Shown here: positions 1 through 64,000 of the stretch, piece after piece
Position numbering within the stretch: position 1 is the stretch's first letter
Layout of the letters: each line of letters begins with the position of its first letter
NCBI GenBank assembly: GCA_946554525.1
Contig: CAMNSE010000005.1
Location: 1 to 64,000, forward strand
DNA: 64,000 nt
Source of the DNA: an uncultured Mycoplasma sp.
Lineage (GTDB): Bacteria; Bacillota_I; Bacilli_A; RF39; UBA660
Reading direction: 5' to 3'
The notes under the pieces: model-generated
The model's input: the letters and a program-made list of their open reading frames with translations, nothing else
Databases searched by the model: none
Told to the model about the DNA's origin: nothing
Program-made: the position numbers and the translations under genes

Positions 1-61
1 AAAGTTTTAAAAATTCATAAAAAGTACTTGATTTATATTAGCAAGTTTGTAGAGGTGTTGT

Positions 62-565
62 ATGAAAAAGAAAATAATTATAATTTCAGTAGTAATAATT
101 TTAGTAGTTTTATTATTTCCAATTAGAAATCAACTAAAAGATGGTGGCACAGTAGAATATAAAGCATTAGTTTATAAAGTGTCTAAGGTTCATAAGCGTT
201 CAGAAACATACCATGAAGATGGCATTAAAATTGAAATTCTAGGGAAAGAACTATTTAACAATGTTAAGGCTAAACTTATTGAAAAAGATCCACCATTTAG
301 TGAAGAAAAATTGGGTAATATGGCATTAGAATACTTTTTTAAAACTACACCAGAGTGGACTCTAGATCCAAATGCATCAAAAGATGAATATCATCTTGGT
401 ATGGCTTATGATATAGAAAAATATCAAAAGCAAGATATGGTTGTTATTGAGATTAGGCATATACATAACAATATTAACAATACTTTAGATGCAAGATATT
501 ATATAAATATCTATACTGCAAAAGGGTTTGATGATTCAGGAAATGAAATAGATTTAAACTTATAA
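62..565 (+). CDS. Small membrane-anchored or secreted hypothetical protein
   Basis: A 167-residue protein with an N-terminal Lys-rich start followed by a hydrophobic segment at about residues 4-22, which is a signal anchor or signal peptide. The rest is hydrophilic and begins with a run around residues 25-45 (LKDGG, then YKALVYKV). From memory this resembles small proteins found in many Firmicutes without assigned function. There is no lipobox cysteine. The start is ATG behind a modest AGAGGTG ribosome site, unlike the ATA-start genes further right. Its function is unknown. Confidence 0.7.
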   Translation: MKKKIIIISVVIILVVLLFPIRNQLKDGGTVEYKALVYKVSKVHKRSETYHEDGIKIEILGKELFNNVKAKLIEKDPPFSEEKLGNMALEYFFKTTPEWTLDPNASKDEYHLGMAYDIEKYQKQDMVVIEIRHIHNNINNTLDARYYINIYTAKGFDDSGNEIDLNL

Positions 566-567
566 TT

Positions 568-580
568 ACAAATTACAAGT
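568..580 (+). repeat. 13-bp direct repeat, copy 1
   Basis: ACAAATTACAAGT occurs two bases after the stop of the membrane-protein gene and again at 1141-1153 right at the stop of the ankyrin-like gene. The meaning is unknown. It could be a remnant of gene or module duplication. Confidence 0.6.
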
Positions 581-598
581 TGAAAGTGAGATGAGAAT

Positions 599-1141
599 AT
601 GGGATTTGATTTAGGACATACAATTAGTTCGTTATCAAAACTTGCATTACGAACTAAAAGAAAAAATGAGAAAATTGAATATGAAAAAAAGAAAAAAGCA
701 GCAAGTGAAATTATTGATTCTGTTCTTAATCAATTTAAGGATAAAGAGAGTTTTCTTGAAACTTTAGATAAATCTGGAAGAGATATGATTAGTTATATGA
801 TCTCTCACGAAGATGAAGAAAAAACTTTAAAAGTATTAGAAATCATAGAAGATGTTAATAAAGAAGATAAACTTGGAAATGCGTATCTTACTATTGCTTG
901 TTTAGAACATAAAGTAAAAGTTATTGAAAAATTGCTTGACATGGGTGCTAATCCAAATCATAAAACTAATCCTTTACTTAAAGCATTAGGAAGAAGAAAT
1001 AAAGAAAATCCTGCAATATTAGAATTATTTGTAAAGTATGGTGTAAATCTAAAAATGAATATTCAAGGGAATACTTTAGAAGAAATAATCCGTTCATTTG
1101 AAGATGATAACCTTAATAAAATTTTAGATACAGCAAAATAA
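599..1141 (+). CDS. Ankyrin-repeat-like protein
   Basis: A 180-residue protein. The N-terminal third is charged and helical. The C-terminal half (about residues 95-175) contains ankyrin-type signatures: a LxxACLEHKVKVIEKLLDMGANPN unit (in two parts, residues about 98-122) followed by a second unit around LELFVKYGVNLKMN. Ankyrin repeats mediate protein-protein binding, and the partner is unknown. It starts with ATG after GTGAG. It lies 33 nt after the preceding gene, so the two are probably co-transcribed. The same 13-mer ACAAATTACAAGT follows the stop codon of both genes. Confidence 0.7.
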   Translation: MGFDLGHTISSLSKLALRTKRKNEKIEYEKKKKAASEIIDSVLNQFKDKESFLETLDKSGRDMISYMISHEDEEKTLKVLEIIEDVNKEDKLGNAYLTIACLEHKVKVIEKLLDMGANPNHKTNPLLKALGRRNKENPAILELFVKYGVNLKMNIQGNTLEEIIRSFEDDNLNKILDTAK

Positions 1142-1153
1142 CAAATTACAAGT
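1141..1153 (+). repeat. 13-bp direct repeat, copy 2
   Basis: Second exact copy of ACAAATTACAAGT (first at 568-580), again at the 3' edge of a gene. Confidence 0.6.
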
Positions 1154-1194
1154 ATACTTTAAGATGTAAATAATTTAATATTTATATCTTATTT

Positions 1195-1390
1195 TTTTAT
1201 GTTAAATTATTTACCAAGAGTTTAAGTGAGAACGGCAAATTACAGAGGTCATAGAATCTAACAAATTGACAGTTCAGCTTTTATTTCTATTATTAATTTA
1301 GTTTAAGATAGTGAGGTCGTAGAATCTATATAACAAGCTTGATGAAATAATGGTGGAAACAAGAGACTTAAATTCAGAAAGGAGTAAATA
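1195..1390 (+). ncRNA. Candidate bridge-RNA region of the IS110 element
   Basis: About 200 nt of non-coding DNA precedes the transposase. In IS110-group elements this 5' flank is known to encode the bridge RNA that pairs with target and donor DNA. Two near-identical 16-mers (GAGGTCATAGAATCTA at 1245 and GAGGTCGTAGAATCTA at 1313, one mismatch, 68 bp apart) are each preceded by GTTTAAG (1220 and 1301). Two similar internal loops are what a bridge RNA would show. I have not folded it, and the exact limits are unknown. Confidence 0.4.
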
Positions 1391-2593
1391 ATGAAATCAG
1401 TATTAAGTGTTGATGTAGCTAAAGGAAAAAGTATGATAATGTTATCTACTGAATATGGAGAAGTATTGATTGAACCTAAAGAGATAAAACATAATTTTCG
1501 TGATTTTAATGAATTAAAAGATAAAATTGAAAGTTTTAATTTAGAAGATTTAACTATTTTCATGGAATCAACAGGAATATATCATTTGCCAGTAGAAAGA
1601 TATTTTAAAGAAAATAATTTTAATACATTAGTAATTAATAGTTTAACGACCAAAAATAATTATGATACATTAAGGAAAACAAAAACTGATACAAAAGATT
1701 GTATGAGATTAGCTAAATTATTTTTCGTAAATGAAGTAGAATATCATGATTTGTCTAAAAAAGATTTATATGCTAATTTGAAAGCAATGACAAGACAATA
1801 TTTTTATCTAACTCAATTAAATGTGAGTTGTAAAAATAGATATAAAAGACTTATAAATATATGTTTTCCAGAATTTGAAGAAATATTTAAAGGCAGCAGA
1901 ATATATGAAGAAACAGCATTAAACTTTATTAAAACCTTTCCTCATGCTTATATAGTAAAAGAAAAAAGAATAGATGCATTATACAATAATTTGTATAAAA
2001 CTAATTCTAGACATGATTATTATTATAAGAGGTTAGCAAACAAAATCAAAGATATAGCAGTTAATTCATATCCAGGTGTCGATAAAGATCATTCGGATGT
2101 AAAGAACTTATCTGATATGGCTGCTATTTTACAAGAGAATATTAAGACAATAAATGAATTAAAAGAAAAGATGATAAAAACTGCAAAAGAGTCACCTTAC
2201 TTCGATATAATTAATTCTTTTTACGGGATAGGAGAAGTATTAACAACCGAATTATTAGGTGAATTAGGTGATATAACAAGATTTGATAATCATAGACAAT
2301 TAATTGCTTTCTGTGGTTTAGATCCAACAATAATTCAATCTGGGAAAAGTATAAACGTGCATGGAACTATTTCTAAACGTGGAAATAAATATGCAAGATG
2401 GATATTATTTAATATTAGTCAAATAGTAGTTAAGTTAGGGCATCAATGTCCTGGACACCCCGTATATGATTATTATTTAACAAAAAAAGCAGAAGGTAAA
2501 CATTATTATGAAAACCTAACTGCTTGCTCTACAAAAATATTAAGAATGTTATATACAATGTGCAAAAATAATACAACATTCAAAATAAATTAA
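1391..2593 (+). CDS. IS110-family transposase (DEDD recombinase)
   Basis: A 400-residue protein of usual family length. The N-terminal RuvC-like DEDD domain shows D8 (VLSVD), E59 (MESTGIYH), D100 and D103 (TDTKD). The C-terminal transposase_20 domain (about residues 275-360) starts with a helix-hairpin-helix-like FYGIGEVLTTELLGELGD stretch. It contains a QSGKS motif with the serine expected to be catalytic in this family, then SKRGNKYAR. It catalyses RNA-guided or site-specific recombination of the element. It starts with ATG after AGAAAGGAG. The gene appears intact. Confidence 0.95.
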   Translation: MKSVLSVDVAKGKSMIMLSTEYGEVLIEPKEIKHNFRDFNELKDKIESFNLEDLTIFMESTGIYHLPVERYFKENNFNTLVINSLTTKNNYDTLRKTKTDTKDCMRLAKLFFVNEVEYHDLSKKDLYANLKAMTRQYFYLTQLNVSCKNRYKRLINICFPEFEEIFKGSRIYEETALNFIKTFPHAYIVKEKRIDALYNNLYKTNSRHDYYYKRLANKIKDIAVNSYPGVDKDHSDVKNLSDMAAILQENIKTINELKEKMIKTAKESPYFDIINSFYGIGEVLTTELLGELGDITRFDNHRQLIAFCGLDPTIIQSGKSINVHGTISKRGNKYARWILFNISQIVVKLGHQCPGHPVYDYYLTKKAEGKHYYENLTACSTKILRMLYTMCKNNTTFKIN

Positions 2594-2625
2594 CAAATTA
2601 ATTTTAACATATATATAATTACATT

Positions 2626-2665
2626 ACACGAAAAAAATTAAAAAAACGCATATTTTCGTGTTTTT
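2626..2665 (+). terminator. Hairpin plus T-run after the transposase
   Basis: ACACGAAAA (2626-2634) pairs with TTTTCGTGT (2653-2661) around an 18-nt loop and is followed by TTTTT. The loop is long for a classical terminator, so it could instead be an end structure of the insertion sequence. Confidence 0.45.
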
Positions 2666-2679
2666 AGTCGTGGTATAAT
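2651..2679 (+). promoter_or_regulatory. Extended -10 promoter for the cargo operon
   Basis: TGG-TATAAT (TATAAT at 2674-2679) is an extended -10 element. The -35 position (2651-2656) is a poor match. It would give a leader of about 100 nt ahead of the recombinase at 2783. The promoter overlaps the 3' flank of the IS110 copy, so the insertion may have supplied or displaced it. Confidence 0.4.
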
Positions 2680-2697
2680 ATTAATATAAATTTAGTG

Positions 2698-2719
2698 TTG
2701 ACAAAACTTAGATAGTCAA
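2698..2719 (+). promoter_or_regulatory. TTGAC/GTCAA inverted repeat in the cargo operon leader
   Basis: TTGACA (2698-2703) is a perfect -35 hexamer. TTGAC (2698-2702) and GTCAA (2715-2719) form an inverted repeat with a 12-nt centre. It may be a second promoter with a weak -10 (around 2721-2726) or an operator. Confidence 0.3.
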
Positions 2720-2729
2720 TTTTTACGAG

Positions 2730-2756
2730 AGATCAACTTTATTGCTGGTCTTTTAT
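2730..2756 (+). terminator. Possible transcription attenuator ahead of the cargo operon
   Basis: AGATCA (2730-2735) pairs with TGGTCT (2746-2751), using one G-T pair and a 10-nt loop, and is followed by TTTATT. It sits between the promoter and the first Shine-Dalgarno, as an attenuator would. Confidence 0.35.
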
Positions 2757-2766
2757 TATGATTTTA

Positions 2767-2785
2767 AGGAGGGATTTTTTAGATA
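2767..2785 (+). promoter_or_regulatory. Strong SD with ATA start, gene 2783-3628
   Basis: AGGAGG at 2767-2772, then 10 nt, then ATA at 2783-2785. An in-frame TAG at 2780-2782 directly precedes the ATA. The next ordinary start in frame is TTG at 2801, 28 nt from the SD. Confidence 0.65.
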
Positions 2786-3628
2786 AGTAATATAGATTTT
2801 TTGAATATGTTTTTATCTGCTAAAGATATTGAGGGGTGTTCAGATAGAACAATTAAATATTATAAAGATATAATTTTAAAGTTAATTAACTATATAAAGA
2901 AACCTATAAAAGAAATAACAACTGATGATATTCGATTATATTTATCTCAATATAAAGAAGAAAGTAATTGTAATTCTGTAACTATGGATAATATAAGAAG
3001 AGTGTTTTCAAGTTTCTTTGCTTGGCTAGAAGATGAAGATTATATTTTGAAAAGTCCTGTTAGAAGAATACATAGAGTTAAGACAGCTGTTGTTGTAAAA
3101 GAAACATTGTCAGATGAAAGTATAGAAAAATTAAGAGATAATTGTACTCATGTTAGAGAATTAGCAATAATTGAATTATTAATTTCTACTGGTATGAGAA
3201 TTGGTGAGTTAGTTAATTTAAATATTGATGATGTAAATTTTGAAGATAGATCATGCATTGTTTTAGGTAAAGGAAATAAACAGCGTGAAGTCTATTTTGA
3301 TGCGAGAACAAAAATTCACTTACAACAATATTTAAACTTGAGAACCGATGATTCAAATGTTCTTTTTGTTTCTAAAATAAAACCTGTCCATAGAATAACA
3401 ATATCTGCTGTTGAAAGTATTGTTAGAAATATGGGAAATAAGCTCAATATTAAAAAAGTGCATCCACATAAATTTAGAAGAACAATGGCAACTATGGCTA
3501 TTGATAAGGGGATGCCAATAGAACAAGTTCAAAAATTATTAGGACACACGAAAATTGATACAACCATGCATTACGCAATGGTTAATCAATCTAATGTGAA
3601 ATTTTCACACAGAAAATATATAAGTTAA
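2783..3628 (+). CDS. XerC/D-like tyrosine recombinase (ATA start)
   Basis: 281 residues from the proposed ATA. The N-terminal SAM-like core-binding domain (about residues 7-90) contains IEGCSDRTIKYYK. The catalytic domain has all expected residues: R139 in TGMRIGEL, Lys in GKGNKQREV, the HPHKFRRT box, LLGHTKIDTT and the tyrosine in MHYAM. It catalyses site-specific strand exchange. From memory, relatives carry a few residues before the FLSAK-IEGCS segment, which supports starting upstream of the TTG at 2801. First gene of the cargo operon. It is separate from the att-adjacent integrase at 8331, so the element has two tyrosine recombinases. Confidence 0.88.
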   Translation: MSNIDFLNMFLSAKDIEGCSDRTIKYYKDIILKLINYIKKPIKEITTDDIRLYLSQYKEESNCNSVTMDNIRRVFSSFFAWLEDEDYILKSPVRRIHRVKTAVVVKETLSDESIEKLRDNCTHVRELAIIELLISTGMRIGELVNLNIDDVNFEDRSCIVLGKGNKQREVYFDARTKIHLQQYLNLRTDDSNVLFVSKIKPVHRITISAVESIVRNMGNKLNIKKVHPHKFRRTMATMAIDKGMPIEQVQKLLGHTKIDTTMHYAMVNQSNVKFSHRKYIS

Positions 3629-3643
3629 GGAGGAAATTTTATA
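3628..3643 (+). promoter_or_regulatory. SD with ATA start, gene 3641-3886
   Basis: AGGAGG (3628-3633) overlaps the TAA stop of the recombinase gene. After 7 nt comes ATA at 3641-3643. The first in-frame ATG lies 45 nt further on. Confidence 0.7.
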
Positions 3644-3886
3644 GAAAAAAATAATGAAATTGCATTAAAATCAGGATATTATTTTATGATATTTAAAAAA
3701 GATGATATTCCTTTTTTTAATGAATTAGAAAAAACAAATAAAGTAGTTCGTAAGGATGATATAGAATACAATGTTTATACAGCTCCTACTTGGGAAATTG
3801 CTCAAAAAGTAGATGCTTTTATGGGTAATAATGATTTAGGATATGACATTGATGATTATTTAGTAAATAAAGATATTAATATATAG
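3641..3886 (+). CDS. Small cargo protein, unknown function (ATA start)
   Basis: 81 residues if started at ATA; starting at the first ATG (3686) would remove the first 15. I do not recognise a family. It is acidic and mainly soluble, with no membrane segment, and ends in NKDINI. Its TAG stop is embedded in the next gene's SD (TAGGAGG), so translation is tightly coupled to the gene at 3898. Confidence 0.7.
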   Translation: MEKNNEIALKSGYYFMIFKKDDIPFFNELEKTNKVVRKDDIEYNVYTAPTWEIAQKVDAFMGNNDLGYDIDDYLVNKDINI

Positions 3887-3900
3887 GAGGAATTAAAATA
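3885..3900 (+). promoter_or_regulatory. SD with ATA start, gene 3898-4491
   Basis: AGGAGG (3885-3890), 7 nt, then ATA-GAG at 3898. The SD includes the AG of the preceding TAG stop. No ATG, GTG or TTG lies within the usable distance, and the first in-frame alternative is TTG at 3979. Confidence 0.75.
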
Positions 3901-4491
3901 GAGAAAAATCAAAAAAATTACATAGAAAATATTGTTAATCATTATAATAATTTAAAACGAACAATAACAATAGAAGAATTGCAAACGCTCTATTCAACTA
4001 TGTATCCTGATTCTAAAATAAAATTAAATAAAGAAGATTGGGCTATATGTAGTATAGACATTGAAAATAACAATAGTCAAAGAGTTTGTGATTATTTAGA
4101 AAAAGTAAGTAATCGGATTAACATTAATAAAACAAGTAGTTTAGTAACAAGTGAAATGTTTATCAATTGTTTATTAAAAGATTTACAACCATATCACAAA
4201 GAGATATATGGAAATATTGAACCTTTTTGTGATGGTCGAGAACAAGGATTAATGCTCTCGTTATATAATCAGTTAACAGATGATCAGTTTTATATTTGGG
4301 CTTGCGAATCCAAAACAGATAAAGATTTAATGATTCTAACATCTAAAGAAAAAAATAATCAAAACCTTTATATGCAGGATGATTTAGAAAAAGCCCAATA
4401 TTTTAGTAAAAATAATTTGGAAGATGCTCTTTCCTATTCTCTTTCACAGATTAACAAGTTTTTAGGAAAAGAATTAAGTATTGGAATATAG
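3898..4491 (+). CDS. Cargo protein of the 'REQG...IWAC' paralogue family, member 1 (ATA start)
   Basis: 197 residues from ATA, against 170 if the internal TTG at 3979 were used. The C-terminal half shares a block with the products at 4503 and 7598: GREQGLML, then a FYIWACES segment and a following hydrophobic strand (DLMIL). The N-terminal part looks like an unrelated helical region. The function is unknown. I would treat this as an element-specific small domain family. It ends in LSIGI, and its TAG stop overlaps the next SD. Confidence 0.75.
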   Translation: MEKNQKNYIENIVNHYNNLKRTITIEELQTLYSTMYPDSKIKLNKEDWAICSIDIENNNSQRVCDYLEKVSNRININKTSSLVTSEMFINCLLKDLQPYHKEIYGNIEPFCDGREQGLMLSLYNQLTDDQFYIWACESKTDKDLMILTSKEKNNQNLYMQDDLEKAQYFSKNNLEDALSYSLSQINKFLGKELSIGI

Positions 4492-4505
4492 GAGGAATTA
4501 GTATA
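4490..4505 (+). promoter_or_regulatory. SD with ATA start, gene 4503-5216
   Basis: AGGAGG (4490-4495), 7 nt, ATA at 4503. The preceding TAG stop overlaps the SD. The first in-frame ATG is 135 nt downstream, which would remove 45 residues including part of the conserved block. Confidence 0.78.
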
Positions 4506-5216
4506 GAATTTAAAAAAAATAATAGTTTAATTGTTAGTGAAACATTTTTTGAAAAATTAGAGAAACAACTTGAAAATGCATCGGATAATTTATCAGGTTA
4601 TTATAAAACATTTAATAATTGCCGAGAACAAGGATTAATGCTCGAAATTTATGATAATGTACATGATAGCGAATTACTTATATGGGCTTGTGAATGTCGT
4701 AATAGTGATAACATAATGGTTGTGATAGCCGATAAATCCTGTTCAGATATTAATGATATGTTTGATGATAAAGCTTGGAAATCAGCTAAATATTTTGGTG
4801 TAGGTAATTATGATAAGGCAGTTAATTATACTTATAATGTTATAAAAAAGCAATTTGATAAAAATTTCAAAGAAGAATATAATACTAAATTTAAAATGCA
4901 TAAGTGTCTTGCTGATTTACAAAGAATTGCGTTAGACTCTAACGAATTAAATTATGAAGATTATTACGATCTAGCGACTTTTGAAAATGTAGATCAACTT
5001 TATTTTTGTGATCTTATTATTATGGATGGTAAATTAGGATTAAGATATTCAAAATATAGTGATTCGTATTGCGAAGAATTTGATAACTTAACTTTTGAAG
5101 AGTGGGAACCAGATCTATCTAGTAATATGACATTAATGTTAGGTATGCAAGAAAGATTAAATAATTTTATTGAAAAAGAAATAGATTATGAACTTACAGT
5201 TGGAATGGGTGTTTAG
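4503..5216 (+). CDS. Cargo protein of the 'REQG...IWAC' paralogue family, member 2 (ATA start)
   Basis: 237 residues from ATA. Residues about 39-75 (NNCREQGLMLEIYDN, then LLIWACECRNSDNIMVV) match the block in the products at 3898 and 7598. The conserved CREQG begins before the first in-frame ATG (4638), so an ATG start would cut the domain. This is strong evidence for the upstream ATA. The C-terminal region (about 110-237) is acidic and unrelated to the paralogues. It ends in TVGMGV. The function is unknown. Confidence 0.8.
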   Translation: MEFKKNNSLIVSETFFEKLEKQLENASDNLSGYYKTFNNCREQGLMLEIYDNVHDSELLIWACECRNSDNIMVVIADKSCSDINDMFDDKAWKSAKYFGVGNYDKAVNYTYNVIKKQFDKNFKEEYNTKFKMHKCLADLQRIALDSNELNYEDYYDLATFENVDQLYFCDLIIMDGKLGLRYSKYSDSYCEEFDNLTFEEWEPDLSSNMTLMLGMQERLNNFIEKEIDYELTVGMGV

Positions 5217-5218
5217 TT

Positions 5219-5662
5219 ATGTTTGAGAAAATAAGAGAAGATTATGATAAAGAATATAATGATGCATTAAATAAAACAGGATTATTTTGGGCTTTTGACC
5301 AAAAGCAATTTGATGAAAATAAAACACATAAAGATGCCCCTGACAATGAATATATTACTATTGGTGATGGTGGCTATTTACATAAATCTAATAAAACAAA
5401 ATTTGATAATTTTTTTAAGAATATAGCTCCAAAATTAAAAGCAGATTTTATTTGTAAAATAAATATTGATGATTTAATAAAATATGAACTAAATAATTAT
5501 GAGGCATATTATATTGGTGATTATACTCAAGTTATAATTGCTGTTAAGAGCTATTATCAAGATTTATCAATAGAAGAAATTACAAAAAAAGTGAAAAATA
5601 TTTATGAAATGGAAATAGATAGAATTTCAAATGACTATGATGATGGAAATATTGGAATATAG
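5219..5662 (+). CDS. Cargo protein, unknown function
   Basis: 147 residues, starting with ATG two bases after the previous stop without a strong SD of its own, so it is probably translated by coupling. It contains a FWAFDQKQFDEN motif near residues 23-34, reminiscent from memory of small phage and plasmid proteins with a similar FFAF-QF-E motif. No catalytic motif is evident. It ends in GNIGI, and its TAG stop overlaps the next AGGAGG. Confidence 0.7.
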   Translation: MFEKIREDYDKEYNDALNKTGLFWAFDQKQFDENKTHKDAPDNEYITIGDGGYLHKSNKTKFDNFFKNIAPKLKADFICKINIDDLIKYELNNYEAYYIGDYTQVIIAVKSYYQDLSIEEITKKVKNIYEMEIDRISNDYDDGNIGI

Positions 5663-5677
5663 GAGGAATATTTAATA
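5661..5677 (+). promoter_or_regulatory. SD with ATA start, gene 5675-6715
   Basis: AGGAGG (5661-5666), 8 nt, ATA at 5675, followed by a second ATA at 5678. The first in-frame ATG (5951) lies 276 nt downstream, inside the conserved ArdC-type domain. Confidence 0.82.
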
Positions 5678-6715
5678 ATACAAGATAAAATAAAAGAAAT
5701 TGCAGAAATAAGTTTTAAAGCAAAAAATTTAAAAGATGAAAAGGAAAAGGAAAAACTAGATAATGAAGTTAAGCGTATTTTAACAGATCTAAAAAAACAA
5801 GCTATTGATAGCTTTAAAGATGAGTCTGATCTTAAAAGATTTTTAGATAATATTATCAACTTTAATAACTACTCTTTTAATAATCAATGTTTAATATGGC
5901 TACAAAATCCTGATGCTAGATATGTAGCATCATTCAAAACTTTTTCTAAAATGGGTTATAAAATAAACAAGGATGAAACAGGTATGAAAATACTTATACC
6001 ATCCTTTTTAAGATTTGCTAAAGTTAATAAAGAAGATGGTACTTTTGATATTAAGCCACTTTATATGTTAAATGAAGAAGAATTGAAAAAGTATAAAGAC
6101 AAAACAGATGAGTCAGTTTCATTTTATAAAGAAAAAGTAACTAACTTTGGAGTTGGTACTGTCTTTGATGCAAGTCAAACCGATATGCCTTTGGATGCTA
6201 TTGAAGAAGAATTAAATCCTGTTTTAGAAGATCCGAAAGCAGATGGTGTTGCTGATACTTTCATTAAAGCTATATATAAAGATGGATTTAAGGTTAAGTA
6301 TGAAGAAATAAAGGATGGAGCTAAAGGCTATTGCGATTTTGATACCAATACTATTGTAATCAGAAAAGGATTAAGTAACTTGATGAGATTAAAGGTTATT
6401 GTCCACGAATATGCTCATGGTTTAGCCCATCAACATTTAAAAGATAACAATAAAGAATATAGAGATCATAGGAATCAATATGAGACAGAGGCAGAGTCTA
6501 TTGCTTATGTCGTTTCAAAATATTTAGGTTTGGATACAAAGGATTATTCTCAAATGTATCTTTATTCTTGGAGTAAAGAAAAAGACTTTAAAGAAATTGA
6601 GGATTCTTTTAATACAATAGTTAATTATTCTAAAAAAATTATTAGTAATTATAACAAAATGTACGATGAACATCTTGGATTATGGGCAGATGATTATAAG
6701 GAATTAAAAGTATGA
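5675..6715 (+). CDS. ArdC-like antirestriction protein with HExxH metalloprotease motif (ATA start)
   Basis: 346 residues from ATA. The N-terminal part (about 1-130) is an ArdC-type single-strand-DNA-binding domain: NNYSFNNQCLIWLQNP, then FKTFSKMGY and GMKILIP. Half of it would be lost with the first ATG. The C-terminal part (about 195-300) has a zinc-peptidase VHEYAHGLAH motif (HExxH) and a downstream TEAESIAYVV glutamate box, as in IrrE/ImmA-like peptidases. ArdC-type proteins protect incoming plasmid or ICE DNA from host restriction. TGA stop overlapping the next ATG. Confidence 0.85.
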   Translation: MIQDKIKEIAEISFKAKNLKDEKEKEKLDNEVKRILTDLKKQAIDSFKDESDLKRFLDNIINFNNYSFNNQCLIWLQNPDARYVASFKTFSKMGYKINKDETGMKILIPSFLRFAKVNKEDGTFDIKPLYMLNEEELKKYKDKTDESVSFYKEKVTNFGVGTVFDASQTDMPLDAIEEELNPVLEDPKADGVADTFIKAIYKDGFKVKYEEIKDGAKGYCDFDTNTIVIRKGLSNLMRLKVIVHEYAHGLAHQHLKDNNKEYRDHRNQYETEAESIAYVVSKYLGLDTKDYSQMYLYSWSKEKDFKEIEDSFNTIVNYSKKIISNYNKMYDEHLGLWADDYKELKV

Positions 6716-6870
6716 AAGCAACTAAATTTAAATGGAAATGGATTAAATTTTGGGGACATCGTTATTTGATGATTTCCCCAAGTAATTTAAAAATACAATA
6801 TATCTTATATCATCGTAGAATTTTTAATATTGATGAGTGGGATAAACATTTTAAGGAGGATTTTAAATAG
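6712..6870 (+). CDS. Short basic hypothetical protein (52 aa)
   Basis: ATG at 6712 overlaps the ArdC gene's TGA as ATGA. The product is basic and aromatic (KFKWKWIKFWGHRY, then YHRRIFNIDEWDKHFKE). Its TAG stop at 6868-6870 overlaps the next gene's ATA start (ATAG). It has no recognised family. The perfect coupling on both sides argues it is real. Confidence 0.65.
   Translation: MKATKFKWKWIKFWGHRYLMISPSNLKIQYILYHRRIFNIDEWDKHFKEDFK
6853..6869 (+). promoter_or_regulatory. SD with ATA start, gene 6867-7601
   Basis: AAGGAGG (6853-6859) lies inside the short upstream gene. Seven nt later comes ATA at 6867, overlapping that gene's TAG stop. The first in-frame ATG is 48 nt downstream at 6915. Confidence 0.75.
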
Positions 6871-7601
6871 AAAACAAAATATTTATAAATAGTGTCGTAG
6901 AATACTTAAATTTAATGGAAGAAAATTTAGATATTATTAAATTAACAAAATTATATTCTAAAATTCATAATCCAAAAGTGGATGTTGAGTTTTCAAATGA
7001 TGAAGTTCAAGAGTTCAACAATTACATTCATAATAAAGATGTTTCTTCTATTGTTAAACTTTTTGAGTCAAAAGAAAATATTGCTTGGGAAGTTTTAAAA
7101 GACATAATTCACGAAAAAACAGAAGGCTTATGGCAATTTGTTATGGATAATGCTTATGATAAATGGAAATCTAGTGAAATGAGTCGAGAGGATTTTTTAA
7201 ATCAACTAACTGATTATGAAAAATTGGCTGTAATGTTTGGCAACTTTAATTATCAAGTGGAAAATGGAGGCTTGTATCAATGGCATGATAATAGTTATAG
7301 CGAGGATTTAGGCTCTTTATACGACTTTTTAGATAATTGTGATTATGATAAAAAAGATAAGTTTATGCAAGTCCTTGATGATTTCTCTTATGTAAAAACA
7401 GCTATAGAGGAGTTAGATCCTAATAATGATTGGTACAATGAAGATTGTCAAACAAGATTCGAAACATTAAAGTATTATGATAAAGATTATTATTCTATTC
7501 AAGATGGTTGGAAGAATTATTTTGAAAATTATTTGATTACTAATATACCTGATGAATATGTGCAGATGATATATCAATTAGAAAGGAATATTAATGTATG
7601 A
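6867..7601 (+). CDS. DUF4375/DMP19-like protein (ATA start)
   Basis: 244 residues from ATA. The central segment (about 110-150) has the family-like pattern LAVMFGNFNYQVENGGLYQ(W), that is E-V-x-NGG followed by Q and an aromatic. The protein is strongly acidic. Some members of this family (DMP19) are DNA mimics that bind a repressor. An acidic DNA-mimic role would fit next to ArdC, but that is inference from a motif. Ends in ERNINV. The TGA stop overlaps the ATG of the next gene. Confidence 0.65.
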   Translation: MENKIFINSVVEYLNLMEENLDIIKLTKLYSKIHNPKVDVEFSNDEVQEFNNYIHNKDVSSIVKLFESKENIAWEVLKDIIHEKTEGLWQFVMDNAYDKWKSSEMSREDFLNQLTDYEKLAVMFGNFNYQVENGGLYQWHDNSYSEDLGSLYDFLDNCDYDKKDKFMQVLDDFSYVKTAIEELDPNNDWYNEDCQTRFETLKYYDKDYYSIQDGWKNYFENYLITNIPDEYVQMIYQLERNINV

Positions 7602-7999
7602 TAGTATGGAATGAAAAAGTTAAAAAAAGTGAAGATGTAATAAAAGCAGTAATTAATCAATTATACAAAGATCAAATTAATACTGATGGTGTTGTTGAAA
7701 TTTTTAATAATGGAAAAGAACAAGGTTGCGTATTAAAGTTGTTCGATAAATATAATCCTAATCTTGATTTATGCATTTGGGCTTATTTGCCAAATAATCG
7801 GAAAATGAATAATCATATGGAAATTATTATTGGTAAACATATAAATTGTAACAATCTCAATATGTGGGATGGTGCTGATTTGGAGTCGTTTTCTTTTGAA
7901 GATGCTAAAGCTAGAGAAATGCATAATAATGCAAGAGATTTTATTATAGAAATAATAACAAAAAATTTAGAGAAAACTTATGATATTTCTAGATTGTGA
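7598..7999 (+). CDS. Cargo protein of the 'REQG...IWAC' paralogue family, member 3
   Basis: 133 residues. Residues about 33-70 (NNGKEQGCVLKLFD, then LDLCIWAYLPNN and MEIIIGKH) align with the shared block in the products at 3898 and 4503. It starts with ATG overlapping the upstream TGA (ATGA), so it needs no independent SD. No known function. It is the shortest member and shows the conserved block nearly alone. Confidence 0.72.
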   Translation: MIVWNEKVKKSEDVIKAVINQLYKDQINTDGVVEIFNNGKEQGCVLKLFDKYNPNLDLCIWAYLPNNRKMNNHMEIIIGKHINCNNLNMWDGADLESFSFEDAKAREMHNNARDFIIEIITKNLEKTYDISRL

Positions 8000-8003
8000 T
8001 GTT

Positions 8004-8019
8004 GGAGGGGTGATAAATA
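8004..8019 (+). promoter_or_regulatory. SD with ATA start, gene 8017-8334
   Basis: GGAGG (8004-8008), 8 nt including an in-frame TAA, then ATA at 8017. The only nearby ordinary start in frame is TTG at 8038, 29 nt from the SD. Confidence 0.7.
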
Positions 8020-8334
8020 GATAATAAGAGATTATCCTTGGGTGATTTACTATTAGAAATAGGTAAATTAGTAAAAGAATATGAAGATGGAGTTTCGGTG
8101 GAAAAAACAAAAGAAGAAGATCTTTATAGTATAAATCAAGTTATAGATTTATATCCTATGTTGTCAAAACATATCTTAACTAATGCAATAAACAATAGTG
8201 AATTAAAAGTGACATGGATTGGCAATAAAAGATATTTTAATTTAAGCGATATCGATGATTACTTACAAAAAAAACAAGATAAAGTTGTTAATGATATTCC
8301 TGAAAAACTTGAAAGTTGGAGGAATAAAGCATAG
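8017..8334 (+). CDS. Excisionase-like helix-turn-helix protein (ATA start)
   Basis: 105 residues from ATA. The C-terminal half (about 35-90) resembles excisionase or MerR-like winged HTH domains: LYSINQVIDLYP for the first helices, a TWIGNKRYF wing and LSDIDDYL. It lies directly upstream of the integrase and overlaps it. That is the usual place for a recombination directionality factor that promotes excision. The exact family is uncertain. Confidence 0.7.
   Translation: MDNKRLSLGDLLLEIGKLVKEYEDGVSVEKTKEEDLYSINQVIDLYPMLSKHILTNAINNSELKVTWIGNKRYFNLSDIDDYLQKKQDKVVNDIPEKLESWRNKA
8318..8333 (+). promoter_or_regulatory. SD with ATA start overlapping a TAG stop, integrase gene
   Basis: GGAGG (8318-8322), 8 nt, ATA at 8331-8333, sharing bases with the excisionase gene's TAG (ATAG). 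This is the direct counterpart of the common ATGA overlap. The first in-frame ATG is 204 nt downstream. Confidence 0.82.
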
Positions 8335-9911
8335 CAAAACTTTTAAGCAAAAAAGTAGTTGATCGTTTTTCTATTTCTTATAGTGAGGCAAAACGATTAG
8401 GGATTACAGATGAAGATTTAAAATATATTACTGAATTAAGCCCTACAGATTTTAGAATTTCGATTCCTGCTTTTGATAAAAGAAGAACAAAGCTAGTTCA
8501 TGAATTATTAGAAGCTATAAGAATAAAGTATGAGATGCTTGATCAGATTGATAAGGATCAAAAGGAAATTAAAGAAAAAGAAGAAACTTTAAAGGATTCT
8601 AGAGGGAAAGTCACTAAATATAGTTTGGTAAGAGATGGTGTAGAACTTTATTTGAAAGAAAGAAAAAAGGATCACGATAGAGAGTTTATCCAAGTATCTA
8701 CCTATGAAAATGATATTTATGACTTTCAAAATAGTAAGTATCTTTCTGATTATGGTATTTTTGATGTTCCTATAAATGAAATTGATGATGATTATGCACA
8801 AGGCTTTGTTGATTACTTATGGGATCGTACTGCTACTAGAGGTAAAAATAAAGGTAAAAGATTATCAGAGAATACCATTTATAAACCTTTTTCTTTTGTG
8901 CATAAACTTTTTAATTATTTTAAGGATGATTTAAAAATAATTACAAGTAATCCATTTGATAATGTAAAAAGAAAACCCCATGCAGTTGCTGAAGATAAGG
9001 AATACTTTACTGATGAAGAAATGCATTATATAAAGGATAAATTAGAGTTTGAAAATATTAGATTCAAGACTTTAATTACTTTTATGATGGATATGGGATG
9101 TCGTAGAGAAGAAGCTCTTGCTATCAAATGGAGTGATCTTAATTGGTTTAGAGGTACTGTCAGTATTGAAAGGGCTTTTGTTAAATCTAAAATTGATAAT
9201 AGATATATAATTAAACCTGTAAAACGAAAGAAAAGTGAAAGAGAAATCATTTGTACAAGTTATGTATTAGAATTATTGAAGAACTATAAGAAATTCAAAG
9301 AAGCGTGTGGTTTTGTAGTAAATGATGATGATTTCGTTTTTACAGCATGGGATAGTATGGACATTGTAGATCCTGATCGTTATACTAGAGAATTCAAATT
9401 GTTTATTCAAAAAATTGGATTAAAAAAAGATGTTCCTTTGAAAAATATGAGAGCAACAAATACTTCTTTCTATGTTGCTCGTGGTAAAAATTTAAAAGCT
9501 ATACAAAACAGAGTTGGTCATGAAAATATCGAGACCACTCTAACATATTATGCTCAAGCAAATTATAATGAGGATAAAAAGTTAGTTCAATTATATGAAG
9601 AAGAGTTTTATAATAAACTTGGTTTAACGATGGCTGATTTATATCGTATAGTCACTAATCGTTTTACAGATAATAAAAAATTGGTTAGTGTATTAGAAAA
9701 AATTGGGGATGAGTTTATTGATGATTCTAATTATGATATCCAATTAGAAAGATGTCAGAATTACTTCAGGGAGTTATTTCCTATTTTCGATAAAATTATA
9801 AAGATTGATTCATTATTAGATGATGATGAAATTGATCACATCTTTGAGGGATTCCAAGCTCTATATCATACTATAAAAATTGATGTTTTAGAGCCAAGAA
9901 TTAAAATATAA
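8331..9911 (+). CDS. int: Tyrosine integrase of the element (ATA start)
   Basis: 526 residues from ATA. The N-terminal arm-binding region (about 1-100) is followed by a core-binding SAM-like domain and a catalytic domain. Visible catalytic residues are R in MGCRREEAL, R in the LKNMRATNTS box (the usual His of HxxR appears as Lys), H in VGHENIETT and the tyrosine in LTYYAQ. A C-terminal extension of about 110 residues follows. It sits about 240 bp from the tRNA-Trp fragment. It would integrate and excise the element there. Confidence 0.9.
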   Translation: MAKLLSKKVVDRFSISYSEAKRLGITDEDLKYITELSPTDFRISIPAFDKRRTKLVHELLEAIRIKYEMLDQIDKDQKEIKEKEETLKDSRGKVTKYSLVRDGVELYLKERKKDHDREFIQVSTYENDIYDFQNSKYLSDYGIFDVPINEIDDDYAQGFVDYLWDRTATRGKNKGKRLSENTIYKPFSFVHKLFNYFKDDLKIITSNPFDNVKRKPHAVAEDKEYFTDEEMHYIKDKLEFENIRFKTLITFMMDMGCRREEALAIKWSDLNWFRGTVSIERAFVKSKIDNRYIIKPVKRKKSEREIICTSYVLELLKNYKKFKEACGFVVNDDDFVFTAWDSMDIVDPDRYTREFKLFIQKIGLKKDVPLKNMRATNTSFYVARGKNLKAIQNRVGHENIETTLTYYAQANYNEDKKLVQLYEEEFYNKLGLTMADLYRIVTNRFTDNKKLVSVLEKIGDEFIDDSNYDIQLERCQNYFRELFPIFDKIIKIDSLLDDDEIDHIFEGFQALYHTIKIDVLEPRIKI

Positions 9912-9954
9912 TATAAGTTATAAAAATTAAACCCCTAACAATAGTTTTTGTAAT

Positions 9955-10008
9955 TTTGGTACACAAGAAATACGATGACTAAAATTATTGTACCAATTGT
10001 GTACCAAA
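9955..10008. repeat. 12-bp perfect inverted repeat between integrase and att site
   Basis: TTTGGTACACAA (9955-9966) and TTGTGTACCAAA (9997-10008) are exact inverted copies, with a third partial copy TTGTACCAA at 9988-9996. The position between int and the attachment core suggests integrase or excisionase arm sites. The surrounding 9912-10244 contains no gene: it holds these repeats, the att core and a small hairpin. Confidence 0.6.
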
Positions 10009-10148
10009 TGCTTAAACTAATGTGAATTATTTTTAATTATTTTTAATTTTTAATGAATTAAAATTGATTAAAAGTAATTGACTAAATGCCATATTTTCCT
10101 GTATAATTAGGTTATTAGGAGCAAATGCAGAGGGTGGTCGATTTACAC

Positions 10149-10191
10149 TCCAAAACTTTTGATGGGAGTTCGATTCTCTCCGCCCCTGCCA
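10149..10191 (+). other. attR-like site: 3' half of tRNA-Trp
   Basis: From the anticodon loop (CTCCAAA, Trp CCA) to a 3' CCA end this is a good tRNA-Trp 3' half. It has the 3' anticodon strand, the T-arm GGGAG-TTCGATT-CTCTC, the acceptor strand CGCCCCT, discriminator G and encoded CCA. The DNA to the left does not pair with it, so no whole tRNA is present. It therefore marks the element boundary, and the reconstituted tRNA-Trp should lie at the other end, left of the window. Confidence 0.85.
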
Positions 10192-10201
10192 AGTGAGTAT
10201 T

Positions 10202-10219
10202 ACTCCAAATTAATGGAGT
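10202..10219 (+). terminator. Short hairpin after the tRNA fragment
   Basis: ACTCCA (10202-10207) pairs with TGGAGT (10214-10219), followed by a short TT. It may be the original tRNA-Trp terminator, but it is weak. Confidence 0.3.
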
Positions 10220-10244
10220 TTAGATATATTTTAGGAGAAAAGAT

Positions 10245-10499
10245 ATGGAATTTAAAGAATTTTCTAACCCTGAATCAAAAGATTATGATATTACTTCTTG
10301 CTTAGATTGCTCGGATCCTATTAAGAATGACCAAATTAATCCTTATACTGAGCAATTAATTGATTTAATCGGCATATTAGAAAACATATCTGAAGCAGAA
10401 TTGCTACAGAATTATGGAATAACATTGCAAGAGTATTTTAATCCAAATTTAGAAACTATAAATAAAGTTAGAGAACGTTTTGGTGTCAGTAGAAAATAA
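10245..10499 (+). CDS. Small acidic hypothetical protein
   Basis: 84 residues, ATG start behind TTTTAGGAGAAAAGAT. Soluble and acidic, with a Cys-Cys pair (SCLDCSD) near residue 20. No family recognised. It is the first chromosomal gene past the att site and would lie just downstream of tRNA-Trp in an empty chromosome. A clear terminator follows. Confidence 0.65.
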   Translation: MEFKEFSNPESKDYDITSCLDCSDPIKNDQINPYTEQLIDLIGILENISEAELLQNYGITLQEYFNPNLETINKVRERFGVSRK

Positions 10500-10509
10500 A
10501 TAAGAAATA

Positions 10510-10535
10510 AACTCCAAACTGATTTGGAGTTTTTA
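10510..10535 (+). terminator. Rho-independent terminator
   Basis: AACTCCAAA (10510-10518), loop CTGA, TTTGGAGTT (10523-10531), then TTT. It separates the small gene from the convergent GH3 gene. Confidence 0.85.
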
Positions 10536-11696
10536 TATGTTCTCTAAAATATTATATTTATTTTTTATATTAATTATTTTTTTTACGGAATTATTAATTT
10601 GACTTTCTGAAATACTTTTGTTATTAATTAATTCTTTAATAATATTAACTGCTTCAATTGGGTCTTCTGGCATTAATAAAATATCAACTCCAGCATTAAT
10701 AGCTAACTCATAAATTTCGTTGTTAGTATAATTTTTAGTAATGGCTTTCATATTTAAGGCATCAGTAATCACGATGTTTTGATAGTTAAGCTCTTTTCTT
10801 AAATAATTATTTATAAGTTCTTTTGATAAAGAAGCAGGAGTATTATCATTTGTGATATTTGGTATGGACAGATGTCCAATCATAATAACTTCAGCACCAT
10901 TTTTAATGGCATTATTAAAAGGTATAATGTCTAGATTTAATAGTTCTTCTTTTGTTTTATTTATGATAGGAAGATCCTTGTGAGAATCAGTTTCAGTGTT
11001 ACCATGCCCTGGGAAATGTTTATAAACAGGAATTATTGAACTGTCTTGTAATCCTTTTGCTAAAGACAATCCCATTTTAGATACTAAATATGGATCAGAG
11101 CCAAAACTTCTATCTCCAATAACTTTATTATTAGGATTGGAGTAAACATCTAATACTGGAGCAAAATCCATATTTATACCAAATTTTTTTAAATCGCTCG
11201 CTATTAATTTTCCAGTTTCATATGCTAATTTTTCATCATTAGTAGAACCTATTTCTTCCATAGCAGGAATATTATTTAATGTAATTCCTGGTATATTTTC
11301 TAACCTTTGAATTCTACCTCCTTCTTGATCTGTTGAAATAAACATTGGAATTTTTGAAGTGCTCTTTATTTCGTTCAGAAAATTTACTGTATTCTCATAA
11401 TCAGTAATGTTCTCTTTAAATACTATAAATCCTCCCGGCTTTACCTCTTCTAATATTTTTTTAAATTCATCATTTATTTCTGGTTTTCGATAGGCTACTA
11501 TCATCATTTGACCTATTTTTTCTTCTAATGTCATATTATTAATAATTTTTTCTATTTTATCTTCTTCACTTTTAATAGTTGTCCTATTATCGGGAGTAGG
11601 TTTATTATTCTCTTTTTTAGAAAAATATTTTTGTAAAGAAAATCCTACTACTAATAAAATAATTAATATAATAATAATTCTTTCTAAATATTTCAT
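10533..11696 (-). CDS. nagZ: Membrane-anchored GH3 beta-N-acetylhexosaminidase
   Basis: 387 residues from the ATG at 11696; an in-frame GTG at 11711 lies within the likely SD. An N-terminal transmembrane anchor (about residues 5-22) precedes a single GH3 TIM barrel. The barrel shows FISTDQEGGRIQRL, the KHFPGHGNTETDSH signature and ITDALNMKAI, whose Asp is the expected nucleophile. It should remove N-acetylglucosamine from muropeptides outside the membrane during wall turnover. The family assignment is firm, the substrate inferred. Confidence 0.9.
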   Translation of the reverse strand: MKYLERIIIILIILLVVGFSLQKYFSKKENNKPTPDNRTTIKSEEDKIEKIINNMTLEEKIGQMMIVAYRKPEINDEFKKILEEVKPGGFIVFKENITDYENTVNFLNEIKSTSKIPMFISTDQEGGRIQRLENIPGITLNNIPAMEEIGSTNDEKLAYETGKLIASDLKKFGINMDFAPVLDVYSNPNNKVIGDRSFGSDPYLVSKMGLSLAKGLQDSSIIPVYKHFPGHGNTETDSHKDLPIINKTKEELLNLDIIPFNNAIKNGAEVIMIGHLSIPNITNDNTPASLSKELINNYLRKELNYQNIVITDALNMKAITKNYTNNEIYELAINAGVDILLMPEDPIEAVNIIKELINNKSISESQINNSVKKIINIKNKYNILENI

Positions 11697-11798
11697 ATTA
11701 CACCTCTTCACTCTTTATTCTTATTATAATAATTTTATCAAAATTTTATGTAAAAATCTATTAACTAATGGTATAATATTAAAAATTAAGGAGTTAAT

Positions 11799-12344
11799 AT
11801 GAAAAAAGATCTTAGAGAGTATGCTAAAGAAGTGCATAAGAATATAGTTAATAAAAAAGAGCAAGATTCTAAAATAAGAGAAGCTTTATTTCAAGAAGAA
11901 GCCATTATAACATGTAAAAATGTTTTAATTTATGTTTCTTTTGGTGATGAAATAGATACATATGGCATTATTTATGAATTATTAAAAGTGGGGAAAAATG
12001 TTTATGTTCCAAAAGTATGTGGAGAATCCTTAAAATTTTATCATATTTACTCTTTATCTGATCTTGCTTTAGGAAAATTTGGAATTATGGAGCCTACTAC
12101 TAATGAAAAATTAGATAATTATCATGATTCTTGTATTATAGTTCCAGGCTTAATGTTTGATTCCAATTTAAATCGCCTTGGTTACGGTGGCGGATACTAT
12201 GACCGGTTTTTAAATGATAAGAATATTTTCAAAATAGGATTATGTTATCAGGAATTGCTAATAGATTTTTTAGAAGCCGAAGCACATGATGTTCCTATGG
12301 ATTTAGTGGTAACTCAAGAAAAGAAAAAACTTGTTAGTCGTTAA
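11799..12344 (+). CDS. 5-formyltetrahydrofolate cyclo-ligase
   Basis: 181 residues, ATG after TAAGGAG. The family signature NRLGYGGGYYDRFL lies at about residues 126-139, with an N-terminal basic helix and a VPGLMFD strand. It converts 5-formyl-THF to methenyl-THF using ATP in the cytosol. Usual length, intact. Its coding end forms part of a hairpin shared with the convergent htrA gene. Confidence 0.93.
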   Translation: MKKDLREYAKEVHKNIVNKKEQDSKIREALFQEEAIITCKNVLIYVSFGDEIDTYGIIYELLKVGKNVYVPKVCGESLKFYHIYSLSDLALGKFGIMEPTTNEKLDNYHDSCIIVPGLMFDSNLNRLGYGGGYYDRFLNDKNIFKIGLCYQELLIDFLEAEAHDVPMDLVVTQEKKKLVSR

Positions 12345-12353
12345 CAAGTTTTA
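12327..12353. terminator. Bidirectional terminator between convergent genes
   Basis: AAACTTGTTA (12327-12336) pairs with TAACAAGTTT (12342-12351) around a 5-nt loop. There are A-rich and T-rich flanks on the two sides. It overlaps the last codons of the cyclo-ligase gene. Confidence 0.65.
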
Positions 12354-13469
12354 ATTTGCTGTAAGTTTAACTTTTACTTCTATTTCTTTATTATTTCTAA
12401 TAATTGTTAATTTCATTTCATCGCCCACATTGTGGTTATATAAATAGTATCTTAAATAAGCATTTGAAGGAACATCTTTATCATCAACTTTTATAATAAT
12501 ATCTCCTTCTTTTACTCCAGCTAAAAGAGCTGGGCTTTTCTTTTCTATTTCTGTTACTATTATACCACTTGTAATATTTGTATCTTTAACAATAGTATAA
12601 TAATCTCTATATTGGTAAGGATTTGTATATACTGCTGAAATATCCATCATGTATACTCCTAAATATGGTCGTACCACTTTATTTCCATTTATTAATTCTT
12701 CAGCATATTTAATTGCAATTTCAATCGGAATTGCAAAGCCCATACCTTCAATTTTATCACTAGCTAGTTTAATTGATGTTATTCCAATTACTTCTCCATT
12801 AGCGTTTGAAAGCGGTCCACCGCTATTACCATTATTAATTGCTGCATCGGTTTGAATGGTATTTACAATCATTGGTGTTTTAGTATTACCGCTAGTCATC
12901 TCAACTTCTACTAGTCTATCTTTACCAGAAATTATTCCTCGTGTGACGCTCCAAGAGTAAGCACTATCTATAGGAGCTCCAATAGCAAACGCTGTATCTC
13001 CTAATTTTAAATCTTCACTGCTTCCTATAGTTGCTATTTTTTTAATATATTCTTTACCTACTGATAAAACAGCTATATCTGAATATACGTCGCTACCAAC
13101 AATTTCTGCTTTTACAACTGTTTCATCTGTAAATTTAACATAGACATCATCAGCATTAGAAATAACATGGTTATTAGTTAAAAGATAAGCGGTATTTCCA
13201 TCTACTTTGTAGACAAATCCGGTACCAGATGCATAAGCTTGTTCTTTTACATATGTATTAACAACAACAACGGAATCGTATACTTTATCTACAGCTTCGG
13301 CAATACCTGTATCAGTAATTGTTACATTTTTGTCTAACTTAGTAACTGTTGTACCTATTATATTAGGGTAGAAATGAAATACTAGGTACATACTTGTAGC
13401 TCCTAAGAAAAATACAAGTATTACTATAATTCCATTTCTTAGTGTATGTTTTTGTTTTAATTCATTCAT
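12351..13469 (-). CDS. htrA: HtrA/DegP-type serine protease
   Basis: 372 residues. An N-terminal transmembrane anchor (about 13-34) is followed by a trypsin-like domain with the catalytic triad visible: His in LLTNNHVIS, Asp in SDIAVLSV and Ser in NNGNSGGPL. A C-terminal PDZ domain (about 270-370) includes AGVKEGDIIIKVDD. It acts at the outer face of the membrane in envelope protein quality control. Start ATG, one base from the end of the upstream Abi gene, so probably co-transcribed with it. Confidence 0.93.
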   Translation of the reverse strand: MNELKQKHTLRNGIIVILVFFLGATSMYLVFHFYPNIIGTTVTKLDKNVTITDTGIAEAVDKVYDSVVVVNTYVKEQAYASGTGFVYKVDGNTAYLLTNNHVISNADDVYVKFTDETVVKAEIVGSDVYSDIAVLSVGKEYIKKIATIGSSEDLKLGDTAFAIGAPIDSAYSWSVTRGIISGKDRLVEVEMTSGNTKTPMIVNTIQTDAAINNGNSGGPLSNANGEVIGITSIKLASDKIEGMGFAIPIEIAIKYAEELINGNKVVRPYLGVYMMDISAVYTNPYQYRDYYTIVKDTNITSGIIVTEIEKKSPALLAGVKEGDIIIKVDDKDVPSNAYLRYYLYNHNVGDEMKLTIIRNNKEIEVKVKLTAN

Positions 13470-13470
13470 T

Positions 13471-14409
13471 TTAATCCATCCTTACTATATCTTTATAATT
13501 TTTGGGAAATCCCATTCGATCTAAGACTTTATCTATTTTAATTGTGTGAATTCTTCCAGATAGATAATCAATTTCATACGAAATTTCATTTAACATTAAG
13601 TGAAAGTCTTCTTTTCTAAGCAGTCTTTTTAAAATTATTACTAAAGCAAACAAATCATTTATGCCGTAAATATACTCACCATTCATTTTGGGAATGTTAA
13701 GTAAATTATGATATTTTGTAGCCGGAATCTCTTTTTGCGTTTTGTGTTCATAGCATATATCTTCATGAGCACATAGATTTCGATAATTTGCTATAATTGG
13801 TAAATAAACTAAAAAACTTTCTTTATCAATTTCAAAAAGATCTCCAATCATTTCTTGATCTTCATCTTTTAATATGGTATATAGTTCTCCAACTATGCCA
13901 AAGGATAATACTTTTACCACAATCCATAAAGGAACATATCCATAACGGGTTTGATAATGCTGTGTTGCTGCATGCTGAGAGCCATTGATATTAATCTGCC
14001 TTTTTATTTTTTTTAGTAAGTCGTTAACTTGTCTATTTTTTTTAGGATCTCTTGTAAAATTATTAGGGTTTAAGTAATTTTTCTCTTTAAACCCATATTT
14101 TCTTGATAATTCATATGACATTATACTTTTAATATTATTTTCGATGATTAAAATGTTTTTAAATAAAATGTTTCTTAATTGACGATCAAAATAAAATAAA
14201 GCATATAATTCACGAAAATTAGTGCCATCAATAAATTTTCGCTCAGTCATAGATTTCATAAAAAGATAACGGTACCCACTAATAAAGAAATAGTTTTCTC
14301 TTAATAAAATATTTTTAGCATAAGATTCATTATCAATAATTAAGTTTTTATTTCTTAAAATTGTTATTTGTTCATCAAGCGTTTTAAATATCTTCTCCAT
14401 ATCCTCCAC
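13471..14409 (-). CDS. Abi family protein (HEPN-type abortive infection)
   Basis: 312 residues, Abi_2 family by pattern. The N-terminal region has ENYFFISGYRYLFM and FDRQLRNILFKNI. The C-terminal HEPN-like motif is R-x4-H in NYRNLCAHEDICYEH, which in this superfamily is the RNase active site. Likely a phage-defence RNase or growth inhibitor. The start is either GTG at 14409 or ATG at 14400; the GGTGGAGG site overlaps both. It sits in an otherwise housekeeping neighbourhood directly upstream of htrA. Confidence 0.85.
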   Translation of the reverse strand: MEDMEKIFKTLDEQITILRNKNLIIDNESYAKNILLRENYFFISGYRYLFMKSMTERKFIDGTNFRELYALFYFDRQLRNILFKNILIIENNIKSIMSYELSRKYGFKEKNYLNPNNFTRDPKKNRQVNDLLKKIKRQININGSQHAATQHYQTRYGYVPLWIVVKVLSFGIVGELYTILKDEDQEMIGDLFEIDKESFLVYLPIIANYRNLCAHEDICYEHKTQKEIPATKYHNLLNIPKMNGEYIYGINDLFALVIILKRLLRKEDFHLMLNEISYEIDYLSGRIHTIKIDKVLDRMGFPKNYKDIVRMD

Positions 14410-14488
14410 CTATTATAATATTATACCATATAGAGCTATTTAATTGTATAAAAATTGCATATTTTATATGTCAATATTTTGTGAATAT

Positions 14489-14517
14489 TTGTTGAATTTG
14501 GTTGTTTGTGATATAAT
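14489..14517 (+). promoter_or_regulatory. Sigma-A-type promoter
   Basis: TTGTTG (14489-14494), 17-nt spacer, TATAAT (14512-14517), giving a leader of about 90 nt ahead of the phospholipase-like gene. Confidence 0.65.
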
Positions 14518-14611
14518 ATTATTATAATGTTGCTTAAAAGAAATACTGTTCGTGGACTAATATGCTAAAATATAATCGCAAAAGAAGTAAATTATAAAGG
14601 AGAGTGATTTT

Positions 14612-15565
14612 ATGCCTGCAACTTATACTCATCATACATTTACTAATGATGTTTACAAAGTTATAAAACCTGAACTTAAAAATAAGTTAGAACCATCGAA
14701 AGACATCTTTAATGTTTTTGGCAAAAGTTTTGATTTACTATTTTTCTCTAATTTCAGATTAGGAATAGAAGGGCATAATCATTTTGTAAACGCTTATTTT
14801 GAAAATATTATTAAATATATAAAAGATAATCATTTAGAAGACAATTCAGAAGTTTTAGCTTATCTTTATGGTTCAATTTGTCACTATGTACTGGATTCAA
14901 CAATACATCCATATGTTTATTTTAAAACTGGAAATTTTTACAGTAGCAATAAGCAGTCGAAAAAATATAAAGGGAAGCATGATTATTTTGAATATATGAT
15001 TGACGCTATTATTTATGAAGAGAGAAATAATGACCGTATTTATAAGGCGAGATTAGGAAAAGAATTATTTCCTAAATTAAAAATAGATTATGATTTATCT
15101 TTAGCTATTGATTATGCATTTTTAAATACTTTTAATGAAAAACAGGGAAGTAAATATATTAAAAATGGATACAAAAATTTTAAATTTATTATGACTCACG
15201 GAATGTGTTCTAGGTTTGGGATTAAAGCTCATATCTATTCACTTATTGATTGGACAGGAATTATAAAAAGTAAAAAGCTTCGTAATTTATGTTATTATAT
15301 TAAGAAGATAGATAAAAGTGTTTTAAATCTAGATCATAAAAAGTGGTTATATCCGGTTGATAAGAAAATTAATTATCATTATTCTTTTTATGACTTATAT
15401 GATTTGTCAATTGAAAAAGCTCGTAATTTAATAAATGATATTGATAGTGCTTTAAATAAAAATGAAAAGGAGCTTAAGCGGGTAATTAGAAGCATTGGTA
15501 ACATAAGTTATGCAACGGGTAAAAACTCTAATAAATATTATCATATGAAATATTTTGAATATTAA
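14612..15565 (+). CDS. Zinc-dependent phospholipase C-like protein
   Basis: 317 residues starting MPATYTHHTF after AAAGGAGAG. The His/Asp pattern of the zinc-dependent PLC family is visible: N-terminal THHTF, EGHNHFVNAY, YLYGSICHYVLDSTIHPY and GKHDYFEYMID. No signal peptide is seen, so a cytosolic hydrolase of unknown substrate is more likely than a secreted lecithinase. The final codons overlap the convergent amidase gene by 4 nt. Confidence 0.8.
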   Translation: MPATYTHHTFTNDVYKVIKPELKNKLEPSKDIFNVFGKSFDLLFFSNFRLGIEGHNHFVNAYFENIIKYIKDNHLEDNSEVLAYLYGSICHYVLDSTIHPYVYFKTGNFYSSNKQSKKYKGKHDYFEYMIDAIIYEERNNDRIYKARLGKELFPKLKIDYDLSLAIDYAFLNTFNEKQGSKYIKNGYKNFKFIMTHGMCSRFGIKAHIYSLIDWTGIIKSKKLRNLCYYIKKIDKSVLNLDHKKWLYPVDKKINYHYSFYDLYDLSIEKARNLINDIDSALNKNEKELKRVIRSIGNISYATGKNSNKYYHMKYFEY

Positions 15566-16212
15566 TAATAACTTATAATAGCGTCTTTTATAATAGATGC
15601 TATTTTTTGTTGATAGCTAGGTTGGTTTAATTTGTTCCTTTCATTATCATTTGATAGAAAGCCACATTCAATTAAAACTCCAGGAATATGTAATTTGCTA
15701 TACATATAAGTATTTGAAGGTATTTTCTTTGTTTTACGATCAGATTTCGTATTTTCATTTAAATATTTTTGAATAGTTTCGGCTATTACTTTATTTTCTT
15801 CACTATTGTAAAAAACTTGAGGTCCTGAATAAACAGTATTAGTTAAATAATTTAAATGGATAGATAAATATAAGTCTCCATTACTTTCATTAATTAGCCT
15901 TATACGATTATCAAAATCACTTTTTTTTCGCCAATATGCGTTAGGTGAGCTTAAATCATAATCACCATCTCTTATTAATATTACTGTTGCTCCTACTTTA
16001 GAAAGCTCAATTTCTAAGTACTTACTTATTGATAAATTGATATCTTTTTCTAATATGCCATGACTTGAAGTTCCAGGATCTAATCCGCCATGTCCAGCAT
16101 CGACTAAAATGATTTTGCCACTTAGAGGAAGTAATGCTTTTACCTCATTGTTAATAAATAAAGCACTTATTAACAATAATCCTAATATTAATATCTTTAT
16201 TTTCTTTGTCAT
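15562..16212 (-). CDS. cwlD: N-acetylmuramoyl-L-alanine amidase, CwlD-like
   Basis: 216 residues. Signal peptide or anchor at about 5-22, then an Amidase_3 domain. Visible zinc ligands and motifs are LVDAGHGGLDPG, the Glu in GILEKDINL, LSIHLNY and the C-terminal catalytic Glu in VLIECGFLSN. It cleaves the lactam-precursor amide bond during spore cortex maturation in Bacillus (CwlD); the length and single-domain form match. The sporulation role is inferred from neighbours divIC, yabQ and yabP. Confidence 0.85.
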   Translation of the reverse strand: MTKKIKILILGLLLISALFINNEVKALLPLSGKIILVDAGHGGLDPGTSSHGILEKDINLSISKYLEIELSKVGATVILIRDGDYDLSSPNAYWRKKSDFDNRIRLINESNGDLYLSIHLNYLTNTVYSGPQVFYNSEENKVIAETIQKYLNENTKSDRKTKKIPSNTYMYSKLHIPGVLIECGFLSNDNERNKLNQPSYQQKIASIIKDAIISYY

Positions 16213-16250
16213 ATTTAATTATATGAAAAAAATAGTTATTTAAAACTATT

Positions 16251-16544
16251 TTAATTTGTCTTCCTAATTATTATTTCATTTGGTCTGGTATACAAATATT
16301 TCTCTTTTGCGTATCTTTCTACATATTCTGGATTTTTTAATTTTTGAACTTCGGCTTTTAATGATTCTTCTGTGTCTAATAAGTCTTTATATTGATCTTG
16401 TAAATAAGCTATTTCTTTTTTGTTACTGCTTATCTTTAACCAATCTGGTAAAATATTAACACACATAAAAGAGATAATAAAAATAAATACTAATACAAAT
16501 AATGTTAATCTTCTTTTTTCTTTTTTAGTGACTTTTCTTTTCAT
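16251..16544 (-). CDS. divIC: Septum formation initiator DivIC/FtsL-like
   Basis: 97 residues. Basic N-terminus, one transmembrane segment (about 13-32), then a coiled coil (about 38-70) ending in the family motif ERYAKEKYLYTRPNEIII. It forms the FtsL/DivIB/DivIC divisome subcomplex. The order yabP-yabQ-divIC is the same as in B. subtilis. Confidence 0.9.
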   Translation of the reverse strand: MKRKVTKKEKRRLTLFVLVFIFIISFMCVNILPDWLKISSNKKEIAYLQDQYKDLLDTEESLKAEVQKLKNPEYVERYAKEKYLYTRPNEIIIRKTN

Positions 16545-16572
16545 GTGTATCGCCCCTATTTTCTACAGTATA

Positions 16573-16887
16573 TCATTTCTTTTTTCTTTTATCAAGGAAA
16601 TTTCTTAGCTTGTCATTAATTGACACTTTTTTTAACAATTTAATACCTGTAAAGAATCCTAAATAAAGAAGTATAAAAAAGTATATATGAAACTTACCAT
16701 TATTTATTTTAAATATAGTTATAATATATAGAAGAACAATAACATACATATATAAAATAGAAATAATACTTCGATATCTTCTTTTTTTATTTTTAATTAT
16801 CCATTCATTTAATTTCCACGTAATATAAAAAAATATTCCATATATAAAAGATATTATTAAGGCGATAATTTGAGTTTTTGCATCCAT
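16573..16887 (-). CDS. yabQ: YabQ-like spore cortex membrane protein
   Basis: 104 residues with three predicted membrane segments (about 5-24, 40-60, 68-85) and a basic tail. Sequence alone is weakly diagnostic. The position exactly between yabP and divIC identifies it. YabQ is needed for cortex formation in B. subtilis. The start overlaps the end of yabP by one base. Confidence 0.75.
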   Translation of the reverse strand: MDAKTQIIALIISFIYGIFFYITWKLNEWIIKNKKRRYRSIISILYMYVIVLLYIITIFKINNGKFHIYFFILLYLGFFTGIKLLKKVSINDKLRNFLDKRKKK

Positions 16888-17177
16888 TACTTAAATAATT
16901 TTGAAATAATACTTTCTTCTTTTGCTTTACTATTACCATCTAAGTAAGTAAATCCATTAATTTTACCCTTTATTTTTACATTTCCATCATGGGTATCTAA
17001 TTTCATTATTTCTAAGTTAGCGCCTTTAATAAGGATATTTCCCATATTACTTTCTAATAAAAATTCTTCGCTGTCAAAACTAATTATTTTTTTAATACCT
17101 GTTAATGAGATTTCTCTTCTGTCCATTATTTTTAATTCATGATTTCCATAAGTGACTATATTTTCTGCTTTATCCAT
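16887..17177 (-). CDS. yabP: YabP/YqfC-type sporulation protein
   Basis: 96 residues from the ATG at 17177, which has AAAGGAG with 7-nt spacing; longer starts in frame overlap the SD. The protein is beta-rich with the family pattern HELKIMDRREISLTGI, then ISFDSEEFLLESNMG and a LEIMKLDTHDG block. It is needed with YabQ for spore assembly in Bacillus. Confidence 0.85.
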   Translation of the reverse strand: MDKAENIVTYGNHELKIMDRREISLTGIKKIISFDSEEFLLESNMGNILIKGANLEIMKLDTHDGNVKIKGKINGFTYLDGNSKAKEESIISKLFK

Positions 17178-17229
17178 TTTCATTCTCCTTTTCAAAAGAA
17201 TTATATGTTATTGATCTAAGTTTTAGAAC

Positions 17230-17256
17230 AAATAAAAACTTGCTATAAGCAAGTTT
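17230..17256 (-). terminator. spoVG terminator
   Basis: On the minus strand AAACTTGC (17256-17249) pairs with GCAAGTTT (17243-17236), followed by a T-rich run. Confidence 0.75.
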
Positions 17257-17512
17257 ATTCTGCTGTTTTATATGCTTCTAAAATAGCGTCTTCAAACATT
17301 TTTCGTACATCTGGATTGATTGGATGAGCTATATCTCTATATCCACCAGTAGCAGTTTTTCTACTTGGCATAGCAATGAATAGACCATTATCTCCTTCAA
17401 TAATTCTGATGTCATGGATTGCAAATGAGTCATCTAATAGTACAGATGCTAGTCCTTTCATTCTTGATCCATCCTTCTCAATCTTGCGAACGGTTACTGA
17501 TGTAATTTGCAT
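17255..17512 (-). CDS. spoVG: Septation/sporulation regulator SpoVG
   Basis: 85 residues, close to the family's length. The conserved sequence includes MQITSVTVRKI, LDDSFAIHDIRII and FIAMPSRKT. It is a small RNA- or DNA-binding regulator that influences septation and many stationary-phase genes. ATG start with GGAAGGAAG upstream. It has its own terminator, so it is monocistronic or last in its unit. Confidence 0.95.
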   Translation of the reverse strand: MQITSVTVRKIEKDGSRMKGLASVLLDDSFAIHDIRIIEGDNGLFIAMPSRKTATGGYRDIAHPINPDVRKMFEDAILEAYKTAE

Positions 17513-17585
17513 AATGCTTTCTTCCTTCCTAAGTTACCTTGAACTTAATTATATTTTATAGCAAAAATTATTAAATAGCAAGTAT

Positions 17586-17798
17586 TTACTTATAGTTTAT
17601 TTTAACTTCTCCAGTAATAACATCGGCATAGGTAAAACTTTTCTCAGTATTTTTATCGATGATAGTAAAAATATTAGGATATATTTTATGAATTTTACCG
17701 TAAAATGTATTGGTTTTATTTCTCATGCCATATACTTTTACTTCAACATTTCTATTAATATTTTTTGTTAGTTCTTCTTTTAAATAATTAGTATTCAA
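17586..17798 (-). CDS. veg: Veg family protein
   Basis: 70 residues. Family pattern with NRNVEVKVYGMRNKTNTFYGKI in two adjoining pieces and a C-terminal TYADVITGEV. Veg in B. subtilis stimulates biofilm gene expression and was also linked to spore outgrowth. It lies between yabG and spoVG as in related genomes. Good SD AAGGAGG. Confidence 0.88.
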   Translation of the reverse strand: MNTNYLKEELTKNINRNVEVKVYGMRNKTNTFYGKIHKIYPNIFTIIDKNTEKSFTYADVITGEVKINYK

Positions 17799-17807
17799 AA
17801 CTCCTCC

Positions 17808-18578
17808 TTATCTAGGGTATCCAACATACATGAGCCCATTGCATTTTAAGCCACCCATTCCGTTATGGCCATATTTAGTTTTATCTAAAAGCTCTAATAA
17901 ATTAATTTCTTTGTTTCTTTCTGTAAGTGCAAGAGTGGATGCAATAATAGCGGGGTCTAGCGCGTGTATATTGATTCTTTTAGGCGAAGAGGCAAAATTA
18001 GCTCCAGCTTTTATTAATTCTTCATAATTTGATTGGCAAGCGCCAGCAATAATTACTAATTTATCATGGGAACTTTCATATTTCCTGGCGATTTTAACGG
18101 CTTTAACAAAGTTAGCAGAGTTTTTATAATTTTTAATATTATTTTCTTCGCCTTTTTTTCGATAATATGCATCATGTCCAGTAATAATTATAATATCGGG
18201 TTTGTAATCCTTTAATAAAGATAAAATACTTTCATAAATATGTTCTTCGCTTATTTTTTTCCCTATGGCATAGACGCCGCTTTTTTTATAGTAGTCTAAG
18301 CATTTTTTTAAGTAATCACTATCACCATCAATATGTAAGATTTTAGCAGGTAAGTAAAAATACCCATTTCTTTCTTCTGGAATTTCGCTAGTCACTTCTT
18401 CTAAAGCTTCTATTTCTTTCTCTTCATATTTTTCTAAATCATTTAAATAGGCATCAGCATAAAGTCTTACTTCTACCCCTTTTAAATAGTAAATATCATT
18501 TTTTATATTTGTTATTTTAAATATAGTATCATGATTATAGCTTTTTCTTGTAACATAATCGCCTCTTTTTAGTTCCAT
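17808..18578 (-). CDS. yabG: Sporulation protease YabG
   Basis: 256 residues from the ATG at 18578 (an in-frame GTG at 18587 overlaps the SD). The N-terminal segment is KRGDYVTRKSY. The central region has a LHIDGDSDYLKKCLDYY stretch and IIITGHDAY. The C-terminal part has IIAGACQSNYEELI, whose Cys and the earlier His are the likely protease dyad. It processes spore coat proteins in Bacillus. The position before veg matches. Confidence 0.93.
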   Translation of the reverse strand: MELKRGDYVTRKSYNHDTIFKITNIKNDIYYLKGVEVRLYADAYLNDLEKYEEKEIEALEEVTSEIPEERNGYFYLPAKILHIDGDSDYLKKCLDYYKKSGVYAIGKKISEEHIYESILSLLKDYKPDIIIITGHDAYYRKKGEENNIKNYKNSANFVKAVKIARKYESSHDKLVIIAGACQSNYEELIKAGANFASSPKRINIHALDPAIIASTLALTERNKEINLLELLDKTKYGHNGMGGLKCNGLMYVGYPR

Positions 18579-18619
18579 GTGCCTCACCGATAAACTATAT
18601 GAAAAAAGCTAACTAAATA

Positions 18620-18650
18620 TGAAAAAAACTAACTTTCTTGGTTAGTTTTT
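18620..18650 (-). terminator. Terminator of the acyltransferase gene
   Basis: On the minus strand AAACTAACC and GTTAGTTT pair around an AAGAAA loop and are followed by a run of Ts. Confidence 0.75.
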
Positions 18651-20863
18651 ATTGTTTTTAATGCTTCACTTAAAGCTTTATTTCCTTTATCTGTTAAATG
18701 AATATTATCTGGCATTAAATATGACGGATTACTCTCTATTTCTTTGTAAAAGTCAATAATCTGGATGTTTTCTAAATCATTTAATGATTCTACAGCTTCT
18801 TTTGTAGTTGCTACTATATAGATTTCATGGCCTTTGCAAAGTTTGAAGATTTCTTCATATTCTAAACGATTTAAGCTAATATTTTTATCTAAAACGAAAA
18901 CTACTTTATGAGTAAGAGTTCCGCTATTTACTTCTCTTTCTATTTCACTCTTTAGTGTTTCATAAGTAAAGGATTTGTCAGTATTATATTTTGCTTCTGG
19001 GTAATAGTCATGTAAATAATTAAAGGCGTTAATTAATATATCATTTCCATAAAAGCTAATTTTGTTTTTTAATTCATTTTTATATTCATTAATAATTTCA
19101 TCTTTTTTTTGTTGATACTTTTTATAATAAACTTCATAGATTGCATTATATAATGCTTTGGAGTAAGCACTTCTTCCTTCTTCAGTTAAGTGAATTCCAT
19201 CATAAACAAAGTATTCAGGATGTCCTTTTGAAATTGATTTCCAATCTATAATATGAAGTGTAGTGTAATTTTTAGCTAACGCTTCTAATGTATCATTTAC
19301 ATTGACATCTTTATCATTTGTGACATTCACCCAGAAAACTTCACGGTTGCCACAGGTTTCTAATATTTTCTTTTTACAATCTAAAGAACAATCACCATTT
19401 GCACCTAAGTTTAAAATAACAGGATTTCCTAGCATACCTTTTGATGATAAATCCACCAAAATATTGTTAGCAACCCAAGCTGTGCGAGATATTTTAGCGT
19501 CAAAATAACCATGAGGGAAAGTTTTATATAGATTTTCAAGCGCCCCTAACATAACAGAATCTCCTATACCAACAACTTTTAAATTTGTAACTACTTCATT
19601 TAATTTGTCTTTATTTGTATCTAATTCATCCAAAATTTGTTGCCAATGTTCCTCTTCTTCTTTCAACGCGTTTTTATATTCTTCTTGTTTTTCTTGCATT
19701 ATTTTTTCATTTTCATTTAAATGATTTTCTAATGCTTTCATTTCATTCGTGTAATCTTTTGCAGTAATATATTTATATGCACCAAACAAAGAAGCAATTA
19801 AAAGGACAGATATTGGAATATATTTTACTATTTTGGTTTTTTTATTTTTTAAATTTAAACTATAGTTAATAAGTGCTGCAGTTATAAAAGTTAATAAAAT
19901 AATTAGTGAAACTCTTATAATATGATTAGTAAATAATAAACTTATAGTATATATAAGAGGATATTGCACCAAGTATATTTCATAACTTATATTTGATATA
20001 AACTTAATAGATTTATTAAAGTGTTTTATTTTAGATTTTATTACAGTAGCGTAGTCAATTAATCTTAAAGTAATAAGGGTTGTTAAAATCATACTTATTG
20101 CAAAATGTTTAGATTTAGAACTTATGAAAACCATTAATATTATTAAGATAAGTAAATATATATAAAAAGCTATAAAAAATTTAGGTTTTTTCTTCATTTT
20201 TCTTGGAATAAATGGTTCGTAATATGAATGAATAAATCCTAAAGTAAGTCCAAATAATAATGAAAATATTCTGGTTCCGGTATTATAATAAGTAAACATC
20301 ATATTATTATTTTTGCTGGATATATAAAAGTATACTAAAGATATGATTGATAAGATTCCTGTAATAATACATGGTAGTATTTTATGTACTTTATCCCCCA
20401 GTTTTTTTAATAAGGTATATATATAAGGAAATATTAAATCAAATTGTATAAGTATAGCAATATACCATAAATGAATAAATGGAGAGTTAATATGTCTAGC
20501 AAAATAATCTAAATTAGCGTTTAATTGCCAAAAATTATTATAGCCGAAAAGGATAGATGTGGTCTCTGGTTTTAAGTTTAACCAAGAAAACATTGGGACA
20601 AATGAAACAATTAAAATTGTGATAAAAACGGTAATTATTAGAGGTAAATATATTTTCTTAAGACGATTTAAATAATAGTCTTTAAATGAAAATTTTTCTT
20701 TTTTAAAAGCACTAATACATGATAAATATCCGCTTAAAACAAAGAAAACGCAGACTGCCAAGTATCCACCTTTTAATAAATTTAGATGATATAAAAGAAT
20801 TGCTACACACGAAATAACTCTTATAATATCGATATAGTCATAATATTTTTTACTACGTTTCAT
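18629..20863 (-). CDS. OatA-like acyltransferase with two C-terminal SGNH domains
   Basis: 744 residues. Residues 1-365 form an acyltransferase_3 membrane domain of about 10 segments, with YHLNLLKGG near the N-terminus supplying the catalytic His. Residues about 375-425 are a charged coiled coil. Residues about 430-575 form an extracytoplasmic SGNH esterase with GDSVMLG and DGIHLT. A second SGNH-like module (about 590-740) keeps DNIHLTDKG but reads GND where GDS is expected, so it looks inactive. Likely O-acetylates peptidoglycan or another wall glycan, giving lysozyme resistance. Confidence 0.88.
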   Translation of the reverse strand: MKRSKKYYDYIDIIRVISCVAILLYHLNLLKGGYLAVCVFFVLSGYLSCISAFKKEKFSFKDYYLNRLKKIYLPLIITVFITILIVSFVPMFSWLNLKPETTSILFGYNNFWQLNANLDYFARHINSPFIHLWYIAILIQFDLIFPYIYTLLKKLGDKVHKILPCIITGILSIISLVYFYISSKNNNMMFTYYNTGTRIFSLLFGLTLGFIHSYYEPFIPRKMKKKPKFFIAFYIYLLILIILMVFISSKSKHFAISMILTTLITLRLIDYATVIKSKIKHFNKSIKFISNISYEIYLVQYPLIYTISLLFTNHIIRVSLIILLTFITAALINYSLNLKNKKTKIVKYIPISVLLIASLFGAYKYITAKDYTNEMKALENHLNENEKIMQEKQEEYKNALKEEEEHWQQILDELDTNKDKLNEVVTNLKVVGIGDSVMLGALENLYKTFPHGYFDAKISRTAWVANNILVDLSSKGMLGNPVILNLGANGDCSLDCKKKILETCGNREVFWVNVTNDKDVNVNDTLEALAKNYTTLHIIDWKSISKGHPEYFVYDGIHLTEEGRSAYSKALYNAIYEVYYKKYQQKKDEIINEYKNELKNKISFYGNDILINAFNYLHDYYPEAKYNTDKSFTYETLKSEIEREVNSGTLTHKVVFVLDKNISLNRLEYEEIFKLCKGHEIYIVATTKEAVESLNDLENIQIIDFYKEIESNPSYLMPDNIHLTDKGNKALSEALKTIKTNQES

Positions 20864-20935
20864 ATAAACTCCTACATATATTATGAACTAATTATAAACC
20901 ATTTATAATAGTTTGTAAATTAAATAAAAAAGAAA

Positions 20936-21418
20936 TTATCTACATCTAGTAATTTCTTTCTGACGTATTTGGCTTAATAGAATTCTAATAGCTTCCCTCA
21001 CGTCTTCTTTTGTAAGTCCTACTTCAGGATTTGTTTGAATGGCATACGCGCTTAATTCTTCCATATGACTTTCATCTAATATTACAAATGAAGGATTATA
21101 TTTGCATATACTTAAATAAGTTTTAATTTCTTCTTCACGATTACCTAATACAGGAGTAGAGTCAATTATATATTCGTCTAAACCATATTTTTGTAATGTT
21201 TCAAATAATTTAATTAAAGAGTCTTCTTCCAATCTCCATTTAGTAGTTAAAACAATTCTAGAATCAGTTTCTTTTATGAGAAACTGGAAATTTTTTAAGC
21301 ACTGTTTTTCAAATGGATAATTTCCTTTGCTGTGGGACTTATGCTTTGCTTGATAATCTTTAATATGAGCATTTCTAGAATTTAATACTCCATCTACACC
21401 TAAAAATACTATGTTCAT
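20936..21418 (-). CDS. HAD-like domain protein lacking the nucleophile
   Basis: 160 residues from the ATG at 21418, directly after the rsmA stop with a GGTG site. The N-terminal motif reads FLGVDGVLNS, where HAD-like enzymes have FLDVDGVLNS: the first Asp of DxDG, the nucleophile, is Gly here (codon GGT). Later motifs VLTTKWR (Thr) and VILDESH remain. It resembles HAD modules from RNA-repair-like proteins. Probably not a normal phosphatase; it may be a binding or regulatory protein. Confidence 0.7.
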   Translation of the reverse strand: MNIVFLGVDGVLNSRNAHIKDYQAKHKSHSKGNYPFEKQCLKNFQFLIKETDSRIVLTTKWRLEEDSLIKLFETLQKYGLDEYIIDSTPVLGNREEEIKTYLSICKYNPSFVILDESHMEELSAYAIQTNPEVGLTKEDVREAIRILLSQIRQKEITRCR

Positions 21419-21419
21419 T

Positions 21420-22202
21420 TTACACCAAATAATTTGATAGTTCGACAAATAAATCTAATGAAATTTCTTCTGCTCTAATATTTTCTGGTAAGTTATACTT
21501 ATTTAGGACAACTTTTATTTTTTCCCAGTCGTAATTTTTTAAATTATTTCTAAGTGTTTTTCTTTTCATTGTGAATGAATCATTAACCAATTTGAAAAAG
21601 TGTTCTTCATTTTTTAAGTTATATCCTTTTTCCTTTTTGGTAAAATTTACTACAGCGCTATCTACTTTTGGCATAGGATTAAATGAATATCTAGATACAT
21701 CAAATAAATATTTGATATCAAAATAATAATTTAAATAAACTGTTAGAGAACTATAAGCTTTAGATTTAGGAGAAGCTGTAAATCTTTCAGCAACCTCTTT
21801 TTGTACAAGCAGACTCATACTTTTTAATTTGGACAGTTCTATAACATGTTTAATAATAGGTGTAGTTATGTAGTAGGGGATATTAGCTATAATATAAATA
21901 TTTTCATAAGAAAATTCTTTTGCATCTTCCAAAATATTAGCTTTTAGAAAATCTTTAAAAATAATTTTGGTTGTATCGCTATTATATTTATTTAATAATT
22001 CGTGCATTCGTTCATCTATTTCATAGCAAAGCAAAAAACTTTTCTTTGCTTTTAAATATTTAGTTAAAGCTCCTTTTCCAGGTCCAATTTCTATTATTAA
22101 ATCATTGCTTTCAGTTTTAATACTTTCAGAAATATTTTTTAAAATGGTTTCATCTTTCAAAAAATTTTGTCCTAGACTTTTTTTTGCCTTTATTTGTTCC
22201 AT
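21420..22202 (-). CDS. rsmA: 16S rRNA dimethyladenosine transferase
   Basis: 260 residues. SLGQNFLKD at the N-terminus, SAM-binding IEIGPGKGALT, catalytic NIPYYITTPI and the MPKVDSAVV motif are all present. It dimethylates the two adjacent adenines in the 3' hairpin of 16S rRNA. Good SD AGGAGG. Located next to the 3D-domain gene and near yabG, as in B. subtilis. Confidence 0.96.
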   Translation of the reverse strand: MEQIKAKKSLGQNFLKDETILKNISESIKTESNDLIIEIGPGKGALTKYLKAKKSFLLCYEIDERMHELLNKYNSDTTKIIFKDFLKANILEDAKEFSYENIYIIANIPYYITTPIIKHVIELSKLKSMSLLVQKEVAERFTASPKSKAYSSLTVYLNYYFDIKYLFDVSRYSFNPMPKVDSAVVNFTKKEKGYNLKNEEHFFKLVNDSFTMKRKTLRNNLKNYDWEKIKVVLNKYNLPENIRAEEISLDLFVELSNYLV

Positions 22203-22264
22203 CTTTAACCTCCTGCCAATTATATTATATCACAAATTAATTAAGAGAAAAATAAAAGAATGGA

Positions 22265-22834
22265 CTATTTTGTCCATCCGAATCTTAATACATCATAAGT
22301 AATAGAGCTTCTTCCTACATATTTTAAAGCATATTCTTCACTTGGGCTTAAAAGATCAATGTCAGTTCCTAAAACACCACGATCTAAAACAATTGCTAAG
22401 GTTTTATCTTTACTAATTCTAGGACTGTTAAATTGAATAATACTTCCACAAGGAAGATTGCTACTTGAAGCAACAATTCTAACTTCTCCATATGTTGCAT
22501 CGTTATATGTTGTTCTGCCATTACTTAAATCAAGTGAACTCATGCATGCTAAATGCCCTGTACATAGAGGACAGTATGCTCCGTATCCAGTTAATTCACC
22601 AGTAAAGCTATCAAGAGCTCCCCAAAGATAAGTTTGATGGGCTTGTTCACTGGCAATTCTTTCTTCTTCTTTATTAATAAATATTGCCATAGTAGATAAG
22701 TCAACGCTTTTATTAATATTCTCATTAGTGCTAAAAGTTACTTTTTTAAAAGTAGATGCGCTTAAAATACAAATTGCTATTATTACTAATACTATTTTAG
22801 TTGTATATTCAAAGTAAAATTTAATTTTACTCAT
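22265..22834 (-). CDS. 3D-domain (YabE-like) cell-wall protein
   Basis: 189 residues from the ATG at 22834 (GAGGTGG site). Transmembrane anchor at about 8-28. The C-terminal 3D domain shows the aspartate-bearing IVLDRGVLGTDIDLL and the final DVLRFGW. Such domains are lytic transglycosylase-like (RpfB/YabE/YocH). Two CxxC-like cysteines (CPLC) precede the domain. Much shorter than B. subtilis YabE because the repeat region is missing. Confidence 0.82.
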   Translation of the reverse strand: MSKIKFYFEYTTKIVLVIIAICILSASTFKKVTFSTNENINKSVDLSTMAIFINKEEERIASEQAHQTYLWGALDSFTGELTGYGAYCPLCTGHLACMSSLDLSNGRTTYNDATYGEVRIVASSSNLPCGSIIQFNSPRISKDKTLAIVLDRGVLGTDIDLLSPSEEYALKYVGRSSITYDVLRFGWTK

Positions 22835-22878
22835 ATGTTCCACCTCATTTGGTCTTAATCATCATATCATAAAAAGCT

Positions 22879-23628
22879 TTAAATGTCAAAAGTCCGCTTA
22901 ATGTTATCATTGGTAATTCTTGACAGTGTATCTCTATCTATTCCATATAAATTTGCAACAAAATCAGCGATATTACATATTCTTGCTGGCTCATTTTTTG
23001 TTCCTCTAAATGGTTCTGGAGTTAAATATGGGCTGTCGGTTTCTAAAACAATATTTTCTATAGAAACATTTTTTATAACGTCTTTTAGTTTTGAATTCTT
23101 AAAAGTAATAACTCCGTTTATTCCTAATAAAAATCCCAATTTAATATAAATTCTTGCTGTTTCAATTGAACCAGTGAAGGAGTGGATAACGCCCGTTACT
23201 TTATATTTTTTTAAAGCATTTATGGTATCTTCTGTTGCTTCTCTAGAGTGGATAATAACTGGCATATTATATTTTTGGGCAAGAGCAAGTTGACGCTCAA
23301 ATAATTTTATTTGCTCTTCCTTGTTTTCTTTAGTGTAATGATAATCTAAACCAATTTCGCCAATTGCTATTACTTTTTTATTGGATAAGTTTTCTTCAAT
23401 AAAAGTAATATCTTCTTCATTATAATTTTCTATTTCTTCTGGATGAATTCCTAGTGCTCCATACATATTATCATATTTATTTATAAGTTCTAACACTTCA
23501 ATATTAGAAACGTTTGAGCAACCATTGTTGATAACTCTATTGATATTAACATTTTGGGCATTATTTAAGACTTCTTTTATATTTTCATAATATTCTTTAT
23601 ATATATGACAATGGGTATCAGTTAACAT
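22879..23628 (-). CDS. tatD: TatD family metal-dependent hydrolase
   Basis: 249 residues. DTHCHIYKEYY gives the HxH metal ligands, GEIGLDYH the Glu, VIIHSREA and IHSFTG the His residues, and LETDSPYLTP the last Asp. A 3'-5' DNase or RNase-like enzyme; B. subtilis YabD occupies the same place. ATG start after GGTG. Confidence 0.93.
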   Translation of the reverse strand: MLTDTHCHIYKEYYENIKEVLNNAQNVNINRVINNGCSNVSNIEVLELINKYDNMYGALGIHPEEIENYNEEDITFIEENLSNKKVIAIGEIGLDYHYTKENKEEQIKLFERQLALAQKYNMPVIIHSREATEDTINALKKYKVTGVIHSFTGSIETARIYIKLGFLLGINGVITFKNSKLKDVIKNVSIENIVLETDSPYLTPEPFRGTKNEPARICNIADFVANLYGIDRDTLSRITNDNIKRTFDI

Positions 23629-23754
23629 AAAATCACCATATATAATTATAATACATAAAAAATTTAATGCAATAAAAAAGAATAATTTTTAATTTACTAC
23701 TTTAGTAGACTTTATAAAAAAAATTTAGTACAATTATATTATGGAGTGATGATT

Positions 23755-24861
23755 GTGGTAGAAGATTTATGTTTAATTGCTATGGATAATTGTGCAGATC
23801 TTGGTGCAAAAATTAATGAAGCAATACAAACAATGAGGGGTACAAGTGTAGATTACAGAGTAAGTGTTAAAGCTGATAGATTCAGTGATGGAGAAGGAAA
23901 GGCTACAATATTGTCTTCTATTAGAGGAAAAGACGTTTATATTATTAGTGATACTCATAATTATAGCTTAACATATAGAATGCATAATAAAGATCAAAGA
24001 CTAAGTCCAGATGATCATTTTATGGATATTATTAGAGTTATCTCTGCAATGATGGGTCATGCTAAAAATATTCATGTGGTAATGCCACTTTTATATGAAT
24101 CAAGACAGCATAGAAGGAAAAGTAGAGAATCTCTTGACTGTGCAGTTGCGTTACAAATATTGGAGCATTTAGGAGTAACCGACATTATAACAGTGGATGT
24201 ACACGATCCTAATGTTCAAAATGCGATACCATTATTATCTTTTGATAATATATTCCCAACTAATGATATGTTAAACTTATTTTTTTCAAAAGAAGATATC
24301 GATCTTTCTAATACACTAGTTATAAGTCCTGATACAGGAGCTATGGATAGAGCAAGATTTTTTGCTAAAGTCTTAGGAACAGATGTAGGAGTATTTTATA
24401 AGCAAAGAGATGTTTCAAAAGTAGTGGATGGTAAAAATCCAATAGTTGATCATAAATATTTAGGAAGTGATTTAACAGGTAAAACAGCTTTAGTTGTAGA
24501 CGATATGATTGCAAGTGGTGGCTCTATTTTAGAAGTTGCCGAGGAGTTAAAGAAAAGAGGAGCAAGCAAAGTATTCTTCTTTACATCATTTGCACTTTTT
24601 ACTGAAGGTGCAAAAAGATTTGAAGATGCTTACAAGAATGGCTTATTTGATGCAGTGTATGCAACTAATCTAAGTTATCTTGATCCAAAAATACTATCTA
24701 TGCCATGGTTTAATTCTGTTGATTGTTCTGGGTATTTAGCGCAAGTAATAGATTGCTTAAATAGAGGAAATTCTTTGGGTGAATTAATAGAAAACAATTC
24801 CGCAGTTACAAATTATCAAAATGGTTTGGCTGGAGTTAGAGAAAAAGAAAGGGAAAGTTAA
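23755..24861 (+). CDS. prs: Ribose-phosphate pyrophosphokinase (divergent)
   Basis: 368 residues from the GTG at 23755, chosen because GGAG lies 8 nt upstream; GTG at 23746 and ATG at 23749 overlap the SD. The PRPP loop is VVDDMIASGGSI. MPLLYESRQHRRKSRE and TVDVHDPNVQNA correspond to the catalytic RxDRK and metal-binding segments. It makes PRPP from ribose-5-phosphate and ATP. Divergent and longer than the usual 315 residues. Followed, with a one-base overlap, by rpiB, which makes its substrate precursor. Confidence 0.88.
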   Translation: MVEDLCLIAMDNCADLGAKINEAIQTMRGTSVDYRVSVKADRFSDGEGKATILSSIRGKDVYIISDTHNYSLTYRMHNKDQRLSPDDHFMDIIRVISAMMGHAKNIHVVMPLLYESRQHRRKSRESLDCAVALQILEHLGVTDIITVDVHDPNVQNAIPLLSFDNIFPTNDMLNLFFSKEDIDLSNTLVISPDTGAMDRARFFAKVLGTDVGVFYKQRDVSKVVDGKNPIVDHKYLGSDLTGKTALVVDDMIASGGSILEVAEELKKRGASKVFFFTSFALFTEGAKRFEDAYKNGLFDAVYATNLSYLDPKILSMPWFNSVDCSGYLAQVIDCLNRGNSLGELIENNSAVTNYQNGLAGVREKERES

Positions 24862-25310
24862 TGAAAATATTTTTAGGCAGTGATCATAGGGGAGTTACTT
24901 TAAAAAATAATTTAATAGATTATTTACAAGGAAATGGTATAGATGCAAGCGATATCGGAATACCTAACAGTGATAGTGATAATTATACTGATTTTGCATT
25001 TAAACTTGGAGAAATGGTACGAGATACTGAAGGCTCTTTAGGAATTTTAATTTGTGGTAATGGAGTTGGAATGAGCATAGCAGCTAATAAGGTTAAAGGG
25101 GTAAGATGCGTTAGAGCAGTTAGCGTTGACGATGCATTTGCTGGTAAAAATCATAATGGTGCGAATGTTTTAGCGCTTGGTGCAGATACAACTAGCGATA
25201 TCAATTTGGTATATCAAATAGTAGATACTTTTGTAAATACTAAAAGTGTATGTGAAGAGCGTCATCAAAAAAGAGTAGATGCTATAATAAAGTATGAGGA
25301 AGAAAATTAA
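24861..25310 (+). CDS. rpiB: Ribose 5-phosphate isomerase B
   Basis: 149 residues. SDHRGVTLK at the N-terminus and the ICGNGVGMSIAANK motif with the active-site Cys fit RpiB/LacAB enzymes. GxHNGANVLALG follows. It interconverts ribulose- and ribose-5-phosphate. Overlap with prs and with the next gene indicates one operon, coupling pentose isomerisation to PRPP synthesis. Confidence 0.94.
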   Translation: MKIFLGSDHRGVTLKNNLIDYLQGNGIDASDIGIPNSDSDNYTDFAFKLGEMVRDTEGSLGILICGNGVGMSIAANKVKGVRCVRAVSVDDAFAGKNHNGANVLALGADTTSDINLVYQIVDTFVNTKSVCEERHQKRVDAIIKYEEEN

Positions 25311-25492
25311 TGGAACTTAAGATTTATTTATATGTGTTTTTTACGTTACTATCAGTATTTATTTTAAGTGGGGTTAATTTTGACCCTATTATTAAAAAAA
25401 ATAAAGTCATAGAAGCAAGATTGCTGGTTTTATCTCTTAGTATTGCTCTTAGTTATTTACTAACAAATTTTGTTTTAGATTTTATTAATTAG
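25310..25492 (+). CDS. DUF1146-like small membrane protein
   Basis: 60 residues with two transmembrane segments (about 5-25 and 38-58) and a basic loop. The pattern SGVNFDPIIKKN followed by ARLLVLSLSIALSYLLTNF matches the small YwzB/DUF1146 family as I remember it. No known function. ATG overlaps the rpiB stop. Confidence 0.75.
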   Translation: MELKIYLYVFFTLLSVFILSGVNFDPIIKKNKVIEARLLVLSLSIALSYLLTNFVLDFIN

Positions 25493-25502
25493 GAGGGTTA
25501 TT

Positions 25503-25823
25503 ATGAGAGAGATGAATAAATTAGTTAGAGATAAAATTCCAGATATTATAATATCAAATGGCGAAAAGCCATACTATCATATTTTAGATCAAAAAGATTA
25601 TATTAAAAGTTTATCCATTAAAATGATGGAAGAATATAATGAGATACTAAGTGCTTCATCAAATATTGAGGTATTAGAAGAATGCGCTGATTTATTAGAA
25701 GTTTTATTTGCATACGTAAAAGCTCATGATTTTGACACAGAAGATTTAATAAAGGCTTGTAAGGAAAAGAGAGACAAGCGTGGGGGATTTGATAAAAGAA
25801 TATTTTTGGAAGGAACAGAATAA
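25503..25823 (+). CDS. MazG-like nucleoside triphosphate pyrophosphohydrolase
   Basis: 106 residues. NKLVRDKIPDII at the start and the EExNE...E..D motif (MMEEYNEI, then EECADLLEV) are the metal-binding pattern of the all-alpha NTP pyrophosphatases. It likely hydrolyses noncanonical NTPs. SD AGGAGG; same operon as prs and rpiB. Confidence 0.88.
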   Translation: MREMNKLVRDKIPDIIISNGEKPYYHILDQKDYIKSLSIKMMEEYNEILSASSNIEVLEECADLLEVLFAYVKAHDFDTEDLIKACKEKRDKRGGFDKRIFLEGTE

Positions 25824-26720
25824 ATGAAGTTTGGAATTGTGGAAGTTGGATCAACTGTTACAAAATCATATTTGTTTGATAATGATAACATAAAAGATTT
25901 AGGTTCAAAATGTATCCCTTTTAAAACTAATTATAAATTAAATAATAAAATATTAGATGATGATATAAATAGTTTAAATGACTTTATAAGTGAGTTAGGA
26001 AAAGAAGTAGAAGATATATATGTTTTTGGTACAAGTATTTTTAGAAATATTTCTAATAAGGAACTTGTTAGTTTTAAAGAAAAGTTGAAAGATGGAATTT
26101 TTAGAGTAGTATCGGCTAACGAAGAGAATCTATATACTGTTAAAGGAGTACTGGCTAATAATGATTATACTGGTGATATGGTAGTTGCTATTGGTGGAGG
26201 AGGCTCTACTGAAATAGCTTTTGTGCAAAATAAAGAGATAGTCAAAATGACAAATCTAAACTTTGGAGCTATAGATATTACAGAAAAATTCCCAGAGTTA
26301 AAAGAAAATAAGGTAAAAACATCTTTTGACCAAATGTTTAACTATACGTATGATTTAGTAGGGACCTTGGATTTTAATGCTGATGTAATGGTATTAGCGG
26401 GTGGTAATTATATTTATTTTTATGAAACATGTAACTATGAGATGCAAAGTAATACCTTGTATAGCGATGAAAATCAAAAATATATGTTAGACATAAAAAC
26501 TGCTAATAAATATGACAGAGATATACTTAAGGAGTCTTTAGATGATATAAAGGAAAAATGTCCTGATAACACTGCTTGGTGGGATGGAGCAAGAGGAATG
26601 AGATTTTGTATGAACGCTATTGCTAATAAAACTGGCGCAAAATATATAATCCCAACAAAGATTAATATGTTACTTGGTCTCATAAATGAAATTAAAGAAA
26701 AAAGATCTATGTTTCAATAA
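25824..26720 (+). CDS. Ppx/GppA-like phosphatase
   Basis: 298 residues of actin-like ATPase fold. The phosphate-1 loop is VEVGSTVTKSYLF and the phosphate-2 motif is AIGGGGSTEIAF, where Ppx/GppA enzymes have DIGGGSTE. A third glycine loop is VLAGGNY. It could act on polyphosphate or (p)ppGpp-type substrates, but it is shorter and more divergent than Ppx. Last gene of the prs operon. Its 3' end overlaps convergent prmC by 14 nt. Confidence 0.65.
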   Translation: MKFGIVEVGSTVTKSYLFDNDNIKDLGSKCIPFKTNYKLNNKILDDDINSLNDFISELGKEVEDIYVFGTSIFRNISNKELVSFKEKLKDGIFRVVSANEENLYTVKGVLANNDYTGDMVVAIGGGGSTEIAFVQNKEIVKMTNLNFGAIDITEKFPELKENKVKTSFDQMFNYTYDLVGTLDFNADVMVLAGGNYIYFYETCNYEMQSNTLYSDENQKYMLDIKTANKYDRDILKESLDDIKEKCPDNTAWWDGARGMRFCMNAIANKTGAKYIIPTKINMLLGLINEIKEKRSMFQ

Positions 26721-27429
26721 ACATAAATCTGTCTAATTTATTATAATCTTGTAATGTTGTTATATTAGAATTTGGAAAATAGCTTTTAGCTATTTTTTTA
26801 ATTTCTAAGCTTTGAGTTGCCCCTATTTCAAATATTATATATCCATTAGTATTTAAAAAATATTTTGCGTTTTTTAAAATAGCCTCGTAAAACTCTAAGC
26901 CATTATTTTTAGCATATAATGCTATTTTAGGCTCATATTTAGTTTCAATAGATACTTCTTCATCCTCTTTTACATAAGGTGGATTAGAAATAATACAATC
27001 ATATTTTTTATTTGGAAAATATTCTAATATATCTAATTTAAAGAAATCTATTTTTGAATTGTTATTTGTAGCATTTATTTTAGCTAAATCTAGAGCTTCA
27101 TCACTTATATCACACGCATCAACTTTAATTGATAAATTTTTTTGAAGAGCGATTGCAATAGCGCCACTTCCTGTACATAAATCAATTATATTATTTATAT
27201 TTTTATCTTTTAAAAAGTTAATTGCTCTTTCTACTAAAAGTTCTGTTTCAAACCTTGGAATTAAAACATTTTCATTTACAAGAATTTTTAAGTTATAAAA
27301 ATCAACGTATCCTATTAAGTATTGAATGGGATAATGATTTTCTAACTTTTGATAAGCAACATTAATATTTTCTTTATATTTCTCGCGTAGTAATTTTATA
27401 TCAGTTGGATTGTAATCTTCTTTTTTCAT
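26707..27429 (-). CDS. prmC: Release factor glutamine methyltransferase
   Basis: 240 residues. IDLCTGSGAIAIAL is the SAM site and IISNPPYVKEDE the NPPY catalytic motif. It methylates the GGQ glutamine of RF1 and RF2, and prfA lies upstream in the same transcription unit. Somewhat short at the N-terminal helical domain. ATG overlaps the stop of the 96-residue gene (ATGA). Confidence 0.93.
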   Translation of the reverse strand: MKKEDYNPTDIKLLREKYKENINVAYQKLENHYPIQYLIGYVDFYNLKILVNENVLIPRFETELLVERAINFLKDKNINNIIDLCTGSGAIAIALQKNLSIKVDACDISDEALDLAKINATNNNSKIDFFKLDILEYFPNKKYDCIISNPPYVKEDEEVSIETKYEPKIALYAKNNGLEFYEAILKNAKYFLNTNGYIIFEIGATQSLEIKKIAKSYFPNSNITTLQDYNKLDRFMFIET

Positions 27430-27716
27430 TGATACATTTCCTCTAAAACATCCATATTAGCTTCTAAATATTGTGTTAAATTTGGATGTTTTATTTTTAA
27501 TGTTTCAAATCTTCGAATAAATTCAGAAGCATCAAATAAAAATAAATCAAGATAATATATTAATATGTCTTCGTAGAAATAAATATCATTTGCTTTAAGA
27601 TACTGAATAATTTTATCAACATTTTTTTCATCTAATTTTTGAAATACACTTTTGTTAAAACTGTCAGTCATTTCTTCAATATCTTCAATATTTAAATATT
27701 TTATTAGCACATTCAT
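27426..27716 (-). CDS. Small helical hypothetical protein in the prfA-prmC operon
   Basis: 96 residues, acidic, apparently all-helical and without membrane segments. No recognised family. It overlaps the repeat-protein gene upstream and prmC downstream by 4 nt each, so it is translationally coupled to both. It could be a partner of the repeat proteins, a guess from position only. Confidence 0.7.
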   Translation of the reverse strand: MNVLIKYLNIEDIEEMTDSFNKSVFQKLDEKNVDKIIQYLKANDIYFYEDILIYYLDLFLFDASEFIRRFETLKIKHPNLTQYLEANMDVLEEMYQ

Positions 27717-29152
27717 CTTTTAGCCTCTTTTCCTTCTCCAATTAAACCTTCTTTTTTAACTAATTTTCTTAAATTAATACCATATTTATTATGTAATGCA
27801 AAAGGAGCATAGCCAAAAATAGGATTTAATTTCCCGTCAACTATTAAATCAAGATGGCTATCACTTATATAGTTTATTAAAGCTTTTATTTGAATAACAC
27901 TTTTTCTAAGGAGTGATGTAGTAATATATTTTTTTAGCCCAATACTTGTCATATATTCTATTCCTTCTTTAATTCTAGAAATAGAAATGCTCCAAATGCT
28001 TGGCTTTAATAAGTGGACTAGCTCTGGATCTTCCCACTCTTTCATTTCCAAAATACTTTTAATAGCTTTATAATTACTTGTCCAAATAGTAGAGGTAAGA
28101 AGTGGAGCAAATTTAGGGTCATTCCATTCTTCCATTTCTAAGATACTTTTGATATCTTTATAATTACTAGTCCAAATATTAGAAGTAAGAAGAGAAGCAA
28201 ATTTGGAATCATTCCATTCTTCCATTTCTAAAATACTTTTAATCTCTTCATAACTAATTTTCCAAATATTAGAAGTAAGAAGTGGAGCAAATTTAAGATC
28301 ATCCCACTCTTCCATCTCTAAAATGTTTTTGATATTTTCATATTTACTATGCCATATATTAGAAGTAAGAAGTGGAGCAAATTTAGGATCATCCCATTCT
28401 TTCATTTCTAAAATGCTTTTAATCTCTTCATAGTTACTAGTCCAAATATTAGAAGTAAGAAGCGGAGCAAATTTGGGATCGTCCCACTCTTTTATCTGTA
28501 AAATGTTTTTGACATTTTCATAGTTGCTAATCCAAATAGTAGAAGTAAGAAGTGGGGCAAATCTAGGATCGTCCCATTCTTTCATCTGTAAAATATTTTT
28601 GACATCTTCATAGTTACTATTCCAAATATTAGAAGTAAGAAGTGGGACAAATTTAGGATCTTTCCACTCTTTCATCTGTAAAACATTTTTGACATCTTCA
28701 TAGTTACTAGTCCAAATAGTAGAAGTTAGAAGTGGAGCAAATTTAGGATCGTCCCATTCTTTCATCTGTAAAATATTTTTGACATCTTCATAGTTACTAA
28801 TCCAAATAGTAGAAGTTAGAAGTGGCGCAAATTTAGGATCGCTCCATTCTTCCATCTCTAAAATGCTTTTAATGTTTTCATAATTGCTATTCCAAATAGT
28901 AGAGGTAAGAAGAGGAGTAAATTTAGGGTCTTCCCATTCTTCCATCTCTAAAATGCTTTTAATATCTTCATAGTTACTACGCCAAATAGTAGAAGTAAGA
29001 AGAGGCGCAAATTTAGGATTGTTCCAATTTTTTAGAGAAAGAATTAATAGAACTTCTTTATAGGAACGAACATATATATAATCACAAATTAGTTTTTCTT
29101 TACCAATTTCTTTTAAATATTTATTTATTTGGATAATTTCATATGGTAACAT
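27713..29152 (-). CDS. 30-residue tandem-repeat protein A
   Basis: 479 residues. The N-terminal cap (1-37, MLPYEIIQINKYLK) is followed by about 12 repeats of exactly 30 residues with consensus EEWDDPKFAPLLTS-x-IW-x-SNYE-x-IKSILEM. A C-terminal domain of about 85 residues (YMTSIGLKKYITTSLLRKS) closes it. Each unit looks like two helices, giving a solenoid. The helix pattern loosely recalls mTERF-type repeats, but I do not claim homology. The paralogue at 30320-31579 has 10 repeats; the 180-nt length difference equals two units. Lies between prfA and prmC. Confidence 0.85.
   Translation of the reverse strand: MLPYEIIQINKYLKEIGKEKLICDYIYVRSYKEVLLILSLKNWNNPKFAPLLTSTIWRSNYEDIKSILEMEEWEDPKFTPLLTSTIWNSNYENIKSILEMEEWSDPKFAPLLTSTIWISNYEDVKNILQMKEWDDPKFAPLLTSTIWTSNYEDVKNVLQMKEWKDPKFVPLLTSNIWNSNYEDVKNILQMKEWDDPRFAPLLTSTIWISNYENVKNILQIKEWDDPKFAPLLTSNIWTSNYEEIKSILEMKEWDDPKFAPLLTSNIWHSKYENIKNILEMEEWDDLKFAPLLTSNIWKISYEEIKSILEMEEWNDSKFASLLTSNIWTSNYKDIKSILEMEEWNDPKFAPLLTSTIWTSNYKAIKSILEMKEWEDPELVHLLKPSIWSISISRIKEGIEYMTSIGLKKYITTSLLRKSVIQIKALINYISDSHLDLIVDGKLNPIFGYAPFALHNKYGINLRKLVKKEGLIGEGKEAKR
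27960..29050 (-). repeat. 90-bp coding tandem repeats, array A
   Basis: About 12 in-frame units of 90 bp within the repeat-protein gene, the last one degenerate. Units share long stretches with array B. Confidence 0.9.
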
Positions 29153-29161
29153 AAGAAACTC

Positions 29162-30229
29162 CTAAGATTCTAGACTTTGGCCTGCTAGTTTAAGTCTTAA
29201 ATCTTCTGTTTGTAAAGCCTCAATGACTGGTTCTAATTCACCATCCATAACTCTATCGAGACTCATGATAGAAAAGTTAATACGATGGTCTGTTACACGA
29301 TTTTGTGGATAGTTATATGTTCTTATTTTTTCACTTCTATCTCCAGTTCCAATTTTGCTTTTTCGCTCAGCGCCCAATTCTTGTTCTTCTTTGTGTTTCA
29401 TTTCATCATTTATTTTAATTTTTAACATTTGCATAGCGCGCTCTCTGTTTTTTAACTGACTGCGTTCAACTTGGCATGTTACTACAACTCCAGTAGGAAT
29501 GTGAGTTAATCGTACTGCTGAATTTGATGTGTTTACTGACTGTCCACCAGCACCACTTGAATGGTATACATCCATTTTAATATCGCTTTCTTTGATATCA
29601 ATATTTGCCGTTTCAACTTCTGGCATAACTAAAACTGTTGCAGTAGATGTATGAACTCTTCCTTGGGTTTCAGTTACAGGAACCCTTTGCACACGGTGGG
29701 AACCACTTTCATATTTTAGCTTTTTGTAAACATCTTCACCTTTAATCATAACCTCAACATTAGAGTATCCTCCACTTGTTCCTTCAATTGCATGTAGCTC
29801 TTCAATTTTCCATCCATTTTTTTCAGCATAATAAGTATACATACGATATAGATCTCCAGCAAAAATATTTGCTTCATCTCCACCAGCTGCACCTCTAATT
29901 TCCATAATGACATTTTTGCCGTCATTTTCATCTTTTGGCACTAAAAGAATCTCTAATTCTTTTGTAACTTTTTCTAAAGCTTCCTTTTGTGTTTCTAATT
30001 CTAAAGATGCCATTTCTTTTAATTCTTCATCTTTCATTAATTCTTTTGCATCTTCAATTGCTTGTAGAACATTTTTATATTCCTTATATTTTTTTACAGT
30101 TTCTTCTAAGTCACTAGATTCTTTTGATAAGGCTTTTAATTTATTAAAATCACTAATTACTTCTGGTTTCGATAATTCTATTTGTAATTCATTATATCTA
30201 CTTTCTATAACGTTAAGTCTTTCTATCAT
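29162..30229 (-). CDS. prfA: Peptide chain release factor 1
   Basis: 355 residues. The GGQ loop is in SSGAGGQSVNTSNSAVRL, and the N-terminal coiled-coil domain and codon-recognition domain are of usual size. It reads UAA and UAG. Flanked on both sides by the two tandem-repeat genes, and followed downstream by prmC, which methylates its GGQ. Confidence 0.96.
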   Translation of the reverse strand: MIERLNVIESRYNELQIELSKPEVISDFNKLKALSKESSDLEETVKKYKEYKNVLQAIEDAKELMKDEELKEMASLELETQKEALEKVTKELEILLVPKDENDGKNVIMEIRGAAGGDEANIFAGDLYRMYTYYAEKNGWKIEELHAIEGTSGGYSNVEVMIKGEDVYKKLKYESGSHRVQRVPVTETQGRVHTSTATVLVMPEVETANIDIKESDIKMDVYHSSGAGGQSVNTSNSAVRLTHIPTGVVVTCQVERSQLKNRERAMQMLKIKINDEMKHKEEQELGAERKSKIGTGDRSEKIRTYNYPQNRVTDHRINFSIMSLDRVMDGELEPVIEALQTEDLRLKLAGQSLES

Positions 30230-30271
30230 AAAAATAGTCCTTTCTTTCTATATAATTATATCAAAAAGTTT

Positions 30272-30298
30272 AAAAAAAACAAACATTAATTGTTTGCT
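30272..30298 (-). terminator. Terminator after repeat-protein gene B
   Basis: On the minus strand CAAACA and TGTTTG pair around a 5-nt loop, followed by TTTTTTTT. It separates gene B from prfA. Confidence 0.75.
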
Positions 30299-30319
30299 TT
30301 AAAGCTAAGCTTTAATGTT

Positions 30320-31579
30320 TTATCTTTGCACGCTTATTTCTTCTTCACTTAAAATCTCTCTTTTAACTAATTCTTTTAAATTAATACCATATTTATTATG
30401 TAATGTTGAAGGCGGATAGTTAAAAATAGAATTTAATTTTCCGTCAACTATTAAATCAAGTTGGTTATCACTTATATAGCGCATTAAAGCTTTTATTTGA
30501 ATAACACTTTTTCTAAGGTGTGATGTCGTAATATATTGTTTTAGCCCAATACTTGTCATATATTCTATTACTTCTTTAATTTTAGAAATAGAAATGGCCC
30601 AGATGCTTGGTGTTAATAAATGGATTAGCTCTGGATCATTCCATTCTTTCATTTGTAAAATACTTTTAACACCTTCATAATTACTTGTCCAAATAGAAGA
30701 GGTAAGAAGTGGAATAAATTTAGGATCATCCCATTCTTCCATTTCTAAGATACTTTTGATATCTTTATAATTACTATTCCAAATAGTAGAAGTAAGAAGA
30801 GGAGCAAATTTGGGATCGTCCCATTCTTTCATTTCTAAGATACTTTTGATATTTTTATAATTATTATTCCAAATATTAGAAGTAAGAAGTGGAGTAAATT
30901 TAGGATCCTCCCACTCCTGCATTTCTAAGATACTTTTGATATTTTCATAGTTACTATTCCAAATAGTAGAAGTAAGAAGAGGAGCAAATTTGGGATCGTC
31001 CCATTCTTTCATTTCTAAGATACTTTTGATATATTTATAATTATTTTTCCAAATATTAGAAGTAAGAAGAGGAGCAAATTTAAAGTCATTCCATTCTTTC
31101 ATCTCTAAAATATTTTTGATATTTTCATAGTTACTATGCCATATATTAGAAGTTAGAAGTGGAGCAAATCTAGGATCATCCCATTCTTTCATCTCTAAAA
31201 CACTTTTAATATTTTCATAATTACTTTGCCAAATAGTAGATGTTAGAAGTGGAGCAAATTTGAGATCATCCCATTCTTTCATCTGTAAAATGTTTTTGAC
31301 ATCTTCATAGTTACTATTCCAAATAGAAGAAGTAAGAAGAGGAGCAAATTTAAGATCTTTCCATTCTTCCATCTCTAAAATGTTTTTGATATTTTCATAA
31401 TTACTTAACCAAATATTAGAAGTAAGAAGAGGAGCAAATTTAGGATCATCCCACTGTTTTAGGGAAAGAATTAATAGAACTTCTTTATAGGAACGGGTAT
31501 AAAGAGCCTCACAAATTAGTTCTTCTTTTCCAACTTTTTTTAAATATTTTTTTATTTGTATAATTTCATATGGTAGCAT
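30320..31579 (-). CDS. 30-residue tandem-repeat protein B
   Basis: 419 residues, paralogue of the product at 27713-29152. It has the same cap (MLPYEIIQIKKYLK), 10 repeats of the EEWDDPKFAPLLTS-type unit and the same C-terminal domain (YITTSHLRKSVIQIKALM). It is transcribed in the same direction as prfA but cut off by a terminator. Function unknown. The near-identical units within and between the copies point to recent expansion and gene conversion. Confidence 0.85.
   Translation of the reverse strand: MLPYEIIQIKKYLKKVGKEELICEALYTRSYKEVLLILSLKQWDDPKFAPLLTSNIWLSNYENIKNILEMEEWKDLKFAPLLTSSIWNSNYEDVKNILQMKEWDDLKFAPLLTSTIWQSNYENIKSVLEMKEWDDPRFAPLLTSNIWHSNYENIKNILEMKEWNDFKFAPLLTSNIWKNNYKYIKSILEMKEWDDPKFAPLLTSTIWNSNYENIKSILEMQEWEDPKFTPLLTSNIWNNNYKNIKSILEMKEWDDPKFAPLLTSTIWNSNYKDIKSILEMEEWDDPKFIPLLTSSIWTSNYEGVKSILQMKEWNDPELIHLLTPSIWAISISKIKEVIEYMTSIGLKQYITTSHLRKSVIQIKALMRYISDNQLDLIVDGKLNSIFNYPPSTLHNKYGINLKELVKREILSEEEISVQR
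30570..31470 (-). repeat. 90-bp coding tandem repeats, array B
   Basis: Ten in-frame 90-bp units in the second repeat-protein gene. Direct orientation relative to array A, with prfA between them. Confidence 0.9.
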
Positions 31580-31749
31580 GTTAACACACCCTTCGTTTTA
31601 GAGATATTTACTATAAATTTTCCTTTTTCTTGATGAGTTATTATAGTTGGAAATTCTAAAAATGTCAAATGGTAAGATTTTATATTGTAAATGTTCTTAG
31701 TTTTTGTTACAATAAATTTTAATTTTAACTTATATATAACTTTTAGTTA

Positions 31750-31801
31750 AGTATAACATAAAAAAAGTGAATAATATTTTATTTGCTTTTTATGTTATAC
31801 T
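31750..31801. promoter_or_regulatory. Perfect 15-bp palindrome arms with divergent -10 hexamers
   Basis: AGTATAACATAAAAA (31750-31764) and TTTTTATGTTATACT (31787-31801) are exact inverted copies around 22 nt. Each outer end supplies TATACT, one on each strand, pointing to the divergent genes at 31579 and 31828. The rest of the 31580-31827 gap shows no gene. Confidence 0.5.
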
Positions 31802-31827
31802 AAGTTCGTAAATGAGGAGAGTTTATT

Positions 31828-32972
31828 ATGAAAGAAGTTAAAACAACTGATATTGCATTATTTGCTAAATCATTTTATTAGGAGATACTTTAAATTATTG
31901 TTATGATTGTAAATACTGCAGACTAAATGGAGAATGTGAAGAAGAAAAACATTATTCTATATTACCAAGTGAAATTAATTCTAATTTTGCTAAATTGCCT
32001 GTGGCGGTGAATTTATTTTATGGAGATCCATTATTACAAATTGAAAATACAATTCATTATTTGCGTGAATTAGAGAAAGCTAAACATACAGGGCCAGTTA
32101 TCATTATTACCAAAGGTGACTTTTCAAAGTTTCCGGATGTTCCATTTGATTTGGACTTACATATTGCTTTTTCTACTTTTGGTATAGATTCATATTTAGA
32201 TGGCAATACAATGGCTAGATTTAAAAAGAATTTAGAAGAAACACGAAAAAGAAAAAATAATTATAAATATTCAATTGAATTTAGACCAATTGTTTATGGA
32301 GTTAATGATTCTCCTGAAGTTTTTGCGGAGGTTCTATCTTTAGCCAAACATTATGGCTTAGCAATTGGATATTCAGGATTACAGGGTAAGCCTGAGAGTG
32401 TTAAAATTTGGAAAGAACAGGGCATCGATTTAAAGCCTTACCCAGGATATCAATTTGGACATAAGAAAATTATTGCTTCAGACGTTGTTAAACGTTTTGA
32501 GGAGTTAGCGCATAGCTTGCAAGTTCCGATTTTCCGTAAAACTTCTTGTTTATTTACTTATGTTCATGGCTTAGAAAGAGATTACAATGCTCATTATTAT
32601 CGTCCAAGTGAACTAGGATGCGCATCATGTGTAATGAAAGACAAATGCTTCTCGTTTAAAGAGCATTTAAGGGAAGATGCAAAATTTGATGAAGTAATTC
32701 CATTTGCATATGAAATTCTCACAAAAGATCGCCATGAATGTATATTAAAGAAGCAAGGAGTGTGTGAATTTCCTACAGAAGACTGTAGTAGGATATCAGG
32801 TAAAATTATTAAAATAGATAAACCTATTACTACAAGTGATGTTCGCGTTATTAAGTGGCTTACTGGTATGACTGTAGACGCTAACTTTTTTGAAAGTCCA
32901 TATATAAGCGAAGATTGGGTTAAAAATCCATCTTTAATTAGGAGGAAGTATGAAAATAGGAATAGACATTGA
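31828..32972 (+). pseudogene. Radical-SAM-like TIM-barrel protein, frameshifted near the 5' end
   Basis: ATG at 31828 (GAGGAGAG site) opens MKEVKTTDIALFAKSF and meets a TAG at 31879. The remaining 360 or so residues continue in another frame. Adding one T to the TTTT run at 31873-31876 joins them as AKSF-LLGDTLNYCYDCKYC. The cysteine cluster CYDCKYC, two later Cys groups (CASCVMKDKC and CEFPTEDC) and barrel strands such as VNLFYGDPLLQ and EFRPIVYGVN suggest a radical-SAM-like enzyme, although the spacing is not the standard Cx3Cx2C. It is either a true frameshift or a sequencing indel. Ends overlapping the nucleotidase start. Confidence 0.6.
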
Positions 32973-33567
32973 TGGTGTAATTTTAGACTTTGAGCGCGTA
33001 ATGCGTGTGTATGCTGAATTTTATGACTTATTTATATTAAATAAAAAAGGTGTAGTTAACTCCAAAGAATTTAATTATTTAAAAAGATATGATTGGACCA
33101 AAGAGGAAAGAGAATATTTTATAGATAAGTTTTTAATATATGCTACTTATAAAACCCCATTCATTCCGGGCGCAAAAGAAGGAATTAAATTTTTAAGCGA
33201 ACTAGGATTTGAAACCTCTATCATTACTGCTAGGGGAAGTCTTAGAGAAGAAACAAAATATGTTGTAGAAAAGATTTTATGTGATAATAATGTTGAAGTT
33301 AACTCCATAAATTGGGCTATAACAGATAAGGTGAGCTTTTGTAAAAATAACGGAATTGATATTATGATTGAAGATAACTATGATACTTGTCTTGCTCTTG
33401 CAAACGCCGGAATAAAGTGTATATTACTATTATCTGGAGAGGATAGATATGATGTTTCTCATCCGCTTATTACTTGTTGCAATAATTGGGGCGAAATCTG
33501 CCGAGAATTAGTACCTTATTCTATAACTAATATAGAAAAAGATACTGCCCTAAAGATTCTAAATTAA
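32950..33567 (+). CDS. HAD-superfamily 5'-nucleotidase-like protein
   Basis: 205 residues. IGIDIDGVILDF contains the DxDG nucleophile motif, SIITARG motif II, and IMIEDNYDTCLA motif IV, matching the NT5C-like 5'(3')-deoxyribonucleotidase family. SD TAGGAGG. It overlaps the preceding gene by 23 nt, so the two are co-expressed. Confidence 0.85.
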   Translation: MKIGIDIDGVILDFERVMRVYAEFYDLFILNKKGVVNSKEFNYLKRYDWTKEEREYFIDKFLIYATYKTPFIPGAKEGIKFLSELGFETSIITARGSLREETKYVVEKILCDNNVEVNSINWAITDKVSFCKNNGIDIMIEDNYDTCLALANAGIKCILLLSGEDRYDVSHPLITCCNNWGEICRELVPYSITNIEKDTALKILN

Positions 33568-33573
33568 CAATTA

Positions 33574-33599
33574 AAATGCACTATTTAGTGCATTTTTTT
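33574..33599 (+). terminator. Rho-independent terminator
   Basis: AAATGCACTA and TAGTGCATTT pair around TT, then a T-run. Confidence 0.9.
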
Positions 33600-33602
33600 G
33601 AT

Positions 33603-33632
33603 ATATAAAAAGCAAACACTAATTGTTTGCTT
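33603..33632 (-). terminator. rpoE terminator
   Basis: On the minus strand AGCAAAC and GTTTGCT pair around AATTAGT, followed by TTTTATAT. It overlaps the end of rpoE. Confidence 0.7.
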
Positions 33633-34068
33633 CTTCATCTTCATCAACATCGATTACCATTAAATCTTCTAGATCGTCATCTGGTAAATCATCATCAGTA
33701 TCAGTATCATAGAAAATATCATCTTCATTTTCTTCTTCTATGGCATCGGTCTCATTTTCTGCTTCCTCTGTTTCAGGAATAATAGTATCATCATCTTCAT
33801 CATCAATAATTACTTCTGTGATATGAAGTTCTTTTAAATCCCATGAACCATCTTCTAACATGATAAATCTTTTATCGGTTGTTAAAAGTTCAAAGAAGTC
33901 TGCTATTTTATCTTCAAATTCTTTTTCACTTAAGTTTAATGCATCGCATACTTTTTTAAAAAGAACATTGATTTTCATTTTTTCATTTTCTTCTTTTAAG
34001 ATAATATAAGCTATATCATCATAATTCATTATTTCTAATTCTTCTTTTGATATGTCTTGTAATTTCAT
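33619..34068 (-). CDS. rpoE: RNA polymerase delta subunit
   Basis: 149 residues from the ATG at 34068 (AAAGGAG site); the longer upstream reading has no SD. The N-terminal winged-helix HARE-like domain (about 1-85, with ELEIMNYDDIAYIIL) precedes a long Asp/Glu tail, which is the classic delta layout. It modulates transcription by displacing RNA and promoting polymerase recycling. Located beside argS and a ywiB-like gene, as in Bacillus. Confidence 0.92.
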   Translation of the reverse strand: MKLQDISKEELEIMNYDDIAYIILKEENEKMKINVLFKKVCDALNLSEKEFEDKIADFFELLTTDKRFIMLEDGSWDLKELHITEVIIDDEDDDTIIPETEEAENETDAIEEENEDDIFYDTDTDDDLPDDDLEDLMVIDVDEDEEANN

Positions 34069-34185
34069 ATTTAAATCTCCTTTAATATAATTCACAAACA
34101 TTATATGTAATAACATTCATTTTGTGTGTATACATACGCGTTTTGTAAATTGTAATATTAAAAACTATATTTGTCAATTCTTAAT

Positions 34186-35925
34186 TTACATTTTTTCTGG
34201 AATATTTATACCTAAAATATTTAGTAAGTAAACATTATTGTCGTAAATTGTTTTTGTAAGCGCTAACCACGAATTTCTAGTTTCTTCATTTTCTTCAGTT
34301 AAAATATGATTTTCACCATAAAAATTATTATATAAATTTGTAATCTTATATAAATATTCACAAATTTCATTTAATGAACAGTTTTCAAAGCTTCTTTTAA
34401 TAATTCTTTTTAAATCTAACATAGCAAGAATAATTTTGCGTTCGCTTTCAGTTTTAATATTGCTCATTTTATCAAATTTAATTTCTTTTGCTTTATTAAG
34501 TAAGGATTTCATTCTAATAGTTGAGTATAACAAATAAGTTCCTGTTTTTCCGTTTAAATCTGTAAATTTTTCAACATCAAAGTTATAGTCAGTTGTTCTT
34601 ACAGGTAATAAGTCAGCATATTTGATAGCAGCAACTGCAATTGTTCTAGCTATACTATCTCTATTTTCAGTTACAGCTTCACTTAATCTTTTTTGGCATT
34701 CGCTAGTTGCCATATCAAGTAAGTCAGATAGAGGCATTACTCCTCCATCTCTAGTTTTAAAAGGCTTTCCATCACTGCCATTCATAGTTCCAAAGCCGTT
34801 AAATACTAGTTTTAGGTTTTTATCTGCCATGTTAGTTTTATATACTGCTCTAAATACTTGATTAAAATGCAACTCTTGACGTTTATCGGTCATATACCAT
34901 ATTTCATCAATGTTAAATTTATGAATTCTTTCCCAAATTGCAGCAATATCTGTAGCTTCATAAGATACAGCCCCATTACTTTTAATTACAATTAGTGGTG
35001 GAATTTCAAGTTTATCATCATCTTCTTTTACATCGATAACTTTAGCACCTTCACTATTTATCATGTGCCCACTACTATATAGGAAGTTTAGCGTTTCATC
35101 CATATATTCAAAATTATCAGATTCGCCTTCCCATAAGTCAAATTCAACATTTAAATCTTTATATAATCTTTTTACTTCTTTTTTACTTACATATACAATT
35201 TTTTTCCATAATGCATAATATCCTTTATGTTTATTTTGAAGCTCGGCATTTATGAGTCTTGCGCTTTCCATAATACTATCATTTTCCTTTGCTTTTGATG
35301 TAGCAATTGGATAAAGCTCTAATAAATCTTCGTTAGTGATTTCAAAATTAACATCCTCTCCATTATAATCTTCTTTAAAATATGGGAGTTCTGGATGACG
35401 AGTTTTGATTTCTAATATTACCATTCCCATAGGACGACCCCAGTCTCCTAAATGGATATCGCTTATCGTTTTACATCCAACAGCTTTGCATAAATTATTT
35501 AATGCTTGACCAATATTGGCACTTCTTAAATGGCCAACATGAAGAGTTTTGGCTACGTTAGGACCTCCATAGTCTAAAAAAATAGTACGTGTTTGGCCTT
35601 GATGATAATTAATTGTAATGTCCTTATTCGAATCGTTTATAAAATTAATTAAGAAATCATTACTAAATTTAATATTGATAAATCCAGGACCTGCAACACT
35701 TGCGTTTGTTAGTTCAGGGTATTTTTTCATTTCTTCAACTAATGTATTTGCAATTTCGATTGGATTTTTGTGGTATTTTTTTGCGAGTGGCATAACTCCA
35801 TTAAATTGATAATCTCCAAGTTCTGGTCTATTAGATGGATTTATAGTTACAGAATCTATTTCATATCCTAAATTTTGTAAACTTTTTTTTATTTTATTTT
35901 CAATTTCTTCAATCTTATATTTCAT
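34186..35925 (-). CDS. argS: Arginyl-tRNA synthetase
   Basis: 579 residues. Class I features: HVGHLRS is the HIGH motif; the KMSKS equivalent is degenerate as usual in ArgRS (around KPFKTRDGG); a C-terminal DALR domain is present. An N-terminal Add1 domain (about 1-100) is present. Overlaps the ywiB-like gene by 11 nt. Confidence 0.96.
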   Translation of the reverse strand: MKYKIEEIENKIKKSLQNLGYEIDSVTINPSNRPELGDYQFNGVMPLAKKYHKNPIEIANTLVEEMKKYPELTNASVAGPGFINIKFSNDFLINFINDSNKDITINYHQGQTRTIFLDYGGPNVAKTLHVGHLRSANIGQALNNLCKAVGCKTISDIHLGDWGRPMGMVILEIKTRHPELPYFKEDYNGEDVNFEITNEDLLELYPIATSKAKENDSIMESARLINAELQNKHKGYYALWKKIVYVSKKEVKRLYKDLNVEFDLWEGESDNFEYMDETLNFLYSSGHMINSEGAKVIDVKEDDDKLEIPPLIVIKSNGAVSYEATDIAAIWERIHKFNIDEIWYMTDKRQELHFNQVFRAVYKTNMADKNLKLVFNGFGTMNGSDGKPFKTRDGGVMPLSDLLDMATSECQKRLSEAVTENRDSIARTIAVAAIKYADLLPVRTTDYNFDVEKFTDLNGKTGTYLLYSTIRMKSLLNKAKEIKFDKMSNIKTESERKIILAMLDLKRIIKRSFENCSLNEICEYLYKITNLYNNFYGENHILTEENEETRNSWLALTKTIYDNNVYLLNILGINIPEKM

Positions 35926-36271
35926 TTTTTATTTCCTCTATTTCTATTATTAATTTTAAAGGTTTTTCTTGACTTTCTAACTTATATTTTAAAGTAAATC
36001 TTTTATAATCTTCCCAATTATATTCTATATAATTAATAGGAATATCAAATTCTTTTTGTAATTCTTTTAATTTTAAAGTACATTTATTTTCACTTATTTT
36101 TAAAATACTTTCAAAGTTTTCTTTTATAAATTTGAATTTATCTAAATGAATCTTAATTGTATCCACATCATTGCTATATTCTAAAACATCATCTTCGATG
36201 TGACAGATTGTTCTTTCATTAAAAAGAAGCATATTTTCTTCATAGGTTGTGATACTTGCTTCATAATCCAT
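35915..36271 (-). CDS. ywiB: DUF1934 (YwiB-like) beta-barrel protein
   Basis: 118 residues with alternating strands and the pattern YEENMLLFNERTICHIEDD. The B. subtilis homologue ywiB sits immediately upstream of argS, as this gene does. A lipocalin-like fold is known for the family; no activity is established. Confidence 0.75.
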   Translation of the reverse strand: MDYEASITTYEENMLLFNERTICHIEDDVLEYSNDVDTIKIHLDKFKFIKENFESILKISENKCTLKLKELQKEFDIPINYIEYNWEDYKRFTLKYKLESQEKPLKLIIEIEEIKNEI

Positions 36272-36377
36272 ATTTATCCCTCATTTATAGTTTAGATTAT
36301 ACTAAATAAAGTAATAAAATACAATCTTTACTTATAATTTTCTCTTATATTCTCATATTAATAAGGGTGAAGAAAAC

Positions 36378-38330
36378 TTGAGGGCACTAAGATTTATTTT
36401 TAAAATTGGAGTATTTCTTTTTATTTCTTTTATTGTAATAATTGTAGGTCTTTATACTTATGCTTTTTTAAGCCCTAAGTTAGAACTTAAAACAGCAGGT
36501 CAATTTTATATTTATGATGGTAGTGATAATTTGGTATATCAGGGATCTAGTACAAATAAATGGGTTGATCTTGATGATATAAACTATAATCTTATTAATG
36601 CTGTTATAAGTGTTGAAGATAAGAATTTTTATAAACATCACGGGTTTGATTATTTAAGAATTGCTAAGGCGATGTATCAAAATATTAAAAGTGGAAGAAT
36701 AACCGCTGGAGCATCTACTATATCTCAGCAATACGTTAAAAATATCTACCTTGATTTTAACTCGACTTGGGAAAGAAAGATAGAAGAGGCGTTTCTTACT
36801 TTAGAGTTAGAAGTTCATTATAATAAAGATGAAATATTAGAAGGATATTTAAATACCATTAATTATGGGCAAGGAAACTATGGAATAGGAAATGCCAGTA
36901 GGTACTATTTTAATAAGGAACCTATAGAGTTAACATTAGAAGAATCACTTATTTTAGCAGGAATTCCTAATAGTCCAGGATATTATAATCCAGTTGCCAA
37001 TTATGATTTATCAATTAGAAGAGCAAAAATAGTCGCAGAGTCAATGATGAATAATGGATATATTACAAGAGAACAATATGATAATTTGTTTAAAGAAAAA
37101 TTAGAAATATATGGCCGTTCTAGTGAAGAGAATTTGGATATGCTAATGTATTATCAAAATGCTGTCATACAGGAGCTAAAATCAATCAAAACAATACCAG
37201 ATAGTATAATCCAAAATGGAGGTATAAAAATTTATACTTATCTTGATATTGAAGCTCAAAAAATATTAGAACAAAATATTTTAAAGTATATGTCTAATAC
37301 AGATTTGCAAGAATCAAGTGTTATTGTTGATCCAAAAAGTGGTGGAGTAATTGCTTTATCTGGAGGAGTAAGTTATTCTAAAAGCCAATTTAACCGCGCT
37401 ATAAATTCTAAAAGACAAGTAGGATCTACAATGAAACCTTTTCTTTATTATGGTGCTTTAGAAGAGGGCATGACTTCTTCTTCGACATTTAATAGTCAAT
37501 TTACATCTTTTACTTTAAGTAATGGAACTACTTACTCTCCTAAAAATTATGGCGCTATTTATGCAAATAAACCAATTACGATGGCTGAAGCAATTGCTTT
37601 ATCAGATAATGTGTATGCAGTAAAAACTAATTTGTTTTTGGGAGCAGAAAAATTGGTTGAAGTTGCAAAAACTGCCGGGATTGAGAGTAATTTAAATGCA
37701 GTGGCTTCTCTTGCTTTAGGAACAAGTGAAATTTCAGCGCTAGATTTTGCAAGGGGATATAACACTTTAGCTACAGGTGGATTTAAAAAAGATGTCTCAT
37801 TAATTAAAAAAGTTTTAGATCGTGATGGGAATGTCTTATATGAAAAAAAAGATAAGGAAGAGCTAGTCTTAAATATTAATAATACTTATATTTTAAATGA
37901 AATGTTAACGAGTACTACAAATAGTCAATTTATTGATTATACGAGGCCTACATGTTTATCTATTGCATCTAAATTATCTCGAAAATACGCAATTAAGACT
38001 GGAACTACAAATACAGATTATTGGACAGTAGGATATAATCCAGATATTTTAATGCTTACTTGGGTTGGATATGACGATAACCGGGATGTTCTAGAAAAAG
38101 ATGCTAATATATCTAAAGATATATGGGCCGATACAGTCGAAGCAATTTTAAAGGATAAAGAAAATAGTTGGTATGATACGCCAAATAATGTGGTCGGAGT
38201 AGTTCTCGATGCTTCTACAGGAAAAACAACAAATGATACTAAAAAAGCTACTTTGTTCTATTATGTAAAAGGTACAGAGGGGCAGTATAATGATGCTGAA
38301 TATGTGTCAAAAGAAGAGCAAACTGAATAA
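36378..38330 (+). CDS. Class A penicillin-binding protein
   Basis: 650 residues, TTG start (AGGGTGA site). Transmembrane anchor at about 8-30. The GT51 glycosyltransferase domain (about 75-245) has SVEDKNFYKHHG and GASTISQQYVKN. The transpeptidase domain (about 310-600) has SxxK (GSTMKPF), SxN (SDNVYA) and KTG (KTGTTNTDYW). It polymerises and crosslinks peptidoglycan outside the membrane. Monocistronic with its own terminator. Confidence 0.95.
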   Translation: MRALRFIFKIGVFLFISFIVIIVGLYTYAFLSPKLELKTAGQFYIYDGSDNLVYQGSSTNKWVDLDDINYNLINAVISVEDKNFYKHHGFDYLRIAKAMYQNIKSGRITAGASTISQQYVKNIYLDFNSTWERKIEEAFLTLELEVHYNKDEILEGYLNTINYGQGNYGIGNASRYYFNKEPIELTLEESLILAGIPNSPGYYNPVANYDLSIRRAKIVAESMMNNGYITREQYDNLFKEKLEIYGRSSEENLDMLMYYQNAVIQELKSIKTIPDSIIQNGGIKIYTYLDIEAQKILEQNILKYMSNTDLQESSVIVDPKSGGVIALSGGVSYSKSQFNRAINSKRQVGSTMKPFLYYGALEEGMTSSSTFNSQFTSFTLSNGTTYSPKNYGAIYANKPITMAEAIALSDNVYAVKTNLFLGAEKLVEVAKTAGIESNLNAVASLALGTSEISALDFARGYNTLATGGFKKDVSLIKKVLDRDGNVLYEKKDKEELVLNINNTYILNEMLTSTTNSQFIDYTRPTCLSIASKLSRKYAIKTGTTNTDYWTVGYNPDILMLTWVGYDDNRDVLEKDANISKDIWADTVEAILKDKENSWYDTPNNVVGVVLDASTGKTTNDTKKATLFYYVKGTEGQYNDAEYVSKEEQTE

Positions 38331-38362
38331 TGTTAGTAATTAAGTGATTACTAACATTTTTA
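38329..38362 (+). terminator. PBP terminator
   Basis: AATGTTAGTAAT pairs with ATTACTAACATT around a 6-nt loop, then TTT. Confidence 0.85.
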
Positions 38363-38373
38363 AATTATGTGTA

Positions 38374-38410
38374 ATAAAAAGTGTAGATAATTTGGTTTAT
38401 CAACACTTAT
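38374..38410 (-). terminator. gpmI terminator
   Basis: On the minus strand AAGTGTTGATAA and TTATCTACACTT pair (one mismatch) and are followed by TTTTATT. Confidence 0.75.
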
Positions 38411-39903
38411 TTTATTATTAATGATTTAGATTCTTGCATCTCTTCTGGTAGAGCAATATCCATGTAATCCAGAATTGTTGGAGCGACATTAGTTAAGTCT
38501 CCGTTTTTTTCTAATTTGATGTTAGTATCTGTTACAATAAATGGAACTTTACTTAGGGTATGAGTTGTAACTGAATTATTAAACTCGTCAAGCATAATAT
38601 CAGCATTTCCATGGTCAGCTAATATAAACATTGTATAAAAATTATCCTTTGCTACTTCAAATAATCTTTCTAAGCAAATGTCTACTGTTGTTACAGCTTT
38701 CATTGTTGCTTCTAAGTCTCCAGTATGGCCTACCATATCAGGATTAGCAAAGTTCATAAATATGAAGTCAGTATCTTTTTCCATGGCACTTATTGCTTTT
38801 TTTGTGACTTCTGGTGCACTCATATCAGGTTGTAAGTTATATGTTTCAACTTTTGGTGAAGGAATTAATATTTTATCGCATTTATTAATCCTTCCTTCAT
38901 ACATTCCATCAAAGAAATAAGTTACATGAGCATACTTTTCGGTTTCAGCTATACGGGCTTGAGATAGATTTAAGCTACTTAAGTATAACCCTAATGGATT
39001 CGTAACATTAATATCTTCTAAAATAGAAATAGTTGGGATGTCTTTATCAATTGGAAAAAAACTATATATTTTTAAATTTTGATAATTGTAGGTTTTAAAC
39101 TCTTCAAAATTGGGATTTATAAAAGCTTTTAAAATTTGCTTTGATCTGTCACTTCGATAATTCATCCATAAAATAATATCGTTATCTTTAATTGTATATT
39201 CGGGATCAATAATAATAGGGTATAAAAATTCATCCGTTTGGTCTTTTTTATATTGTTTTAATAACCCTTCGGTGGCGCTAGGAGCTTTGAGGCCTATTCC
39301 TTTTGTTACTAAATCGTAATATATTTTAGTTCGGTCAAAATTAGTATCTCTATCCATTGCATAATATCTTCCACAAAGTGAGGTAATATCGGTATTTGGA
39401 TCGTCTTTAATTTTTTCCTCTAATTCACTAATAAAATTTATTCCAGCATTAACCTTTGTGTCCCTACCATCAGTTATTAAATGTAAGTGTATTTTTTTGG
39501 CACTATTATTTTTTAATAATTCGTAAACTTTTAAAAAATGTTCTAAGTTTGAATGAACTTTACCATCGCTATATAATCCCATGATATGTATGTCCCTATC
39601 TTTAGCATTTTCTAATAGTTCTGCAAATGTTTCATTCTCATTAGGATTTTTTAAAAATTCTGTAATACGTGGTCCATGTTGGGTAATTTTTCTTCCAGCA
39701 CCAATAGTCATGTGACCAATTTCACTGTTTCCAAATTCTCCAGGATTTAATCCTACGTATTCTTCTGATGCATAAAGCGTTGTATGAGGGAATCTTTCCC
39801 ATAATCGATTAAAATTCTTTGTATCTGCTAATTTTATGGCGTTTCCATATTCTTCTTCACGATAACCAAACCCGTCTAAAACAACTGTTAAGACTTTTCG
39901 CAT
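38407..39903 (-). CDS. gpmI: 2,3-bisphosphoglycerate-independent phosphoglycerate mutase
   Basis: 498 residues. VVLDGFGYRE supplies the first metal Asp, NSEIGHMTIGAGR contains the phospho-Ser, ITDGRDT the insert motif, and LADHGNAD and VTTHTLSKVP the second metal site. Converts 3-phosphoglycerate to 2-phosphoglycerate with Mn2+. It is separated from pgk and tpiA by spo0A. Confidence 0.96.
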   Translation of the reverse strand: MRKVLTVVLDGFGYREEEYGNAIKLADTKNFNRLWERFPHTTLYASEEYVGLNPGEFGNSEIGHMTIGAGRKITQHGPRITEFLKNPNENETFAELLENAKDRDIHIMGLYSDGKVHSNLEHFLKVYELLKNNSAKKIHLHLITDGRDTKVNAGINFISELEEKIKDDPNTDITSLCGRYYAMDRDTNFDRTKIYYDLVTKGIGLKAPSATEGLLKQYKKDQTDEFLYPIIIDPEYTIKDNDIILWMNYRSDRSKQILKAFINPNFEEFKTYNYQNLKIYSFFPIDKDIPTISILEDINVTNPLGLYLSSLNLSQARIAETEKYAHVTYFFDGMYEGRINKCDKILIPSPKVETYNLQPDMSAPEVTKKAISAMEKDTDFIFMNFANPDMVGHTGDLEATMKAVTTVDICLERLFEVAKDNFYTMFILADHGNADIMLDEFNNSVTTHTLSKVPFIVTDTNIKLEKNGDLTNVAPTILDYMDIALPEEMQESKSLIIK

Positions 39904-39995
39904 ATTTTCTTCACCTTTTTCTTATTAATCATACCATATATTAATTATAAATACAATTTTAAAAAAACTATTAATTTAAATCATTAATAGCATTA

Positions 39996-40769
39996 TTAAA
40001 TATGTAATAAATTTTTATCATAGCGAAGTCTGTCTGCAATAGTGGCAATAAATTCAGAATTTGTAGGTTTAGCTCTTTCAAAGGCTACACTATTCCCAAA
40101 TATTTCTTCCATTAAATCATAATCTCCACGATTCCAACTAACTTCAATTGCATGTCTTATTGCTCGTTCAACACGTGATGCTGTAGTTGAATATTTGATT
40201 GCAACTTCAGGATAAATTTCTTTGGTAATACCACCGTAAGTATCGCTATTTTTGTAAAATAAGAATACACTTTCTCGAATATAGTTATAACCTTTAATAT
40301 GACTAGGTATTCCAAGTTGATGCAAAAGTTTACTAATAGCAATGTGTACTTCGCGATCGCTTTCAGATAGGTTTATAACTTTCATTGTATTTAGATTACC
40401 TATTTCTAAAATTCTTGTTTCTAGAGCAAGCATGCTAAATGGTTTTAACATATAATAACTTACTCCATACATATTAGCTAGATTCACTGTGTACTCCTTT
40501 TTGTAACTTGTAAGTACAATTACTTTCTTGCTAATTTTCTGTTCTTTCATCATTTGGAGGATAGTTAGACCATCCATTTCGGGTAAAATTATATCCATTA
40601 CAATAATGTCATAAGCATTTTGATTTTTGGTGATAAATTCAAAAGCATCTTTGCCATTATTAATTGTTTTTACTACTTCAATTACTGCGTGACTACTAAA
40701 TTGTTGTTCAATATTAGAAGTGACATTTTGATTATTGTCAACCACTAATACTCTTAGCGTTTCTTTCAT
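39996..40769 (-). CDS. spo0A: Sporulation master regulator Spo0A
   Basis: 257 residues. The receiver domain (about 5-120) has the acidic pair at VVDNN, phospho-Asp in IIVMDIILPEMDG and Lys in MLKPF. The C-terminal DNA-binding domain (about 145-257) has the Spo0A recognition-helix region TTASRVERAIRHAIE and FGNSVAFERAKPTNSEFIA. A phosphorelay output that switches on sporulation genes. SD AAAGGAGAG. Confidence 0.97.
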   Translation of the reverse strand: MKETLRVLVVDNNQNVTSNIEQQFSSHAVIEVVKTINNGKDAFEFITKNQNAYDIIVMDIILPEMDGLTILQMMKEQKISKKVIVLTSYKKEYTVNLANMYGVSYYMLKPFSMLALETRILEIGNLNTMKVINLSESDREVHIAISKLLHQLGIPSHIKGYNYIRESVFLFYKNSDTYGGITKEIYPEVAIKYSTTASRVERAIRHAIEVSWNRGDYDLMEEIFGNSVAFERAKPTNSEFIATIADRLRYDKNLLHI

Positions 40770-40811
40770 TTTTCTCTCCTTTATTTAGTTATTATTTACT
40801 ACACGCAAAAA

Positions 40812-40817
40812 CATTAT
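40812..40817 (-). promoter_or_regulatory. -10 element of a spo0A promoter
   Basis: TATAAT on the minus strand, about 45 bp upstream of the spo0A start. The -35 is poor. Confidence 0.4.
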
Positions 40818-40881
40818 AGCACAATAGTAGACATAATACTAGTAAATAATTTGTCTAGTGCTGTCAACTTGTGTCTAAAGT

Positions 40882-40888
40882 TGTCGAA
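40882..40888 (+). promoter_or_regulatory. Candidate Spo0A-binding box
   Basis: TGTCGAA, within the better-matching TTGTCGAAAA, lies about 113 bp upstream of spo0A between the tpiA terminator and the spo0A promoter. The 0A-box consensus is TGTCGAA. A bare 7-mer can occur by chance several times in such a window, but the extension and position favour autoregulation. Confidence 0.5.
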
Positions 40889-40889
40889 A

Positions 40890-40920
40890 AGAAAAAACGC
40901 TCGTTACCTAAGCGTTATTT
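40890..40920 (-). terminator. tpiA terminator
   Basis: On the minus strand AACGCTT and GAGCGTT pair around AGGTAAC, then TTTTCTTTT. Confidence 0.7.
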
Positions 40921-41626
40921 TTTCCAAAATTTGTGAGATATTTGCTGGATTTAAGCTGGCATAACCTAGCATAAGTCCATCTAAATCTTTTATATTATTT
41001 AAAAAATCTACGTTATTTGGATTAATATTACCTCCAAATACGACATCAATAGTGATACCGTAATAATCTCTTACAATTGTTTTAATAAAAGTTATCATAC
41101 TTTTTATCTTTTCGATATTATGAGGAGTATTAGTACCAATTAAATAAGTTGGTTCATACGCTATAATAACGTTTTTAAATTCTTCTTTTGGAATACCATT
41201 TAAAACTCTTGCAATCATTCTTTCTAGTACTTGATATTCTACTTTTCTATCAAGTTCCTCTTTCGTTTCACCTATACAATAAATAACTTTTAAGTCATTT
41301 TTTAGGGCAGTATTGATTTTATTTATAATGTCTCTTTCTGTTTCATTATAATATTTTTTTCTTTCATAATGACCAACAATTGCGTAAGATACGCCAAGGC
41401 TTTTTAATTGCTTAATAGTTGTATTACCTGTTATTTCTAGATTTTCTTTTAAGTCTAAATTTTGAGTACATAACGAAATTCCCGAACCTTTAAATAAACT
41501 TAAATAAATATTAGAGGGAGCTAAAATCAAATTAATATCAGTCTTAATTTGCCGAATTTCTTCACGATATTCTAGCATTTCAGCATATGTTTTATTCGAT
41601 TTTAAGTTACAGATCAAGTATTTCAA
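40904..41626 (-). CDS. tpiA: Triosephosphate isomerase (divergent)
   Basis: 240 residues from the TTG at 41626. I chose it because GGGGAGG lies 9 nt upstream and residue 1 then precedes KYLICNLKSNKT, equivalent to the usual NWKMNKT start region. Catalytic Lys (NLK), His and Glu (VGHYERK) and Glu (AYEPTYLIGT) are kept, although flanking positions differ (GHSERR reads GHYERK). It overlaps pgk by 20 nt, so translation is coupled. Confidence 0.9.
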   Translation of the reverse strand: MKYLICNLKSNKTYAEMLEYREEIRQIKTDINLILAPSNIYLSLFKGSGISLCTQNLDLKENLEITGNTTIKQLKSLGVSYAIVGHYERKKYYNETERDIINKINTALKNDLKVIYCIGETKEELDRKVEYQVLERMIARVLNGIPKEEFKNVIIAYEPTYLIGTNTPHNIEKIKSMITFIKTIVRDYYGITIDVVFGGNINPNNVDFLNNIKDLDGLMLGYASLNPANISQILEKITLR

Positions 41627-42815
41627 TATTATCTTCCTCCCCAATTGCTTCAATTCCTGGTAGAGTTTTATTTGCTATATATTCGAGTGTAGCTCCTCCT
41701 CCACTAGAGACATTTTCAAAAACGTTTTTAAATCCTAAATTATTCATTGCTGAGGTCGTATCTCCTCCACCAATAACAACATGATTTTGAATTTCTTTTA
41801 ATATGTTGAATATTTCTGTAGTTCCATTTTTAAATTCGTCTTCTTCATATACTCCCATTGTTCCATTCATAAAAATGGTATTACTTCCTTTTATAATTTG
41901 CGAATATTTATTAATTGTTTTTGGCCCAATATCTTTTATAATTTCGTCAGGATTAACTTCATTAATATTTTTTACTGCCACTGAACTATTAAAAGTGGTT
42001 TCTACAATAGCGTCAAGCGGAAAAGCAAATTTTGTTTTAAATTTTAACATTACTTTTTTTAATTCATCTATAATTTCGGGATTGTCTGTTTTTAGTGATG
42101 ATCCAACACTAAGCCCTAGGGCATAAAGAAATGAATTAGCAATGCCTCCACTTACTAGTAAATGATCACAATTTGGTAGGAGGGCTTTAATGATTGGAAG
42201 TTTATCATCAACTTTAGCGCCACCCATAATTACTGTAAAAGGTTTTTCGGCATTTATTATTGTATTATCTAACATTGTAATTTCTTTTTTGGCTAAAAAA
42301 CCTAATGCGCTTGGTAAAAATTTAGGAATGCCTACAACGGTTGTATGTGCTCTGTGAGCTACGGCAAAAGCATCAAATATAAATATATCTCCTAAAGACG
42401 CTATTTCTTTTGCAACATCTAGATTGAGATTAGATTCTGATTTATCAGGTAAGTCTAAAAATCTGGTGTTTTCAAGTAAAAGAACTTCCCCTGGAAGTAA
42501 GCTTTTAGCTAATTCTTTCGTTTCATTTGATAATATTTCTTTAGAAAATTTAACTGGTTTGTTTAACATTTTTTCTAGTACATTTTTTACAGGCTCTAAA
42601 GTATTTGTTATTTTATCTTCTTCGATTTTTACTCTACCTAAGTGGCTTAAAATGATAATTTTACAGTTTTCATTTATTAAATAATTAATCGTTTCTAGAC
42701 TTTTGATTATCTTTGTTTCATCTAAAATATTTCCATTTTTCATTGGAACATTTAAATCACATCTTAAAATCACAGTTTTATTTTTTATGTACATATTTTT
42801 AATAAATTGTTTCAT
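41607..42815 (-). CDS. pgk: Phosphoglycerate kinase
   Basis: 402 residues. LRCDLNVPMKNG, ILSHLGR, the GGAKVDDKLP loop and C-terminal GGGDTTSAM are all in place. Transfers phosphate from 1,3-bisphosphoglycerate to ADP. First gene of pgk-tpiA, followed by spo0A and gpmI on the same strand. Confidence 0.96.
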   Translation of the reverse strand: MKQFIKNMYIKNKTVILRCDLNVPMKNGNILDETKIIKSLETINYLINENCKIIILSHLGRVKIEEDKITNTLEPVKNVLEKMLNKPVKFSKEILSNETKELAKSLLPGEVLLLENTRFLDLPDKSESNLNLDVAKEIASLGDIFIFDAFAVAHRAHTTVVGIPKFLPSALGFLAKKEITMLDNTIINAEKPFTVIMGGAKVDDKLPIIKALLPNCDHLLVSGGIANSFLYALGLSVGSSLKTDNPEIIDELKKVMLKFKTKFAFPLDAIVETTFNSSVAVKNINEVNPDEIIKDIGPKTINKYSQIIKGSNTIFMNGTMGVYEEDEFKNGTTEIFNILKEIQNHVVIGGGDTTSAMNNLGFKNVFENVSSGGGATLEYIANKTLPGIEAIGEEDNIEILDL

Positions 42816-42878
42816 TTTATCCCTCTTATTCTATTTATATTATAGCTTAAAATAGCACTTTTTTACAAGCATTATTTT

Positions 42879-43173
42879 TTAAAAATAGTGTATTATATTA
42901 GCAATTACAATTCCTAAGATAATTGTTATAGCAGGTATTAATATCATTAAAATATTAATACTTCCTCTTTTTTGTTGTTCATCCTCTATTTTGTATGATC
43001 TTATTCTCTCTTTTTCTAGATTTAAATTATTCTGCTCTTTTTTATTTCAATTCTATTTTTTCAAAATACGCATCGGCAAGTTCTTTCTTTTCTTTGGACG
43101 TGCTTGCTTGCTTTGTTACGATATTTTCTTTTAACAACAAGTCATACAAGCTTTTTATAAACTTATCTTCCAT
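42879..43173 (-). pseudogene. Small single-TM protein split by a one-base indel
   Basis: AAGGAGG precedes an ATG at 43173 that opens 43 residues (MEDKFIKSLYDLLLKEN and on) ending in TAA at 43042-43044. Removing one A near 43045-43047 restores a continuous reading of about 97 residues, ending in a clear transmembrane helix (INILMILIPAITIILGIVIA) and TAA at 42879. Either the gene is frameshifted or there is a sequencing indel. No family recognised. Confidence 0.55.
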
Positions 43174-43287
43174 ATCCCTTGCCTCCTTATTATTTTTATT
43201 ATAGCATTTGCAATTTAAAAAGCATAGCTTTTTGTATAAATATTTTAAAATAACTCTTCATATAATTAATAGAACTAGGAGAATATT

Positions 43288-44250
43288 ATGAACCGAATAT
43301 TATTAATTATTGTAGTAGTATTAATTCCTTTTGCATTAATGAGTAAAAAAGATAATACAACACTTGCTATGACTACAGAAACACTTGAAAAAAGAGAACT
43401 TGAGATCCCTCTTAATACCAAAGAGGAATCTTTGGAAGAAAATGATAAACCTTTACAAGTCCTAATTAGTAATAATGCAAATAAAAGCAATCCATATTAC
43501 GTTGATTTAGAAGAGTATGTAATTGGGGTAGTCGCTGGAGAAATGCCTGCTTCATTTAATTTAGAAGCTTTAAAAGCCCAGGCTGTTGCTTCAAGAACTT
43601 ACGCTTTATATAAATTATCTAATATTAAGAATTATGTTTTAAGCACATCAATTAGCGATCAAGTTTATTTAAATGAATCGCAAATGAAAGCAAAGTGGGG
43701 TAATGATTACAGTTATTATTATAATAGAATCAAACAAGCAGTAGATGCAACAAAAAATCAAGTTTTAAAATATGGAGATAATCTTGCTATTACATATTAT
43801 TTTGCAATATCTAATGGATATACAGATAATGCTAAAACGGTTTTTAATGATGATAAGGCTTACCTTGTTAGTGTAGATTCCTCTTGGGATAAAAATTATA
43901 GCTATATTTCAACCTTTTCTATGTTAAAAAGCAATTTTTGCTCTAGGTTAAATATTAATTGTAACAGTATATCGATTAATAATGTAGTTCGCGGGGATAA
44001 TCATTATGTAGATGAAATTACAATTAATGGTATAAAGTTCACTGGAAGGCAAATTTTTAATAAATTAAATTTAAAAAGTCATGATTTTGATTTAAGTGTT
44101 AATGGGGATTATATTAATATAACAACCTATGGATTTGGTCATGGAGTCGGTATGAGCCAATATGGTGCTCAAGGGATGTCTACAAATGGTTATAACTATG
44201 AACAAATTTTAACGCATTATTATCAAAATACTAAACTTTCTTTAATTTAA
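43288..44250 (+). CDS. spoIID: Stage II sporulation protein D
   Basis: 320 residues. N-terminal membrane anchor (about 2-18), then the SpoIID domain: EEYVIGVVAGEMPASFNLEAL contains the catalytic Glu, followed by KAQAVASRTYAL and the C-terminal GFGHGVGMSQYGAQGM. A lytic transglycosylase acting with SpoIIP and SpoIIM in engulfment. It is next to the spoIIQ-like gene. Confidence 0.95.
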   Translation: MNRILLIIVVVLIPFALMSKKDNTTLAMTTETLEKRELEIPLNTKEESLEENDKPLQVLISNNANKSNPYYVDLEEYVIGVVAGEMPASFNLEALKAQAVASRTYALYKLSNIKNYVLSTSISDQVYLNESQMKAKWGNDYSYYYNRIKQAVDATKNQVLKYGDNLAITYYFAISNGYTDNAKTVFNDDKAYLVSVDSSWDKNYSYISTFSMLKSNFCSRLNINCNSISINNVVRGDNHYVDEITINGIKFTGRQIFNKLNLKSHDFDLSVNGDYINITTYGFGHGVGMSQYGAQGMSTNGYNYEQILTHYYQNTKLSLI

Positions 44251-44301
44251 AAGTATAAAATTCAAAAATAAGTTCACCTTATAAATAGAAAGGTGAATGA
44301 T

Positions 44302-44934
44302 ATGAAACAAAGAAAATTAAGAAGTTATGTAATGCCAACTTTATATGTACTTATTTTAATGTTTATCTTTGGGACAGTAAGCTTAATTAGCACACTTATG
44401 AATACAGATCCTAATTATTTATACTCAATCGGTATTTTAACTGGAGGATCAAGGCCAGTAGTTAGTACTAATGGCGATGGAGGAGTCTCATCTATAATAA
44501 AACCTTATTTAAGCGAAACTGTGGAAATTGATAAATATTTTTACAGTAAAGACAGTGATGAAGAAACCCAAACAAAATCACTTATTTATTTTGAAAATAC
44601 CTATATGAAAAACACAGGAATTTTGTATAAGTCAGAAAGCGTTTTTGATGTTGTAGCGGTAATTGACGGAACAGTTTTAAATGTTAAAGAAGATGAAATT
44701 TTAGGTAATGTTGTTGAAGTTGAACATAATCCTAATTTAAGAACAATTTATTATAGTTTAGATACTATTAATGTAAAAGTTGGCGATACAATTAATCAGG
44801 GTGAAACAATAGGAGTTAGTGGTTCTAGTAGAATTAGTAATGCAAAATATAATCTACTTTTTGAAGTATATTATAATGGTACATTAGTTAATCCTCTTGA
44901 ATTCTATGAAATGGATCCTACAACTTTAAACTAA
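44302..44934 (+). CDS. spoIIQ: SpoIIQ-like M23-fold protein
   Basis: 210 residues from the ATG at 44302 (AGGTG site). One transmembrane segment (about 10-30), then a LytM/M23 domain with the core strands VVAVIDGTVLNV, VVEVEH and INQGETIGVSG. The HxxxD and HxH zinc ligands are not evident, so it is probably non-catalytic, as in B. subtilis SpoIIQ. There it forms the forespore side of the SpoIIQ-SpoIIIAH channel. Adjacent to spoIID. Confidence 0.82.
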   Translation: MKQRKLRSYVMPTLYVLILMFIFGTVSLISTLMNTDPNYLYSIGILTGGSRPVVSTNGDGGVSSIIKPYLSETVEIDKYFYSKDSDEETQTKSLIYFENTYMKNTGILYKSESVFDVVAVIDGTVLNVKEDEILGNVVEVEHNPNLRTIYYSLDTINVKVGDTINQGETIGVSGSSRISNAKYNLLFEVYYNGTLVNPLEFYEMDPTTLN

Positions 44935-44939
44935 GATAA

Positions 44940-44965
44940 AAACTCACTTTACGTGAGTTTTTATA
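44940..44965 (+). terminator. Terminator after spoIIQ
   Basis: AAACTCAC and GTGAGTTT pair around TTTAC, then TT. Confidence 0.8.
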
Positions 44966-45035
44966 TAAAGTTTTTTTGATTAAAAATCGCTTTTTAACAC
45001 ATAATAAAACTAAGCTTATTAAAGGAATGATCTAA

Positions 45036-45602
45036 ATGAAAAAATTGATTCTATATTTTGTTGATGATACTTTGCAGATTGTTTATAATGATACAGTTAT
45101 AAAAGAAAAATTAAAAAATGCAATTAATAATGGTATGATTTATGATAAAGATAAATTTACTATAGAGTTTGTTAAAATTTTGAAAAAAGAAAAAGTTAAA
45201 ATCAAATTATTTGGTGGAAGTATTACTGTGGTAAAAGAGCCTTTTTATCATCCTTCTTATTTATTTTATTTAGAACATCTTTTAGAAGACATAGGCTTTG
45301 CGACAGTTAGCTATATAAATATACAAGATTTATTTGTTAAAGACGGAGTTTATATAGGAGTAAATAATAATTATATGACTATATATTTTGATAAGGCTAT
45401 ATTTATAGATTTAAATGTGTTTAAAGATATTCCTAAAATAATTGAATTCTTTTGGGATTTAAATGATAAAAATATTTTATTATTTGGAAATAATAAAATT
45501 ATTCCTTCTATAAAATTGCAGAACAATGAGGTTTATTACTTTGAAAATTATAATAATTTTATAAATCAAAGTTTACTCAAAGTAAAAAAATATGATGCTT
45601 AA
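45036..45602 (+). CDS. Hypothetical protein
   Basis: 188 residues, ATG after AAAGGAATG. Soluble and strand-rich, with the segment FGGSITVVKEPFYHPSY followed by LEHLLEDIGF. The layout faintly recalls an actin-like subdomain, but no nucleotide-binding glycine motifs are visible, so I do not assign it. It sits between terminators, and is therefore probably monocistronic, between spoIIQ and the agr locus. Confidence 0.75.
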   Translation: MKKLILYFVDDTLQIVYNDTVIKEKLKNAINNGMIYDKDKFTIEFVKILKKEKVKIKLFGGSITVVKEPFYHPSYLFYLEHLLEDIGFATVSYINIQDLFVKDGVYIGVNNNYMTIYFDKAIFIDLNVFKDIPKIIEFFWDLNDKNILLFGNNKIIPSIKLQNNEVYYFENYNNFINQSLLKVKKYDA

Positions 45603-45616
45603 CGTCATATTTTTTT
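45587..45616 (+). terminator. Rho-independent terminator
   Basis: AAAATATGA pairs with TCATATTTT around 9 nt, then TTT. Confidence 0.8.
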
Positions 45617-45689
45617 GACAATTCATCTAATCTATACTATAATTAATTCTACAAATATAAATGATAATTGGCGGAGGAGTAGATTTTTT

Positions 45690-46394
45690 ATGGTTAAATT
45701 TATAATTGTTGATGATGATAGGGAAGAAATATCACATATTAAGAGGCTATTAGATGAGGTAGTAAAAGAAGAAAAGAAAGTCAATACTTTTACGACTTTA
45801 ACTAGTAGTTTAAAAAAAGAAATAGCAAATCTTGAGGAACGCAAAGTTTATATACTCGATATTGAACTGGGAAATAATGTAAGTGGAATTAATATTGCTA
45901 GATTAATTAGAGATGTTGATTGGGAAAGTGAAATTATATTTATTACCAATCATGATAAAATGTTTGAAATAGCGCATAGGGAAGTTTATGCAGTTTTTGA
46001 TTTTATTGAAAAATTTCATGATTTTGATAAAAAATTTAAAAAAGATATTCAAGAAATTTTAAAAAGAAATTTTGATAATAAAATGTTTGTATATAAAGCA
46101 AATAATATTGAACTTAATTTGTATTATAAATCTATTTTATATATTTATAGAGATACTGAAGAAAGAAAATTAGTTATTGTAACAGATACGAATGAGTATA
46201 AAGTGAATTTATGTATTAAAGAAATATGCGATTATTTAGATGATAGATTTAAGCAGTGTCATAGATCGTGTATTGTAAATACTAAACGTACTCAAGAAAA
46301 GAACTTTAAAGAAGGATATTTTACTGTGGATAATAAAAATGTTGGTAAAGTCTACATGCTTTCTAAAAAGTATATGAAAGAATTAGATGTATGA
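45690..46394 (+). CDS. agrA: AgrA-type LytTR response regulator
   Basis: 234 residues from the ATG at 45690 (GCGGAGGAG site). The receiver domain has acidic VDDD, phospho-Asp in VYILDIELG and a degenerate C-terminal part. A LytTR DNA-binding domain (about 135-234) has LYIYRDTEERKLVI and FKQCHRSCIVN. It should bind 9-bp direct repeats. ATGA overlap with the kinase gene. It lies upstream of agrC, the reverse of the staphylococcal order. Confidence 0.92.
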   Translation: MVKFIIVDDDREEISHIKRLLDEVVKEEKKVNTFTTLTSSLKKEIANLEERKVYILDIELGNNVSGINIARLIRDVDWESEIIFITNHDKMFEIAHREVYAVFDFIEKFHDFDKKFKKDIQEILKRNFDNKMFVYKANNIELNLYYKSILYIYRDTEERKLVIVTDTNEYKVNLCIKEICDYLDDRFKQCHRSCIVNTKRTQEKNFKEGYFTVDNKNVGKVYMLSKKYMKELDV

Positions 46395-47656
46395 CAGAAT
46401 TTGTTTTGTGGTCTTTGGCATGTTTGATTTCTAATTTGGGATTAATATTTTTCTATTATAAATTATCAGAAACTGAAAATAAGTTTGGATTTGTAAATGT
46501 TCTTTGTGTAATTTATGGAGTTTTGATTTTAGCTCTAATTAAATATTTCAAGCTTACCTTTTTAAGTCCATTTTCATTTTTTCTATCTTTTCCAATTATA
46601 TTTTATTCTATAGAGCATTCGGACTTGAAGAGGTTTGTATTTAATACCGTTATAATTTGGATTTATGGTGTATTATTAGACTTATTTAGCATGCTAGTAT
46701 TAGGAGGAATTTATCAGCTTTTAAAATTTAATATTTATAATCAAGTATCTATAATTGTTCCATCTATATTTGTTTTTGTCTTGTTTATTATGCTCGCTCA
46801 CTCAAAGCGGCTAAAAAAGGCAACTGATAATTTATATAATCTTATAAAAAAGATAAAGTATGCTGATTTAATGTTTTTAATATTTACTATTTTCATATTT
46901 GTTATTGGAGTTATTTTTATTATAAATATTAAACATATTAGTATCAATCTGATGGCATATTTAATAGTTATACTAATTATAATTGTTTTTATTTTACTTT
47001 TAAGAAAAAAATATTACGATATAGAAAACATTATATATTTAAAGACTCTTAGAGGAAATAATATTTTCTATAAAAAATCTGAAGAAGAACAAAGAATTTT
47101 AAAACATAATTTAATTGCTAAACTCTTAGGAATAAAATCAGTATCAAATAAAAAAGCTCAGATTTTAATAGATGATCTAGTTAACGATTTTAATTGTAAT
47201 GCAAACTTATCAAAAAGTATAAGTGAAATTCCATATGGTTTAGATGGCGTTATTTGTGAAATAATAAATCCATATTTTAATGAAATTAATTTTAAATTTT
47301 CTAATCAAATAAAAAACGATATTTTTGATTTATTAAAACCTAGAAGATATAATGTACTAGTTGAAAAGTTAACAATTTTATTAAATAACTCTATTGAATC
47401 ATGCATTAATAGCTCTAGCAAAATATTAGTAATTAATTTATATGAGGAAGAAAATGAAATTATAGTTGAAATAAAGAATTCTTTTTCATCTAACTTAGAT
47501 ATAGAATCTTTAGGAATGATTAATTATTCTACAAAAGGCAAAACAAGAGGGCTTGGGCTTTACTCTGCATTTAGAAATAATGAAGTAAGATTAAATATAA
47601 GCGTTGTAAATGACTTATTTGTTGCTAAGTTGTGTGCCAAGAGAAATAAACAGTAA
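46391..47656 (+). CDS. agrC: AgrC-type sensor histidine kinase
   Basis: 421 residues. Six or seven transmembrane segments in residues 1-205. DHp-like region around RILKHNLIAKLL (phospho-His in KHN). The GHKL ATPase has NNSIESC (N-box) and KGKTRGLGLYSAF (G-box). It senses the autoinducing peptide and phosphorylates the adjacent regulator. Ends in front of a bidirectional hairpin. Confidence 0.92.
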   Translation: MTEFVLWSLACLISNLGLIFFYYKLSETENKFGFVNVLCVIYGVLILALIKYFKLTFLSPFSFFLSFPIIFYSIEHSDLKRFVFNTVIIWIYGVLLDLFSMLVLGGIYQLLKFNIYNQVSIIVPSIFVFVLFIMLAHSKRLKKATDNLYNLIKKIKYADLMFLIFTIFIFVIGVIFIINIKHISINLMAYLIVILIIIVFILLLRKKYYDIENIIYLKTLRGNNIFYKKSEEEQRILKHNLIAKLLGIKSVSNKKAQILIDDLVNDFNCNANLSKSISEIPYGLDGVICEIINPYFNEINFKFSNQIKNDIFDLLKPRRYNVLVEKLTILLNNSIESCINSSSKILVINLYEEENEIIVEIKNSFSSNLDIESLGMINYSTKGKTRGLGLYSAFRNNEVRLNISVVNDLFVAKLCAKRNKQ

Positions 47657-47663
47657 ATAAAAC

Positions 47664-47743
47664 ATAAAAAAGCGGGTTATTATCGATATGAGCTTTGCCT
47701 CTTTGATTAAAGAATCATAGTTCATATTTAACCCGCTTTTTAT
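47664..47743. terminator. Large bidirectional hairpin between agrC and agrD
   Basis: AAAAAGCGGGTTA (47667-47679) pairs with TAACCCGCTTTTT (47729-47741). Inside it, ATATGA and TCATAT add a second helix, and TTTGATT/AGAATCA a third. It serves both convergent transcripts and may be more than a terminator. Confidence 0.75.
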
Positions 47744-47746
47744 ACC

Positions 47747-47857
47747 TTATATTAATTCTTCAGGACATTCTGGTTCATCCCAAAAAAAGTATAAAGTGAA
47801 TGGTGTTGCTGATGCTGATTCAGCAGCGCCACTTAATAAATTTGCTAAAAATGACAT
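47747..47857 (-). CDS. agrD: AgrD-like autoinducer peptide precursor without ring cysteine
   Basis: 36 residues, ATG at 47857 behind AAGGAGG. The N-terminal amphipathic leader is MSFLANLLSGAAES. The peptide region is ATPFTLYFFW and the acidic recognition tail DEPECPEELI matches AgrD tails (DE-x-x-x-P-x-EL). The residue five before the tail, normally Cys or Ser, is Leu; nearby Thr or Ser could form a lactone instead. The only Cys is in the tail. Followed by agrB on the same strand order (agrD is downstream of agrB). Confidence 0.85.
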   Translation of the reverse strand: MSFLANLLSGAAESASATPFTLYFFWDEPECPEELI

Positions 47858-47918
47858 TTGTTTACCTCCTTTACTTCTTAAATTTTGTTTAAATATATAT
47901 AAATCATTTAAACCATAA

Positions 47919-48521
47919 TTAATTATTTTTCTTATAGTATTTATAATTATTAAACTGTGTTTTCGTTACTTTATATGTTAATGGATTAATAAATACTATT
48001 TGAACTATTAGGGCATATAATATTGCGTTATTTACTATAATATTTTTGCTAAAATAATAAATTAAAAAGTATAGTATAACGGTTATAAGAGAAAATATTT
48101 TACATTTTTTTCTTTGACTTTTTCTAATTAGTGGTTTTTTAGGAGTATCAGCCGGTGCCCATAATGCCATTGATAAAAATGCAATTATTAAAACTATATA
48201 TCCTATATTTCTGGAAATATTAAAATCTTTAATTAATAAAGGAATTATGTTATAAATTATAATAGTAACAAACCAGCAAGCAAGACTGTTTTTGGCATGC
48301 ATCCCATAGCTAAAAGATCTTAGGCCTGCATAAAATAAAAGAAATAAGCAAGTTTCTGTAAACGTATCTAAAATTATTGATATGGTAACGCATGTTATCA
48401 ATTTTATAAATAAGCCATATATTCCCTCTAACCCATATTTTAGTTTTATAATTTTTAAATCATCGCATTCTTGATATTTTTGTATAAAATTAATAGATGA
48501 ATTTATAAATTTTTCTTTCAT
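47919..48521 (-). CDS. agrB: AgrB-type peptide processing membrane protease
   Basis: 200 residues with about six membrane segments. The catalytic His and Cys of AgrB are in SYGMHAKNSLACWF, and a basic cytosolic loop is RKSQRKKCK. It cleaves the AgrD tail and catalyses ring closure. agrB-agrD form one unit (gap 61 nt) converging on agrA-agrC. Confidence 0.93.
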   Translation of the reverse strand: MKEKFINSSINFIQKYQECDDLKIIKLKYGLEGIYGLFIKLITCVTISIILDTFTETCLFLLFYAGLRSFSYGMHAKNSLACWFVTIIIYNIIPLLIKDFNISRNIGYIVLIIAFLSMALWAPADTPKKPLIRKSQRKKCKIFSLITVILYFLIYYFSKNIIVNNAILYALIVQIVFINPLTYKVTKTQFNNYKYYKKNN

Positions 48522-48542
48522 GTACTACCTCACTACGATAAG

Positions 48543-48548
48543 AGTATA
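48543..48548 (-). promoter_or_regulatory. -10 element of agrBD promoter
   Basis: TATACT on the minus strand about 25 nt upstream of agrB, with no good -35, as expected for an activator-dependent promoter. Confidence 0.4.
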
Positions 48549-48643
48549 ACTTATGGTTAAAAATAAATAAAGCGGGTTTGCGCTAAGTAAACGAGTTCGT
48601 GTTTAAAAACATTTTATACAGGTTTATTTTATATTTAAGATAA

Positions 48644-48672
48644 TTTTAAACTCATATTTAATAGTTTTAAAC
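48644..48672. promoter_or_regulatory. Candidate AgrA direct repeats, 21-bp period
   Basis: TTTTAAAC at 48644-48651 and 48665-48672, each preceded by A/T-rich bases, has the 21-bp spacing typical of LytTR regulator sites. It lies in the 307-bp gap between agrB and csp (48522-48828), where no other gene is visible. The distance to the agrB -10 is larger than in staphylococci. Confidence 0.4.
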
Positions 48673-48828
48673 GCGTCTTCTTTTTATTTGATTTTAATTG
48701 TGCTATCCTTGTTGTGGCTTAATGCTCAAGTGAAGTTTGCTTGCGAATTTTGTCGAACGGTTTTTCTTGAAAATGGGCTTGCATACATGGTATTGTTAGT
48801 TCGTGAGGTAAGAAGGTGAGGTGTTGAT

Positions 48829-49044
48829 ATGATGCAAGGAAAAGTAAAGTGGTTTAATAATGATAAAGGATATGGCTTTATAGAATACGGCGATTTAGAA
48901 GATATCTTTGTTCATTATTCTGCGATAGTTAAAGAAGGTTATAAAACTTTAAAAGAAGGAGCTATTGTAGATTTTAAACTAGTTGAAACTTCTAAAGGTT
49001 TACAAGCGGTTGATGTTTGTGAAAAAGAACTAACTACTATCTAA
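48829..49044 (+). CDS. Cold-shock protein
   Basis: 71 residues. RNP1 in KGYGFIEY and RNP2 in IFVHYSAI; GKVKWFNNDKG at the start. Single-strand nucleic-acid chaperone of the CspA family. ATG at 48829 (or the next codon, 48832) after GAGGTG. A leader of more than 100 nt probably precedes it; cold-shock genes often have long regulatory leaders. Confidence 0.95.
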   Translation: MMQGKVKWFNNDKGYGFIEYGDLEDIFVHYSAIVKEGYKTLKEGAIVDFKLVETSKGLQAVDVCEKELTTI

Positions 49045-49060
49045 AATTAGTAGTTTTTTT
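49032..49060 (+). terminator. csp terminator
   Basis: AACTACTA and TAGTAGTT pair around 8 nt, then a T-run. It overlaps the last csp codons. Confidence 0.85.
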
Positions 49061-49073
49061 AATGGATTCATGA

Positions 49074-49079
49074 TATAAT
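49074..49079 (+). promoter_or_regulatory. Extended -10 of the hpf promoter
   Basis: TGA-TATAAT about 30 nt upstream of the hpf start; no strong -35. Confidence 0.5.
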
Positions 49080-49106
49080 TAAATTAAGAGAAAGAATGGT
49101 GATTTT

Positions 49107-49628
49107 ATGGAACTCTTAGTTAGAGGAGATAAAGTGACAGTAACTAAATCTATAAAAGATTATATTACTGAAAAGATGGAAAGGCTTAACAAATATTTTG
49201 AGAATGCGGATAGTCTAAAAGCTACGGTTATCGTGCGTGTTAAAAATGGAGAACAAATTATTGAAGTGACTGTTCCAACAAATAAATTCACTTTAAGAGC
49301 TGAAGAAAAACATGTAGATTTATACGCTGCTATTGATTTAGTGCTTGATAAATTGGAAGGACAAATTAGAAAGAATAAAACTAAGCTTCATAATAAATAT
49401 AAAAGCGTTGTTCAATTTGATATGATTCCTGAAGATGAAGATGAGGAATTAAGCAAAATTGTTAAAAGAAAAAATATTGATTCCAAGCCTATGGATGAAG
49501 AAGAAGCAATATTACAAATGGAACTTTTGAATCATGATTTCTTCGTATTTAAGAATGTAGATGAAGAGTGCGTTTCTGTTATGTATAAAAGACGTGATGG
49601 GAATTATGGAATTATCAATGTAAAATAA
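49107..49628 (+). CDS. hpf: Long-form ribosome hibernation promoting factor
   Basis: 173 residues. The N-terminal S30AE domain (about 1-100) is followed by a linker and a C-terminal dimerisation domain (about 120-173, ELLNHDFFVFKN, then DGNYGII). Long forms dimerise 70S ribosomes into 100S. Located directly upstream of secA, as in B. subtilis. Confidence 0.95.
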   Translation: MELLVRGDKVTVTKSIKDYITEKMERLNKYFENADSLKATVIVRVKNGEQIIEVTVPTNKFTLRAEEKHVDLYAAIDLVLDKLEGQIRKNKTKLHNKYKSVVQFDMIPEDEDEELSKIVKRKNIDSKPMDEEEAILQMELLNHDFFVFKNVDEECVSVMYKRRDGNYGIINVK

Positions 49629-49650
49629 GAGTTTAGAAAACTCTTTTTTA
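49627..49650 (+). terminator. hpf terminator
   Basis: AAGAGTTT and AAACTCTT pair around AGA, followed by TTTTT. Confidence 0.85.
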
Positions 49651-49694
49651 TTGTTTTTTTAAATTGTAATTATAATAAAAAAGTATTATTATGT

Positions 49695-49724
49695 TTGGCA
49701 AATAATAGAATAATATGATATAAT
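49695..49724 (+). promoter_or_regulatory. secA promoter
   Basis: TTGGCA, 18-nt spacer, TATAAT (49719-49724), 25 nt from the proposed start. Confidence 0.75.
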
Positions 49725-49749
49725 CTTATTTATGGAAGGTGATTTTAAC

Positions 49750-52233
49750 ATGGGATTTTTAAGAAAAATGTTTGATACTGAATATAAAGAATTAAAAAAA
49801 TTTGAAAAAATAGCTGATGAAATTATGGCATTAGATTCAGAAATGGCCAGTTTAACTGATGAAGAGTTAAAAGCAAAAACGACTCTTTTTAAAGAAGAAT
49901 TAGAACAAGGAAAAGATTTAGATGATTTAATTGTTCCTGCTTTTGCCGTTGCAAGAGAAGCAGCTAGTCGTGTTATTGGTGAAAAACCTTATTATGTACA
50001 AATTTTAGGTGGGCTTGCTCTTCATTTTGGTAATATTGCTGAAATGAAAACGGGAGAAGGAAAAACTTTAACTGAGACAATGCCTACTTATTTAAACGCT
50101 TTAACTGGTAAAGGTGTTCATATTGTTACTGTAAACGAATTCCTTGCTAAACGTGACTCAGAATGGATGGGTAATATTTATCGTTTCTTAGGTTTAACTG
50201 TAGGCCTTAATATGAGAGAGTTATCAGCGAGTCAAAAACAAGAAGCATATAACTGTGATATCTTATACTCTACAAATAATGAAATTGGATTTGATTATCT
50301 ACGTGATAATATGGTAGCGCAAGCAAGCCAAAGGGTGCAAAGACCACTTAATTATTGTATAGTCGATGAAGTGGATTCTATTTTAATAGATGAAGCTCGT
50401 ACTCCTTTAATTATTTCTGGCGGAAGGTTTAACTCTAATAATTTATATATTGATGCAGATCGTGCTGTAAAAAAATTAAAAGAAGATATAGACTACTCTG
50501 TAGATGCTAAAACTAAAAGCGTATCGCTTACAGAGGAAGGAAGCAAGAAGATTGAAAATATTTTTCATTTAAATAATTTATATGATTTAGATAATACAGC
50601 TTTAGTGCATCATTTAAATCAAGCATTAAAAGCCAATTATGGATTTAAGAAAGATGTTGATTATGTTGTTCAAAATGATGAGGTAATTATTGTTGACCAA
50701 TTTACTGGTCGCTTAATGGAGGGACGTCAATTTAGCGAGGGATTACACCAAGCTATTGAAGCAAAAGAGGGCGTAACAATAAATACTGAAACTAAGACAA
50801 TGGCTACTATAACATTCCAAAACCTATTTAGAATGTATAATAAGTTATCAGGTATGACAGGTACCGCTAAGACTGAAGAAGAAGAATTTAGAAATATTTA
50901 TAATATGTATGTTATTGAAATACCTACAAATAGGCCTGTTATTCGTGAAGATTTAGCTGATTTAGTTTATGCTAATCAAAAAGCCAAATATAATGCGATT
51001 ATTAATACTGTGCGTGAAATCCATGATACAGGTAGACCAATTCTAATTGGTACTATTAGTGTTGAAGCTAATGAATACTTAAGTAAACTCTTAGATAAAG
51101 CAAAACTAAAGCATGAAACTTTAAATGCTAAGAACCATGAGAGAGAAGCGGAAATTATTGCACATGCAGGTGAGATTGGAGCTATAACTCTTGCTACTAA
51201 TATGGCTGGTCGTGGTACCGATATTAAACTTGGAGAAGGCGTAAAAGAACTAGGAGGCTTATGTGTAATTGGTACAGAACGTCATGAATCTCGTCGTATA
51301 GATAACCAACTTCGTGGTCGTGCTGGTCGTCAAGGAGATCCTGGAATGAGTCAATTCTTTGTATCTTTTGAAGACGATTTAATGCGTCGCTTTGGTACTG
51401 ATAGAATTAAAGCAATGCTTGAAGGAATGGGCGTTGGAGAACAAGCCATACGTAGTAAAGCTTTAACTCGTTCTATTGAATCAGCTCAAAAAAAGGTCGA
51501 AGGAAATAACTATGATATTCGTAAAAGCCTACTTGATTATGATAATGTTTTAAATGAACAAAGAGAAATTATTTATGCTAGACGTAATGAAGTTTTAGAC
51601 ATGGAATCTATTCATGATAGAATAATGGAAACGTTTAAAAATGCTATTGCTGATATATGTGAAGCTCATATTGAACCAGAAGGCTATCTAACTGAGGATG
51701 ACAAAAAAGAAATTATAGAATATGTTAATAATAATTTCTTAAAAGCTCATGATTTAAAACTTAAAGATATTAAAGAATTAAATGATGATGAAAGTGTTAA
51801 ATTTATTACTGATTTAGTAATTGAAGATTATGAAGATAAAATTAAAGATGTTCCTGTAAGTGATGACTTTGAAAAAGCAATTACTTTAAAAGTTATTGAC
51901 TCTAACTGGGTTGATCATATGAGCGAAATGGAACATTTAAAAGAAGGTATTGGACTTCGTGGATATGGACAAGTAAATCCAGTTCAAGCTTATACAATGG
52001 AAGGCTTCCAATTATTTGATGAATTCTTAAGTAGAATTGATAAACAAATTGCAACTTTCCTACTTAATGCTGAAATTAAGCAAAATGTTGAAAGAAAACA
52101 AACATTAGACGGAAAAGCTAGCGATGGAAAAGAAAAAGTAAAAGCTACACCAAAACGTGTAAATAAAATAGGCCGTAATGATGAGTGCCCTTGTGGATCT
52201 GGAAAAAAATATAAGAATTGTTGTGGTAAATAA
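49750..52233 (+). CDS. secA: Preprotein translocase ATPase SecA
   Basis: 827 residues from the ATG at 49750 (GAAGGTG site); an ATG at 49732 in frame precedes the SD. Walker A region MKTGEGKTL, DEVD box IVDEVDSILID, helicase motif ATNMAGRGTDIKL and RGRAGRQGDPG. The C-terminal zinc finger is CPCGSGKKYKNCC. Drives Sec-dependent secretion at the membrane. Confidence 0.98.
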   Translation: MGFLRKMFDTEYKELKKFEKIADEIMALDSEMASLTDEELKAKTTLFKEELEQGKDLDDLIVPAFAVAREAASRVIGEKPYYVQILGGLALHFGNIAEMKTGEGKTLTETMPTYLNALTGKGVHIVTVNEFLAKRDSEWMGNIYRFLGLTVGLNMRELSASQKQEAYNCDILYSTNNEIGFDYLRDNMVAQASQRVQRPLNYCIVDEVDSILIDEARTPLIISGGRFNSNNLYIDADRAVKKLKEDIDYSVDAKTKSVSLTEEGSKKIENIFHLNNLYDLDNTALVHHLNQALKANYGFKKDVDYVVQNDEVIIVDQFTGRLMEGRQFSEGLHQAIEAKEGVTINTETKTMATITFQNLFRMYNKLSGMTGTAKTEEEEFRNIYNMYVIEIPTNRPVIREDLADLVYANQKAKYNAIINTVREIHDTGRPILIGTISVEANEYLSKLLDKAKLKHETLNAKNHEREAEIIAHAGEIGAITLATNMAGRGTDIKLGEGVKELGGLCVIGTERHESRRIDNQLRGRAGRQGDPGMSQFFVSFEDDLMRRFGTDRIKAMLEGMGVGEQAIRSKALTRSIESAQKKVEGNNYDIRKSLLDYDNVLNEQREIIYARRNEVLDMESIHDRIMETFKNAIADICEAHIEPEGYLTEDDKKEIIEYVNNNFLKAHDLKLKDIKELNDDESVKFITDLVIEDYEDKIKDVPVSDDFEKAITLKVIDSNWVDHMSEMEHLKEGIGLRGYGQVNPVQAYTMEGFQLFDEFLSRIDKQIATFLLNAEIKQNVERKQTLDGKASDGKEKVKATPKRVNKIGRNDECPCGSGKKYKNCCGK

Positions 52234-52274
52234 GCCTGCAAATCCGTATAAGTAAAAGGATTGTAGGCTTTTTC
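52232..52274 (+). terminator. secA terminator
   Basis: AAGCCTGCAAATCC pairs with GGATTGTAGGCTT (minor mismatch) around 12 nt, then TTTT. Confidence 0.85.
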
Positions 52275-52370
52275 CTAATTACAATATTTAGGTAATATTA
52301 ACTCAAAAAAGTGATTTAGATAAGTTTAATTGTTTTAAAGCATTTTAAATGATAAATAAAGGGTGGTAAT

Positions 52371-52922
52371 ATGGAAGACAAAATTAAATTCAAAAAAATA
52401 ACAAAGGATAATTTAGAGGTTGCTTGCAACGTTCAGAATGAAATATTTCCGGATGAAGATGCAAGAGAGAATTTTATTGAACAAATAAATAATGATCCTT
52501 ATAGGAAAGAAATGGATTATTATATCGTGTATTTGGATAATACTCCAATTGGTGTTACCGGAATTTATTCGTATAATGAATACCCAGATGATGCATGGCT
52601 AGGTTGGTTTGGTATATTAAAAGAATATAGAAGAACTGGATTTGGGGGAAAAGTTTTAGATAAAACAATTAAACTAGCAAGGGAAAAGGGATATAAAAAT
52701 TTTAGATTATATACGGATGAATATGCAAAGTCAGCACACAAATTATATGAATCTAGAGGAATGGTAAAAGAAATTTATGATAGAGAAGATGATAAAGACG
52801 AGTATTTTATTGCGGACATTTATGTATATTCAATTTGTTTGACGAATGAGCAAGTGGAATTGTGGAACAATAAATTTTTAGGATTAAAAGAGCAAGGTGA
52901 AAAAGAAAATCTTTATAAATAA
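52371..52922 (+). CDS. GNAT-family acetyltransferase
   Basis: 183 residues. Acetyl-CoA site EYRRTGFGGKVLDKTI, preceded by WLGWFGIL, and a late ARxxY-like segment (KSAHKLYESRGMV). The substrate is unknown. ATG after AAGGGTGG. It begins an accessory stretch (52.3-56.1 kb) of poorly characterised genes. Confidence 0.88.
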   Translation: MEDKIKFKKITKDNLEVACNVQNEIFPDEDARENFIEQINNDPYRKEMDYYIVYLDNTPIGVTGIYSYNEYPDDAWLGWFGILKEYRRTGFGGKVLDKTIKLAREKGYKNFRLYTDEYAKSAHKLYESRGMVKEIYDREDDKDEYFIADIYVYSICLTNEQVELWNNKFLGLKEQGEKENLYK

Positions 52923-53065
52923 AAAAGATTAATATGGGTTGATTTTGCTCGCATGTCCACAATTTGTCCATATTAATATGTATGTAAATAATATATTTAA
53001 TCTTTGTTCGTAATGTAAATAATTTAAAAAATATGGTACAATTGATAGGGATGGATGTGATATTA

Positions 53066-53677
53066 ATGGAAAAATTTTATTTTGAAAGACCATCTTTGGA
53101 AAGAAAAGAAGAAATTATTGAGTATCTTGATGAGTTTGTAAAATATGGTTCTGATATAAATGGATCTGGTTCATTAGATAAAATATATGAGGGATATACT
53201 TTTGAACAAGCATTAGAAAGATGTTTAAATATGGAAAATAAAGAATATGCCGAAAATGTAGGACGATGCCAGAGCGAAACCTTTTTACTTATTAGAGAAA
53301 ATGATAATAAAATAATTGGCACAATTAATATTAGATGGAATTTAAACAAAGAAATGTTAAGATTTGGCGGACACATTGGTTACGGAATTAGACCTACAGA
53401 GAGGAGAAAGGGCTATAATAAAATTAATTTATATATGGGACTGATAGAAGCAAAAAAAGTAGGTTTAGACAAAGTAATGCTAGACTGTGATGTAAATAAT
53501 CTGGGTTCAGATAAAACTTTAAAAGCATTAGGTGGCGAGCTAGAAAGAACAGAAATAGATCCATCTGATGGAACATTAACGAATGTTTATTGGATTGATA
53601 TAGATGAATCTTTAAGTAAATATAAGGATATATATGGTCCTAATATTTCAACAAGCGAAGTAGCAAAAATAAAATAA
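53066..53677 (+). CDS. GNAT-family acetyltransferase
   Basis: 203 residues from the ATG at 53066; earlier in-frame starts lie in the SD region. Pattern HIGYGIRPTERRKGYNKINLYMGL is the acetyl-CoA loop (in pieces), and LDCDVNNLGSDKTLKALGG follows. From memory it resembles uncharacterised GNATs annotated next to tunicamycin-type or antibiotic resistance enzymes, but no substrate can be claimed. Confidence 0.85.
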   Translation: MEKFYFERPSLERKEEIIEYLDEFVKYGSDINGSGSLDKIYEGYTFEQALERCLNMENKEYAENVGRCQSETFLLIRENDNKIIGTINIRWNLNKEMLRFGGHIGYGIRPTERRKGYNKINLYMGLIEAKKVGLDKVMLDCDVNNLGSDKTLKALGGELERTEIDPSDGTLTNVYWIDIDESLSKYKDIYGPNISTSEVAKIK

Positions 53678-53713
53678 GGGGAATTTTATTAAAATATTTT
53701 ACTGAAGCAATGT

Positions 53714-53741
53714 GAGGTAGCGTTTAAGCTATCTTTTTTGT
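53714..53741 (+). terminator. Rho-independent terminator
   Basis: AGGTAGC and GCTATCT pair around GTTTAA, then TTTTT. Confidence 0.7.
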
Positions 53742-53914
53742 TTAGTGATGCTTTAATAGAGGAAAAAAGAGAGTATAATTCTAATTATAGATTTGAACAT
53801 ATGCAATCGCATAAATTATAAGTCATATTAAAAAATGATTTTATAAACAATAAGTAATTCTTGATTTTTAATATTATCAGTGTATAATAACACCTATGTG
53901 GAAGGACTAGCACA

Positions 53915-54940
53915 ATGGAAGAAATGGTTATAATAAAAGATGGGGTCAAGGTAAATGACAATATATACCCTAAATTTAAACGAATGTCAAAATTAATTGG
54001 TTGCTCGCCAAAAGTTAATTGCTGGGGTGACGGGAGGTACTTATTAATCCATCTCCGAATTTGTCTTGAAACCTATATACCATATGTTATTAAAAAGAAT
54101 TATAATTTTTTTAGTGAAGACGAGACAAAGCTTTTAAAAGATTTATATGCTGAGATTGAAGAATTGCTAAAATGTTCAGAATATGATATAAGAAAAATCA
54201 ATAAAATTATGAATTATTTTATGTCTTTATACGATACAGTTATTAATTTTTTTGAGCTAAGACTATATATTCACAGGAGAAACATTCTTTTAACTGAATT
54301 ACAAAAAATTTTAGATGAAAAAGATTATATGGATTGTAGGATTAAATTAATAGGCGCAAAAGAAGATATAACAAAATTAAAAGCAGCAGTTTTAGAATGT
54401 GAAAAAATAATTATTGAGGACTGGACAAAAAAGCTAACAAATCCAAACGAATATAGGGAAGGGGAAAGATTTGCATTTATTTGCCATACGGGAAGTTTAA
54501 CAACATCTCGTATTGTTTCAGCGTCTTTGATAACCGATAAAATTTGGTCAGGATATAATAGTTCCTATATATATTTTATACTAGACCATAGATCTATGTT
54601 TAATACGTCCCCAGATGATGCTTATATACAAAACGCTCTAATTGATGATCCTATGTCTGCAACACTTGATAACCTATTTTCGCTTTTAACCAAAGAAACT
54701 TTAGAAAAGGAGTCTTTGCAAAAGCAAGAAAAATGGGGGGAAAACCATTATAATGAAGTAGACTTATATAAATGTGAACCGTTAGCTATACTCGTTTTAA
54801 TGGAAAATGACGCACACGATTCTTTTTATTATGAAATGGGAGAAGAAAAACATAAAAAATATCCGGATTTACCAATAATATATATAAGAAAGTCGTGGTA
54901 TGAGCAAAAAAAGGAAAGTACATTAAGTAGAAAAAAATAA
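53915..54940 (+). CDS. Orphan protein, unknown function
   Basis: 341 residues, ATG after TGGAAGGAC. No family recognised. The first half is helical and Lys/Glu-rich. The second half has strands and a conserved-looking block with FAFICHTGS followed by TTSRIVSASLI, and DHRSMFNTSPDDAYIQNAL. No membrane segments. The layout recalls orphan accessory proteins carried by single strains. No cognate immunity or partner is evident nearby. Confidence 0.75.
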   Translation: MEEMVIIKDGVKVNDNIYPKFKRMSKLIGCSPKVNCWGDGRYLLIHLRICLETYIPYVIKKNYNFFSEDETKLLKDLYAEIEELLKCSEYDIRKINKIMNYFMSLYDTVINFFELRLYIHRRNILLTELQKILDEKDYMDCRIKLIGAKEDITKLKAAVLECEKIIIEDWTKKLTNPNEYREGERFAFICHTGSLTTSRIVSASLITDKIWSGYNSSYIYFILDHRSMFNTSPDDAYIQNALIDDPMSATLDNLFSLLTKETLEKESLQKQEKWGENHYNEVDLYKCEPLAILVLMENDAHDSFYYEMGEEKHKKYPDLPIIYIRKSWYEQKKESTLSRKK

Positions 54941-55027
54941 AATGGAGTTTATATTATAAGAATAATATCTAATTAAAGTTTAATTTAAACTATAAATAAT
55001 TACATTTTTAAGAATTGTAGATATGAT

Positions 55028-55258
55028 ATGAAAAGAAAAACAAAAATTAATTTATGTGTATTACTATTAATTTTAGGACTAGCATCTTTTGTTTTACAAT
55101 TATTTGTATTTGAGGCACCTGATGGGATTATAGGTTTTCTATTATGTTTAACTAGTATTTATCTAATGATGGGAAGTATATATAAACTATGTAAGTTAAG
55201 CGCTAATTTCAAAAATTTTCTATTAAATATATTAGATTTACTATTTTTTATAAAATAA
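55028..55258 (+). CDS. Small two-TM membrane protein
   Basis: 76 residues with two hydrophobic segments (about 8-28 and 33-55) and a basic N-terminus. SD is weak (GATATG). Unknown function. Confidence 0.55.
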   Translation: MKRKTKINLCVLLLILGLASFVLQLFVFEAPDGIIGFLLCLTSIYLMMGSIYKLCKLSANFKNFLLNILDLLFFIK

Positions 55259-55353
55259 ATTTATGGTAGGAATACTAATTAAAAATTTAATAACTGTCTC
55301 ATTGCATTTATAAATGATTTAATATATTATGTTGCTTAGAAAGGAGAAATTTT

Positions 55354-55836
55354 ATGGCTAATGAGAGTAAAAAGGATTTTAATGCAATGTTAAATGATGA
55401 TAAAGATATGCCTAAGTATGTTTTAATAACCGACCAAGCTAGTATAGTAAAATATGGCGGAGATAATATGTATTTTGCTCCACCTCGGTTTTATGATGAA
55501 GTAATGAAAAAAGTACCAAAAGGGTATCTTACAACAGTAGGAGATATTCGAAAGTATTTTGCAAAAATAAATAATGCTGATTTCACTGATCCTATAACAG
55601 CGGGTATCTTTACTTCTATAGCTGCTTGGGCAAGTTATCAAAGAGATACTAACGAAACTCCTTACTGGCGAACGCTAAAAAATAATGGAGAATTAAATCC
55701 AAAGTATCCAGAAGGCATTAAAATTCAAAAGGAAAAATTAGAAGAAGAAGGATATACTATTATCAAAAAGGGAAGAACCAATATTAGATATTATGTTAAA
55801 GACTATGAGAAATATTTAATGGATTTAGATAAATAA
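55354..55836 (+). CDS. Alkyltransferase-like (MGMT-fold) protein
   Basis: 160 residues. VPKGYLTTVGDIRKYF matches the MGMT helix-turn-helix entry (IPKG-x-VTTYGDIA). The active-site region reads TPYWRTLKNNGEL where MGMT has PCHRV: the methyl-acceptor Cys is Tyr/Trp, as in ATL proteins. A GIKIQKEKLEEEG segment follows. ATLs bind alkylguanine and hand it to excision repair. N-terminal 30 residues are extra. AAAGGAG site. Confidence 0.8.
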   Translation: MANESKKDFNAMLNDDKDMPKYVLITDQASIVKYGGDNMYFAPPRFYDEVMKKVPKGYLTTVGDIRKYFAKINNADFTDPITAGIFTSIAAWASYQRDTNETPYWRTLKNNGELNPKYPEGIKIQKEKLEEEGYTIIKKGRTNIRYYVKDYEKYLMDLDK

Positions 55837-55859
55837 ACATATATTTTAATGGTGATATT

Positions 55860-56117
55860 ATGTTTAATAAACAAGACGCACTATATGCTGCTAGAGTTTT
55901 AAATGTAAATTTTGATAAATATAGTGTAGAAGAATTTTTATCTGGTATTAATATTGAACTAGAGCATGGGTTAGTTGATAAGAAAACAAACGTTACTAAT
56001 GACAATTTAATTCCTACAGCTAAAATAGCACTGGCTCATTTAAATGAATATCCTAATTATTATAATCTTGATTATGGATTACTCGCATTTGAGAAGTTTT
56101 TAGAAAGCAAACTATAA
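55860..56117 (+). CDS. DUF5661-like protein
   Basis: 85 residues. The sequence pattern FLSGINIELEHGLVDKKTNVTND followed by KIALAHLNEYPNYY matches, from memory, the DUF5661 family. No known function. It is 23 nt from the ATL gene and probably in the same transcript. Confidence 0.75.
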   Translation: MFNKQDALYAARVLNVNFDKYSVEEFLSGINIELEHGLVDKKTNVTNDNLIPTAKIALAHLNEYPNYYNLDYGLLAFEKFLESKL

Positions 56118-56228
56118 AGTTTACTTTCTTTACATTTTCGAACTTTTTAAATTGTTAATAAGCTTATTTGATGATATACTATAGTTAATATAAAATATTC
56201 TTTATGAATTTATAGAAAAGAGATAATT

Positions 56229-57306
56229 ATGGATAAACAAGAAAAGTTAGAAATATTAAATGATTTAAAATTAAGAATTATAGATATCGGGAGGTCTCTT
56301 TGATGTAGTTAAACTAGAGAGGCTAAAAGAAGAACTTAATAGTTCAGTAAATAAAGAAGATTTTTGGCAAGATACTAATAAAGCTAATGATATATATGGC
56401 AGATTAAAACAAATAAATAAAGTATTAGATACATATCAAGATATATTAGATAGTATTAATTTATCTTTGGAAATTATGGAAGTTGAAGAGATCAGCGAAG
56501 CCGAGTTACATGCTTTGGAAAAAAAATTAGAAGATTTAGAAATAAACGCCTTACTTTCAAAAGAATATGATAGATCGGATTGCTATTTAGAGATTCATCC
56601 TGGAGCGGGAGGAACTGAATCTTGCGACTGGGCTAGCATGCTTCTTCGCATGTATGAAAGATTTTTATTAAAAAATAATTTTCAATACAAAATTATTGAT
56701 AAGCAAGATGGTGAAGAAGCGGGCATTAAAAGTGTGACATTAGAAATTATAGGTGAGTATGCTTATGGATACTTGAAATGTGAAAAAGGGGTCCATAGAT
56801 TAGTACGTATTTCGCCTTTTGATTCAAATAAGCGAAGACATACTTCATTTGCTTCTGTTAATGTTACTCCGAAATTTGATATAAATATAGAAATAGATAT
56901 TAGAGAAGAAGATTTAAAAATAGATGTATATCATTCAAGTGGCGCTGGTGGTCAATCGGTAAATACAGCAAATTCGGCAGTGCGCATTACTCACTTGCCA
57001 ACTAAAACAGTAGTTACTTGCCAAACCGAGAGAAGCCAACTTAGAAATAAAGAAACTGCTATGCAACTTCTAAAAAACAAACTCTATTTAAAACAAATGG
57101 AAGAACAAGAGGCCAAATTAAAAAGTATTAACGGGGAAGTATCTAATATAGACTTTGGAAGTCAAATCAGAAGTTATATATTAGAACCTTATAAATTAGT
57201 AAAAGATAATCGCTCTAAATTTGAAAGTACAGATCCATTAAAGGTTTTAGATGGCGATATTATGCCTTTTATTGAAAGTGTTTTAAAAACGCAAAATAAT
57301 GAGTAA
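56229..57306 (+). CDS. prfB: Peptide chain release factor 2, programmed +1 frameshift
   Basis: The gene opens at ATG 56229, reads 24 codons to CTT-TGA (56298-56303), then continues in the +1 frame from GAT at 56302 to 57306. The internal SD-like GGGAGG sits 3 nt before CTT, the classical RF2 autoregulatory layout. The product is about 359 residues, with GGQ in SSGAGGQSVNTANSAVRI. It reads UGA and UAA. This confirms TGA as a stop in this organism. Confidence 0.97.
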
Positions 57307-57321
57307 AATCATTATTTTTTT
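57295..57321 (+). terminator. prfB terminator
   Basis: AATAATGA and TCATTATT pair around GTAAAA, then TTTT; overlaps the end of the gene. Confidence 0.75.
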
Positions 57322-57435
57322 AATTTTTACAAAAAGTGATGAATCTGTTGCAGATTTTTATAAATTGGGTAGTAGTTTTTGTTATTTCTGTTTAAATTTC
57401 ACTGGTTTTTCTTCAGATTTTAATAAATCTGTATT

Positions 57436-57464
57436 TTGACTTTCTGTTTTTAATATGCTATATT
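57436..57464 (+). promoter_or_regulatory. Promoter of the DUF1016 gene
   Basis: TTGACT (57436-57441), 17-nt spacer, TATATT (57459-57464), 23 nt before the start codon. Confidence 0.75.
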
Positions 57465-57487
57465 GCGTCCAGAAATGGAGGAGAAAT

Positions 57488-58510
57488 ATGCAAGATAAAG
57501 TCATAAAAGAAGGGGTCGATGATCTTTTTAATAATATTAAAGAGATGGTAATTAGCAGTAAAAATAAAGTATACACTACAGTTAATACAGAAATGCTAAA
57601 TCTGTATTGGAATATTGGCAGAATTATATTGAATATTCAAAAAGGCGAAAACAGGGCGGCCTATGGTGAGGAAATTTTAGAAAAACTGTCACAAAAGTTA
57701 ATAATTGAGTTTGGCAAAGGCTTTTCTGTGAGAAATTTAAGGCGGATGAGGAAATTTTATGTGTATTTTCAAAATCGGACAACGGTGATGTCCGAATTAA
57801 GTTGGTCACACTATTTAGAACTGTTAAAAATAGATGATGAACTTAAAAGAAGCTTTTATTTAAATGAATGTATAAACTCAAGATGGAGTGTTAGAGAACT
57901 TTAAAGGCAGCGAAATTCTTTACTTTATGAAAGAATATGCGTGTCTGCAAACAAAGAAAAGATTTTAAAATTATCAAAAAATGGACAAATATTGGTGGAT
58001 GGTAAAGACTTAGTTAAAGATCCATTTGTATTAGAATTTTTAGATATAAAAGAAAATCATAATTATTTAGAAACGGATTTAGAGAAAAGTATTTTATCTC
58101 ATTTAAAAGAGTTCTTGCTAGAATTGGGGAAAGGATTTATGTTTGTGGGTTCTCAAGTAAGATTAACATTAGAAGAAGACCATTTTTATCCAGACTTAGT
58201 ATTTTATAACAGAATATTAAAATGTTTTGTTATTATTGATTTAAAAATTGGCAAAGTAACTCATCAGGATATTGGACAAATGCAAATGTATGTGAATTAT
58301 TATGATAGAGAAATAAAAAGTAAAGAAGAAAATTCAACTATTGGAATACTGCTTTGCACAGATAAGAATAAAACTGTCGTGAAATACACGCTCCCAAAAG
58401 ATAATAACACCATTTTTGCTTCTTCATACAAACTACATATACCAAGTAAAAAAGAATTAATTTCAATGGTTGAAAAAGAAAAGCAAATTTTCAATTTGCA
58501 AGAATTATAG
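57488..58510 (+). pseudogene. DUF1016/YhcG-type PDDEXK nuclease, interrupted by a nonsense codon
   Basis: ATG at 57488 (ATGGAGGAG site). The N-terminal DUF1016 helical domain runs to WSVREL and stops at TAA (57902-57904). The same frame continues with RQRNSLLYERICVSANKEK and a PDDEXK nuclease domain (DLVFYNRILKCFVIIDLKIGK in pieces), ending at 58510. A single substitution therefore splits an otherwise complete gene of about 340 residues. Family members are linked to restriction and defence islands. The 5' promoter is strong. Confidence 0.85.
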
Positions 58511-58545
58511 TAATGTAAATGTTTTAAATTTTTGATAATTTTAGC

Positions 58546-58574
58546 TTGACTTGAATAGAATATACTGTTATAAT
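58546..58574 (+). promoter_or_regulatory. S10 operon promoter
   Basis: TTGACT (58546-58551), 17-nt spacer, TATAAT (58569-58574). Confidence 0.9.
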
Positions 58575-58580
58575 CTATTT

Positions 58581-58704
58581 CGTATGACTGCTTTGATGTG
58601 CAAGGTTGCTGATACGCTCGGCGAGGTTGTTCCATATGCCTCTTGTATCAGGGAATTTGTTACGGAGCGAGCCTATACTAGATATAGACGAAAGGAGAAT
58701 GAAG
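58581..58704 (+). promoter_or_regulatory. S10 operon leader, probably structured
   Basis: About 120 nt of GC-richer non-coding leader between promoter and rpsJ, with segments GCAAGGTTGCTGATACG and GGAATTTGTTACGGAGCG that resemble, from memory, a leader shared by Firmicute S10 operons. It may be a ribosomal-protein autoregulatory site. I have not folded it. Confidence 0.5.
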
Positions 58705-59013
58705 ATGTCAAATTCAAAAGTAAGAATTAATCTTAAAGCTTATGATCATAGATTACTTGATACTGCTGCTTTAAAGATTGTTGAAACTGTAAAAAGAACT
58801 GGTGGGGAAGTATCAGGACCTGTTCCACTACCTACAGAAGTTCAAAAATATACAGTTTTAAGAGCGGTTCATAAATATAAAGATGCTCGTGAGCAATTTG
58901 AAATGCGTACTCACAAGAGATTAATTGATATTAAGAACCCAAGTAAAGAAACTATTGATGCTTTAACTCACTTAGATTTACCAAGTGGTGTAGACATTGA
59001 TATAAAATTATAA
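58705..59013 (+). CDS. rpsJ: 30S ribosomal protein S10
   Basis: 102 residues from the ATG at 58705 (AAAGGAG site). [14 protein letters not shown] and [16 protein letters not shown] are diagnostic. First gene of the operon. Confidence 0.98.
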
Positions 59014-59033
59014 TAAGGAAAGAGGATTAAAAA

Positions 59034-59843
59034 ATGAAAGGAATCTTAGGACGCAAAGTTGGAATGACTCAAGTTTTTTCTAAAGATGGAAAATTAATTC
59101 CAGTTACAGTTGTTGAAGTTGCACCAAATACTGTAATGCAAGTTAAGACTGTTGAGAGTGATGGCTATAATGCTGTTCAACTAGGCGTATTTGAAAAGAA
59201 AGAAAAAAATGCTAACAAGTCTGAAATGGCTAGAGCAAAAAAAGCAAACACTACTCCTAAGCGCTTCTTAAAAGAAATTAGAGATGTTGAAGGCGCTTAT
59301 AATGTAGGCGATAAAGTAACTGCTTCAATATTTGAAGTAGGAGAAGTTATTGATGTAACTGGTACTAGCAAAGGTAAAGGTTTTACTGGTGTTATTAAAC
59401 GTCATAATCAATCTAGAGGGCCTGAAACTCATGGTTCTAGATATCATAGAAGACCAGGTTCACTTGGTACCATGCTTCCAAAAAGAGTACTTAAGGGTAA
59501 AAACCTTGCTGGACACATGGGTGTTGAAACTGTAACAATTCAAAATCTTGAAATTGTTGAAGTAAACGAAAATGAAAATTATATTTTAGTAAGTGGAAAT
59601 ATTCCAGGAGCAAAAAATTCATTAGTATTAATTAAATCTGCTGTTAAAAACTCAAGAAAGAAGAATCCAAAAGAGATTATTACTTATGAAACTGTTATTG
59701 ATGAAGTAGTTGAAGAAACTAGTGCTGTTGTAGAAGAAACTGCAGTAGAGACAACTGAAGTTAATGAAGTTTCAACAGAAGAGATTGTCGAAGAAGTACA
59801 AGATACTAATGATGAAAACGAAAATCCTGGGGAAAACAATTAG
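59034..59843 (+). CDS. rplC: 50S ribosomal protein L3 with acidic C-terminal extension
   Basis: 269 residues. A normal L3 core (about 1-210) has [10 protein letters not shown] and [22 protein letters not shown]. After the usual end, about 55 extra residues rich in Glu, Val and Thr follow ([20 protein letters not shown] and on). Typical bacterial L3 is about 210 residues. The tail would project from the ribosome surface or be removed. Confidence 0.96.
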
Positions 59844-59864
59844 TTTTCTAGAAAGGACATTAAA

Positions 59865-60485
59865 ATGAAAATAAGTGTTAAAAATATAGCTGGTGAAAAA
59901 GTTAAAGATTTAACTTTAAAAGACAGCATTTGGAATATTGAAGCTAATGATTTAGTTTTAAAGAAAATGATTCGTTTACAACTTGACGCTACACGTCAAG
60001 GAACTGCGAAAACTAAAAATCGTAGTGAAGTTTCTGGAGGAGGAAGAAAGCCTTGGAAACAAAAAGGTACTGGACGTGCTCGTCAAGGTAGTATTCGTGC
60101 TACTCAATGGAGAGGTGGCGGAATATCTGGTGGAGTAACTCCTAGAGATTATACGTTTAGTATTAATAAAAAGGAAAGAGTTTTGGCTTTAAAAAGTGCT
60201 TTAACTCATAAAGCTCAAGATAAAGAGTTAGTTATTCTTGATACAATTAAACTTGAAAGTTTAAAAACAAAAGATATTAAGAAAGTTATGAAAGATTTAA
60301 GTCTTGATGGTAAAGTATTATTTGTTACAAGTGACGAGAATGAAAATCTATACATGGCTACTAGAAATTTAGGTTATGCTTATCATATTATGGCAAGCGA
60401 TATTAACTGTTTAGATTTAGTTAATGCTAATGTTGTTGTAATGGATGAAGCAGCCGTTAAAAATATTGAGGAGGTGCTTAAATAA
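59865..60485 (+). CDS. rplD: 50S ribosomal protein L4
   Basis: 206 residues. [20 protein letters not shown] is the conserved exit-tunnel loop. Stop overlaps the rplW start. Confidence 0.98.
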
Positions 60486-60763
60486 TGAAAGATTACGCTG
60501 ATATTATTTATTCACCAGTTATTACTGAAAAAAGTGCACTTAAAATGCAAGATGAAAATGTTTATACTTTTAAAGTTGCTAAGACTGCAACAAAACCACA
60601 AATTAAAACTGCAATTGAAAGAGCGTTTGGAGTTAAAGTTAAAAGTGTTAATACATTAAATACAAAAGCAAAGAAAAGAAGAGTTGGAAAATATACAGGA
60701 ATGACAAAAACTTATAAAAAAGCCATTGTTACTCTTGAAGCTGACTCAAAAATAGAATTATAG
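60485..60763 (+). CDS. rplW: 50S ribosomal protein L23
   Basis: 92 residues. [13 protein letters not shown] and [17 protein letters not shown] are typical. It forms the chaperone docking site at the tunnel exit. Confidence 0.98.
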
Positions 60764-60776
60764 GAGGGATAAAGTT

Positions 60777-61607
60777 ATGGCAATAAAGAAATATAAACCA
60801 ACGACAAATGGTCGCAGAGGAATGACTACTTTAGCTAATGAAGAATTAACTACTTCAACTCCTACTAAAAGCTTACTTAAAAGTAAATCAAAAACTGGAG
60901 GAAGAAATAATCAAGGTAGAATGACAGTTCGTCACATTGGTGGTGGAGCTAAGAGAAAATACCGCGTTATTGATTATAAAAGAAATAAAGTTGGTGTAAC
61001 TGGTAGAGTTGCAACAATCGAATATGATCCAAATAGAAGTGCTAATATTGCTTTAATTAATTACCGCGATGGTGAAAAAAGATATATTATCGCTCCTAAA
61101 GGATTACAAGTTGGTATGATTATTGAAAATGGTCCAACAGCAGATATTAAAGTTGGTAATGCATTACCACTTGAAGCTATCCCAGTTGGTACTGTTGTTC
61201 ATTGTATCGAACTTAAACCTGGTAAGGGTGCCGAGGTTGCACGTAGTGCGGGATCTAGTGCTCAAATATTAGGACGTGATGGTAAATATGTTATCTTAAG
61301 ACTTCAATCTGGAGAAACTAGAAAAGTTTTAGGTGTATGCATGGCTACTATCGGAGTAGTTGGAAATGAAGACTACGAATTAGTAAATTTAGGAAAAGCT
61401 GGACGTAAGCGTCATATGGGTATTAGACCTACAAACCGTGGTTCTGTTATGAACCCTAATGATCACCCTCATGGTGGTGGTGAAGGCCGTACTCCAGTCG
61501 GACGTAAGAGTCCAATGACTCCTTGGGGTAAACCAGCTCTTGGATATAAAACTAGAAAAAGTAAAAAAGCATCTAGCAAGCTTATTGTTAGTAGAAAGAA
61601 AAAATAG
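60777..61607 (+). CDS. rplB: 50S ribosomal protein L2
   Basis: 276 residues. [33 protein letters not shown] and the peptidyl-transferase-associated [12 protein letters not shown] segment are all present. Confidence 0.98.
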
Positions 61608-61618
61608 GTGAATGAGAT

Positions 61619-61882
61619 ATGGCAAGAAGTTTAAAAAAAGGGCCTTATGTATTTGATAGATTACTTAAGCGCGTACAAGAATTAAATAAAACAAATAAAA
61701 AAGAAGTTATTAAAACTTGGTCTCGTCGTTCAACTATTTATCCTGATTTCGTTGGACACACAATTGCTGTTCACAACGGAAAAGAATTTATCCCAGTTTA
61801 TGTAACTGAGGATATGGTAGGTCACAAGCTTGGAGAGTTTGCATTAACTCGTAAGTTTGGTGGACATGCAGGTCAAAAGTAG
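61619..61882 (+). CDS. rpsS: 30S ribosomal protein S19
   Basis: 87 residues. [28 protein letters not shown] and [14 protein letters not shown] are diagnostic. Confidence 0.98.
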
Positions 61883-61892
61883 GAGGTAAAAA

Positions 61893-62243
61893 ATGGAAGC
61901 TTATGCAATACATAAGGGAGCTATGATTGCCCCTAGAAAAGCAAGAATGACTATGGATTTAGTTCGTGGTAAAGATGTTAAAACAGCAAGAGCTATTTTA
62001 GAAAACACAAATACTAAAGGTGCTCGTTTAATTCTAAAGGTTTTAAATAGCGCTGTTGCAAATGCTGTAAACAATAATGGAGCAAAAGAAAATGAGTTAG
62101 TAATTAGTGAATGTTTTGTTAATCCAGGAACTGTTTACAAACGAATCAAATTTGCTAGCCGTGGAAATGTTGATAGAAGAGATAAAAGAACTAGTCATAT
62201 AACTGTAAAAGTTAGTGATGGTAAAGTTAAGGAGGAAGCATAA
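61893..62243 (+). CDS. rplV: 50S ribosomal protein L22
   Basis: 116 residues. [15 protein letters not shown] and the C-terminal loop [20 protein letters not shown] are typical. Overlaps rpsC by one base. Confidence 0.98.
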
Positions 62244-62923
62244 TGGGTCAAAAAGTTAATCCTATAGGATTTAGACTTGGTGTTAATAAAGATTGGGAAT
62301 CTAAATGGTTCGCAGGAAAAGATTATGCTAAAGTTTTAAATAAGGATATTAAAATAAGAGAATACTTAGAGAAAAAATTAAAAGATGCAGCAGTTGCTTC
62401 AATCCTTATTGAAAGAAAGAAAAATCGTATCGATGTAACTATTAATACTGCTAAACCTGGTGTAATTATCGGTAAAGGCGGAGAAGATATTGAAAAAATT
62501 AGAAAAGAAATTAAAAGATTAGTTGGAGAAGATGTATACGTTAATATCGTAGAAGTTAAAAATCCAGATTTAAATGCTAAATTAGTTGCACAAAATATTG
62601 CTTCTCAAATTGAAGCTCGTGCTCCATTTAGAAGTGCTCAAAAAAGAGCTATTAGAAACACAATGAAAGCTGGAGCTAAAGGTATTAAAACAAGCGTATC
62701 CGGTCGTTTAGGTGGAGCTGAAATGGCTCGTACAGAAGGATATACTGAAGGTACTGTTCCACTTCATACAATTAGAGCAGATGTTGATTATGCCACAGCT
62801 GAGGCTGATACAACATATGGTAAGATTGGTGTAAAAGTATGGATTTATAAAGATGAAATTCTTCCTGCTAAGAAGAAAGTTATGAGGGGAGATGACAAGC
62901 ATGTTAATGCCAAAAAAGACTAA
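62243..62923 (+). CDS. rpsC: 30S ribosomal protein S3
   Basis: 226 residues. [13 protein letters not shown], the KH-domain [14 protein letters not shown] and the C-terminal [12 protein letters not shown] are present. The end overlaps rplP. Confidence 0.98.
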
Positions 62924-63335
62924 ATATAGAAAGCCTCATCGTCTAACTTATGATGGACATGCTAGAGGAAATACTAGCCTACATTTTGGTGAATTTGGTC
63001 TTCAAGCACAAGATGGAGCTTGGATCAGTGCTCGTCAAATCGAAGCTGCTCGTATCGCTATGACTCGTTATATGAAACGTGGCGGTAAAGTATGGATTAA
63101 TATATTCCCACATTTAGCTATTACTAAGAAACCTCTTGAAACTCGTCAAGGTAAAGGTAAAGGTAACGTAGATGAATGGGTAGCAGTTGTTAAAAAAGGC
63201 AAAATTATGTTTGAAATTGGTGGAGTTAGCGAAGAAATTGCTCGTGAAGCATTAAGACTTGCATCTCATAAATTACCAATTAAAACTAAATTTGTAAAAA
63301 AAGATGAGAAAGTTGGTGAGTCTCTTGAAAATTAA
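62901..63335 (+). CDS. rplP: 50S ribosomal protein L16
   Basis: 144 residues from the ATG at 62901, giving [14 protein letters not shown] as usual; GGGGAG site 10 nt upstream. [14 protein letters not shown] is typical. Confidence 0.97.
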
Positions 63336-63534
63336 GGAATTAAGAGAACTTTCTAATAGAGAATTAGAAGGAAAAATTATGGAATCTAAAAAAGAACTTT
63401 TTAGTTTACGTATGAAACAATCTACTGGTACTTTAGAAAATCCTTCTAAGATAAGAGAATTAAGAAAAGATGTTGCAAGAATGAAAACTATCTTACGTGA
63501 AAGAGAACTTAAGGAGGTACAAGATGGAGAATAG
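63325..63534 (+). CDS. rpmC: 50S ribosomal protein L29
   Basis: 69 residues from the TTG at 63325, overlapping the rplP end, with GGTGAG upstream. It gives [14 protein letters not shown] as expected, and [24 protein letters not shown] follows in pieces. Confidence 0.93.
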
Positions 63535-63781
63535 AAAACAAGAACTAGTTGGTAAAGTTGTAAGTAACAAAAACGACAAAACTATTACTATTTTAGTTGA
63601 AACTTATAAAACCCATCCACTTTATAAAAAACGTGTTAAATATTCAAAAAAATATACTGCTCATGATGAAAAAAATGAAGCAGGTGTAGGAGATACAGTT
63701 AGAGTTAGAGCTACAAGACCGTTATCTAAAACTAAAAGATATGAACTTGTAGAGATAATTGAAAAAGCTGTAATACTTTAG
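63524..63781 (+). CDS. rpsQ: 30S ribosomal protein S17
   Basis: 85 residues from the ATG at 63524 (AAGGAGG site), overlapping rpm[19 protein letters not shown] and [19 protein letters not shown] are typical. Confidence 0.97.
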
Positions 63782-63791
63782 GAGGTGCCGC

Positions 63792-64000
63792 ATGGTTCAA
63801 CAAGAAACAAGATTAAAAGTTGCTGATAACACTGGAGCAAGAGAATTACTTGTTATTCGTGTTCTTGGTGGCTCTAAAGTAAAATCTGCTAATATTGGAG
63901 ACGTTGTAGTAGGTACAGTTAAAAAAGCTATTCCTAATTCAAATTTGAAAAAAGGTAAAGTTGTAAAAGCTGTTATTGTAAGAAGCGTTCAAGGTATTAG
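63792..64000 (+). CDS. rplN: 50S ribosomal protein L14 (truncated by window end)
   Basis: Starts with ATG behind GGAGG, and [20 protein letters not shown] is diagnostic. The window ends after about 69 residues, so the gene is only partial here, not broken. Confidence 0.97.

Follow-up and report, generated by a model that had tools for sequence, protein, structure and literature searches.

Predicted AUA start codons behind strong Shine-Dalgarno sites in a family of integrative elements of small-genome Bacilli

Initiation complexes that form on any codon but AUG, GUG, or UUG are destabilized by initiation factor IF3, a discrimination that restrains infC (PMC5472188; PMC9410913). Can most genes of a mobile element begin at such a codon, and what would the element gain from it? 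The question is raised by a 64,000-nucleotide stretch of DNA (here, the window) from contig C5 of a 1.13-Mb assembly of an uncultured Mycoplasma sp.; window base 1 is also the first base of the contig. In the window, an integrative element is represented by its right part, preceded by two genes with ATG starts and a gene for an IS110 transposase (1391 to 2593); this partial element, spanning positions 2783 to 9911, holds eight genes that appear to start at ATA.

Eight genes of the element open at ATA

All features of the element described here lie on the forward strand. Behind AGGAGG, an ATA opens the genes for a XerA/XerC-like tyrosine recombinase (2783 to 3628), an 81-aa protein of unknown function (3641 to 3886), a 197-aa REQG-motif protein assigned to phrog_6319 (3898 to 4491), a 237-aa CREQG-motif protein (4503 to 5216), an ArdC-like anti-restriction protein with an ArdC N-terminal domain and an M78-type metallopeptidase domain (5675 to 6715), and a DMP19-like protein with a weak Pfam match (6867 to 7601). 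Behind GGAGG, it opens the genes for an excisionase-like HTH_17 protein (8017 to 8334) and a 526-aa tyrosine integrase (8331 to 9911). At its end, the element carries a displaced 3' half of a tRNA-Trp(CCA) (10148 to 10193); this half begins with the anticodon loop CTCCAAAAC, extends to CCCCTGCCA, and forms the integrase-side attachment site. The motif CTCCAAAAC...CCCCTGCCA lies behind int in 7 elements, and an intact tRNA-Trp is present at G000:C22. The window element thus has the integrase, the Xis-like protein, and the attachment site by which integrative conjugative elements (ICEs) are recognized.

All eight ATA codons lie exactly where a first-pass annotation, made from the letters alone, had placed them. 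The range of 7 to 10 nt that it gave for the distance to the SD site stands, but the order was slightly off; from 2783 to 8331, the measured spacings are 10, 7, 7, 7, 8, 7, 8, and 8 nt. It had also held that no ATG, GTG, or TTG lies at a usable distance, the nearest being 18 to 276 nt further on, and this agrees with the next in-frame canonical codons at 18, 45, 81, 135, 276, 48, 21, and 204 nt in the same order (for the integrase, the codon at +204 nt is the first ATG). Of 657 GGAGG sites in the host genome, 49 (7.5%) are followed by an ATA at a spacing of 7 or 8 nt. With this background, finding ATA at a spacing of 7 or 8 in seven of the eight element genes has a chance probability of about 1e-7, and the pattern is therefore not due to chance. 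The weakest cases are 8017, with a TTG at +21, and 2783, with a spacing of 10, a TTG at +18, and an ATG at +24; 2783 is the least secure of all, and the G61 element has ATA at the identical column.

The three ATG genes of the element have no GGAGG site, and their positions suit coupling to the ATA gene upstream. The gene for a DUF7659 protein (5219 to 5662) begins 2 nt past the stop codon of 4503, and the genes for a 52-aa open reading frame (6712 to 6870) and a 133-aa NGKEQG-motif protein (7598 to 7999) overlap the preceding stop codons, that of ArdC in the case of 6712, as ATGA. The ATA starts at 6867 and 8331 overlap the upstream stop codon as ATAG (at 6867, the TAG of the 52-aa frame), the near-cognate counterpart of ATGA. 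A reading of ATAG as a four-base codon was rejected, as the conserved frame runs on with ATA as three bases. A G at +4 follows 31 of 64 ATA sites; we do not claim it as a required signal, and several of these Gs stem from the overlap with an upstream TAG stop.

The ATA codons are conserved as starts in homologous elements

Homologous elements were found in metagenome-assembled genomes titled uncultured Bacilli, Tenericutes, or Bacillota, other genera included; a search of IMG/VR with the integrase and ArdC found no relatives. One homologous element, CAMNRN010000005.1, also encodes VirB4, a MobL relaxase, and VirD4, and the family is therefore predicted to be conjugative: its gene content places it among MobL-type ICEs, in one family of small-genome Bacilli. 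The window's own assembly, in which the contig starts at window base 1, holds no VirB4, relaxase, or VirD4 of the element family.

Is ATA conserved among homologues, or does it alternate with ATG at the same column? This check, proposed in the first-pass annotation, gave both answers: most homologues have ATA, and others have ATG, TTG, ATT, or ATC. The integrase gene starts at ATA in five loci (the window, L021, L022, L023, and L026) and at ATG in L024, L025, and L124. Among non-redundant homologues, the start is ATA in 8 and ATC in 1 for 4503 and ATA in 11 and TTG in 2 for ArdC; homologues of 3641 start at ATA, TTG, or ATG. VirD4, aligned in eight cases for which an SD was called, starts at ATA in 5, ATT in 2, and ATC in 1 and never at ATG. 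Even the DUF7659 gene, which starts at ATG in the window, opens at ATA in other elements, where a strong SD precedes it. The 7598 family has ATG starts in the window and, where an SD was called, in 12 non-redundant homologues. The 3898, 4503, and 7598 proteins are paralogues; the structure predicted for the 7598 family is a confident model (pLDDT, 89.5), and that for 4503 is weaker (pTM, 0.50).

Quantification of these data over ortholog pairs in which one member starts at ATA revealed that the partner has ATA in 286 of 387 pairs, or in 286 of 309 when the partner has an ATH codon, although the pairs share ancestry and their counts are not independent. For internal ATA codons at a conserved isoleucine, the partner also has ATA in only 1015 of 2256 comparisons; the start ATA is therefore kept far better than an internal ATA. 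The stretches from the ATA to the first canonical codon have dN/dS values mostly of 0.04 to 0.5, and the stretch in the integrase holds invariant residues; these segments thus evolve as protein under purifying selection. The first canonical codons lie 135 to 276 nt inside conserved domains in 4503, the integrase, and ArdC, for which the earlier annotation had noted that a start at the first ATG would cut conserved sequence, and 228 nt inside the gene in VirB4. Taken together, genuine AUA initiation in the element genes is well supported by comparative evidence. Not all relatives share the trait: a distant integrase lineage (G008, G222, and G247; 39 to 42% identity) uses ATG or GTG starts, without ATA.

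Near-cognate starts are restricted to the element and infC

Among genes with a strong SD, 16 related elements have 77 ATA, ATT, or ATC starts (67, 7, and 3, respectively) versus 33 canonical starts, and the host has 337 canonical starts and 22 others (P = 2e-41, with the same rule applied to both). By inspection, nearly all of the host's 22 non-canonical calls are internal GGAG sites. The extended SD motif, as defined in PMC13009471, is present at 50 of 64 ATA sites versus 79 of 251 host ATG sites (P = 2e-11), an SD contrast that is partly inflated because the start caller takes near-cognate codons only with an SD; 13 of 32 element ATG sites have the motif.

A stricter scan covered the host genome-wide (1.13 Mb; 1,170 open reading frames of at least 60 aa). 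Only infC, with its ATA, had a clear near-cognate start, an ATT at L089:11459 being doubtful, and we rejected a general leniency of the host toward near-cognate starts on this basis. The earlier remark that no such ATA start was noticed in host genes thus needs one exception, infC, which it had missed. Among relatives, infC has a near-cognate codon in all 56 with a readable start (ATA in 26, ATT in 16, and ATC in 14), mostly behind GGAGG-type sites. The chromosomal VirD4 present in most of the same-family genomes listed showed no ATA start. As far as we have seen, the predicted start-codon class is common to the element and host infC and to almost nothing else. Within that class, discrimination by IF3 does not by itself account for the elements' strong preference for ATA over ATT (67 to 7).

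Probable low, IF3-dependent translation and its alternatives

The comparisons above show where the ATA starts lie, that they open coding sequence, that they are conserved and confined to the element and infC, and that they have extended SD sites. We consider it likely that most element genes with their own ribosome-binding site start at AUA, less often at AUU or AUC, and are thereby translated at a low, IF3-dependent level with the ordinary fMet-tRNA. In the proposed mechanism, the CAU anticodon of fMet-tRNA would read AUA, AUU, or AUC with a third-position mismatch, and the strong, extended SD helix would hold the mismatched initiation complex in place. IF3 would discriminate against these codons and so keep translation of the element to a fraction of what AUG starts would give; the host infC is limited by this control as well. 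In the window copy, coupling of the ATG genes to the ATA gene upstream would make output low operon by operon. We infer from this a low yield, a sensitivity to IF3, and any rise in expression when IF3 is scarce; the element-wide AUA starts probably keep the protein output of the whole element low and tied to IF3. Of the two explanations offered in the first-pass annotation, deliberate low expression until a trigger or a dedicated decoding factor, the low-expression branch is supported.

More tentatively, the AUA starts may act as a translational switch wired to the host IF3 level, which would make the SD-bearing operons and infC one regulon; we regard this as possible but doubtful. If it is true, plentiful IF3 would hold down the genes for integration, anti-restriction, and transfer, and a fall in IF3 per ribosome, as might come with stress, growth arrest, or recent entry into a new cell, would raise them in concert.

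Could the weak starts instead set only a static dosage, in which proteins that may be costly (recombinases, ArdC, and VirB4/VirD4) are made at a low and constant level and IF3 never serves as a signal? We give this explanation substantial weight, somewhat below an even chance. At fixed gene positions, the weak codon drifts among ATA, ATT, ATC, TTG, and sometimes ATG, as if strength were selected, and near-cognate starts in Staphylococcus aureus show constitutively reduced yield (PMC13009471). However, the codon varies while the elements seldom use the IF3-insensitive TTG and GTG (7 versus 77 ATH codons), and therefore what is selected looks like IF3-sensitive weak initiation rather than a single codon. 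The use of the same codon class by infC in all relatives examined and the placement of a weak codon behind a strong, extended SD, which is the layout of infC and sigR, also argue against dosage alone.

It is very unlikely that the element carries a dedicated factor making AUA efficient, be it an initiator tRNA with a UAU anticodon, an IF variant, or a protein modifying a tRNA or an IF. ATA does outnumber ATT and ATC, and several conserved element proteins are without known function. However, a search of the host assembly and 24 element loci brought up no initiator tRNA with that anticodon; infC occurs once in the assembly, and the 24 loci contain neither an IF3 match nor an infC paralogue. The single host initiator tRNA is ordinary (CAT anticodon, three G-C pairs, and C1:A72), the host anti-SD GGATCACCTCCTTT is ordinary as well, and the presence of TilS indicates normal decoding of AUA as isoleucine. 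ATG and ATA alternate at the same column, and a fold search with the 7598-family model gave no significant match. The dedicated decoding factor suggested in the first-pass annotation thus finds no support.

Translation from a downstream ATG or TTG, with the ATA codons not being starts, would be conceivable at 2783, 8017, and 6867, where a canonical codon follows within 18 to 48 nt. Downstream canonical codons are mostly without an SD and differ between homologues, and the purifying selection on the intervening codons, together with the depth of the first canonical codons in 4503, the integrase, ArdC, and VirB4, leaves this reading highly improbable. Scarcely any probability remains for non-adaptive decay, in which the starts of an inactive element would have drifted away from ATG, or for assembly errors, a reading suggested by the partial window copy and by an assembly devoid of the family's transfer genes but opposed by open reading frames under purifying selection and by an ATA conserved, beyond internal ATA codons, in many independent assemblies. 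Selection on ATA in intact, active relatives, which would speak against decay, is already visible in the comparisons.

A known principle on a new scale

Autoregulation of infC (AUU, AUA, or AUC) is the closest parallel; the element has the same codon class, a strong extended SD, and no canonical start. Whereas infC is one housekeeping gene under negative feedback, the mobile element extends the layout to the majority of its SD-bearing genes, and no feedback on IF3 is known for it. Streptomyces sigR has a GTC start behind an extended AGGAGGTG site and is repressed by IF3 (PMC5472188). It resembles the element in its non-canonical start behind an extended SD, but it is a single chromosomal gene with a different codon, and the IF3 repression demonstrated experimentally for sigR is only proposed for the element. 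In S. aureus, reporter work places AUA and AUU starts, among them the AUA starts of infC, ccpN, and citZ, at about 10 to 30% of the AUG yield; these sites have extended SDs, as does the AUU start of cvfC1 (PMC13009471). The AUA starts of ccpN and citZ, with their AGGNAT-type extended SDs in a Gram-positive host, are similar to those of the element; ccpN, citZ, and cvfC1 are isolated chromosomal genes in contrast to the element-wide pattern. AUU initiation in IS911 (Polard 1991 and Prere 2011, as cited in PMC4066793) is likewise a near-cognate start in a mobile element, in that account for one gene and combined with -1 frameshifting. In gene content, relatives of the window element are similar to MobL-type Gram-positive ICEs (relaxase, VirB4, VirD4, ArdC-like protein, Xis-like HTH protein, integrase, and tRNA attachment site), and the literature searched yielded no report of AUA starts in ICEs. 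Near-cognate starts are thus known for single genes (infC, sigR, ccpN, and IS911), and their use by a whole family of putatively conjugative elements appears to be new; the mechanism is a known one on a new scale. Elements in several host genera apply the near-cognate principle to most of their genes, and the hosts share it only through infC, which suggests that mobile elements can be controlled at the level of initiation fidelity. Because the first canonical codon lies up to 276 nt inside the genes, gene callers limited to ATG, GTG, and TTG would truncate the ArdC, integrase, VirB4, and VirD4 proteins.

Near-cognate start codons in host genes and related elements

In all 56 relatives that we examined (loci L143-L172 and L185-L212), the infC gene, which encodes IF3, was found to start with ATA, ATT or ATC, and never with ATG, GTG or TTG. 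A second near-cognate start among host genes is possible at L089:11459-12235, where an ATT lies behind AGGAGG and an ATG follows 15-18 nt downstream.

Two codons upstream of several near-cognate starts of the elements lies an in-frame ATG, just 1-2 nt past the Shine-Dalgarno (SD) sequence (L023:1500; the VirD4 gene of L137; the ArdC gene of L135; u893 and u12869 of the G61 element). At this distance from the SD, such an ATG is too close for normal use.

Element content, host secretion-like proteins and integration site

An [RK]EQG block is common to three paralogous element proteins (window 3898-4491, 4503-5216 and 7598-7999). Comparison of the AlphaFold prediction for the 7598 family, a confident alpha-beta fold, with PDB and viral structures revealed no significant match.

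A search of the window's own assembly showed that the ICE transfer module is absent from it. The chromosome encodes a VirD4-like coupling protein (G000:C4:54016-55614, L242) that matches ICE VirD4 at 33-38%, has no ATA starts and is present in nearly all listed same-family genomes. Together with a host VirB4-like protein (G000:C1, L028:10604-12951), it possibly makes up a type IV secretion-like system that belongs to the core gene set of this bacterial family.

Window 1-2593, to the left of the ICE remnant, holds two ATG genes, one of them ankyrin-like, and an IS110-family transposase gene. Integration occurred in the anticodon loop of tRNA-Trp (CTCCAAAAC; window 10148-10193, L023:11818 and L022:6606), whose displaced 3' half remains at the integrase end of the element.

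Follow-up and report, generated by a model that had tools for sequence, protein, structure and literature searches.

A putative Thr-closed lactone signal encoded in the agr locus of an uncultured, small-genome bacterium

The agr systems are best described in Staphylococcus aureus, in which AgrB, AgrD, AgrC and AgrA produce and sense thiolactone autoinducing peptides (AIPs). AgrB of this species acts with His77 and Cys84, probably through an acyl-enzyme, from which the peptide is passed to Cys28 of AgrD (PMC10482373; see also PMC4979651). The register of the staphylococcal precursor is C-D-F-I-M|DEP, with the ring Cys five residues before the tail (position -5), and five-residue rings are the commonest among AIPs. 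In S. aureus, AIPs in linear form lack activity (PMC10482373). In the surveyed open literature the ring-closing residue is Cys and rarely Ser. Ser lactones of the S. intermedius group and of GBAP are established, as are the six-residue rings of clostridia. However, AgrB1 and AgrB2 of S. aureus are unable to process a Ser-containing AgrD (PMC10482373), so an AgrB is not to be taken to accept a hydroxyl as a matter of course.

Here, an agr locus is described from a window of 64,000 nucleotides (contig CAMNSE010000005.1) of an uncultured bacterium with a small genome. It shares with the S. aureus system the layout of leader, core and DEPxxPEEL tail, the His/Cys pair of AgrB, an AgrC-like kinase with six transmembrane segments and a LytTR-type AgrA. 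It differs in having Thr instead of Cys as the putative ring residue, at position -6 rather than -5, and in its two convergent units, agrBD and agrAC, in place of a single operon. The AIPs of S. intermedius and S. pseudintermedius also carry a hydroxyl residue in place of Cys and form a lactone, as predicted for the window, but they use Ser and not Thr, in a five-residue ring and with no repeated switch across an order. In Fsr/GBAP of Enterococcus faecalis, an AgrB-like enzyme likewise produces a lactone, as proposed here, yet Ser closes a nine-residue ring and fsrD lies within the fsrB sequence. The agr locus of Clostridium acetobutylicum resembles the window in its predicted six-residue ring and its separate agrBD and agrCA units (PMC10301443). 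Its ring, however, is described among the thiolactones, whereas the window has Thr at the ring position, and the clostridial locus has a LanM-like companion.

Organization of the locus

The precursor gene agrD (47747..47857, minus strand; MSFLANLLSGAAESASATPFTLYFFWDEPECPEELI) encodes 36 residues and was recognized from its open reading frame (ORF) and ribosome-binding site, from the AgrD model TIGR04223 of NCBIfam and from its adjacency to agrB in relatives. It starts with ATG, behind a strong ribosome-binding site AGGAGGT (47864-47870), and lies 61 bp downstream of agrB on the same strand. The peptide scores 21.3 bits against the TIGR04223 cut-off of 19, while with the staphylococcal Pfam model PF05931 it stays below the threshold (13.3 against 22.7). 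The hydrophobic moment of its leader exceeds that of 97-99% of shuffled sequences, and its C-terminal tail for AgrB recognition, DEPECPEELI (47750..47779, minus strand), is conserved in relatives. These features confirm a preliminary description of the peptide as an AgrD-like precursor with a leader and this tail, and the core indeed contains no Cys, as had been noticed there. Thr21 stands at the place of the Cys of thiolactone AIPs. Ser, the ring residue of the lactone AIPs, is found at that place in four relatives and not in the window.

The gene agrB (47919..48521, minus strand) encodes a membrane cysteine protease/cyclase (PF04647, 118 bits) with five hydrophobic segments. The His/Cys pair that had been ascribed to it corresponds to His75 and Cys82, the equivalents of His77 and Cys84 of S. 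aureus, and is kept in 131 out of the 131 AgrBs compared, whether they serve Cys, Thr or Ser. No AgrB column in this alignment of 131 tracks the use of Thr cleanly.

In the convergent unit, agrA (45690..46394, plus strand) encodes a LytTR response regulator with Pfam matches to Response_reg and LytTR, and with S. aureus AgrA and ComE among its PDB matches. The neighboring agrC (46391..47656, plus strand) encodes a sensor histidine kinase with six membrane segments predicted by hydropathy. It has no match in Pfam, and its sole PDB match is the kinase domain of S. aureus AgrC (4bxi, E 7.5e-4). Thus, an AgrB with its His/Cys pair, a short AgrD beside agrB, and both AgrC and AgrA are present at the locus. 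An inverted repeat read directly from the sequence between agrC and agrD (AAGCGGGTTA...TAACCCGCTT, 47670..47739) is probably a terminator shared by the two convergent genes. Between a gene for an M23 peptidase and agrA, a 188-aa protein without a Pfam match is encoded (45036-45602, plus strand), which is present in every locus of the genus reaching that far, with 40-58% identity.

Two candidate regulator sites were located. The site TTACTTAGCGCAAAC upstream of agrB (48576..48590, minus strand) shows conservation within the genus, preceding the -10 element by about 28 bp, and the genome holds one exact match to it. The site TTACTTTGAGTAAAC upstream of agrA (45571..45585, minus strand) overlaps the 3′ end of the preceding ORF and belongs to a dyad nearly confined to the agr loci of the genus. 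This dyad, TTACTnnnAGTAAAC, was found in 33 of the genus's 36 genomes. Most occurrences are at the agr locus, and agrA is often preceded by a pair of copies spaced by about 73 bp (e.g., L032, L034, and L038). Of the two agrA copies, the upstream one is retained in the window and the one immediately following the -10 element is not recognizable; a variant of the dyad precedes agrB. The dyad is a candidate AgrA operator. A regulon search with it revealed no regulon outside agr: the extra sites examined fell inside ORFs or in a repeat-like hairpin.

The order agrA-agrC, agrD-agrB, csp, raiA/hpf, secA is syntenic across the taxonomic order of the window. The host assembly (1.13 Mb, 94% complete) has a single AgrB, and the locus is a chromosomal agr quorum-sensing locus. 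The relatives are metagenome-assembled genomes labelled in public records as Bacilli, Mycoplasmatota, Mycoplasma or Tenericutes; the group seems to be RF39-like and gut-dwelling.

A true agrD elsewhere, raised beforehand as an alternative partner of AgrB, was sought with TIGR04223 in the same assembly; no credible second gene was found, and the agrB/agrD pair of the window is the only one found there. The model gave just one other match, a weak hit of 12.3 bits on the strand opposite a GatB-like ORF.

The residue at position -6 among relatives

AgrB was searched in 36 genomes of the genus, 243 of the family and 288 of the order, as well as in 60 further regions, and the AgrD beside each agrB was read, giving about 130 peptides. 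Two spurious ORFs (L060 and L093) were removed by hand from the residue counts, together with L084, which has Ser but an unusual tail (SSDWIL|FQTKEP), and three AgrDs that do not belong to the order (L154, L158 and L166). Sampling at the class and phylum levels yielded mostly members of this order along with distant Bacilli. A few of the latter have Ser at -5 (L148 and L158); these Bacilli were too few and were kept out of the counts.

In the order of the window the ring Cys is usually located at -6 before the tail, as in GSQA-CYLVIL|DEPECPK. In the same register the window reads T-LYFFW|DEPECPEELI, with Thr21 (ACT codon, 47795..47797, minus strand) at -6. The Leu which had been noted where Cys should be is therefore not a failed ring residue: the staphylococcal -5 had been assumed, and Leu22 simply occupies that place. 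The alignment of related agrD genes, proposed earlier as a check, shows that position -6 is Cys in most of the peptides and is Cys, Thr or Ser throughout, except for a few with Cys one place upstream. Where Cys is absent from -10 to -3 (39 peptides), the residue at -6 is Thr in 35 and Ser in four, while in the same peptides Ser or Thr occupies positions -1 to -5 in 2% on average. Users of Thr beyond the genus are L046, L052, L059, L079, L091, L105 and L111, and the users of Ser are L066, L092, L113 and L120.

Within the genus, Thr is the rule (28 Thr and three Cys). Within the core, variability is lowest at -6 (0.46 bits) and highest at the adjoining -5. Thr recurs at -6 in another 27 species of the genus, with ACA, ACT and ACC as its codons, which excludes chance or a sequencing error at Thr21; the earlier caveat of a Cys codon in the reads was checked against this recurrence of the Thr codon.

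Ring size varies somewhat in the order, since a few relatives carry Cys at -7 or -5. Five AgrDs (L048, L070, L106, L130, and L162) have Cys at -7 from the tail, which would mean either a ring of seven residues or a displaced cut. Two others (L051, 2123-2239, and L065, 1272-1388) combine Thr at -6 with Cys at -5 (TCTFIF and TCMFAF). They were scored as Cys, and possibly they represent intermediates between the six- and five-residue registers.

The Cys of the tail was also considered as a ring residue and rejected. It shows no conservation beyond the genus of the window, its place being taken by M, T, A or Y in one relative or another. It is present too in L013 and L018, which have Cys in the core, and it lies in the segment expected to be cut off.

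Repeated switching on the AgrB tree

On the tree of 131 AgrBs, which retains L154 although it lies outside the order, the Cys, Thr and Ser labels require at least 10 changes (about ten), against a mean of 34 for shuffled labels; some rows are long branches, and the exact number of switches is unsure. The tree of the 44 nearest AgrBs needs five changes (four to six in bootstraps), and these 44 rows reject a common clade of the Thr users (p-AU 0.014). With the starred branches alone, the Thr label must still change four times on the large tree and twice on that of the 44 AgrBs. The Cys pair L013/L018 is placed inside the genus of the window, and one origin for the three Cys species of the genus (this pair and L031) gave a p of 0.66. 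The exchange between Cys and Thr thus appears, from these trees, to have occurred several times among the relatives. Since the locus is syntenic across the order, the exchanges among Cys, Thr and Ser are changes inside one inherited locus.

The predicted signal and its alternatives

The reading that we hold to be probable is that this ordinary agr locus yields a six-residue O-lactone closed by Thr21 and cut after Trp26 (T21-L-Y-F-F-W26, 47780..47797, minus strand). The cut before DEP is placed by the S. aureus register, and the comparison of relatives strongly supports a ring through this Thr, which had been one of the variants first suggested, as only Cys, Thr and Ser exchange there. AgrB would bind the leader and the DEPxxPEEL tail of AgrD, and its Cys82 would cut after Trp26 to give an acyl-enzyme thioester. 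The hydroxyl of Thr21 would then attack the thioester and form the lactone, which would carry an N-terminal exocyclic tail. After removal of the leader and export it would be sensed by AgrC, and AgrA would act on the agr promoters. From the exchange at -6 we infer an ester between the side-chain hydroxyl and the C-terminal carboxyl; the cut site, the length of the tail, sensing by AgrC and autoregulation are likewise predicted. Formation of an ester from a thioester is chemically favorable, so the step at Thr21 would need no new cofactor. As AgrB of S. aureus fails on a Ser-containing AgrD, the acceptance of a hydroxyl must be a property of the AgrBs of this group.

The alternative that survives best, although unlikely, is a linear hydrophobic peptide. 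In this case AgrB would still cleave behind Trp26, but hydrolysis of the acyl-enzyme would release the product, and the role of Thr21 would be limited to recognition. The ring is deduced from sequence, and the failure of S. aureus AgrB on Ser (PMC10482373) would suit such a peptide, but a residue kept for recognition should not be confined to just Cys, Thr and Ser, a rule obeyed by 39 of the 39 peptides lacking a core Cys. Nothing would then keep -6 to three nucleophilic residues, and this disfavors the linear signal proposed at first. In addition, linear AIPs have no activity in S. aureus (PMC10482373).

Rather less probable is a five-residue ring T-L-Y-F-F of staphylococcal style, with Thr21 as the nucleophile and the cut one residue earlier. 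That ring size is the commonest, and the cut site in the window is deduced. On the contrary, the DEP tail that marks the S. aureus cut is retained and, in the relatives, almost always preceded by a hydrophobic or aromatic residue, like the C-terminus of an AIP; moreover, six-residue rings exist in clostridia. A degenerate AgrD, or closure by Ser14, Ser16 or Thr18 as a larger lactone for which GBAP is a precedent, is the least probable of all: agrD is undamaged, and the genus as a whole conserves it next to agrB, and positions -8 to -12 vary, being often neither Ser nor Thr in relatives, which also disfavors the earlier proposal of a lactone from these residues.

The locus is placed in the agr family, and its new feature, as judged from comparative sequence, would be Thr as the ring nucleophile. 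No Thr-closed AIP was found in the open-access literature, which omits many papers on agr chemistry and is not proof of absence. With somewhat less confidence than for the Thr21 lactone, yet still as the likelier case, we propose a class of AIPs in which the AgrBs of one order have gone back and forth repeatedly between a thiol (Cys) and a hydroxyl (Thr or Ser), mostly in a six-residue ring, giving thiolactone and lactone signals from the same syntenic locus.

For annotation, a search centred on Cys would discard such precursors as broken, yet Thr is the rule in this genus. The recurrent swap makes the chemistry of the ring directly testable. AgrBs within one genus appear to serve either Cys or Thr, and these natural pairs (the window vs. 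L013/L018) allow one to ask what lets an AgrB take an oxygen nucleophile and how AgrC follows.
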